Origin: an uncultured Bacillota bacterium
GTDB lineage: Bacteria; Bacillota_I; Bacilli_A; RFN20; CAG-288
Length of the DNA stretch: 33,859 nucleotides
Reading direction: 5' to 3'
Assembly (NCBI GenBank): GCA_949299015.1
Contig: CASFYT010000015.1
Location: forward strand, 1-33,859
The notes under the pieces were generated by a model. It was not told where the DNA came from. It searched no databases and saw nothing but the letters and a program-made list of their open reading frames with translations. The position numbers were made by a program, and so were the translations under genes. The first letter of the stretch is position 1. Each line of letters opens with the position of its first letter. Positions 1-33,859 of the stretch are shown piece by piece.

Positions 1-1
1 A

Positions 2-77
2 TGGTGGACCTGAAGGGGATCGAACCCTCTACCTTCTCGTTGCGAACGAGACGCTCTCCCAAATGAGCTACAGGCCC
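2..77 (-). tRNA. tRNA-Ala (anticodon CGC)
   Basis: A full cloverleaf of 76 nt can be folded on the minus strand, with CCA encoded in the DNA at 2-4. The acceptor stem pairs GGGCCTG with CAGGTCC and has the G3:U70 wobble pair that is the alanine identity element. The anticodon loop is TTCGCAA, with C34 at base 44, giving anticodon CGC, which reads GCG. The T arm has the usual GGTTCGATCC core. The GCG-specific species fits the GC-rich codon use of the neighbouring genes. It lies just downstream of the glycosylase gene but has its own promoter. Confidence 0.96.
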
Positions 78-89
78 AGGCAAGAAGAA

Positions 90-118
90 ATCATATCAAA
101 TGGAAGGGCGGATTTCAA
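90..118 (-). promoter_or_regulatory. Sigma-A type promoter for tRNA-Ala
   Basis: On the minus strand TTGAAA (113-118) is separated by exactly 17 nt from TATGAT (90-95), which is also preceded by TG one base away (extended -10). The tRNA starts 12 nt downstream of the -10 box, leaving a short leader for RNase P. The -35 box overlaps the TGA stop of the glycosylase gene at 115-117. Confidence 0.8.
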
Positions 119-597
119 CAGAGGAAAGGGAGCAATTTCCGGCGGTAGGACTCGACGAGGCGCTCAAAGGAGAGCTGTGCGTTGGCGGCGGAGGTCGAAG
201 GCAGGGGGACGAAGTCGACGGCGAAGAACTTCCGGAAGTACCGCTCCGCCGCCTTCCCGGTCGTGAAAATCCGCGCAAAGTCGTTCTCTGCCATCAGGCG
301 GCTAAGGTCGATGGGGACGGGATGGCGGATGGAGGAATCCTTGCTGGCCTCGATCTCGCAGGAGAAGAGGACGTCGTACAGGGCGATCTTGTGCCTGGCG
401 AGGAAGTCCTTCCGCTCCGGGATGGTCTTCGGGGTCTCCTCTTGGAACAGGGCGGCAAGGACGGAAAAGAAGCGGTTGGTCGGATGGGCGTAGTAGAAGC
501 CCGCCTTTCGCGACTGGACGGAAGGAAAGGAGCCCAGGACCAGGACCCGGGCTCCAGAGGGGACAAAGGCCGGAAGGGAGGAATGGTCGACGAACAC
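115..597 (-). CDS. Hypoxanthine (deoxyinosine)-DNA glycosylase, UDG superfamily
   Basis: The 160-residue product should excise hypoxanthine arising from adenine deamination and so start base excision repair in the cytoplasm. Its core matches the DNA-deoxyinosine glycosylase family of the uracil-DNA glycosylase fold. The GSFPSVQSRKAGFYY motif is near residues 22-36, followed by HPTNRFF and by IALYDVLFSCEI near residues 71-82. Family members are usually about 150-170 residues, so the length is right. I chose the GTG at 595-597 because it overlaps the TAG stop of the upstream DUF308 gene by one base, which suggests translational coupling. Longer minus-strand readings only extend into the DUF308 frame. 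The family assignment is firm, while substrate preference is inferred from the family. Confidence 0.85.
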   Translation of the reverse strand: MFVDHSSLPAFVPSGARVLVLGSFPSVQSRKAGFYYAHPTNRFFSVLAALFQEETPKTIPERKDFLARHKIALYDVLFSCEIEASKDSSIRHPVPIDLSRLMAENDFARIFTTGKAAERYFRKFFAVDFVPLPSTSAANAQLSFERLVESYRRKLLPFLC

Positions 598-1151
598 TAC
601 TTGACGCGCTTTCCCTGATGGAGCAGGAAGGTCGAGACGAAGAGGAAGACGGAAAGCAGGATGAAGGCGACGCCCAGGAAGACCGAGGCGAAGCGCTGGA
701 AGTCGGGAATGAAGTAGAGGCACAGGCCCAGGGTCAGCAGGACGGCGCCGACGACGGCCTCGACGATGGTCGGAACCCTCTTGCGCTTGACCTGAGGCAG
801 AAGGCCCAGAAGGCCGTCGACCAAGGCGATGGCGCCGACGACGATGATGAAGAGGGTGATGAACTGCGTGAGGGGGATGGCGTTCTGGAGGAAGCAGAGC
901 AGGCCGAAGGCGATGAGGGCCGAACCGAAGACGCCCTCGGTCCGGATGAGGGACTTGTGCTCCATGAAGCAGGTCACGACGTTGATCAGTCCTCCGATCA
1001 GGAAGACCACGCCGAGGATGACGTTGACGATGTTGTCCAGCGCGATGGAACAGCACAGCAGGATTCCGATGACCAGGAGCACGACCGCCTGGACCAGCAG
1101 GACGGTCTTGGAACTGGTATCGAAGGTCAGAGTCACTTTCTTTTCCGACAT
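597..1151 (-). CDS. DUF308 / HdeD-like integral membrane protein
   Basis: This 184-residue protein is mostly hydrophobic, with about six membrane segments arranged as pairs, the layout of the DUF308/HdeD family. Starting near residue 17, segments such as VLLVQAVVLLVIGILL and NVILGVVFLIGGLINVV alternate with short loops. A basic loop (KRKR) lies near residue 125 and a basic tail (GKRVK) ends the protein. No catalytic motif is visible, and the molecular role of the family in Firmicutes is not known to me. The start at 1151 has a strong AAGGAGG six bases upstream. It is followed without a gap by the glycosylase gene, probably on one transcript from the promoter at about 1181. A link between the two functions is not evident. 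Confidence 0.8.
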   Translation of the reverse strand: MSEKKVTLTFDTSSKTVLLVQAVVLLVIGILLCCSIALDNIVNVILGVVFLIGGLINVVTCFMEHKSLIRTEGVFGSALIAFGLLCFLQNAIPLTQFITLFIIVVGAIALVDGLLGLLPQVKRKRVPTIVEAVVGAVLLTLGLCLYFIPDFQRFASVFLGVAFILLSVFLFVSTFLLHQGKRVK

Positions 1152-1179
1152 AAGAACCTCCTTCTTTGGATTCCGCTTC

Positions 1180-1188
1180 TATTATACT
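1180..1188. promoter_or_regulatory. Overlapping divergent -10 boxes between DUF308 and glycerate kinase genes
   Basis: The 56-bp gap between two divergent genes holds a near-palindromic AT-rich core. The minus strand reads TATAAT (1181-1186), placed correctly for the DUF308 gene. The plus strand reads TATACT (1183-1188), placed correctly for the kinase gene. Neither has a convincing -35 box. If both are used, RNA polymerase could serve only one direction at a time. Confidence 0.45.
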
Positions 1189-1207
1189 GAATGGAAAGGA
1201 GGGCGGC

Positions 1208-2323
1208 ATGAATCTTTTTCTTCTTTCCAATTCCTGGAAGGGAAGCTTTTCCGCAAAAAGAGGAAACGAGCTTCTTCGGCAGGGGCTTTCCTTCCTGAAG
1301 GAGGCGAAGTTTTCCTCCTTTCCCATGGCCGACGGCGGAGACGGGACCATCGAAGCCGTCGAAAGCGTCCTTCCGGGCCGAAGGATGAGGGCCCAGACGG
1401 TCGGCCCGACGTTCGACACCCGCGTCACAAGCGAATACTTCCTCTCCGGAAATACCGCCTACCTGGAGGGCGCCCGCACCTGCGGACTGGCCCTGGCCAA
1501 GGGAAGGCGCTTCGAGGAGACGACCACGTACGGCATCGGACAGCAGATCCTCGACGCGCGGAAGGAAGGGGCGCGAAAGATCGTCGTCGGCCTGGGCGGC
1601 AGCGCCAGCAACGACCTCGGCGTCGGAATGCTCTCCGCCCTCGGGATGCATTTCTTCGACTTTGAGGGGAGGGAGGTCCTCCCGACGACCGGTTCCATCG
1701 TCCGCATCGCCTCCTTCGAGAGAGGGGCATTGGACTCGAACGTCCGCCCTCTGTCCTTCGCCGTCCTCAGCGACGTCCTCTCCCCGCTTCTGGGACCCGA
1801 CGGGGCAACAAGGCGCTTTGCCCTGCAGAAGGGCGCAAGGAGGGAAGACCTGCCCCTCTGGGAGAAGGGACACGAAAGGCTCGTCAACCTTTTCGAAGAA
1901 GGAAGTGAAAGGCATACGGACCGGATTCCTGGCGCCGGCTCAGCGGGAGGACTCGGATATGCCTTTCTTCAATTTCTGAATGCGAAGATGAGGATGGGGG
2001 CTTCCTATCTCTTCGAAAGTTACCAGTTGGATTCAATCATTGTCGCTGGCGACATCATCGTCACATCAGAAGGGAGAATCGATGAGACGAGCCGAATGGG
2101 AAAGGCCTTCGGCTTTCTGGAGGACTACGCCCTCGCACACGGTCTCTCCTTCCTAGCCTTTGCCGGGGAGGTCCGGATTCCGCCATTGGACCGCAGGAAG
2201 GAGCTCTTCCTGCCTCTGGGGAAAGGGGAAATCCTGACGCCCGAGGAGATCGTCGAGCGGTTTTTTCGGCATCGCACGGCCATCGAGTTTTTCCTTTCGG
2301 AGAGAGAATCCTCTCTCCTATAA
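1208..2323 (+). CDS. glxK: Glycerate kinase (GlxK/GarK family)
   Basis: This enzyme phosphorylates D-glycerate with ATP, probably giving 2-phosphoglycerate as is typical of this family, and so feeds lower glycolysis. The 371 residues carry the family signatures in order. They include ADGGDGT at about 41-47, GLGGSASNDLGVGMLSALG at about 134-152, SDVLSPLLGPDGA near 186, PGAGSAGGLGYAFL near 243 and VTSEGRID near 288. Length matches the usual 370-380 residues. The ATG at 1208 has AGGAGGGC just upstream. An ATG further upstream in the same frame (1166) would start in the promoter and is unlikely. The gene is followed 31 bp later by the VTT membrane protein. No other glycerate or glyoxylate gene is in view. 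Confidence 0.92.
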   Translation: MNLFLLSNSWKGSFSAKRGNELLRQGLSFLKEAKFSSFPMADGGDGTIEAVESVLPGRRMRAQTVGPTFDTRVTSEYFLSGNTAYLEGARTCGLALAKGRRFEETTTYGIGQQILDARKEGARKIVVGLGGSASNDLGVGMLSALGMHFFDFEGREVLPTTGSIVRIASFERGALDSNVRPLSFAVLSDVLSPLLGPDGATRRFALQKGARREDLPLWEKGHERLVNLFEEGSERHTDRIPGAGSAGGLGYAFLQFLNAKMRMGASYLFESYQLDSIIVAGDIIVTSEGRIDETSRMGKAFGFLEDYALAHGLSFLAFAGEVRIPPLDRRKELFLPLGKGEILTPEEIVERFFRHRTAIEFFLSERESSLL

Positions 2324-2324
2324 T
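2295..2324 (+). promoter_or_regulatory. Possible promoter for the VTT membrane protein
   Basis: A perfect TATAAT (2319-2324) overlaps the TAA stop of the glycerate kinase gene and lies 30 bp before the next start codon. The best -35 candidate, TTTCGG at 2295-2300 with an 18-nt spacer, is poor. Read-through from the kinase gene is equally possible. Confidence 0.35.
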
Positions 2325-2354
2325 GGTAGCTGCCGCCACGAAAGGAGTCCTGCC

Positions 2355-3557
2355 ATGAAAGACCTCGCCAAGAGACGTTCCTCCCGCCGAAAGAAAGCCA
2401 TCCTTCGGCTCTTGGTCGTCGCCGTCACCCTGCTCTTCGGCGTCCTCCTTCTGGCCTACCTGGCCAATCTCTTCCTGGGAGAGGGAAAGATCACCGCGTT
2501 CTTCCAGGAGTTCACGAAGGAGAACAAGGCGCTCTCCTACGTCCTCTACCTCGTGCTGACACCCCTGATCAACATCGTTCCGGGCATCTCCTCGATGTTT
2601 TCCATCGGCTTGGCCAACATGCTATTCAACTACAAGACGCCGAAGGACATGGCCATCACCTTCCTCCTCTGCGCCTCTTCGGTCCTGATCACTTCGACGA
2701 TCATGTTCCTGATCGGCCGCTACGGCGGCAAGAAGATCGTCCGCTGGATCCTGGGCCGCGAGGAGCAGGAGAAGATCCAGAAGTACCTGACCCTGGGCGG
2801 GAAGGCGATCGTCCCGGTCATGTACCTCCTCCCCTTCTTTCCGGACGACACCCTTTCCCTCGTCATCGGCCTGACCAACGTCTCCTTCCTCTACAACTTC
2901 GTCTGCACCCTGCTCTTCCGCAATTTCGGAGTCCTCTTCATGTGCGTCCTGGGGACGGACTTCCTGGACTATTCCTCCTTCTCGCCCCTGGCCTGGACGC
3001 TCCTCGTCCTCCTCTTCCTCCTCGCCTTGGCCGTCCTCTCCTTCCTCTCCCTGCTCTACTATCGGCACCTCCGCTTCAAGGAGGACGGAATCGGCTATTA
3101 CCTGATCGCGTTCCTGCGCGTCAAGAAGACGGTCCGCCTGGCGAAGGTGGGACGCCGGGAACTGAAGGACGTCCCGCTCCCTTCCTTCGGGGACGACGGA
3201 ACCCCGCTCTCCAGGAAGGAGGCTGAGGCCCTCCGCAGGGACGACTTCCTGGACGGATATCTCTATCGCCTGACGCGCGAAAGGGGAACGGGCGGCTACT
3301 TCCTCCTCCAGGACCGGCTCGACGACGACCTCCTTCCCCTGCTCTCGGAAGAAGAGCGGGAAAGGGACTACCTCGTCTTCTCGGCCCTCTCCTATCAAAG
3401 CGGAACCGACCTTCGCTTCGCCCTGCGTGAGGCCGTCCAAAAAAGCCGCAGGCTCTACGTCCTTGCGGCGGAAGGCCAGGAGGAACTCCTCGGGGAGGAG
3501 GGATTCGCCCTCCTCGGCGCGAGGGAAGGAGGAACCGTCTATCGCTTCCAGGGATAG
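2355..3557 (+). CDS. VTT/DedA-superfamily membrane protein with C-terminal cytoplasmic extension
   Basis: The first 245 of 400 residues form a multi-pass membrane domain of the VTT (SNARE-associated, TVP38/DedA) type. After a basic N terminus and a membrane segment at about 18-41, the core has PLINIVPG at about 74, FLIGRYGGKKI near 118 and a PFFPDDTLSLVIGL stretch near 160. The last of these matches the P-x-x-P-x-[DN] re-entrant loop region seen in this superfamily. Relatives take part in lipid scrambling or flipping and membrane homeostasis. The remaining ~155 residues are soluble, highly charged (Arg, Glu, Leu rich), and not recognised by me. The start has AAAGGAG seven bases upstream. The 3' end overlaps the convergent yfcE gene by 19 bp, and I see no terminator there. 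Confidence 0.75.
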   Translation: MKDLAKRRSSRRKKAILRLLVVAVTLLFGVLLLAYLANLFLGEGKITAFFQEFTKENKALSYVLYLVLTPLINIVPGISSMFSIGLANMLFNYKTPKDMAITFLLCASSVLITSTIMFLIGRYGGKKIVRWILGREEQEKIQKYLTLGGKAIVPVMYLLPFFPDDTLSLVIGLTNVSFLYNFVCTLLFRNFGVLFMCVLGTDFLDYSSFSPLAWTLLVLLFLLALAVLSFLSLLYYRHLRFKEDGIGYYLIAFLRVKKTVRLAKVGRRELKDVPLPSFGDDGTPLSRKEAEALRRDDFLDGYLYRLTRERGTGGYFLLQDRLDDDLLPLLSEEERERDYLVFSALSYQSGTDLRFALREAVQKSRRLYVLAAEGQEELLGEEGFALLGAREGGTVYRFQG

Positions 3558-4075
3558 GAGGAGACCACCTCTCCCGTCATCAGGTCGATGAGGGCGACAC
3601 CCCTCTCGTCCATCGTCATGTAGGAATGCCGGCCGTCCTTGGGAAGGGAGACGGAGCCGGGGTTGAGGAAGAGCTTCCCATCCCTCTCCTTCAGGACGGA
3701 AACGTGCGTATGCCCCTGGAGAAAGACGTCCCCGAAGGAATAGGAGACGTCCTCCATCGACTCGTGGTGTCCGTGGACCATCGTCATCGTCCTTCCGAAG
3801 GCGAAGAGGGTCGCCCTTTCGCTGATGGGGAAGAGGGAGACCATCTGGTCGACCTCGCTCTCGCAGTTTCCTCTCACGGCGATGATCTTGTCCTTGTAGG
3901 AATTGAGCAGGGAGACGACCTCCTTGGGTGCGTAATCCTTGGGCGGGTCGTTCCGCGCCCCGTTGTAATAGAGATCCCCCAGAAGCAGGATCCGGTCGAA
4001 GGAGGAAGCCTCCTTCAGGAAAAGCTTCGCGTAGTAGAGCGAGCCGTGGATGTCCGAACCGATCAGGAACTTCAT
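3539..4075 (-). CDS. yfcE: YfcE-type metallophosphoesterase
   Basis: A 178-residue calcineurin-like phosphoesterase that should bind two divalent metals and hydrolyse phosphodiesters. It aligns by eye with E. coli YfcE, including the long NGARNDPPKDYAPKEVVSLL insert and the RGNCESEVDQM block. Metal ligands are visible as D8 and H10 (SDIHGS), D34 (LGDL), N70 (RGNC), H101 (VHGHH) and the GHTH pair at 121-124. The family ending NPGSVSLPKDG follows. The physiological substrate of YfcE is unknown. The start at 4075 overlaps the stop of the upstream paralogue as ATGA, so the two are translationally coupled. Confidence 0.88.
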   Translation of the reverse strand: MKFLIGSDIHGSLYYAKLFLKEASSFDRILLLGDLYYNGARNDPPKDYAPKEVVSLLNSYKDKIIAVRGNCESEVDQMVSLFPISERATLFAFGRTMTMVHGHHESMEDVSYSFGDVFLQGHTHVSVLKERDGKLFLNPGSVSLPKDGRHSYMTMDERGVALIDLMTGEVVSSYPWKR

Positions 4076-4584
4076 GCGCCTTTCTCCTTTCCGAGGGAGA
4101 CCTGCCTCAGGACCTTGCCCGTCTTGACCGAGCGCAGGGAGATCTCCTTCTCGTCGATCCTCAGATAGGAATGATAGCCGTCGCGGGGACAGGAAAGCGA
4201 CCCCGGGTTGAGGACCCAACGTCCGGCGAAGCGTTCGATCATTCCCCTATGGGTGTGCCCCAGGATCAGGATGTCGTAGTCGACGGGGATGTCGAAGCGG
4301 GAGTAGAGGTGGCCGTGCGTCAGGCAGACGAACTGCCCGTTGAGCATCGTATAGTTGATGGCGGGAAGGGGAAAGCGGCAGACCTCCGCGACGGCATAGT
4401 AGGGATCGTTGTTGCCTTCGACCGCCACGATCTTCTCCGCGTAGGGATTGAGCATCCGCGCGGAAAGGCGGCCGAGGTCTCCCGTCAGGAAGAGGCGGTC
4501 GTATCCCTCCTCCTCGAAGAGGACCAGGGCGTCCCGCAGGTATTCGGTATCGTCGTGGGTGTCCCCCAGAACCATGGCTTTCAT
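4072..4584 (-). CDS. Second YfcE/MJ0936-type metallophosphoesterase
   Basis: This 170-residue paralogue has the same fold and ligands as the next gene: D8 and H10 in GDTHDD, D36 in TGDL, N58/N59 in EGNND, H90 in LTHGHL and GHTH at 109-112. The NPGSLSCPRDG ending follows. It lacks the YfcE insert, so it is closer to the minimal MJ0936/YsnB type. A tandem pair of distinct phosphoesterases on one mRNA could act on related substrates or form a mixed oligomer, but nothing here shows which. No SD precedes the ATG. Instead a -10-like box ends seven bases upstream, which suggests a leaderless or almost leaderless transcript. Confidence 0.85.
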   Translation of the reverse strand: MKAMVLGDTHDDTEYLRDALVLFEEEGYDRLFLTGDLGRLSARMLNPYAEKIVAVEGNNDPYYAVAEVCRFPLPAINYTMLNGQFVCLTHGHLYSRFDIPVDYDILILGHTHRGMIERFAGRWVLNPGSLSCPRDGYHSYLRIDEKEISLRSVKTGKVLRQVSLGKEKGA

Positions 4585-4591
4585 CGCTAGG

Positions 4592-4600
4592 ATTCTATCA
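4592..4600 (-). promoter_or_regulatory. Extended -10 promoter, leaderless, for the phosphoesterase pair
   Basis: The minus strand reads TGATAGAAT (4600-4592), an extended -10 of the form TGnTAGAAT, ending seven bases before the ATG at 4584. Transcription would start at or within a base of the start codon. No good -35 box is visible, as is common with extended -10 promoters. Confidence 0.5.
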
Positions 4601-4696
4601 GAAATGCTCGGCGGAGATAAGGGAGAGGAACGCCGAAGTCCAGGGGAAGAAAGGAGACGGGAACGCTTCGGGGATGAAAACCGCGCCTCGAGGAAC

Positions 4697-4702
4697 TATA
4701 AT
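4697..4702 (+). promoter_or_regulatory. -10 box for the LOTUS/DUF3825 gene
   Basis: TATAAT at 4697-4702 lies 33 bp before the ATG at 4736 in an otherwise GC-rich gap. The -35 region is poor (ATGAAA at 4674-4679). The mRNA would have a leader of roughly 27 nt with a weak AAAGGAC ribosome site. Confidence 0.45.
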
Positions 4703-4735
4703 ACCTGTGGCCTCTCGGCCAGAAAAGGACAGAGC

Positions 4736-6571
4736 ATGCTCACCAAACAGAACAAACAGGACATCTTTGCCTTGCTCCTGTCCCGCTATCCGAAGAAGAA
4801 AGCCATCCCCATGGAGGAGGTCGGACAGTACCTCCAGGAGAACGGCCTTCATTTCCAGGAATTCGGTTATCAAAACATGGAGTCCCTCCTCGGGGACCTC
4901 AGGGAATTCCTCGAACTTCAAATACGGGCAGGAAAAGGCAGGAAGGAAGGCACGTGCCTCCTTCACGACTATCAGGAAATCCAACCCCCCATCCGAAGGA
5001 CGAAGGTTCCGCCCAAGCCGGCGAACAAACCCAACGAGAAGAAACGGACGAACGCCCCCGCGGAGACGCGCAAGGTTCCCGAGAAGGAAATCATGGACGC
5101 CCTCTTCCAGAACAACCTCTACCAGCTCGGGAGGGAATATCCCCTGGCCACGCTCTCGCAGACGCTCACCCAGGCCGGAATCGACTGCCACAAGTACGGC
5201 TTCGGAAAGATGAAGACGATGCTCAAGGCGCTTCCGGAAGACTTCCAGATCCGCGACGTCGAGACCAACGGCGTCCCTCAGCCCTTTATTACCATCCTGA
5301 GGACGCCGAAGAAGGAGACGGCGAGGAAGGCACCGAAGAAGGAGAACGCCCCGACCCTCCTCCAGATGCTCGAGAAGGAAGAGAACGTCGACTTCTACGT
5401 TCCCGACTCCCTCTACCTCGCCTTCAAGGAAATCGCCAGCGTGGGCCTGGACAACCAGACCATCAAGAAGCAGCTTCTGGAGGACTACCTTGCCGCCGCG
5501 AAGGCGAAGGGACTCGAGCCGCGGGACGACGGCGTCCTCTTCGCGACCCGCTTCCAGAACCGCGAAGGGGAAAGGCTGTTCGCCCTCCTGCGGCGCAGCG
5601 ACGCCAAGACGGCCTACCGCTATTTCCTCAATTACATCGGGCCCGACCGGGACAAGCCGAAGGAATACCTCTGGCGGATGATCCACTTCTCCGACTTCGA
5701 GAAGGCCATCAAGTCCCTGGCCCAGCTCTCCCGCAAGGAGGACTGGTGCTACCACAACAGCAAGGACCGCTACATCATCCTCAAGATCTACCTGCAGTAC
5801 ACGTTCTATCGGCTGGTCACCCAGGGGAAGATCAAGGTGGACGAGAAGAGCGGATTCGCCTCCTTCCACACGGGCCTGGTCACTCCCGACTACGAGCCCA
5901 TCTATGCCGTCCTGCTCAAGAATCAGGACAAATCCCTCCGCGAAGACTTCATCTTCCAGGGATTTTCCGTTGCCGGAATCCAAGGATACGGAAAGATTCT
6001 TGTCGAACATTTCTCTCCCCTTCCGGAAAAGGCAACCTATATCGAGGACCAGAACGTTCTCTTCCTTCCCGAGAATGCCACGATCCATAGCGACATCCCG
6101 CACATCCTGCGGGACAACCTCGATCGCTTCCCGCTCTCCTTCCTGGAGAAGCTCTGCTCGCCCTTCGAGGACATCGCCAAGCTCGTCTCACAGATCAAGG
6201 CCGAGCGCAACGAGTCGAAGAAGGGCCGCCTCTACGACAGCCTCTCCGACAAGATCCAGAAGAACGAGCTCTGCTTCAACCTGCTGAAGACCTCCCTGCA
6301 GATGGCCATCCGCAAGGGCGTCCAGATGATCCGCTACGACAACCACCTGCTCCTTCCCACCTTCTTCCCGACGCGCAACGTCTTCTCCCTGATGCTCCCC
6401 CTCTGCTTCGAACGTTCCGACCGGGTCGACGGCGTCCTCATCATCGAGAAGACCCCGAGCGGAAACTACCAGGGCCAGACGATCCTGACCCTCAAGCAGT
6501 CCTACGTCAACTCCCGCCTCATCACGCCCCTCGACCACAGCTACCTCAAGGCCTCGGAGATCGAAGACTGA
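4736..6571 (+). CDS. LOTUS/OST-HTH-like tandem domains fused to DUF3825
   Basis: A 611-residue cytoplasmic protein. Two winged-helix units with the LOTUS/OST-HTH pattern (yP ... L ... yGF/Y ... LL) lie at about 5-78 and 117-189. Their signatures are EFGYQNMESLLGDL and HKYGFGKMKTMLKALP. They are joined by a Lys/Pro-rich linker (about 85-115) and followed by a second basic linker (190-207). From about 325 to the end is a DUF3825 domain, recognisable by EDWCY, ILKIYLQYTFYRL, GKI and FHTGLVTPDYEPIYAVLLKN near 335-396. LOTUS domains are known RNA-binding modules and DUF3825 often travels with RNA-related domains, so an RNA-binding or RNA-processing role is likely but unproven. No nuclease (PIN/NYN) domain is present. 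The ATG has a weak SD. The stop overlaps the next gene. Confidence 0.75.
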   Translation: MLTKQNKQDIFALLLSRYPKKKAIPMEEVGQYLQENGLHFQEFGYQNMESLLGDLREFLELQIRAGKGRKEGTCLLHDYQEIQPPIRRTKVPPKPANKPNEKKRTNAPAETRKVPEKEIMDALFQNNLYQLGREYPLATLSQTLTQAGIDCHKYGFGKMKTMLKALPEDFQIRDVETNGVPQPFITILRTPKKETARKAPKKENAPTLLQMLEKEENVDFYVPDSLYLAFKEIASVGLDNQTIKKQLLEDYLAAAKAKGLEPRDDGVLFATRFQNREGERLFALLRRSDAKTAYRYFLNYIGPDRDKPKEYLWRMIHFSDFEKAIKSLAQLSRKEDWCYHNSKDRYIILKIYLQYTFYRLVTQGKIKVDEKSGFASFHTGLVTPDYEPIYAVLLKNQDKSLREDFIFQGFSVAGIQGYGKILVEHFSPLPEKATYIEDQNVLFLPENATIHSDIPHILRDNLDRFPLSFLEKLCSPFEDIAKLVSQIKAERNESKKGRLYDSLSDKIQKNELCFNLLKTSLQMAIRKGVQMIRYDNHLLLPTFFPTRNVFSLMLPLCFERSDRVDGVLIIEKTPSGNYQGQTILTLKQSYVNSRLITPLDHSYLKASEIED

Positions 6572-7071
6572 TGGAGATCCTCCTCACCAAGAGGCTTCGC
6601 ATGCGGAACTTCCTTCCCGACGAGAGGGAAGAGCTTTTGCGCCTCTATCGGGAGGAGGACGTCCGGGAGTACATGCACTGGGGCGAGACCATGGAAGACG
6701 ACATCGACTACCTGATCGAGAAGTCGAAGGACCGCTCCCCCCTGGACATGGGCGCCTACCACTACGCCGTCAGCCATCGGAAGAGCGACCGCCTGATCGG
6801 CGAGATCTTCCTCGAGAAGAAGAGCGACCTCTTCGTCCTCGGCTACTTCATCCGCAAGGAGAGGCAGGGCCACGGCTATGCCTTCGAGATCCTCTCCCAG
6901 CTGCTGCAGAGGCTCGACGCGGACTTCCCCCGCCACAACGTCATGGCCGTCGTCGACAAGAGAAACGAAAGGAGCCAGAGGCTCCTGAAGAAGCTCGGAT
7001 TCCACAACGACGGCGATCCCGACAGCGATTCCTTCTACTACGTCTATTCCCTCTACGGCACCCTCTTCTGA
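6571..7071 (+). CDS. GNAT-family N-acetyltransferase (RimJ/RimL-like)
   Basis: A 166-residue acetyl-CoA dependent acetyltransferase. It opens with ILLTKRLRMRNFLPDE, typical of the RimJ/RimL-like subgroup. The acetyl-CoA pyrophosphate loop is QGHGYA at 99-104, preceded by the β4 strand LGYFIRKER. The RNERSQRLLKKLGF block near 131-144 is the standard C-terminal helix. The substrate cannot be read from sequence, as this subgroup includes ribosomal protein and small-molecule acetylases. The ATG shares one base with the stop of the LOTUS/DUF3825 gene, so the two are translated from one message. The 3' end overlaps convergent mnmG by 19 bp. Confidence 0.85.
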   Translation: MEILLTKRLRMRNFLPDEREELLRLYREEDVREYMHWGETMEDDIDYLIEKSKDRSPLDMGAYHYAVSHRKSDRLIGEIFLEKKSDLFVLGYFIRKERQGHGYAFEILSQLLQRLDADFPRHNVMAVVDKRNERSQRLLKKLGFHNDGDPDSDSFYYVYSLYGTLF

Positions 7072-8948
7072 TGCCGGACGTGGAAGGAGAGGACGTCGAC
7101 GTCGCTGGGGTGGACGTTGGTGATCCGCATCGCCTCGCCCAGGGTCGAAGGGCGCAGCTGGTGGAGCTTCTCGCGCGCCTCCAGGGAGAGGCCGTCCATG
7201 TGAAGATAGTCCAGTTCCGGATCGAGAGGAAGGTCCTCGTAGGCCTTCCTCTTTTCGCATTCGCGCAGCTGCGCCCGGATGTAGCCTTCGTACTTGACGT
7301 TCGTCTCGAGCTTGAAGGCCTCCTCCGAAGAGAGGGCGGGGAGTCCGGGAAAGGCCTCCGAAAGGCCCGCGTAGTCCACCTTCTGGCGCTTGAGGAGCTG
7401 CAGCAGGGACTCCGAGCCCTCCGCCTCCGGATAGCCCAGGCCCGTCAGATAATCCTGGATCGCGCGCAAGGAGCGGACCTTCGTGGAGGAGAGGAGCTTC
7501 CTCGTCCCCTCGACCCTCTCGATCCGTCCCATCAGGCGGGCGAACCGTTCGGGCGAGACGAGGCCGACGGCGTATCCCTTGGAAAGGAGCCTCTCGTCTG
7601 CGTTGTCCGAGCGCGTCAGCAGGCGGTACTCGCTCCGCGCGCTCAGGAGCCGATAGGGTTCCTTCGTCCCCTTGCTGACGATGTCGTCGATCATGATGCC
7701 GATGTAGGCGTCCGACCGCGAGAGGACCAGGCCCTTCTCCCCCTTGATCCTCAGGGCGCAGTTGATGCCGGCCATCAGTCCCAGGGCCGCCGCCTCCTCG
7801 TAGCCCGAGGTACAGGCGATCTGGCCGGCGACGTAGAGGCCCGGGACCTTGCGGACCATCAGCGTGTGGTCGAGCTCCAGGGGAGAGACGGCGTCGTACT
7901 CGATGGCGTAGGCGTACTTGAGGAAGCGCGCCCTCTCGAACCCCCGCAGTGAGCGGACCATCTCCTCCTGGACGTCCTCGGGCATCGAGGTCGAGAAGCC
8001 CTGGAGATAGAACGAGGAGAAGTGGAGGCTCTCCGGCTCCAGGAAGAGCTGGTGCCTCTCCTTGTCCGCGAAGCGGACGATCTTGTCCTCGATCGAAGGG
8101 CAGTATCTTGGCCCGACGCCCTCGACGACGCCTCCGTACATCGCCGAGTCGGCCAAATGCTGGCGGATGATGCGGTGCGTCCCTTCGTTGGTGTAGCAGA
8201 GATAGCAGGGGACCATCCTCTCCACCGGAATCGTCTCCGTCGTGTCGTAGGAGAAGTGGTAGTCCCCCGGCGTCCCCCGCTCGACCTCCATTCCGGAGAG
8301 GTCGATGCTGGAAGGATCCAGCCGCGGCGGCGTCCCCGTCTTCAGACGGACCAGCTCGAGGCCCAGGCGGGAAAGGGAGGAGGAAAGCCCGTGGCTCCTC
8401 CTCTCGCCGTCAGGCCCCTCTTCCTTCACGACGTGGCCCCGGAGGATGACCGACTCCATGTGCGTCCCCGTCGAAAGGATCACGCCCCGGGCGGCGACCC
8501 GCGTCCCGTCGGAGAGCACGACTCCGGAAAGACGTCCGCCGTCCATCCAGAGGGAGACGCACTCGGCGACCAGGATGTCGAGCCCTTCGACCCGGGCGAG
8601 ATGGTCCTGGACGTTCCGGGGATAGCCGATCTTGTCCTCCTGGGCGCGCAGGCAGCGCACGCCCGGTCCCTTGGAGGTGTTGAGGACCTTCATCTGGAGT
8701 AGGGAGCCGGGAAGGTCGGCCATCCGCCCCATGAGGCCGCCCAGCGCATCGATCTCGCGGACCACGATCCCCTTGGCCGAACCGCCGATGGACGGGTTGC
8801 AGGGCATGTTGGCGACCATGGAAAAGCGGAGGCAGAGGAGCAGGGTCCTCAGCCCCATCTTCGCCGTCGCGTGGGAGGCCTCGACGCCGGCATGGCCACC
8901 GCCGACGACGATGACGTCGTAGGAAGAGGACGGACGGGAGACGATCAT
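7053..8948 (-). CDS. mnmG: tRNA uridine-34 modification enzyme MnmG (GidA)
   Basis: MnmG works with MnmE to add the carboxymethylaminomethyl or aminomethyl group to C5 of wobble uridine in several tRNAs, using FAD and methylene-tetrahydrofolate. The 631 residues match the family length. The FAD-binding loop GGGHAGVE lies at 16-23 and is followed by CNPSIGGSAKG, GTGTPPR-like LKTGTPPR and LYVAGQI blocks. The C-terminal helical domain ends the protein. It is the last gene of the suf operon, starting one base after the sufB stop. The ATG at 8948 has its SD too far away (GGAGG 15 nt upstream), whereas a TTG at 8957 lies six bases after that GGAGG, so the true start may be the TTG. mnmE is not in the window. 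Confidence 0.95.
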   Translation of the reverse strand: MIVSRPSSSYDVIVVGGGHAGVEASHATAKMGLRTLLLCLRFSMVANMPCNPSIGGSAKGIVVREIDALGGLMGRMADLPGSLLQMKVLNTSKGPGVRCLRAQEDKIGYPRNVQDHLARVEGLDILVAECVSLWMDGGRLSGVVLSDGTRVAARGVILSTGTHMESVILRGHVVKEEGPDGERRSHGLSSSLSRLGLELVRLKTGTPPRLDPSSIDLSGMEVERGTPGDYHFSYDTTETIPVERMVPCYLCYTNEGTHRIIRQHLADSAMYGGVVEGVGPRYCPSIEDKIVRFADKERHQLFLEPESLHFSSFYLQGFSTSMPEDVQEEMVRSLRGFERARFLKYAYAIEYDAVSPLELDHTLMVRKVPGLYVAGQIACTSGYEEAAALGLMAGINCALRIKGEKGLVLSRSDAYIGIMIDDIVSKGTKEPYRLLSARSEYRLLTRSDNADERLLSKGYAVGLVSPERFARLMGRIERVEGTRKLLSSTKVRSLRAIQDYLTGLGYPEAEGSESLLQLLKRQKVDYAGLSEAFPGLPALSSEEAFKLETNVKYEGYIRAQLRECEKRKAYEDLPLDPELDYLHMDGLSLEAREKLHQLRPSTLGEAMRITNVHPSDVDVLSFHVRHQKRVP

Positions 8949-8949
8949 G

Positions 8950-10359
8950 TCAGCCAATCGACCCCTCCATGTCGAACTTGATGAGCTGGTTGAGCTCCAC
9001 CGCATATTCCATCGGAAGCTCCTTGCTGAAGGGCTCCAGGAAGCCCATGACGATCATCTGGGTCGCATCGGCCTTCGAGAGGCCCCGCGACATGAGGTAG
9101 TAGAGCTGGTCCTCGTTGATCTTGCTGACCGAGGCCTCGTGCTCGAGGTAGGAGGTGGAATTGAGCACCTCGTTCTGGGGAATCGTGTCCGAGGCGGAAA
9201 TCCCGTCCAGGATCAGGGTGTCGCATTCCTCGTGGGCCTTCGCATGGGTGGCACTGTCGAGGATTTTGATCTGCCCGCGGAAATTGGCTCTTCCCCCTTG
9301 CTTCGAGATGCTCTTCGAAATGATCGTCGACGATGTATCCTTTCCCATGTGAATCATCTTGGCACCGGTATCCTGGAACTGCCCCTTGGACGCCACGGCG
9401 ACGGAAATGGTCGACCCGCGGCTGCGGTCGCCCTTGAGGATGCAGCAGGGATACTTCATGCAGAGCTTGGAACCGATGTTTCCGTCCACCCACTCCATCA
9501 GCCCGTCCTCCTCGACGATGGCGCGCTGGGTGACGAGGTTGAGGATCGAGGAAGACCAGTTCTGGATCGTCGTGTAGCGCATCTTCGCCCGCTTGCCGAC
9601 GAAGATCTCGACGATGGCGGCGTGGAGGCTCTCCTTGGAATACATCGGCGCCGTGCAGCCCTCGACGTAGTTGAGTTCGCTGTCGTCGTCGCAGATGATC
9701 AGGGTCCTCTCGAACTGCCCGGAGCGCTTGTTGTTGATGCGGAAGTAGGACTGAAGGGGCTTCTCCAGGCGGACGCCCTTGGGGACGTAGATGAAGCTTC
9801 CGCCCGACCAGACGGCCGAATTGAGGGCCGCGTACTTGTTGTCCGTCGGCGGGACGAGCCGTCCGAAATACTTCCGGAAGATCTCCGGATGCTCGCGAAG
9901 GCCGGTGTCGGTGTCGAGGAAGAGGACCCCCTTCTGGGAGACTTCCTGGAGCATGTTGGAATAGACCGCCTCGCTCTCGTACTGGGTCGTGACGCCCGCC
10001 AGGAACTTCTGCTCCGCCTCCGGGATGCCCAGCCGGTCGAACGTGTTCTTGACCTGGTCGGGAACGTCCTCCCAGGAGTCGGAGATGCCCTTGCTGACCT
10101 TCGTGTAATAGGTGTAGTCCTGGAAGTCGATGAAGTCGAGGCTCGGTCCGAAGCCGGGCTGGTGGTGGCGGAAGAATTCCTCCAGCGCCCTGAGGCGGAA
10201 CTCCAGCATGAAGGAAGGCTCCTTCTTGATGGCGCTGATCTCGCGGACCGTCTTCTCGCTCAATCCCCTTTCGGTCCGATAGAGCGCGACGTCCTCGTCG
10301 CGGAACTCGTACTTCCTCCGCTCGTCCTCGTCCAAGAGGATCTTCTCATCCTTGTCCAT
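8950..10359 (-). CDS. sufB: Fe-S cluster assembly scaffold SufB
   Basis: SufB is the scaffold subunit of the SufBCD complex, on which Fe-S clusters form before transfer to apo-proteins. The 469-residue product is full length and collinear with Bacillus-type SufB. Recognisable blocks include [40 protein letters not shown] and [12 protein letters not shown], then the β-helix core ending in a helical tail ([21 protein letters not shown] at residues about 410-430). The start at 10359 follows a GGGAGG, and the gene overlaps sufU by 14 bp. Order after it is mnmG, an unusual partner in a suf operon. Confidence 0.96.
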
Positions 10360-10798
10360 CTTTCCCGTCCTCCCTGAGGGCCTTCCTTAGGCCGCGCCAG
10401 CCGATGTTGGCGCACGTGATGCGGGCCGGCTCCCGATGGACGTTGAGGAAGCAGATGGCCTCCCCCAGCTCGTCCTTGGAATAGGCCTCGCCCATGAGCA
10501 TGTGGTTGAAGTTGTCGATCCGCTCCTCCGCCTCCTCGACGGTCAGGCCCGGCACCTGTTCCGACAGGATCGAGGTCGAGGCCATCGAGATGGCGCATCC
10601 CGATCCGTGCCACTTGCAGTCGACGACCTTTCCGTCCTCGATCAGGACGTGGATGTAGATGTCGTCGATGCAGGAGGCCGAATCCATGTGGATCGTCCGA
10701 TAGCGCGGGTCCTTCACCTCCTCGAAGTTCCGGGGGTTCTTGTAGTGGTCCATGATGATCCCCCGCAGGATCATCGGATCGTCAAGCGAAAAAGACAT
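10346..10798 (-). CDS. sufU: SufU zinc-dependent sulfur acceptor
   Basis: SufU takes the persulfide sulfur from SufS and relays it to SufB in Gram-positive SUF systems. It is IscU-like but needs zinc. The 150-residue reading from ATG 10798 is chosen because GGAGG lies nine bases upstream and the N terminus (ending [11 protein letters not shown]) matches family members. An ATG six codons further upstream lacks this. The zinc ligands C43, D45, C68 and C129 are present. The usual CGD motif reads CID here. The [12 protein letters not shown] block identifies SufU rather than IscU. The start lies inside sufS by 17 bp, and the 3' end overlaps sufB. Confidence 0.94.
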
Positions 10799-12008
10799 CG
10801 AGAAAATCCTCCGCATGGGCGCAGCCGTCGACCAGCCGGTCGACGTCGGCCTCGTCGTTATAGAAATAGAAGGAAGCCCGGACGGTCGCCTGGCAGGAAA
10901 GAAGGGGCGGAAGGAGCTTGGCGCAGTGCTGGCCCGACCGGACGAAGACGCCCTTGCTGGATAGGTAGGAGGCGACGTCCTGGGCGAAGACGTCCTTGAC
11001 GTTGAAGGTCACGATGCCCGTGTCCCCGTCCTCGTTGTAGAGCACGACGTTGGAAAGGCGCCGAAGCTTTTCCACGGCGAGGCGCCGAAGAGTCCGCTCG
11101 TGTTCCGCAATCTGCTCCAGTCCCAGTTCGGAGAGGTAGCGGCACGCCGCGGCCAGTCCCAGGGCCCCGGCGATGTTCTGCGTTCCCGCCTCGAACTTGA
11201 GGGGAACGTCCGAATAGGTCCAGCTTCCGTCCTCGTAGAAGCGGGCGTTCATCTCCCCGCCGTAGAGGAGCGGATCCATCCGTTCCAGAAGGTCCCTCTT
11301 CCCGTAGAGGACCCCGATCCCCAAGGGTCCGCACATCTTGTGTCCCGAGAAGACGAGGAAGTCGACGTCGGTGTCCTTCACGTCGGACGGAAGGTGGGCG
11401 ACGCTCTGGGCGCCGTCCTCGACGAAGAGGGCGCCGTATTGATGCGCCAGGGCGCAGAGCGAGCGGACGTCAGAGACATAGCCGAGGACGTTCCCGACGC
11501 GTGCAATGGAAACAACCTTCGTTCTCTCGCTGAGGACGGAACGCAGTCCTTCGACGGTGATCCTCCCGTCGTGAAGGGGAATGTAGCGGATGACAAGACC
11601 CTTCCTGCGGGCGAGGACGAACCAGGGGAGGACGTTGGAGGCGTGCTCCCCCTCCGAAAGGAGGATCTCGTCGCCCTTCTTCAGGAACTTCTCCAAGCCA
11701 AAGGCCACCTCGTTGAGTCCCATCGTGTCGCCCGAGGTGAAGCAGACTTCATCCGGGTCGGCATGGAGGAACGCGGCCACCGTCTTCCGGGCGCCCTCGT
11801 AGGCCACGTCGACGTCGTGGGCGAGGGAGTAGTCCCCGCGATGCGCGTTGGCGGTGAAGGAACGGTAGTAGGAATCCTGCGCCTCCAGGACCGCCTCCGG
11901 CTTGAAGGTCGTCGCCGCGTTGTCGAGGTACGTCAAAGGGAGGCCGCGGTAGAGGCCGCCCTTCGAATACATCGGAAAGTCCTTCCGGATCTTCGCGACG
12001 TCGATCAC
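10782..12008 (-). CDS. sufS: Cysteine desulfurase SufS
   Basis: A PLP enzyme that converts cysteine to alanine and a protein-bound persulfide, the sulfur source for the SUF system. The 408 residues show the PLP lysine K224 in FSGHKMCGP and the catalytic cysteine C362 in RSGQHCAK, the group II (SufS/CsdA) arrangement. The substrate-binding RASFYFYN segment lies near the C terminus. Start codon is GTG at 12008, overlapping the sufD stop as GTGA, so translation is coupled. Its partner sufU overlaps its 3' end, as expected for a SufS-SufU pair. Confidence 0.96.
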   Translation of the reverse strand: MIDVAKIRKDFPMYSKGGLYRGLPLTYLDNAATTFKPEAVLEAQDSYYRSFTANAHRGDYSLAHDVDVAYEGARKTVAAFLHADPDEVCFTSGDTMGLNEVAFGLEKFLKKGDEILLSEGEHASNVLPWFVLARRKGLVIRYIPLHDGRITVEGLRSVLSERTKVVSIARVGNVLGYVSDVRSLCALAHQYGALFVEDGAQSVAHLPSDVKDTDVDFLVFSGHKMCGPLGIGVLYGKRDLLERMDPLLYGGEMNARFYEDGSWTYSDVPLKFEAGTQNIAGALGLAAACRYLSELGLEQIAEHERTLRRLAVEKLRRLSNVVLYNEDGDTGIVTFNVKDVFAQDVASYLSSKGVFVRSGQHCAKLLPPLLSCQATVRASFYFYNDEADVDRLVDGCAHAEDFLDVFFA

Positions 12009-12667
12009 AGGTGAAGCTCCTCCAGGATCTTCTTCGCCCTTTCGACCGCCTTGGGATCGGAAAGCCTCTCCACGATCGGAAGAAGCAGGCCCGAGGTGAT
12101 TAGGGCCTTGCTCTCCCTCTCGCTCAGGCCGTGGGCCATCAGATAGTAGATCTGGTCGGGATCGTAGGCGCCAAGGGCCGCGCCGTGGCTGGCCTTCACG
12201 TCGTTCTCCTCGATGAAGAGCGCCGGCGAGACCTCGCTGCGGCAGGACGGCATGAGGTTGGTGATCCGTCCTTCCTGCCTCGTGTCCGAACCCGACATCC
12301 CCTTCGGGATGAAGGAATTGCCGACGAAGGAAAAGGGCCGGTCGGAGAAGTCGATTCCGACGAAGGAGACGCGGGAAAAACTGTCCACGCCTTCATGATG
12401 GACGTCGACGGCGATCCTCTTCTCCGTCCCCGGATGGGCAAGGGCGGCAAAGGAGAGGACGAGATGCGAACGCCTCGACAGGGTGAAGGAGAGACGCGTC
12501 CGATAGGAGCGCGGAGAGAAGTCGACCAGGACGATCTCGCGGCTCTCGCCCTCCCTCAGGGCGAGGTGGAACTCCTCGGGGAGCGCCTGCGCTTCGAAGA
12601 AGAAGGTGGAAAGGCCTCCTTCCTCCTTCGCCAGGAGCGTCCCGTCCAAGACATCGATGCCTGTCAT
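12005..12667 (-). CDS. sufD: Short SufD-type Fe-S assembly protein
   Basis: SufD pairs with SufB and SufC in the scaffold complex. This version has only 220 residues, about half of the usual ~430. The β-helix half and the C-terminal signature are present (KASHGAALGAYDPDQIYYLM near 158-177, then HGLSERESKALITSGLL). The N-terminal helical domain of classic SufD is missing. The reading frame starts at an ATG overlapping the sufC stop as ATGA, and no extra coding sequence upstream could supply the missing part, so it appears to be a natural short form rather than a truncation. The conserved His in the SHGA segment is retained. Confidence 0.88.
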   Translation of the reverse strand: MTGIDVLDGTLLAKEEGGLSTFFFEAQALPEEFHLALREGESREIVLVDFSPRSYRTRLSFTLSRRSHLVLSFAALAHPGTEKRIAVDVHHEGVDSFSRVSFVGIDFSDRPFSFVGNSFIPKGMSGSDTRQEGRITNLMPSCRSEVSPALFIEENDVKASHGAALGAYDPDQIYYLMAHGLSERESKALITSGLLLPIVERLSDPKAVERAKKILEELHL

Positions 12668-13473
12668 TTCGCCGTGATCTTCGCCCCGCAGACGCCGATC
12701 GAGGACGGGACTTCCTCCCGCCTCAGGTCGATCCCCAGCTCCCTCTCCAGGAAGGAATAGCCTTCCTTGGCGATGCGACGGGCCAGGGTCTCGTCGCCTT
12801 CCAGGGCGATCCGGCCCTGGACCATGACGGCGGTGCGGTTGGGACGGACGAGCTCGAGCAGGCGGTCGTAGTGGGAGATGATCAGGAAGGTCGTGCCCTG
12901 ACGGCGCGCCGCGTCGATGGCGGAGGCGACGAGGGAAAGGGCATCGACGTCCAGGCCGGAGTCGATCTCGTCGAGCATCGCCAGCTCCGGCTTCAGGAGC
13001 AGCATCTGAAGGACCTCGTTCCGCTTCTTCTCGCCACCGGAATATCCTTCGTTGAGGTGGCGGGAGGCCATCTCGGAATCCAGGCCCACCTGCTGGTAGG
13101 CCTCCGTGGTCTTACGGTAGAAGTCCAGGAGGGAGATCGGCTTCTCCCGGCGGGCGTTGAGCATCCCGCGATAGAAGTCCATCGTCACCACGCCCGGGAC
13201 GTCCGGGGGATTCTGGAAGGCAAGGAAAAGTCCCTTGCGGCTTCGCGCATCGGTCGGAAGGGCGAGCAGGTCCTCACCGTCGTAGAGCGCCTGTCCGGCG
13301 GTCACCTGGTAATGGGGAGAGCCCATGAGGCAGTTGAGCAGGGTGCTCTTTCCGTGTCCGTTGGGGCCCAGAAGGGCGACGACGTCCCCCTTGTTGACGG
13401 TCAGGGAGACGCCGCGGAGGATCTCCTTGTCCTCCGCCTTGCAGCAAAGTCCTTGTATCTGTAGTTGTTCCAT
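12664..13473 (-). CDS. sufC: Fe-S assembly ATPase SufC
   Basis: SufC is the ABC-type ATPase whose dimerisation drives shape changes in SufB-SufD. The 269-residue product has Walker A GPNGHGKST at 36-44, a Q-loop in AFQNPPDVPG near 84-93, the signature YSGGEKKR at 143-150, Walker B LAMLDEID at 163-170 and an H-loop in ISHYDRLL near 199-206. DEIDSGLD is the SufC-specific form of Walker B. Family members are ~250 residues, so about 20 residues at the C terminus are extra. It is the first gene of the operon, with AGGAG seven bases before the start and a strong promoter upstream. Confidence 0.97.
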   Translation of the reverse strand: MEQLQIQGLCCKAEDKEILRGVSLTVNKGDVVALLGPNGHGKSTLLNCLMGSPHYQVTAGQALYDGEDLLALPTDARSRKGLFLAFQNPPDVPGVVTMDFYRGMLNARREKPISLLDFYRKTTEAYQQVGLDSEMASRHLNEGYSGGEKKRNEVLQMLLLKPELAMLDEIDSGLDVDALSLVASAIDAARRQGTTFLIISHYDRLLELVRPNRTAVMVQGRIALEGDETLARRIAKEGYSFLERELGIDLRREEVPSSIGVCGAKITAK

Positions 13474-13499
13474 TTCTCTTCTCCTCGTCGACGAAGTCC

Positions 13500-13528
13500 A
13501 TTGTAAGCGGGATGGGAAGGCGCTTCAA
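13500..13528 (-). promoter_or_regulatory. Sigma-A promoter of the suf-mnmG operon
   Basis: On the minus strand TTGAAG (13523-13528) is followed after exactly 17 nt by TACAAT (13500-13505). It lies in the 69-bp gap between the HIT gene and sufC, about 27 bp before the sufC start codon. I see no obvious operator dyad. Confidence 0.8.
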
Positions 13529-13542
13529 GGAAAGTGATAACG

Positions 13543-13962
13543 CTAGATGGCCTTCTTGATCTCGTCCTGAAGCAGGAGCATCTCCTTGTCGGCGATCGCC
13601 AGGGGCTTCGTCGTCAGGTCGAGGACCTTCTCGCGATAGGAGGGGATGACGTGGATGTGGAAGTGGAAGACGCTCTGGCCGGCCGAAGGGCCGACGTTGG
13701 TCAGGACGTTGACGCCCGTCGCCCCGAGCTGCGCGATCTGCGCCTGGGCGATCGTCTGGGCCACCTCGAAGCAGTGGTCGAGAAGGTCCTTCGGGCAGGA
13801 CGTGAAGTCCCGGCAATGCTCCTTGGGCAGGACGAGGGTATGCCCGCGGCTGGCGGGGCTGATGTCCAGGAAGGCGATGGCGAGGTTGTCCTCGTAGACC
13901 TTGTAGCTCGGGATCTCGCCCCGGGCGATGCGGCAGAAGAGACACGATTCCGTATGGTCCAT
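13543..13962 (-). CDS. HIT-family nucleotide hydrolase
   Basis: A 139-residue histidine-triad protein. The triad HFHIH lies at 100-104 (H100, H102, H104), and C7 and C10 in CLFCRI with downstream H/C residues make the zinc site of the Hint/HIT branch. Such proteins hydrolyse AMP-linked nucleotides such as adenosine phosphoramidates, and the exact substrate is not readable. A very good SD (AAGGAGG) precedes the ATG at 13962. The gene follows the lipoprotein terminator directly and I see no separate promoter, so expression may depend on read-through or on a promoter inside the upstream gene. Confidence 0.92.
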   Translation of the reverse strand: MDHTESCLFCRIARGEIPSYKVYEDNLAIAFLDISPASRGHTLVLPKEHCRDFTSCPKDLLDHCFEVAQTIAQAQIAQLGATGVNVLTNVGPSAGQSVFHFHIHVIPSYREKVLDLTTKPLAIADKEMLLLQDEIKKAI

Positions 13963-13982
13963 CTTACGTTCCTCCTTTTGAG

Positions 13983-14015
13983 AAAAAGAGAGAGAAGGCC
14001 GTGGCCTCCTCTCTC
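13983..14015 (-). terminator. Rho-independent terminator after the lipoprotein operon
   Basis: On the minus strand two 13-nt arms (14015-14003 and 14000-13988) pair with one mismatch around a GGCC core and are followed by a T tract (13987-13983, continuing TCTC). It begins eight bases after the stop codon of the lipoprotein gene at 14023. Confidence 0.85.
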
Positions 14016-14022
14016 GACGGAT

Positions 14023-15810
14023 TCAGTCGTTGCTGAGTTCGATCCGCGGATCGCCGTCCGTGGCCGACTCGGTGCGGAAGAGATCCTGGTAGTTCGACTT
14101 CATGTATTCGAGGAAGTCGCTGTCGGAGTAGTCGATGTCGGTGCGGCGCAGCCAGTAGATCGTGGAGCTGCTCTCGTAGGTGCTCGTCGTCGACATCGCG
14201 TAGGCGACCTCGCGAGCGATGCGTTCCTGCTTCTCCGCGGTGTCGTAGACCGAATCGGAGTTGGGGGCGCCGTAGCCTCCCAGGGCGTCGTTGTCCACGA
14301 CGTCCAGGATGCGGGTCAGGTAGTAGGTCCGGCTGCTGGTGTCGTAGTAGATGATCGAGGAACCCTGGTCGGTCGCCGCCGTTCCCGGAATGGTCAGGTA
14401 GCGGTTGCCGTCGGCCATGTAGGTCGTCAGGTCGATGCCGGCGTTCTCGTTCCTCGTCCCCGCCTCCTTCATGGCGGCGATGTCGTCCTTGTCCGTGGTG
14501 ATGTCCGTGGAGAAGATACGATCCTTCAGGTCCGAAGGAAGGTCGGAGAGGCCGTCCGAGGAGAGGTGGATGCCGTCGGTGACGAAGTCCTGGGTGGCGA
14601 TGTCGTCATAGGCCATCCTCAGGCCCGTGCGGTAGTCGTAGGTATAGGAGCCGGTGTACTGGCTTTCCAGCGACGTGTCGAGCTTGTCCATGTTGAAGCT
14701 GCCGTTGTCGTTGTAGGCGCGCTCGAGGTCGAACTGGTCCTGCGCGACCTCACCCGCCAAGGTGCCCTGGTCTTCCAGGCCGCCCTCCGCGGGAAGGATG
14801 CCGTTGTCCCGAAGCCAGGCCGTCTCCTCGTCAGTGAGGATGACGGAGGAATAGCGGGCCCGCATCTCCGCGCAGGCGGCCTGATAGGCCTCCTCGTCGT
14901 ACTGCGGCTCCGCGTCGTCGGCGCTCGTCCGATAGGCCTCGCGGTCGACCAAGGCGTTGATGTCCTCGGCCGTGATGCCCTTCCAGAGGCGGGAGAGGAT
15001 CGTGAAGTCCGGATCGGTCCCGACGAGATCGGGATCCTCGCCCATGATGTAATCGGCGATGTAGGCGTTGAGGAGCTGCTGGGCAGCGCCCGGGTCGTCC
15101 TGGCGGTCGGTCAGGCCGATGACCTGGACCTTGCGGGCATTGGTGTTTCCGATCGAAGGGAAGCTCTTCGTATAGATGTACTCCGCCGTGAGGTAGTTGA
15201 TGGTGAGGTCGTCGTACTGATAGCGTTCCATGTAGGTGTCGTAGTTCCCCTGGAAGACTTCGTCGAAGGTCATGTCGGGCGTGACGAGGATTCCCGTCTC
15301 CGGAACGACCGATTCGTCGAAGTCGGAGGGAAGCTGGAACTGCTGCTTGAGGTACTGGACGAATTTCTTCTCATAGAAGAGGTTGTCGATCTGATAGGAC
15401 GTGTTGCTGGCGTTGTCCAGGACCGCGTTGCTCGCCCTTTCATGAAGGTTGTCGAAGTTGCTTGTCCCGGTATCCTTTCCGTCCGCGACCGAATAGCGGG
15501 AAGAGGTGGAAGCGTCGTCGATGATCGACGTGACGCTCGTCCCCGGCTTTCCCTCCTCGTATCCGTGAGCGACGGAAGCGATGTCCAGAAGAATCTGGTC
15601 GACGACCTCGGCATAGACCTCGTCGGAGGTCATGACGCCGTCATAGTAGTCCTCGCGCTGGTTGCCGTAGACTCCGTCGAAGGAGTCGTTGTCGAAGAGC
15701 TTGTCCTGATAGTCCAGCGGATAGCGCTGATAGTCCGTGCTGCAGGAAGACAGGGTCAACGCCGCAAGGGCAACGACAGGAAGAAGCTTGATCTTATTAC
15801 CTTTCAACAT
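14023..15810 (-). CDS. Large acidic lipoprotein, probable PrsA/SurA-like paralogue without clear PPIase motif
   Basis: The 595-residue product has a lipoprotein signal peptide: KGNKIK, a hydrophobic stretch and the lipobox LSSC with C23 as the lipidation site. It should be anchored on the outer face of the membrane. The rest is rich in Asp, Ser, Thr and Tyr. Segments such as MTSDEVYAEVVDQILLDIA near 65-83 resemble the helical N-terminal region of SurA/PrsA-type foldases, and its architecture follows that of the gene upstream. I do not see the parvulin histidine and GGxLG-like motifs, so it may be a chaperone-like relative. The ATG at 15810 has GGAGG nine bases upstream and lies 14 bp inside the preceding gene, so the pair is translationally coupled. 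Confidence 0.7.
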   Translation of the reverse strand: MLKGNKIKLLPVVALAALTLSSCSTDYQRYPLDYQDKLFDNDSFDGVYGNQREDYYDGVMTSDEVYAEVVDQILLDIASVAHGYEEGKPGTSVTSIIDDASTSSRYSVADGKDTGTSNFDNLHERASNAVLDNASNTSYQIDNLFYEKKFVQYLKQQFQLPSDFDESVVPETGILVTPDMTFDEVFQGNYDTYMERYQYDDLTINYLTAEYIYTKSFPSIGNTNARKVQVIGLTDRQDDPGAAQQLLNAYIADYIMGEDPDLVGTDPDFTILSRLWKGITAEDINALVDREAYRTSADDAEPQYDEEAYQAACAEMRARYSSVILTDEETAWLRDNGILPAEGGLEDQGTLAGEVAQDQFDLERAYNDNGSFNMDKLDTSLESQYTGSYTYDYRTGLRMAYDDIATQDFVTDGIHLSSDGLSDLPSDLKDRIFSTDITTDKDDIAAMKEAGTRNENAGIDLTTYMADGNRYLTIPGTAATDQGSSIIYYDTSSRTYYLTRILDVVDNDALGGYGAPNSDSVYDTAEKQERIAREVAYAMSTTSTYESSSTIYWLRRTDIDYSDSDFLEYMKSNYQDLFRTESATDGDPRIELSND

Positions 15811-17860
15811 GGCACATGGCCTCCATTTCACCGTTGTCACCGTAGCTTCCGCCTTGGAAGTAGGAGATGCAGACCGTCGGAACGACACGCGCCGGAGCGA
15901 TGTCTTCCTGAAGGTTGAGCATGTTCAGGTAGGACTTCCAGCCCTCATCGAGGGTCTGCTCGTCCGAGGTCTGGCTGTTGTCGCGATTGTAGCGGATGAA
16001 GTCGTGGATCGGCGTCCAGTAGTCGTCCGTCGCGTTGCTGAAGAGCGCCGCGCCCCACTCGTCGATGGTCGATCCCGGAAGGTTGAGGTTCTCCGCGACC
16101 GTCTCGATGTTGTGCTCGAAGATCGCGTAGCTGACGTTGCTGTCGAAGCCGGCGACCGCCGCCTTGATGTTGTCGATGCGCGTCTGATAGGAGGAGTTGT
16201 TGCCCGGATCGGAGTTGACGAAGTTGACGTAGGACGGATTCGTGCCGTAGTCGGTGCTGTCGGCCGCCGAGACGTTCTCTCCCGAGGCCGGGATGTTGAC
16301 CCTCCAGTATTCGTAGTCGTTGGCCATGTCGGAGTAGGGATCGTGGTTGACCGTGATGAAGTGGATTCCCTGATAGCCCGTCGAGCTCTCGTCGCCCGAG
16401 GAGCTTCCGGTTCCGGCGCGCGCGACGATGATCGGATTGCCCTTTCCGTCGCTGAGGACCTTCTGGTTCGCCGGGAGGTCGCGGATCGCGGTCGACGCCG
16501 TCGTTCCGCTGTACTCCGTCTGATAGGAGACGAGCTGAAGTCCCTCGACTTCGATGTACTTGTCGGCGACGATGTTGTCCAGCTGCCTCTGGACGCGGAG
16601 GTATTCCTGATAGCGGTCGGGATACTTGACCTGGACGGACGTCTCCGTGTCGCCCTCGAGCGTCAGGATCGTGCTGTCGTAGGCCTGGACGGAGGCGAGG
16701 AAGTCCGCCGCATAGGTGTCGCTGTCATCATAGATGAAGGAGACCGCATGGTTGTTGAAGTAGTTGTTGAAGAGGATGTTGCGCGGATACTGCGTCTCGT
16801 CGGTGTAGGCGACGGAGGCGCCGCTGTCGGCACGGGTCTGGTTCGCGACCTGTCCCATGGTCAGGGCGACCGAAAGCGGGATGCCGAAGGCCTTGCCCTG
16901 TCCGATCTCCGTGCTCTCGAGAGCGGAGGTCGAGGTGATGTCGCTCTGGACGTCGTCGGAAGGGACGCGGGCGTCCTTCTTCAGCTGCGTCTTGGCCTCT
17001 TCCGAGAGATTCGGATTGAGGAACGTATCGTAGGCGTAGACGCCGAGCTTGAACTCGTTGACGTAGGACGTCGAAAGGGACATGCCCACCGCGTTGGCCG
17101 CCGAGGAGGTATCGCCTCCCAGTTCGCCGTAGCTGGCCGCCGCATCGTCCGAAAGGACCTGTGCGACGGAGCCGAAAGAGGAAGAGGAGGAGAGCTGACG
17201 GACGACCTGGCTGATCTTGCTCGCGTTGTCGCTGGAGATGTGGCCGTCGTAATAGGCGGTCGCATCGCTCGAAGCATCGCTGGCATCGACCCGGACGAGG
17301 ATGTGGCTGATGTGGTAGGGACGCTCTTCCTCGACGTAGCGCTTGGTCATCTCCTCGGAAATGTGGTAGAGCCCGTCGTTGGTCTCGCCGTACGTTCCCG
17401 CCTGGTCGTTATAGAAGGAAGAGGAGTTCTCTTCGATCTGGGCCTCGGACAGCAGCTTGGCGCGCAGTTCGTCCATGTCGTCGACGCCCTGCTCGTCCAA
17501 GGCGTTCTCCATCTCCTCGCGATAGGAAGTTCCGTTGGTGTCCGCATTGGTCCGCCACTCTTCCTCGAGGTCGGAGATCTGGCCTTCGACGTCGACCTCC
17601 ATGGAGCTGGTGATCGGCGTCGCCAGCTGGGCAACGATGTCGCTGGCCGTGTTGTAGAGGGCCTCCGCCGAGCTCCGCTCGCCCTCCATCAGGTCATAGA
17701 TTTCCTTATACTCGTACGCCTTTCCTCCGACAGTGACGATCAGGCCATCCTGCCAATGGGCATCGGGATAGGAATAGCCGTCGCTGCTACAGGAAGTCAG
17801 GGCACTGGCCGTGGCTGAGAGTGCAAGCACCAAAGCCAAAGATTTCATGCCTTTCATCAT
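15797..17860 (-). CDS. PrsA-like foldase lipoprotein with parvulin-type PPIase domain
   Basis: A 687-residue lipoprotein. The signal peptide is MKGMKSLALVLALSATASA, with lipobox LTSC and C24 as the lipidation site. A SurA/PrsA-like N-terminal region runs to about 180. A parvulin-type PPIase region lies near 181-275, with HISHILVRVD at its start and the GELGGD motif at 245-250. The long remainder (275-687) is not recognised. Known PrsA proteins help secreted proteins fold outside the membrane and are usually about 300 residues, so this one is more than twice as long. Serine-, aspartate- and tyrosine-rich composition differs from neighbouring cytoplasmic proteins. AGGAGG lies six bases before ATG 17860 and nine before ATG 17857, and either could be used. 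Confidence 0.75.
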   Translation of the reverse strand: MMKGMKSLALVLALSATASALTSCSSDGYSYPDAHWQDGLIVTVGGKAYEYKEIYDLMEGERSSAEALYNTASDIVAQLATPITSSMEVDVEGQISDLEEEWRTNADTNGTSYREEMENALDEQGVDDMDELRAKLLSEAQIEENSSSFYNDQAGTYGETNDGLYHISEEMTKRYVEEERPYHISHILVRVDASDASSDATAYYDGHISSDNASKISQVVRQLSSSSSFGSVAQVLSDDAAASYGELGGDTSSAANAVGMSLSTSYVNEFKLGVYAYDTFLNPNLSEEAKTQLKKDARVPSDDVQSDITSTSALESTEIGQGKAFGIPLSVALTMGQVANQTRADSGASVAYTDETQYPRNILFNNYFNNHAVSFIYDDSDTYAADFLASVQAYDSTILTLEGDTETSVQVKYPDRYQEYLRVQRQLDNIVADKYIEVEGLQLVSYQTEYSGTTASTAIRDLPANQKVLSDGKGNPIIVARAGTGSSSGDESSTGYQGIHFITVNHDPYSDMANDYEYWRVNIPASGENVSAADSTDYGTNPSYVNFVNSDPGNNSSYQTRIDNIKAAVAGFDSNVSYAIFEHNIETVAENLNLPGSTIDEWGAALFSNATDDYWTPIHDFIRYNRDNSQTSDEQTLDEGWKSYLNMLNLQEDIAPARVVPTVCISYFQGGSYGDNGEMEAMCHVER

Positions 17861-17906
17861 GTGTGTCCTCCTAGTGAATAGCTCACGCACAGACAGAATC
17901 CCTACT

Positions 17907-17935
17907 AATATAGTTGTTTGCCTTTTCCATTTCAA
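17907..17935 (-). promoter_or_regulatory. Sigma-A promoter of the lipoprotein operon
   Basis: Minus strand TTGAAA (17930-17935), a 17-nt spacer, then TATATT (17907-17912). The mRNA leader would be about 40 nt and include the AGGAGG. The promoter is back to back with the parA promoter. Confidence 0.82.
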
Positions 17936-17972
17936 GAAAAGGATTTTGTCCCTGCAAAGCCGCTTCCGAAAA

Positions 17973-17981
17973 TGATAAAAT
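17973..17981 (+). promoter_or_regulatory. Extended -10 promoter of parA, apparently leaderless
   Basis: The plus strand reads TGATAAAAT at 17973-17981, an extended -10 of form TGnTAAAAT, ending eight bases before the ATG at 17990. A weak -35 (TGCAAA, 17953-17958) sits 17 nt upstream. No SD lies before the ATG. Confidence 0.5.
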
Positions 17982-17989
17982 CAACGTCT

Positions 17990-18778
17990 ATGAGCCATAT
18001 CATCAGCATCGTCAACCAGAAGGGAGGGGTCGGCAAGACGACCACCGCCTACAATCTGGCCTCGGCCCTGCGCCGATACAACAAGCGCGTCCTCGTCGTC
18101 GACCTCGACCCCCAGGGAAACTGCACGCGCGTCCTCGGAATCGATCCGGAGCTGGCGAGGAAGACCGTCCTCGACGTCCTCCTGGGCGACCTCGAGTGGA
18201 AGAAGGCCCTCCGAAAGACGAGCCTTCACCACATCCACCTGCTGCCGAGCAACCTCTCCCTGGCCATGCTGGAAAAGGAACTCTCCAAGCGCGGAAGGAG
18301 CCCGTCGACGCACCTCCTTTCGGACGCCTTGGACGAGCGCTGCCGGAAGGTCTACGACTTCGTCCTCATCGACTGCCCTCCCTCGCTGAGCCTGCTCTCC
18401 CTCAACGCCCTCGTCGCCTCCGAGGAGCTCATCGTCCCCATCCAGTGCGAATACTTCGCCCTCGAGGCCCTGCCCAAGCTCCTGTCGACGATCGGGAAGG
18501 TCCAGCGGGAGGACAACCCCCGCCTGGAGGTCCTCGGCCTGGTCCTGACCATGTTCGACGCCCGCGTCAAGCTCTCGACCGACATCGCCCAGAAGGTGCG
18601 ACAGGACTTCAAGGAAAGGGTCTTCCCCTCGGTCATCCCCCGTTCCAGCGCCATCGCCGAGGCCGCGTTCCGGAACCTTCCCATCGACGAGTACCGCCCG
18701 GCCTCCCAGGGGAGCGCCGCCTACCTCAGCCTCGCGAGGGAAGTCCTTTCGTATTATGAAAAAAGGAAGGAAGGCTAG
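17990..18778 (+). CDS. parA: ParA/Soj-family ATPase
   Basis: A 262-residue P-loop ATPase of the ParA/MinD superfamily. The deviant Walker A KGGVGKTT is at 11-18 with the signature lysine K11. VVDLDPQGN (36-44) and FVLIDCPPSLSLL near 118-130 (Walker B) follow. Length and order match chromosomal Soj rather than the longer plasmid ParA with an N-terminal HTH. ParA normally acts with ParB and parS in chromosome or plasmid segregation and origin control, but no parB or parS-like site is visible here, so the partner is unknown. I chose ATG 17990 because the conserved motif starts nine residues later. Longer in-frame starts fall in the promoter. It converges on queH with a 4-bp overlap. Confidence 0.9.
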   Translation: MSHIISIVNQKGGVGKTTTAYNLASALRRYNKRVLVVDLDPQGNCTRVLGIDPELARKTVLDVLLGDLEWKKALRKTSLHHIHLLPSNLSLAMLEKELSKRGRSPSTHLLSDALDERCRKVYDFVLIDCPPSLSLLSLNALVASEELIVPIQCEYFALEALPKLLSTIGKVQREDNPRLEVLGLVLTMFDARVKLSTDIAQKVRQDFKERVFPSVIPRSSAIAEAAFRNLPIDEYRPASQGSAAYLSLAREVLSYYEKRKEG

Positions 18779-19422
18779 CCGTCCTTCGCCCGCTTGGCCT
18801 CCTGCCGTTCGAGGAGGGAGGCCATGCAGCCGCAGTAGTCCTGACGATAGAGCCCGTACTTCTTCGAAAGCTGGATCCCTTTGAGCTGCCCGTCGTGCTT
18901 CTTGAAATCCGAGAAGAGGTACTTCGTCCCCGGATAGGAGGCCGAGAGCCTTTCCCCGATCTCGTTGAGGAGAGCCGAGGGCTTTCGGCTGGAGACCGTC
19001 ATCACCGTCGTGAAGTACTCGAAGCCGTGCTCGAAGGCGTACTGGTAGGAAAGGCGCATCCGCCATTCGTGGCAGAGCAGGCAGGTCGGGCCGTTCTCCC
19101 GGTCCTCGAACCGCCTCTGGAAGGACTCGCGATAGCCCCGGAAGTCCTCCGGAAGGGAGACCAGGCGATAGGAAAGGCCCTCGTCCCGGGCATAGCGGAA
19201 CAGGAAGGACTGGAGCGTCCTCTCCCTCCGGTCGTATTCGGAAAGCGGCTGGATGTTGGGGTTGAGGTAGCCGACGGTGACGTCGAAGGCCCGGGCGAGG
19301 ATCGAGAACGGATAGGTCAGGCAGGGGCCGCAGCAGGCGTGAAGGAAGAGGGTCGGCCTCCGACCCTCCCTCTCGACCTGGCTAAGGGTCTCCCGGAAGA
19401 AAAGATCGTCGTCGCGTCCCAT
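18775..19422 (-). CDS. queH: Epoxyqueuosine reductase QueH
   Basis: QueH performs the last step of queuosine formation, reducing epoxyqueuosine in tRNA to queuosine. It replaces the cobalamin enzyme QueG in many bacteria. The 215-residue product has the family cysteines: C30, C31 and C34 in LHACCGPC, C114 and C117 in CLLC, and C197 and C199 in YCGC. These supply the Fe-S and metal ligands. NIQP near 56-59 and the RKPS motif at 146-149 are also typical. It starts one base after the queA stop, so tgt-queA-queH form a single operon in pathway order. Confidence 0.93.
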   Translation of the reverse strand: MGRDDDLFFRETLSQVEREGRRPTLFLHACCGPCLTYPFSILARAFDVTVGYLNPNIQPLSEYDRRERTLQSFLFRYARDEGLSYRLVSLPEDFRGYRESFQRRFEDRENGPTCLLCHEWRMRLSYQYAFEHGFEYFTTVMTVSSRKPSALLNEIGERLSASYPGTKYLFSDFKKHDGQLKGIQLSKKYGLYRQDYCGCMASLLERQEAKRAKDG

Positions 19423-19423
19423 C

Positions 19424-20497
19424 CTAGTCCCTCTTGAGGAACATCGCGTCTCCAAAGGAGAAGAAGCGGTACTTTTCCTCGACGGCATGGCGGTAGGCCC
19501 GAAGGATGATGTCGCGGCTGGAAAAGGCCGAGACCAGCATCAGGAGGGTCGACTTCGGAAGATGGAAGTTGGTGATGAGGGCGTCGATTGCCCGATATTG
19601 AAATCCAGGATAGATGAAAAGCTTCGTCTCTCCGGAAGTCGCCTGAAATCGGCCGAAACGTTGATAGACCGACTCCAAGGTCCTTGTCGAAGTCGTTCCG
19701 ATGGCGATGATTCGCCTTCCCTCCTTCTTGGCCTGGTTGAGCGCCTTTGCCGCCTCCTCGTCCATCACGTAGTATTCGGAGTGCATGTCGTGCTTTCGGA
19801 TGTCGTCCTCCTTGACGGGACGGAAGGTCCCGAGGCCGACGTGAAGGGTGACGTCGACCACCTCGACGCCCTTCTTCCGGAGCGCATCGAAGAGCTCCGG
19901 CGTGAAATGGAAACCCGCCGTCGGCGCCGCCGCCGAGCCTTCGACCTTGGCGTAGACGGTCTGATACCGGGAATTGTCTCCCAGCTGGGCGTGGATGTAG
20001 GGAGGAAGGGGCATCCGTCCCAGGCGCTCGAGGACTTCGAGGAAGAGGCCTTCGTATTGGAAGGAGAAGATGCGGAGACCCTCATCCCCGACTTCGACGC
20101 AGGTGGCGACAAGCTCGTCGTCCCGGCCGAAGGAGACCCTGGTCCCGACCTTGACCACCTTGGCGTTTCCGACCAGGCATTGCCAGACGTCCTTCTTCCC
20201 CTCGAGCTCCCGGAGCAGGAGGACCTCGACGTGGGCGTGGGTCTCCTTCTTCTCGCCCAAAAGGCGGGCCGGGATGACCTTGGTATTGTTCCGGACCAGG
20301 ACGTCGCCGGGCCGGAGATACCTTTCGATGTTGCGGAAGCAGGGCTCGTCGACAAGCTCCCCCGTGTCCCGGTCGACGACAAGGAGGCGCGATTCGTCCC
20401 TCTTCTCGGCCGGGGACTGGGCGATCCGTTCCTCCGGAAGGTCGTAGTCGTAGGAGGAAAGGGAAAAGACGTCGTAGTCGAATCCGTTCGTGTTCAT
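19424..20497 (-). CDS. queA: S-adenosylmethionine:tRNA ribosyltransferase-isomerase QueA
   Basis: QueA transfers the ribosyl part of S-adenosylmethionine to preQ1 in position 34 of tRNA to make epoxyqueuosine. The 357 residues match the family. Blocks seen are DLPEERIAQ near 19-27, [11 protein letters not shown] near 69-79, [23 protein letters not shown] near 178-194, [10 protein letters not shown] and [14 protein letters not shown]. The ATG at 20497 shares its A with the TGA of tgt. The upstream end of the frame contains no SD of note, consistent with coupled translation. Confidence 0.96.
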
Positions 20498-21627
20498 CAG
20501 CACCCCCTCTCGCCTTTGAAGTCGGCCAGGACCTGGGCGGCGAACTCCAGGAAGCGGTCTTCGCGGATGGCCTTCCTCGCCCGCTCCATCTGATGGATGA
20601 GGAAGCGGATGTTGTGCAGGGAACAGAGCCGTCCGCCAAAGCCCTCCTCGCACTTCATGAGGTGATGGAGGTAGGCCTTGGTATAGTGTCGGCAGCAGGG
20701 ACAGTCGCAGTCGGGATCCAGCGGCGTGAAGTCCCGCTCGTAGCGTCGGTTCTTGATGTTGACCCGGCCGTAGGAGGTCATCAGCGTCCCATGGCGGGCC
20801 AGGCGGGTCGGAAGGACGCAGTCGAACATGTCGACGCCTTTCCGGATGCCGTCGAACATCATGTCCAGGGAGCCGATCCCCATCAGGTAGCGCGGCTTGT
20901 CGTAGGGGAGGAAGGGGATCGTCAGCGAGACCTCGTGGTATTCCGTGATCCGAGGTTCTCCGATCGCCGTTCCGCCGATGGAGAAGCCGTCGAAGGGAAG
21001 CCGGGTCAGCTCCTGGGCGCAGTACTGGCGAAGGTCGGCGAAGTCGCCGCCCTGGCAGATGCCGAACAGGGCCTGGTCGTCCCTCCTCTTGGCGGCGAGG
21101 CAGCGCTTGGCCCAGCGGATCGTGCGCAGGACCGAATCGGTCATGTATTCCTTCGTCGCCGGATAGGGGGCGCACTCGTCGAAGGCCATGATGATGTCCG
21201 CGCCGATGTCCTCCTCGAGGGCGATGACGCTCTCCGGCGAGAAGAAATGACGATCTCCCGAGAGCGGATCCTTGAAGGAGACGCCCTCCTCCGTGATCTT
21301 GTCGCGAAGCTTGGTCAGGGAAAAGACCTGATAGCCGCCGGAATCGGTCAGCATCGGTCCGTCGTAGTTCATGAACCGCTGGACGCCTCCGGCCTGACGG
21401 ACGACGTCGCTTCCCGGGCGGAGGGCGAGGTGGTAGGTATTGGCCAGGACGACGCCGCTTCCCAGGGCCTTGAGCTCCTCCGGAGAGAGGAGCTTCACCG
21501 TCGCCTGGGTGCCGACGGGCATGAACATCGGAAGCTCGACCGTCCCGTGGGGCGTGTGGAGCAGGCCATAGCGGGCCTCGCAGTGGCGATCCTGGTGGAG
21601 GATCTCGATATGAAAATCTTTGGACAT
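20497..21627 (-). CDS. tgt: tRNA-guanine transglycosylase Tgt
   Basis: Tgt exchanges guanine-34 of Asp, Asn, His and Tyr tRNAs for preQ1. The 376-residue product shows the catalytic region [13 protein letters not shown] with D95, the second aspartate region [15 protein letters not shown] near 260-275, and the zinc site [17 protein letters not shown] near 300-316. I start at ATG 21627, because a TTG three codons earlier lies only two bases past the -10 box. There is no SD. A perfect TATAAT ends eight bases before the ATG, so the mRNA appears leaderless, which leaves no room for a preQ1 riboswitch. Confidence 0.95.
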
Positions 21628-21635
21628 GGCAAACA

Positions 21636-21641
21636 ATTATA
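21636..21641 (-). promoter_or_regulatory. -10 box of tgt operon, leaderless layout
   Basis: TATAAT on the minus strand (21641-21636) ends eight bases before the tgt ATG at 21627. The -35 region is poor. No SD sequence is present between the box and the start codon. Confidence 0.55.
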
Positions 21642-21701
21642 AGACAAAAGCTCCGAAGATGGGAGGGACCCTAGGCCGAAACGGCTTCCGTCGGGAAGGC
21701 C

Positions 21702-21731
21702 GCAAAGGAAATGGCCGGTCCTCCCGGCCAT
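21702..21731 (-). terminator. Probable terminator after gatB
   Basis: On the minus strand ATGGCCGG (21731-21724) and CCGGCCAT (21718-21711) form an 8-bp GC-rich stem with a GAGGA loop, followed by the T-rich but imperfect tract TTCCTTT. It begins nine bases after the gatB stop. Confidence 0.55.
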
Positions 21732-21739
21732 GTTCCGTC

Positions 21740-23179
21740 CTAGCGTTCGCTGCCGCAGGGGCCGATCTTCTCGAGGATCTTCTCCTTGGCCAGGGAAGGA
21801 TTGACCTTCCCCTTGGAGAGCTTCATCGCCTGTCCGACCAGGTAGCCGAGGGCGCGATCCTTTCCCCGCTTCCAGTCGGCGACCGACTGGGCGTTGGCGG
21901 CGAGGACCTCGGCGACGACCTTCTCGACTTCGCCGTCGTCGGAGATCTGCTCCATCCCCCGTTCCTTGACGACCTGGAGCGGGTCCCTTCCCTCCTCCAT
22001 CATCGCCTGGAGGACTTCCTTTCCCTGACGGGAGTTGATCTTCCCCTGGCTGAGGAGGTCGCTCAGCTCGACCAGCTGCTCCTTGGTGAAGGGGAGGTCG
22101 GAGAGCTTCTTCTCGGCCTTGTTCAGGTAGCCGAGGATCTCGACCATCAGGAGGTTCCACAGATTGGTCGGGCTCTGGACCGAAAGGTTGAGGCATCCTT
22201 CGTAGAAGAGGACGAAGTCGCGGTCCTTGAGCAGCTCCTCGATCTGGTATTCGTCCAACCCGCGCTGGCGAAGCTCCCGGCGATAGGCGTCGGGGAGCTT
22301 GTTCATCGAATGCACGGCGTCGTAGACGAAGTCGTCGTCGAGATCGATGGGGACGATGTTGGGCTCGCGGAAGTACTTGTAGTCGACGGCATCGGTCTTC
22401 TTGCGCATCAGGACCGTCTTCTTCTGCGCCTCGTCGTAGCGCCTCGTCTCCTGCTCGACCGCGCCGCCCTCGGAAAGGATCCTTCCCTGGCGCTGGATCT
22501 CGTAGTCGACCGCCGCCCTGATGTTCTGGATCGTGTTGAGGTTCTTGCATTCGCACTTCGTGCCGAACTTCTCCGTTCCCTTCGGACGCAGGGAGATGTT
22601 GATGTCGCAGCGCATCGATCCGTTCTCCATCTTTCCGTCGCTGACGCCCAGGTAGGTCACGATCTCCCGGATCGCCTCGACGTACTTCATCGCCTCTTCG
22701 CCCGAGCGCATGTCCGGACGGGAGACGATCTCCAGAAGCGGCGTCCCGCAGCGGTTGAAGTTGACCAGGGAGATGTCGTTGAGGTGGACCTGCTTCGCCG
22801 TGTCCTCCTCCAGGTGGGCCTGCTCGACTCCGATGCGGCGTTCCTTCCCGCCGACCTGGAGCACGACTTCTCCGTCCGTGCCGATGGGTCGGAACTGCTG
22901 GGTGATCTGATAGCCCTTGGGAAGGTCCGGATAGAAATAGTTCTTGCGGTCGAAGTAGAGCGTGTGGTCGACCTTCATCCTCAGGGCCGTGCAGATCTTG
23001 ATGGCATAGCTGACCGCCTCCTTGTTGAGGATCGGCAGCGTTCCGGGAAAGGCCCAGTCGAAGAGGACGGTCTGGGAATTGGGTTCCTCGCCGAAGGTGC
23101 AGGGAGCTCCCGAAAAGATCTTCGACTTCGTCTTCAGCTCCACGTGGATTTCCACGCCGATGACGGGTTCGAACTCCAT
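21740..23179 (-). CDS. gatB: Aspartyl/glutamyl-tRNA amidotransferase subunit B
   Basis: GatB is the kinase and tRNA-binding subunit of GatCAB, which turns Glu-tRNA(Gln) (and often Asp-tRNA(Asn)) into the amide form. The 479 residues match the family. GVEIHVEL is at 8-15, and TKSKIFSGAPC, YFDRKNYFYPDLPKGYQITQ, NFNRCGTPLLEIV and MRCDINISL follow in order. The C-terminal helical YqeY-like tail ends the protein. GAGGTG precedes ATG 23179. The gene starts one base after the gatA stop. A hairpin follows the stop. Confidence 0.97.
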   Translation of the reverse strand: MEFEPVIGVEIHVELKTKSKIFSGAPCTFGEEPNSQTVLFDWAFPGTLPILNKEAVSYAIKICTALRMKVDHTLYFDRKNYFYPDLPKGYQITQQFRPIGTDGEVVLQVGGKERRIGVEQAHLEEDTAKQVHLNDISLVNFNRCGTPLLEIVSRPDMRSGEEAMKYVEAIREIVTYLGVSDGKMENGSMRCDINISLRPKGTEKFGTKCECKNLNTIQNIRAAVDYEIQRQGRILSEGGAVEQETRRYDEAQKKTVLMRKKTDAVDYKYFREPNIVPIDLDDDFVYDAVHSMNKLPDAYRRELRQRGLDEYQIEELLKDRDFVLFYEGCLNLSVQSPTNLWNLLMVEILGYLNKAEKKLSDLPFTKEQLVELSDLLSQGKINSRQGKEVLQAMMEEGRDPLQVVKERGMEQISDDGEVEKVVAEVLAANAQSVADWKRGKDRALGYLVGQAMKLSKGKVNPSLAKEKILEKIGPCGSER

Positions 23180-23180
23180 C

Positions 23181-24641
23181 TCACTTCACCTCCTGGGCAA
23201 TGATGTCACAACGCTGGACGATCGACTCGATCTCTCCTCCAAGCGAAAGGACGTATCCGTCTTCAAAATTCCTTCCGGTCACGTTGATTCCGAAGGGAAG
23301 TCCGTCTTCCACCCCGAGAGGAAGGGTCAGGGATGGATAGCCGCCGAAGTTTCCGATCGTCAGGATGTTGTCCAGGAAATCCGGCTTGGTCGACCAGGCG
23401 GTCGTCAGCTCGTCCAGGTGCGGGGGCTTGGAATAGCTCGCCGGCAGGACGAGGTAGTCGATGCTGTCGAAGAAGCGGTTCATCTCGTCGACGATCATCC
23501 TCCTGGCCTTCTGGGCCCGGTTGAACATCTCCTCCTGGTTGGCACTGAGAAGGGAAAAGCCGCCGATGACGAATCGCCTCTTGATCATGTCGGAGAAGCC
23601 GGAGGTCCGCGCCATCGTCATGTACTGCGCGTAGGTCTGCGGCGTCCCGTCCGGCCTCGGGCCGAAGCGGATGCCGTCGAGGTTGGCGTTGTTGGACGTG
23701 CTCTCGGCGCAGGAGAGGATCATGTACGTCGGATAGAGGGCGTCCAAAAGCGCCTCCGGATAGTCGTAGGCCAGGACCTCGTATCCCTTCTCCGAGAGCG
23801 CGTGAAGGAGGTCGAGGTAGCTCTTTCGGATCGTCTCGTCCTGGATGCTGTCCAGGACGTGGCGGAAGTAGCCGACGCGCTTGAGCGTGCGGTGCTCCAG
23901 GACGTAGTTCTGGTAGCGCTCGCGCTTGCGGGAGGAAGAGGACATGTCCATCTTGTCCCTCCCGGAGAGGGCCGTCAGGACGTAGGAGGCGTCCTTGACG
24001 TTGCGCGTGAAGAAGCCCACCGCATCCATGGAGGTCGCGAAGGGGAAGAGGCCGAAGCGGGAGATGCGTCCCCAGGTCGCCTTGAATCCGACCGTCTGCG
24101 AATAGGAGGCCGGCTTGCGGACCGAGTCCCCGGTGTCCGAGCCCAGGGCCAAAGGGGCGATTCCCTGGCTGACGGCCGCGGCGCTCCCGCAGGAGGAACC
24201 GCCGACGATGCGCGTCGCGTCGTAGGGATTGGTCGTCACGCCCTTGTGTCCCGTCGTGCCGGTTCCGCCCATCGCCAGCTCGTCCATGGTCGTCTTGGCC
24301 ACGAGGATCATGCCGGCGCGCCTGAGGCGCGACACGGCGGTCGCGTCGTAGAGGGGGACGTAGCCTTCCAGGATCCGGGACGAGGCCGTCGTCTCGACGC
24401 CTTTCGTCGAAAAATTGTCCTTGGCCAGGAAAGGAATGCCCTTGAGATATTCCTCCTCCTTGACCTGGGTGATTCGCTTGGCCTCGGCGCGGGCCTTGTC
24501 GAAGCACGTCGCCTCGAAGCTGTTGCAGCGATCCTTCTCGATGCCGCGGATGCAGTCCTCGACAAGGTCGAGGGGCGTGACCTTGCCCTTGACGAGCAGG
24601 TCGTGAAGTGCCGAAATCGGCTTATTCATCCATTTGGTCAT
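23181..24641 (-). CDS. gatA: Aspartyl/glutamyl-tRNA amidotransferase subunit A
   Basis: GatA releases ammonia from glutamine for the amidation done by GatB. It is an amidase-signature enzyme of 486 residues. The Ser-cis-Ser-Lys triad can be placed as K74 (LAKDNF), S149 (VGGSSCGS) and S173 (TGDSVRKPAS), with the same spacing as in other GatA proteins. The loop reads TGDS where most bacterial GatA proteins have TGGS. I know this D form from Mollicutes-like lineages. The start at 24641 overlaps gatC by 20 bp, and a second ATG at 24629 is also possible. Neither has a strong SD, so translation is probably coupled to gatC. Confidence 0.96.
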   Translation of the reverse strand: MTKWMNKPISALHDLLVKGKVTPLDLVEDCIRGIEKDRCNSFEATCFDKARAEAKRITQVKEEEYLKGIPFLAKDNFSTKGVETTASSRILEGYVPLYDATAVSRLRRAGMILVAKTTMDELAMGGTGTTGHKGVTTNPYDATRIVGGSSCGSAAAVSQGIAPLALGSDTGDSVRKPASYSQTVGFKATWGRISRFGLFPFATSMDAVGFFTRNVKDASYVLTALSGRDKMDMSSSSRKRERYQNYVLEHRTLKRVGYFRHVLDSIQDETIRKSYLDLLHALSEKGYEVLAYDYPEALLDALYPTYMILSCAESTSNNANLDGIRFGPRPDGTPQTYAQYMTMARTSGFSDMIKRRFVIGGFSLLSANQEEMFNRAQKARRMIVDEMNRFFDSIDYLVLPASYSKPPHLDELTTAWSTKPDFLDNILTIGNFGGYPSLTLPLGVEDGLPFGINVTGRNFEDGYVLSLGGEIESIVQRCDIIAQEVK

Positions 24642-24942
24642 TTTTGTTACCTACGACTTTCGGGAGTTTGACTTGATTGCCGAGACGGGTCTTCGAGTTG
24701 CCGAGGGCGACCTTGCTCGAGAGCGGCTTCTCCGGCTTGTCCTCGCGCATCCAGCGCTGGTGTTCGCGGTAGGGGAACGTCATCGGTTCCGCCTGGTCGA
24801 CGCCAGGGATGCTCTTGAGAAAGTCGATCTGCGCGAGAACGCTCGCGAAATCTTCCAGGATGAGCTCGTCCTGGCCCGGCGCCAGCTCAAACATCAGGTT
24901 CCTGGCGCAATCGTTGATCGTCTCCTTCGTGACTTTGATCAT
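24622..24942 (-). CDS. gatC: Aspartyl/glutamyl-tRNA amidotransferase subunit C
   Basis: GatC is the small subunit that wraps around and stabilises GatA on GatB. The 106-residue product has the family pattern: an N-terminal helix preceded by TKETINDCARNLMFEL, a second helix with VLAQIDFLKSI near 35-45, then the VDQAEPMTFP turn near 48-57. The C-terminal tail is longer and more basic than in many GatC proteins. A strong SD (TAGGAGG) precedes ATG 24942. It begins the gatCAB operon, with its own promoter inside the end of ligA. Confidence 0.9.
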   Translation of the reverse strand: MIKVTKETINDCARNLMFELAPGQDELILEDFASVLAQIDFLKSIPGVDQAEPMTFPYREHQRWMREDKPEKPLSSKVALGNSKTRLGNQVKLPKVVGNKNDQMDE

Positions 24943-24977
24943 AAGGCCTCCTAAACGCGGAAAAGATAGCGAAAAAG

Positions 24978-29306
<4,329 letters not shown>

Positions 29307-29324
29307 GTTCGATAAACCAGGAAA

Positions 29325-29350
29325 ATTATATCAAAAACGCAAGCGGTCAA
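29325..29350 (-). promoter_or_regulatory. Extended -10 promoter of pcrA-ligA
   Basis: TGATATAAT on the minus strand (29333-29325) is a perfect extended -10. TTGACC (29350-29345) lies upstream with a short 14-nt spacer, or TTTGAC with 15. The pcrA ATG is 18 bases after the -10 box, so the leader is short and lacks an SD. Confidence 0.6.
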
Positions 29351-29446
29351 AGGAGCCAAAATGACGGATGCCGAGGCATCTTCCCTTCCGTGCCGAAAGC
29401 GGAAGGCAAGGGAACGGACAGAGCCGCAGAAGTCCCAGACCATCAG

Positions 29447-29486
29447 GGAGGGCTCTCCCTCCGGAGGAAAAGAGAAGAGAATTTCT
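29447..29486 (-). terminator. Weak hairpins after the ZIP transporter gene
   Basis: The 180-bp gap between the ZIP and pcrA genes holds a small stem straight after the ZIP stop (GAAGA/TCTTC followed by TCTTTTCC on the minus strand). A GC-rich stem GGAGGG/CCCTCC with a four-base loop lies at 29447-29462. Neither has a classic U run. A further small hairpin sits at about 29364-29377. Termination is plausible but unproven. Confidence 0.3.
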
Positions 29487-30281
29487 TCAGCCCAGGGTGA
29501 CGTCCAGGACCATCATCAGGACGAAGCCGGCCAGGAAGGCGAAGAGGCCGAAGTGACTGTCCGGCTCCTCCTTCATGTCCGGAATCATTTCCTCGATGAT
29601 GACGTAGATCATAGTCCCGGTCGCGAACGACAGGGCCCAGGGCAGGATCGGTTTTGCGAGGTAGGCCAGGAAGAGGCCGACGACCCCGGCCAAGGGCTCG
29701 ACCATTCCGGAGAAGGTGCCGTAGAGGAACGCCTTCTTCGCGCTCATCTCCTGCCTCATCGACAGCGAGACGACGGCCCCTTCCGGAAGGTTCTGGATGC
29801 CGATTCCGACCGCGAGGATCAAGGGAGCCATCAAGGCGGCGGAAAGGTCGCCGTTCGAAAGGAGGGCGACGCCGTAGGCGATGCCGACGCTGAGGCCCTC
29901 CGGGACGTTGTGGAGCGTCACGGCCAGAAACATCTTCGTCGTCTTCTTCAGCCGCTTCCGCCCGATGCCCTCCTCCTTTCCTTCCTGGACGTGGAGATGC
30001 GGAACGACCCGGTCGAGGAGATAGAGAAAAAGGACGCCGAGGATCAGGCCGAGGGACGCGACGGCGATGGAGGGAAGGTAGGAGACTTCCGTCTCGATGG
30101 CGGGCAAGAGAAGGGAAAAGAGGCTCGCCGCGAACATGACGCCGGCCGCGAAGCCGAGAAAGAGCTGGTTCCATCTCCTGGAAAGACCCTTCCCGCGAAA
30201 GAAGAAGACCAGGGAGGATCCCAGGGCCGTGCAGAGGAAGGTCAGGGAGAGGCCGAGGACGACGTTGCCAATCGGGTTCAT
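29487..30281 (-). CDS. ZIP-family metal transporter (ZupT/GufA type)
   Basis: A 264-residue membrane protein that should import divalent metals such as zinc, iron or manganese. About eight membrane segments are visible. The metal-binding helices carry HNVPEG at 124-129 and QNLPEG at 163-168, with a further E195 in GMVEP and EEMIPD near 237-242. A histidine-poor, charged loop (HLHVQEGKEEGIGRKR) follows the third or fourth helix at about 95-110. Metal choice cannot be read. The start at 30281 has only GGAG directly adjacent to the ATG, too close for an SD, and a TAGGAT box ends six bases upstream. It stands alone, facing pcrA. Confidence 0.9.
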   Translation of the reverse strand: MNPIGNVVLGLSLTFLCTALGSSLVFFFRGKGLSRRWNQLFLGFAAGVMFAASLFSLLLPAIETEVSYLPSIAVASLGLILGVLFLYLLDRVVPHLHVQEGKEEGIGRKRLKKTTKMFLAVTLHNVPEGLSVGIAYGVALLSNGDLSAALMAPLILAVGIGIQNLPEGAVVSLSMRQEMSAKKAFLYGTFSGMVEPLAGVVGLFLAYLAKPILPWALSFATGTMIYVIIEEMIPDMKEEPDSHFGLFAFLAGFVLMMVLDVTLG

Positions 30282-30287
30282 GGCTCC

Positions 30288-30293
30288 ATCCTA
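30288..30293 (-). promoter_or_regulatory. Possible leaderless promoter of the ZIP gene
   Basis: TAGGAT on the minus strand (30293-30288) ends six bases before the ATG, which would place the transcription start at the start codon. No -35 match is evident. The overlap with GGAG leaves an alternative reading as a badly spaced SD. Confidence 0.3.
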
Positions 30294-30323
30294 GCGCATC
30301 GGGGACAGAAAGGGGGACGATTT

Positions 30324-30357
30324 GCTCACGGAGGGACGAAAGGACGTCCCATTGAGC
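30324..30357. other. Stem-loop region upstream of the ZIP gene
   Basis: GGGACG (30333-30338) and CGTCCC (30345-30350) pair, and an outer GCTCA/TGAGC pair (30324-30328, 30353-30357) extends the structure. It is 43 bp from the ZIP start codon. It could be a leader element or a binding site. I recognise no known riboswitch. Confidence 0.35.
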
Positions 30358-30380
30358 GAGACATAGGCCGGCAAAGACGG

Positions 30381-30405
30381 AAAAAGGCCCGATTCCTCGG
30401 GCCTT
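30381..30405 (-). terminator. Rho-independent terminator after the XRE-nuclease-XRE genes
   Basis: Nine-base arms AAGGCCCGA and TCGGGCCTT close a four-base loop. On the minus strand the stem ends in CCTTTTTCC, a proper U run. It is correctly placed to end minus-strand transcription coming from the genes at 30560-31989, and separates them from the ZIP gene. Confidence 0.8.
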
Positions 30406-30450
30406 CTGGATTCGATGGCTGGGATACTTGGATTCGTTTTGTTCCGGTTT

Positions 30451-30487
30451 CTGCCTTGAAATACAGTACTGTTGTATTTCAAGGCAG
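30451..30487. repeat. Perfect 15-bp inverted repeat with 7-nt loop
   Basis: CTGCCTTGAAATACA (30451-30465) and its exact reverse complement (30473-30487) surround GTACTGT. The loop and inner arm form the palindrome ACAGTACTGT. On the plus strand it is followed by TCTTTTTCTG, so it could terminate plus-strand transcription, but no plus-strand gene lies to its left. It may be a bidirectional terminator, an operator or an element boundary. Confidence 0.8.
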
Positions 30488-30518
30488 TCTTTTTCTGTTT
30501 CGGAACTGCCCTTCTGTC

Positions 30519-30539
30519 CAGAGAGAATACTTCTCTCTG
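30519..30539. repeat. 9-bp inverted repeat just after the left XRE gene
   Basis: CAGAGAGAA and TTCTCTCTG flank TAC. It lies 20 bp past the stop of the XRE gene at 30560 on the minus strand, without a U run. It may protect the mRNA end or be an early part of the termination region. Confidence 0.5.
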
Positions 30540-30559
30540 CGTTCTGTATCAAATCCGTA

Positions 30560-30895
30560 TCACGGCTTTTCTTTTTCGCAGTCCAGCCTTTCCGTCTTTT
30601 CTTCCGCCGTGATTCCGCTTTCCTCCAGGATGGCCTTCGCCTCCCTGAGGATCCCTCGAAGTCTTTCCGCCTGTTCCTGGCTGATCTCGTATGTCGTCTT
30701 TCCTTCCGCGTCGATGACGTGGTTGATCGGCACCTGGTAGAGGCGGGAAAGCTTCCGGAGGACATCGTATCCCGCCTCGGAGATTCCCTGCTCGTAGGCG
30801 GCGTAGGTGCTCTTCGGGATTCCGAGGATGGCGGCGACGTCCTTCTGGAGGAGTCCCCGGCTCTTCCTGAGGCTTTCCATGGAGTTCCTCTTCAT
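30560..30895 (-). CDS. XRE-family transcriptional regulator (left copy)
   Basis: A 111-residue DNA-binding protein. The Cro/C1-type helix-turn-helix is at about 7-62, with the recognition segment LQKDVAAILGIPKSTYAAYE at 16-35. After it comes a short helical, charged tail (about 66-111) that could serve dimerisation. It is paralogous to the right-hand XRE gene: both have QKDVA, STYA or ATYA, EQG and LYQ..IN. GGAGG is six bases before ATG 30895. It lies 18 bp after the nuclease gene, and a terminator follows. It is probably a local repressor. Confidence 0.85.
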   Translation of the reverse strand: MKRNSMESLRKSRGLLQKDVAAILGIPKSTYAAYEQGISEAGYDVLRKLSRLYQVPINHVIDAEGKTTYEISQEQAERLRGILREAKAILEESGITAEEKTERLDCEKEKP

Positions 30896-30913
30896 CTTTG
30901 GCCTCCCGGCGGG

Positions 30914-31585
30914 CTACCGGTTCCAGCGGCCGGAGGGGTCGAAGGAGATCAGCCGCAGGAGAGTCGCCGCCAGCTTGTCCTTCATCTGCGGGTCCTCGGA
31001 GTCGAGTTCGATGAGCCGGACGTTGTCCATCCTGTAGATCTCCCTCTTGTATTCTTTTTGCTCCTGGTATCGGGGGTTGTTGATCCTTCCCCATATCTCG
31101 ACGTACACGTCGATGTCCGGGAGGTAGAAGTCGGGATTGATGGTCGGGCTTCCGTTTCCCGGGCTGTACTCCGGCTCGTACACGTGCCGGATGCGCCTGT
31201 CCCAGAGGAAGTCGTCGATGATCTCCTCGGCCTTGGAGCGGACCCGGTGTCCGTCCTTGCATTTGAACTCCCCGGGGATGTCCGTCCTCTTCGTCCTTTC
31301 CCGGGGCGTGTCCCCGACGAGGGGAATCCTTCCCCTCGCGATGCACCTGACGACTTTGGAGGGCCATTCGACGCTGCGTTCCCTCAGCGCCTCCGAGAGC
31401 CCATAGAGGGCGAGGCGAAGCTCCTCACCCTCTCCTTCGCCCTTTCCGTCGAGCAGGCGGAGGAAGTCCTCGGCGAGGGTCTCCGCGTTGCCGGGGAAGG
31501 GTATCTCCGTGGCCTTCCCGTGGCATTTCCTGCAGGCGATGAAGCTGAACGACGTCGGCTTTCCGCATACGAAGCATTTCCCCAT
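30914..31585 (-). CDS. Zinc-ribbon protein with PD-(D/E)XK nuclease domain
   Basis: The 223-residue product begins with a CxxC...CxxC zinc ribbon (C4, C7, C18, C21) and, after a helical middle, ends in a restriction-endonuclease-like fold. E120 in RSKAEE, D152 in NPDFYLP, E163 in VEIWG and K177/K180 in QEQKEYKREIY fit the catalytic order of PD-(D/E)XK enzymes in which the ExK motif reads ExW and the lysine has moved to the next helix. Such proteins cut DNA. The target is not known. It sits between two XRE regulator genes and has a weak SD (AAAGGA, 13 nt before the ATG). This suggests a regulated defence or mobile-element role, which is inference. Confidence 0.72.
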   Translation of the reverse strand: MGKCFVCGKPTSFSFIACRKCHGKATEIPFPGNAETLAEDFLRLLDGKGEGEGEELRLALYGLSEALRERSVEWPSKVVRCIARGRIPLVGDTPRERTKRTDIPGEFKCKDGHRVRSKAEEIIDDFLWDRRIRHVYEPEYSPGNGSPTINPDFYLPDIDVYVEIWGRINNPRYQEQKEYKREIYRMDNVRLIELDSEDPQMKDKLAATLLRLISFDPSGRWNR

Positions 31586-31632
31586 GGTTTTTGCCTGTCC
31601 TTTTCCCGTTGTCGGGGCTTCGGTGCCCCTGG

Positions 31633-31989
31633 CTATTTCTTGATTCTCTTCTTGATCTTGATCCTGTTGTTGTTGCCCACGATTTCGATTCCGGAGTTGA
31701 CGTGCATCTCGTAGACGACCCTGTCCAGGATGTCCCGCGCCTGGACGATCCTCTCGTATTGGGCCCGGGAAGTCAGGATCAGGTCCTTGTCCTCGAGTCC
31801 CAGGAGCTGGTTGATCGTCGCCTGGTACAGTTCCGAAAGCTTCTTCAGCGTCTCGAGGTCCGGCTCGGCCCTTCCCTGTTCCCAGTTGGCATAGGTCGCG
31901 GGGGCCACGTTCAGGTATTCGGCGACGTCCTTCTGGCGGAGCCCCTTGTCCTTCCGGTACTCCGAAAACAGGTTCCTAGGCTTGTCCAT
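31633..31989 (-). CDS. XRE-family transcriptional regulator (right copy, divergent repressor candidate)
   Basis: A 118-residue DNA-binding protein with a Cro/C1-type helix-turn-helix at about 8-62 (LRQKDVAEYLNVAPATYANW), then a helix and a very basic tail ending KIKKRIKK. I start at ATG 31989, because a GTG 30 bp upstream has AGGGG touching it and would add ten residues before the fold. There is no SD, and TAGAAT ends eight bases before the ATG. Its position facing the plus-strand genes across an operator-like dyad is the classic repressor position. A hairpin GGGGC/GCCCC lies between it and the nuclease gene. Confidence 0.85.
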   Translation of the reverse strand: MDKPRNLFSEYRKDKGLRQKDVAEYLNVAPATYANWEQGRAEPDLETLKKLSELYQATINQLLGLEDKDLILTSRAQYERIVQARDILDRVVYEMHVNSGIEIVGNNNRIKIKKRIKK

Positions 31990-31997
31990 TTGTAAAT

Positions 31998-32003
31998 ATT
32001 CTA
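31998..32003 (-). promoter_or_regulatory. -10 box of the right XRE gene, leaderless layout
   Basis: TAGAAT on the minus strand (32003-31998) ends eight bases before the ATG at 31989. The -35 region is weak (TCAAGG or TTCAAG near 32021-32027). No SD is present. Confidence 0.45.
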
Positions 32004-32022
32004 AGTTTTTGCGAGCCACCCC

Positions 32023-32068
32023 TTGAAAAAAAAAAAAAAAATGCTAATATCGATTGTAATTAGCATTT
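32023..32068 (+). promoter_or_regulatory. Promoter and operator-like dyad of the divergent plus-strand genes
   Basis: TTGAAA (32023-32028) and TAATAT (32045-32050) are 16 nt apart, with most of the spacer being a run of 16 adenines (32026-32041). A perfect 10-bp inverted repeat, AAATGCTAAT (32039-32048) and ATTAGCATTT (32059-32068), with ten bases between, covers the -10 box and the likely start of transcription. A dimer of the adjacent XRE protein bound there would block this promoter. The binding is inferred. Confidence 0.65.
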
Positions 32069-32092
32069 ACTGCTAGGAAAGGAGCCTTGAAA

Positions 32093-32590
32093 ATGGCTGA
32101 CGAAGAGAAGAAGGACGTCGTCCCGGAGGGATTCCGGAAGCTGTCGGAGTTCACGGTGGAGGAGCTGCTGAAGCTCCCGCGCATCCCGATGAGGATGGTC
32201 GAGACGACCAATGACAGGACGGGGCAGGTCCGATTCAACGCATACGTCTACCTGCTGGAGTCGCGCCTGGAGGTGCGCTTCCCGATCGACAGGGCGACCT
32301 ACCACCTCGTGGCGAGGCTTCGGGGGAAGGACTCCACGAAGAGCGAGTACACGGTCTCGTTCCCCTACCGGGTCGTGCGGGGAAGGGGCGTCTCCGAGGA
32401 GGACGGACACGAGTTCGACTACTACTACGTCGAGGGATACGCCGCGCCGATGGAGCGGAAGGTGTACCTCAACCAGCTCCTGACGGGGTCGCAGGTGGAC
32501 CTGGTCGAGTGCTTCGGCCTCGACGGGGTCGTCGACCGCGGCTACGCGGGCTCGGTCAAGGGCGTCGGCTACTTCGACGACCTGGGCTGA
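32093..32590 (+). CDS. Unrecognised 165-residue protein, first gene of the divergent run
   Basis: I do not recognise this family. The start at ATG 32093 is set by AAAGGAG eight bases upstream. The protein is soluble and has no signal peptide or membrane segment. It begins with a short charged helix (KKDVVPEGFRKLSEFTVEELLKL), then a β-rich part with many alternating hydrophobic and charged residues (YVYLLESRLEVRFPID near 54-69). One cysteine is near residue 148. Immediately after the control region, it is the gene most directly exposed to repression. It could be an early protein of a mobile element. No function is claimed. Confidence 0.7.
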   Translation: MADEEKKDVVPEGFRKLSEFTVEELLKLPRIPMRMVETTNDRTGQVRFNAYVYLLESRLEVRFPIDRATYHLVARLRGKDSTKSEYTVSFPYRVVRGRGVSEEDGHEFDYYYVEGYAAPMERKVYLNQLLTGSQVDLVECFGLDGVVDRGYAGSVKGVGYFDDLG

Positions 32591-32598
32591 GGAGGGAT

Positions 32599-32617
32599 GC
32601 CGTCCCCCGGGGACGGC
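32599..32617. repeat. GC-rich 9-bp hairpin after the first plus-strand gene
   Basis: GCCGTCCCC and GGGGACGGC are exact reverse complements around one C, eight bases after the stop at 32590. No U run follows, so it is a weak terminator at best. A looser GGCCAGGG/CCCTGGCC pair follows at about 32632-32667 in the same gap. Confidence 0.45.
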
Positions 32618-32688
32618 CCTCGCGTCGGGTCGGCCAGGGGATTTCGGCTTTCCTTTCCTCCCTGGCCCTCCCAGCGGGAGGAACGGAC

Positions 32689-32886
32689 ATGGCATACGTG
32701 AAGGGAAGGATCCTGGGCTTCGTCAACTATCCGACGGTGAGGAGGACGAAGAGGTGCACGGCGATCTGCCACAGGAAGATCCTGCGGTGCGAGCTGGACG
32801 ACGGGACGGTGAGGCACTACTGGGCCAACGACTACAATGCGTCGAAGCTGTCGCGGTGGCTGGGCAGGATTCCCGTGGAGGACTAG
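32689..32886 (+). CDS. Small basic protein, 65 residues
   Basis: A small soluble, basic protein with no family known to me. ATG 32689 has GGAGG seven bases upstream. The sequence has a basic patch (RRTKR, 18-22), two cysteines near 23 and 27 and another near 34, a β-like stretch (KILRCELDDGTVRHYW) and a short helical end (NASKLSRWLGR). The size and charge suit a DNA- or RNA-binding accessory protein, but that is only a guess. It precedes another SD-led start by 10 bp, so the genes appear to be one transcript. Confidence 0.6.
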   Translation: MAYVKGRILGFVNYPTVRRTKRCTAICHRKILRCELDDGTVRHYWANDYNASKLSRWLGRIPVED

Positions 32887-32896
32887 GAGGAAGGAC

Positions 32897-32956
32897 ATGG
32901 ACGAGAGGTACGAAAGGGTTCCGTATCGGTTCGGCCGATTGCGTTGTGGGCTTTGA
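32897..32956 (+). pseudogene. Truncated gene start (19 codons)
   Basis: ATG 32897 follows AGGAGG closely, as strong as any start in this run, but the frame stops at 32954-32956 after 19 codons (MDERYERVPYRFGRLRCGL). After about ten codons the sequence changes to a less GC-rich texture. This looks like a gene cut by an insertion or deletion. A real 19-residue peptide or leader peptide cannot be excluded. Confidence 0.45.
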
Positions 32957-33027
32957 GCGGCCTGAAGCGATGGCCATCCGGATTTGCGCCAGTGTTTGGA
33001 ACCATCGGGCCTGGATTCAACGAAAGC

Positions 33028-33159
33028 AACAAAAAAGGGGCGACTGAGTACATTTGCCTGAGACTTCCGGAATGCCGGCACCCAGACGGTACGCCGAGGA
33101 ATCCTCGTTCATCGCCGCTAAAAGTCTATCGTTGTGTTCAGGAAAAATCAAGGAGGTGA
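33028..33159 (+). pseudogene. Possible transposase scrap between small genes
   Basis: The 208-bp stretch at 32957-33164 has no start with an SD. One plus frame reads NKKGATEYICLRLPECRHPD and then a basic tail. That reminds me of the N-terminal β-strand region of some IS transposases, where a basic start is followed by a Tyr-rich strand and a turn. No terminal repeats, target duplication or DDE motif are present. Confidence is low. Confidence 0.25.
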
Positions 33160-33164
33160 TTGGC

Positions 33165-33413
33165 ATGCCATTGCATAGGGCAAACCACGGGAGCCTTGGA
33201 TGGCACAGGCGCGTCTCGAGATACGCGGACGCCTGCGTCCGGAACAACGGACCTGAGGCCTACGTCAGGGTCCATGCCCTGGCCCAGAGTTATCCCGAAA
33301 ACGGTGACAGGAGGCAGTTCCTCGACGCGGTCCTGGCCCACCTGCGGATCTTCGAGAAGCAGTACGGGATGGACTTCGATCGGCCCTCCGGTCGGGGAAC
33401 GCCGAGGAGATGA
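33165..33413 (+). CDS. Small protein, 82 residues, with near-perfect SD
   Basis: ATG 33165 follows AAGGAGGTGA, the full anti-SD complement, by five bases, one of the strongest sites in the window. The product is soluble and basic at the start (HRANHGSLGWHRRVSRYADA). A helical middle follows (RRQFLDAVLAHLRIFEKQYG, about 48-67), then an Arg/Gly-rich tail. I do not recognise a family. Earlier in-frame ATGs lack an SD and fall in the transposase-like scrap. It is spaced 34 bp from the next gene, so it is likely part of the same run. Confidence 0.65.
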   Translation: MPLHRANHGSLGWHRRVSRYADACVRNNGPEAYVRVHALAQSYPENGDRRQFLDAVLAHLRIFEKQYGMDFDRPSGRGTPRR

Positions 33414-33447
33414 CGGAAGGAAGGCCGGAAGAAAGGAGGACGGAGAC

Positions 33448-33859
33448 ATGAAGGTGCCGCTTGCGAGGAAGGGAAGGAGGCCGGTGCAGTTCTACGTCGG
33501 GAATCTCGGGAGTGACGGAGAATATCCGTCGGATGGTATGCCGGATTTTGGCTTTGCTTTCGCTGCTCCGTTCGACACGGATGACCTGTCGGTCTCTCCT
33601 GTTGAGGAATATTCAGGGTTCAAAGGATATTTCCGCTTTTACAATGACACCTACAACGATTCCGGCCCACACGAGCTTCGTGTCGACAATCCTTCCTGGG
33701 TCTTCCACCTGGACGACGACCAATGGAAGGAGGGTCATCACTACATCTCCGAGGAGCTGGACGCATACGCCTCCTCCTACGTGGATTCCGACCCTTCCGA
33801 CGACCTTCCGGTCCTCAACTCGGCGGTCTCGAACGAGCTCTTCTACGTCCCGAACTACA
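33448..33859 (+). CDS. Unrecognised acidic protein, 3' end outside window
   Basis: The frame opens at ATG 33448 with AAAGGAGG eight bases upstream and stays open for 137 codons to the right edge, so it is partial at its C terminus. After a basic start (KVPLARKGRRPVQF) the sequence turns strongly acidic and aromatic (for example FRFYNDTYNDSGPHEL and WVFHLDDDQWKEGHHY). No signal peptide or membrane segment is visible. AT-richer codons appear around 33520-33680 compared with the flanks. It could be a structural or immunity-like protein of the element. I do not name a function. Confidence 0.6.
   Translation, partial: MKVPLARKGRRPVQFYVGNLGSDGEYPSDGMPDFGFAFAAPFDTDDLSVSPVEEYSGFKGYFRFYNDTYNDSGPHELRVDNPSWVFHLDDDQWKEGHHYISEELDAYASSYVDSDPSDDLPVLNSAVSNELFYVPNY

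What the first reader, a model, noticed from the sequence alone, without database searches (positions are those of the whole stretch)
30560..33859. Two XRE regulators flank a zinc-ribbon nuclease, divergent from unknown small genes
The minus-strand trio (XRE, PD-(D/E)XK nuclease with zinc ribbon, XRE) ends in a clear terminator. It faces a plus-strand run of SD-led small genes with no recognisable families. The flanking chromosome is all housekeeping. This is the layout of a compact mobile or defence module with its own repressors, and the set of genes is not one I know. No integrase is visible, so the element either continues past the right edge or is a static island.
Basis: partly seen in the sequence, partly recalled or inferred. 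Interest (0 to 1): 0.75.

Follow-up and report, generated by a model that had tools for sequence, protein, structure and literature searches.

The report
Prophage end carrying a nuclease cargo
The three leftward genes and the unknown small rightward genes are one end of a small virus-like element, probably a filamentous-phage-like prophage, inserted in a glutamine tRNA gene of an uncultured Bacilli bacterium; besides its repressor it carries a zinc-ribbon nuclease that recurs in other elements of this order and near defence genes.

Summary
The genes are real, but they are not a self-contained defence module. They are the attR end of an integrated element cut by the contig edge (the window is a whole 33,859-base contig). 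Window 30365-30436 repeats, letter for letter, 72 bases containing the 3' end of tRNA-Gln. The other copy lies on contig C6 of the same genome beside the intact tRNA-Gln and a tyrosine integrase. A 19-base motif occurs just twice in the 1.14-Mb genome, once at each of these ends. Six congeners have the site empty. Congener G004 has a complete ~12.9-kb element at the same tRNA: integrase, rolling-circle Rep, membrane P-loop ATPase, large secreted proteins, homologues of the window's small genes, divergent XRE. This resembles an inovirus, but no Zot model matches the ATPase. XRE2 is an RstR-like repressor beside a palindrome overlapping the rightward -10 box. XRE1 plus the Zn-ribbon PD-(D/E)XK nuclease are extra: the 88%-identical G010 phage lacks them, while G060 (another family) has an XRE-XRE-nuclease cassette in the same slot. 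Most other nuclease copies lie in ordinary chromosome, some near restriction or helicase genes. Best reading: lysogeny region plus anti-phage cargo. Mobility and boundaries are well supported; filamentous nature and nuclease role are inferred.

The parts
30365..30436 (-). attR: 72-bp repeat holding the 3' end of tRNA-Gln plus its terminator; identical copy at G000:C6:108602-108673 next to the intact tRNA-Gln and the integrase
   Evidence: Exact comparison; no complete tRNA here by ARAGORN; intact tRNA-Gln on C6; 36-nt repeat of the same tRNA end flanks the G004 element
30451..30487 (+). 17-pair hairpin with T-run on the + side; in the excised circle it would end the rightward operon after the integrase
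   Evidence: also inverted repeat I2; role inferred
30544..30564 (+). CTGTATCAAATCCGTATCACG, putative integrase arm-type site; its 19-base core is found only at the two ends of the element
   Evidence: 0 expected in shuffles of the window; exactly 2 places in the whole genome (C15:30544 and C6:108677), 2 in G010, 0 in three other congeners
30560..30895 (-). XRE1, 111-aa HTH_3 protein, 44% identical to XRE2 over 77 residues; absent from the G010 phage
30914..31585 (-). Zinc-ribbon PD-(D/E)XK nuclease, 223 aa (cargo)
31523..31576 (-). zinc ribbon CFVC-x10-CRKC (residues 4-21)
   Evidence: sequence; C4 and C7 invariant in the family
30959..31288 (-). PD-(D/E)XK domain (residues 100-209); E120, D152, E163, K177, K180 invariant in the alignment
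31633..32019 (-). XRE2, RstR-like phage repressor (GTG 32019 or ATG 31989)
   Evidence: HTH_3 E 4.6e-15; NCBIfam phage_RstR E 8.7e-12 but 45 bits against a cut-off of 80; homologue in the same position in G010
32023..32050 (+). rightward promoter-like site TTGAAA-16-TAATAT with TG before the -10
   Evidence: 2 sites found in the region, 0.9 expected
32040..32067 (.). perfect palindrome AATGCTAAT-N10-ATTAGCATT over the -10 box, probable operator of XRE2; ATGCTA/TAGCAT kept in G010
   Evidence: 43 of 5000 shuffles of the intergenic region have such a repeat; conservation; binding inferred
32093..32590 (+). first rightward gene, 165 aa, unknown; 93% identical in G010, 47% in G004, 29% in G014; weak model with beta-beta-beta-alpha-beta-beta order (ssDNA-binding protein suspected)
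   Evidence: mean pLDDT 52; no significant fold match
32689..32886 (+). 65-aa gene; present in G010, positional counterpart of 64 aa in G004
32897..32956 (+). 19-codon stub of a gene that is longer in G010 (MDERYERVPYRFG...)
   Evidence: 50-nt 96% match then divergence
33165..33413 (+). 82-aa gene, 97% DNA identity to G010
33448..33859 (+). open frame cut by the contig end: start resembles a small G010 gene (MKNPLKSRRKPV...), the rest matches the middle of the 753-aa surface protein of G004 (41%, E 1.4e-12)

Best explanation
Window 30365-33859 is the attR-proximal end of an integrated, temperate, small virus-like element, most likely a filamentous-phage-like (inovirus-like) prophage, inserted by its own tyrosine integrase into the 3' end of tRNA-Gln between rlmH-tRNA-Gln and the ZIP-pcrA-ligA genes. 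The integrase end is on contig C6; the middle (Rep, ATPase, most surface proteins) is missing from the draft genome. Proposed working: (1) integration by recombination in the 72-bp tRNA-Gln repeat (shown by the repeats, the intact tRNA and the empty sites; catalysis inferred). (2) XRE2 binds the palindrome over the rightward -10 box and shuts off the replication and virion operon (inferred). (3) The leftward operon XRE2-nuclease-XRE1 stays on in the lysogen. The nuclease, whose zinc ribbon and PD-(D/E)XK motif are intact, cuts incoming foreign or superinfecting DNA, so the prophage carries it as a defence cargo; XRE1 tunes this operon (inferred from position and from the company its relatives keep).
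For: att: identical 72-bp repeat at window 30365-30436 and C6:108602-108673, beside intact tRNA-Gln and a 365-aa integrase. Arm motif at exactly these two places in the genome, none in three congeners. Empty site: in six congeners pcrA starts within about 0.2 kb of tRNA-Gln. Complete relative: G004 C1 ~225.6-238.5 kb, same tRNA-Gln, 36-nt att repeats, integrase (Phage_integrase E 3.2e-24), Rep_trans Rep (E 1.5e-27), membrane P-loop ATPase, Ig-type surface proteins, homologues of the window's 165-aa and 137-aa frames, divergent XRE. Near-identical regulatory region in G010 without nuclease and XRE1. The Rep resembles those of Inoviridae records, and Dulem virus 51 has the same overlapping Rep-recombinase order. 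Cargo slot: G060 (another family of the order) has nuclease-XRE-XRE between an 18-nt tRNA-Thr att repeat and its own structural operon, with ATPase, Rep_trans Rep and integrase downstream; in G019 the repressor-position XRE carries the same zinc ribbon; in G107 the nuclease follows an operon with a Rep_OBD Rep and a distantly similar ATPase. Defence company elsewhere: two C5 methylases, an HNH restriction enzyme and a PDC-S60 protein (L112), helicases of the MkoA/MkoC type (L114, L116), a UvrD helicase (L111).
Against: The body of this particular element is missing from the assembly: no ATPase is found in G000, so its content is read from relatives. The ATPase family misses the Pfam Zot model and PHROGs; a profile comparison with annotated Zot proteins gives only 50.7%. 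The Rep is equally close to plasmid Reps (best plasmid hit E 1e-14). No clear major coat protein was identified. The rearranged rightward genes suggest decay or a chimeric contig end. Of about 20 small-nuclease loci only three lie in such elements; many others sit in ordinary chromosome with no defence gene recognised. No experiment shows nuclease or defence activity.
Confidence: 0.7

Rival explanations
1. The element is a small integrative plasmid or a stripped conjugative element (Rep_trans relaxase, XRE repressor, tRNA integration), not a virus.
For: Rep_trans covers plasmid and conjugative-transposon initiators; the Rep's best plasmid match (E 1e-14) is at least as good as its inovirus matches (E 7e-11). 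No Zot match.
Against: No other conjugation protein was recognised in the ~12.9-kb G004 element, by eye or in the Pfam scan of its main proteins; instead long secreted or TM-anchored proteins, some with Ig-like folds, several small proteins and one TM-anchored ATPase in an inovirus-like order.
Confidence: 0.2
2. The nuclease with the XREs is a toxin-antitoxin or addiction-type unit that keeps the element in the cell, rather than a defence gene.
For: XRE proteins are common antitoxins; the genes are tightly spaced (47 and 18 nt); NCBIfam antitoxin models give weak partial hits. In G019 the zinc ribbon is part of the XRE.
Against: The nuclease family often occurs without any XRE next to it (for example L062, L067, L111-L116), which a toxin needing an XRE antitoxin should not; XRE hits to antitoxin models are far below their cut-offs.
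Confidence: 0.2
3. The nuclease serves the element's own life cycle (resolving replication intermediates, excision).
For: Weak PHROG match to Holliday-junction resolvases (E 2.3e-4); it lies near the att site.
Against: G004 and G010 elements lack it at this position; most copies lie outside such elements.
Confidence: 0.12
4. A static chromosomal island or ordinary chromosomal genes.
For: None beyond the contig edge.
Against: att repeats, integrase, unique terminal motif, empty sites in congeners.
Confidence: 0.03

Closest known systems
Inoviridae / Tubulavirales prophages (CTXphi-type with RstR; Dulem virus 51, PP511381)
   Same: Divergent XRE repressor, small early genes, large secreted surface proteins, TM-anchored P-loop ATPase, rolling-circle Rep overlapping a recombinase, ~13 kb, integration
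   Different: The ATPase is not recognised by the Zot model and has its TM at the N-terminus with long inserts; no obvious major coat protein in G004; no relative found in IMG/VR with the 165-aa protein, the ATPase or the nuclease
RstR family repressors (NCBIfam NF041951)
   Same: Best NCBIfam match of both XREs, phage-repressor position
   Different: 45 and 35 bits against a cut-off of 80; not a member by the curated rule
PADLOC candidates PDC-S69 and HEAT_CxxC_PDDEXK
   Same: Same PD-(D/E)XK domain (E 4.6e-22 and 1.2e-13)
   Different: Only the last ~110 residues align; the window protein has a zinc ribbon and a ~75-residue linker in place of their N-terminal part
PD-(D/E)XK domains within UvrD-type helicases
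   Same: Similar domain within ~1000-residue frames in this order and in plasmid UvrD-helicase genes
   Different: Here a small free-standing protein

Membership tests
Inoviridae (filamentous phages) | pI/Zot-type morphogenesis ATPase with Zot as closest domain (criterion used in PMC6813254) | tested here: inconclusive
   Relatives have a TM-anchored P-loop ATPase; PF05707 does not match it, member scans show no Zot, profile comparison aligns Walker B and the following R/Q motif at 50.7%; missing in the G000 assembly
Inoviridae (filamentous phages) | Rolling-circle replication initiator | tested here: met
   In relatives only: PF02486 in G004 (E 1.5e-27) and G060 (E 2.1e-26); not visible in the window's own element
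Inoviridae (filamentous phages) | Small genome with defined ends | tested here: met
   G004: ~12.9 kb between 36-nt att repeats; G000: both ends found, middle missing
Inoviridae (filamentous phages) | Small single-TM major coat protein | tested here: inconclusive
   Candidates by eye only: a 53-aa protein in G060 and a 61-aa protein in G037; none obvious in G004
Inoviridae (filamentous phages) | Filamentous ssDNA virion released without lysis | not testable with these tools
   needs microscopy or virion sequencing
RstR repressor family (NF041951) | Score over the curated cut-off (80 bits) | tested here: not met
   45.3 and 34.5 bits
PDC-S69 / HEAT_CxxC_PDDEXK candidate defence families | Full-length match to the family protein | tested here: not met
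   Only positions 174-281 of 289 and 181-284 of 288 align
tRNA-targeting tyrosine-integrase prophage/element | Direct repeats of a tRNA 3' end at both ends, integrase at one end, empty sites in relatives | tested here: met

The most novel reading that the evidence does not exclude
These elements are an undescribed lineage of integrating filamentous-phage-like viruses of one order of Bacilli, missed by Zot-based searches, with a cargo slot between repressor and attachment site in which a zinc-ribbon PD-(D/E)XK nuclease, transcribed with the repressor, acts as a single-gene anti-phage or superinfection-exclusion system.
Probability: 0.35. Interest if true: 0.7.

Novelty: new variant of a known kind. 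Interest (0 to 1): 0.5.

Why it matters
The large published inovirus survey (PMC6813254) starts from Zot/pI-like ATPases. This family, seen with long ATPase matches in about a dozen of 245 genomes of the order, has an ATPase that the Pfam Zot model misses, and it gave no hit in IMG/VR, so filamentous-type prophages in small-genome Bacilli may be undercounted. The repressor-att slot carrying a nuclease in unrelated elements gives a concrete, testable case of a prophage protecting its host with a single small nuclease.

Tried and rejected
Static island: rejected by att repeats and empty sites. Terminator of the minus-strand trio: rejected by orientation. Structured RNA at 32930-33164: fold no better than shuffles (z -0.87); no credible Rfam match in the region. 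A second copy of the element in the genome: none. AlphaFold of the G004 ATPase without an alignment failed (mean pLDDT 32) and was not searched further; the 165-aa model is weak (pLDDT 52) and its fold search gave nothing significant. Relatives in IMG/VR: none for the 165-aa protein, the ATPase or the nuclease; a single-sequence scan of genome contigs with the nuclease found nothing. PDB sequence searches with ATPase and nuclease profiles: nothing useful. Zot by Pfam: negative. That the nuclease gene is itself always tRNA-linked: five of the seven first relative loci have a tRNA nearby but most later loci do not, so dropped.
Full report
Observation. The window is the whole of contig C15 of a draft genome (1.14 Mb in 19 contigs, 85% complete). 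The three minus-strand genes are present as described: XRE1 30560-30895, zinc-ribbon PD-(D/E)XK nuclease 30914-31585, XRE2 31633-32019. The rightward small genes have no credible hit in Pfam, PHROGs, PADLOC or NCBIfam. The hairpin at 30451-30487 is real, but its T-run lies on the + side, so it does not end the minus-strand trio.

Boundaries. The stretch 30365-30436 is a 72-base exact copy of a piece of contig C6 (108602-108673) that holds the 3' end of tRNA-Gln(CTG) and its terminator; on C6 the tRNA is complete and is followed by a 365-aa tyrosine integrase, and that contig also ends inside the element. In the window no tRNA is complete at this place, so this is attR and C6 holds attL. The motif CTGTATCAARYCYGTATCA occurs in the genome only at C15:30544 and C6:108677, within about 110 bases of the att repeats; G010 also has two, three other congeners none. 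I read these as integrase arm sites (inference). In six congeners pcrA starts directly beyond tRNA-Gln, the empty site. G010 keeps the end of an integrase gene, 82% identical to that of G000, at this tRNA.

What lies between. Congener G004 (public record CALVMW010000001.1, an uncultured Bacilli MAG) has a complete element at the same tRNA-Gln with a 36-nt att repeat. In the orientation of the window its order is: XRE (leftward), then rightward the 165-aa homologue, 64 aa, further small genes, 446-, 749- and 753-aa secreted or membrane-anchored proteins, 74-aa membrane protein, 477-aa P-loop ATPase with N-terminal TM, Rep_trans Rep, integrase. The window's last frame matches the middle of the 753-aa protein. 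G010 has the same regulatory region at 88% DNA identity. Against G010 the window's rightward genes are rearranged: a 19-codon stub, then the 82-aa gene, then a start like that of another small gene joined to the surface protein (and sequence). This element may therefore be decaying, or the contig end chimeric; I cannot tell which.

Is it an inovirus? Layout, size, Rep, membrane ATPase, large secreted proteins and divergent repressor fit. The Rep is related to those of Inoviridae records, and Dulem virus 51 has the same overlapping Rep-recombinase pair. But the Rep is as close to plasmid Reps, Pfam Zot does not match the ATPase, and a profile comparison with annotated Zot proteins reaches 50.7% over the Walker B region only. 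So on present evidence it looks as if it works like a filamentous prophage; membership is not established. No relative turned up in IMG/VR.

Regulation. XRE2 resembles RstR-type repressors below the family cut-off. A perfect 9+9 palindrome at 32040-32067 overlaps the -10 box of the only + strand promoter-like site of the region; 43 of 5000 shuffles of the intergenic region contain such a repeat, and its core is kept in G010. XRE1 is 44% identical to XRE2 over 77 residues.

The nuclease. It carries the conserved residues of its family. Of 245 genomes of the order 52 match the profile, but more than half of these match only through large frames, mostly of about 1000 residues, with a similar domain; small free-standing nucleases are in about 20. 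Three of these lie in elements of this kind: G000; G060, where nuclease-XRE-XRE lies between an 18-nt tRNA-Thr repeat and the structural operon; and G107, behind an operon with a Rep_OBD Rep and a distantly similar ATPase. In G019 the XRE at the repressor position carries the same zinc ribbon. G004 and G010 elements lack the nuclease in this slot. Elsewhere it lies beside restriction-modification genes (L112), helicases of defence type (L114, L116) or a UvrD helicase (L111), or in ordinary chromosome. A defence or superinfection-exclusion role follows from this company and is inference, as is its expression with the repressor.

Verdict. An integrated tRNA-Gln element is strongly supported; filamentous-phage-like is likely; a nuclease defence cargo is the best guess. 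New variant of a known kind.

Noticed in passing
L058:10832 and L058:11555 (G010 phage): An ~80-base potentially structured element (TTTGCCxTGATGAAACC...GGGCCACATGATCA inside a closing stem) occurs twice, each time just upstream of an SD-led small gene; no Rfam match. Not present in the window.
   Followed up: partly
L018:417-1757 and L017:17654-19903 (G004): Two large secreted proteins share the same ~35-residue tryptophan-rich C-terminus (LDWWSAFCKWWIDGFQCLWNWLCGRGWYTNAELGLE); a similar W/F-rich tail recurs in the G012 element.
   Followed up: no
L161/L162 (G045:C14) and L160 (G037:C4): G045 holds two near-identical elements in tandem about 10.5 kb apart; G037 holds two in inverted orientation with transposase-like genes between them.
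   Followed up: no
L114:1390-4849, L116:5295-8775: Nuclease and a ~900-aa helicase (MkoA/MkoC-like) are directly adjacent in two genera, in opposite gene order: a possible two-gene defence system.
   Followed up: partly
L019:2792-3600 (G010:C8): In G010 the repressor end of the phage lies near rfbB, while an integrase relic lies at tRNA-Gln on another contig: a second insertion site or a rearrangement.
   Followed up: partly
L143-L149, L156: A second ATPase type (~700-770 aa, several N-terminal TM segments) with weak similarity to the ATPase family occurs in several genomes of family f5; possibly another group of such elements.
   Followed up: no
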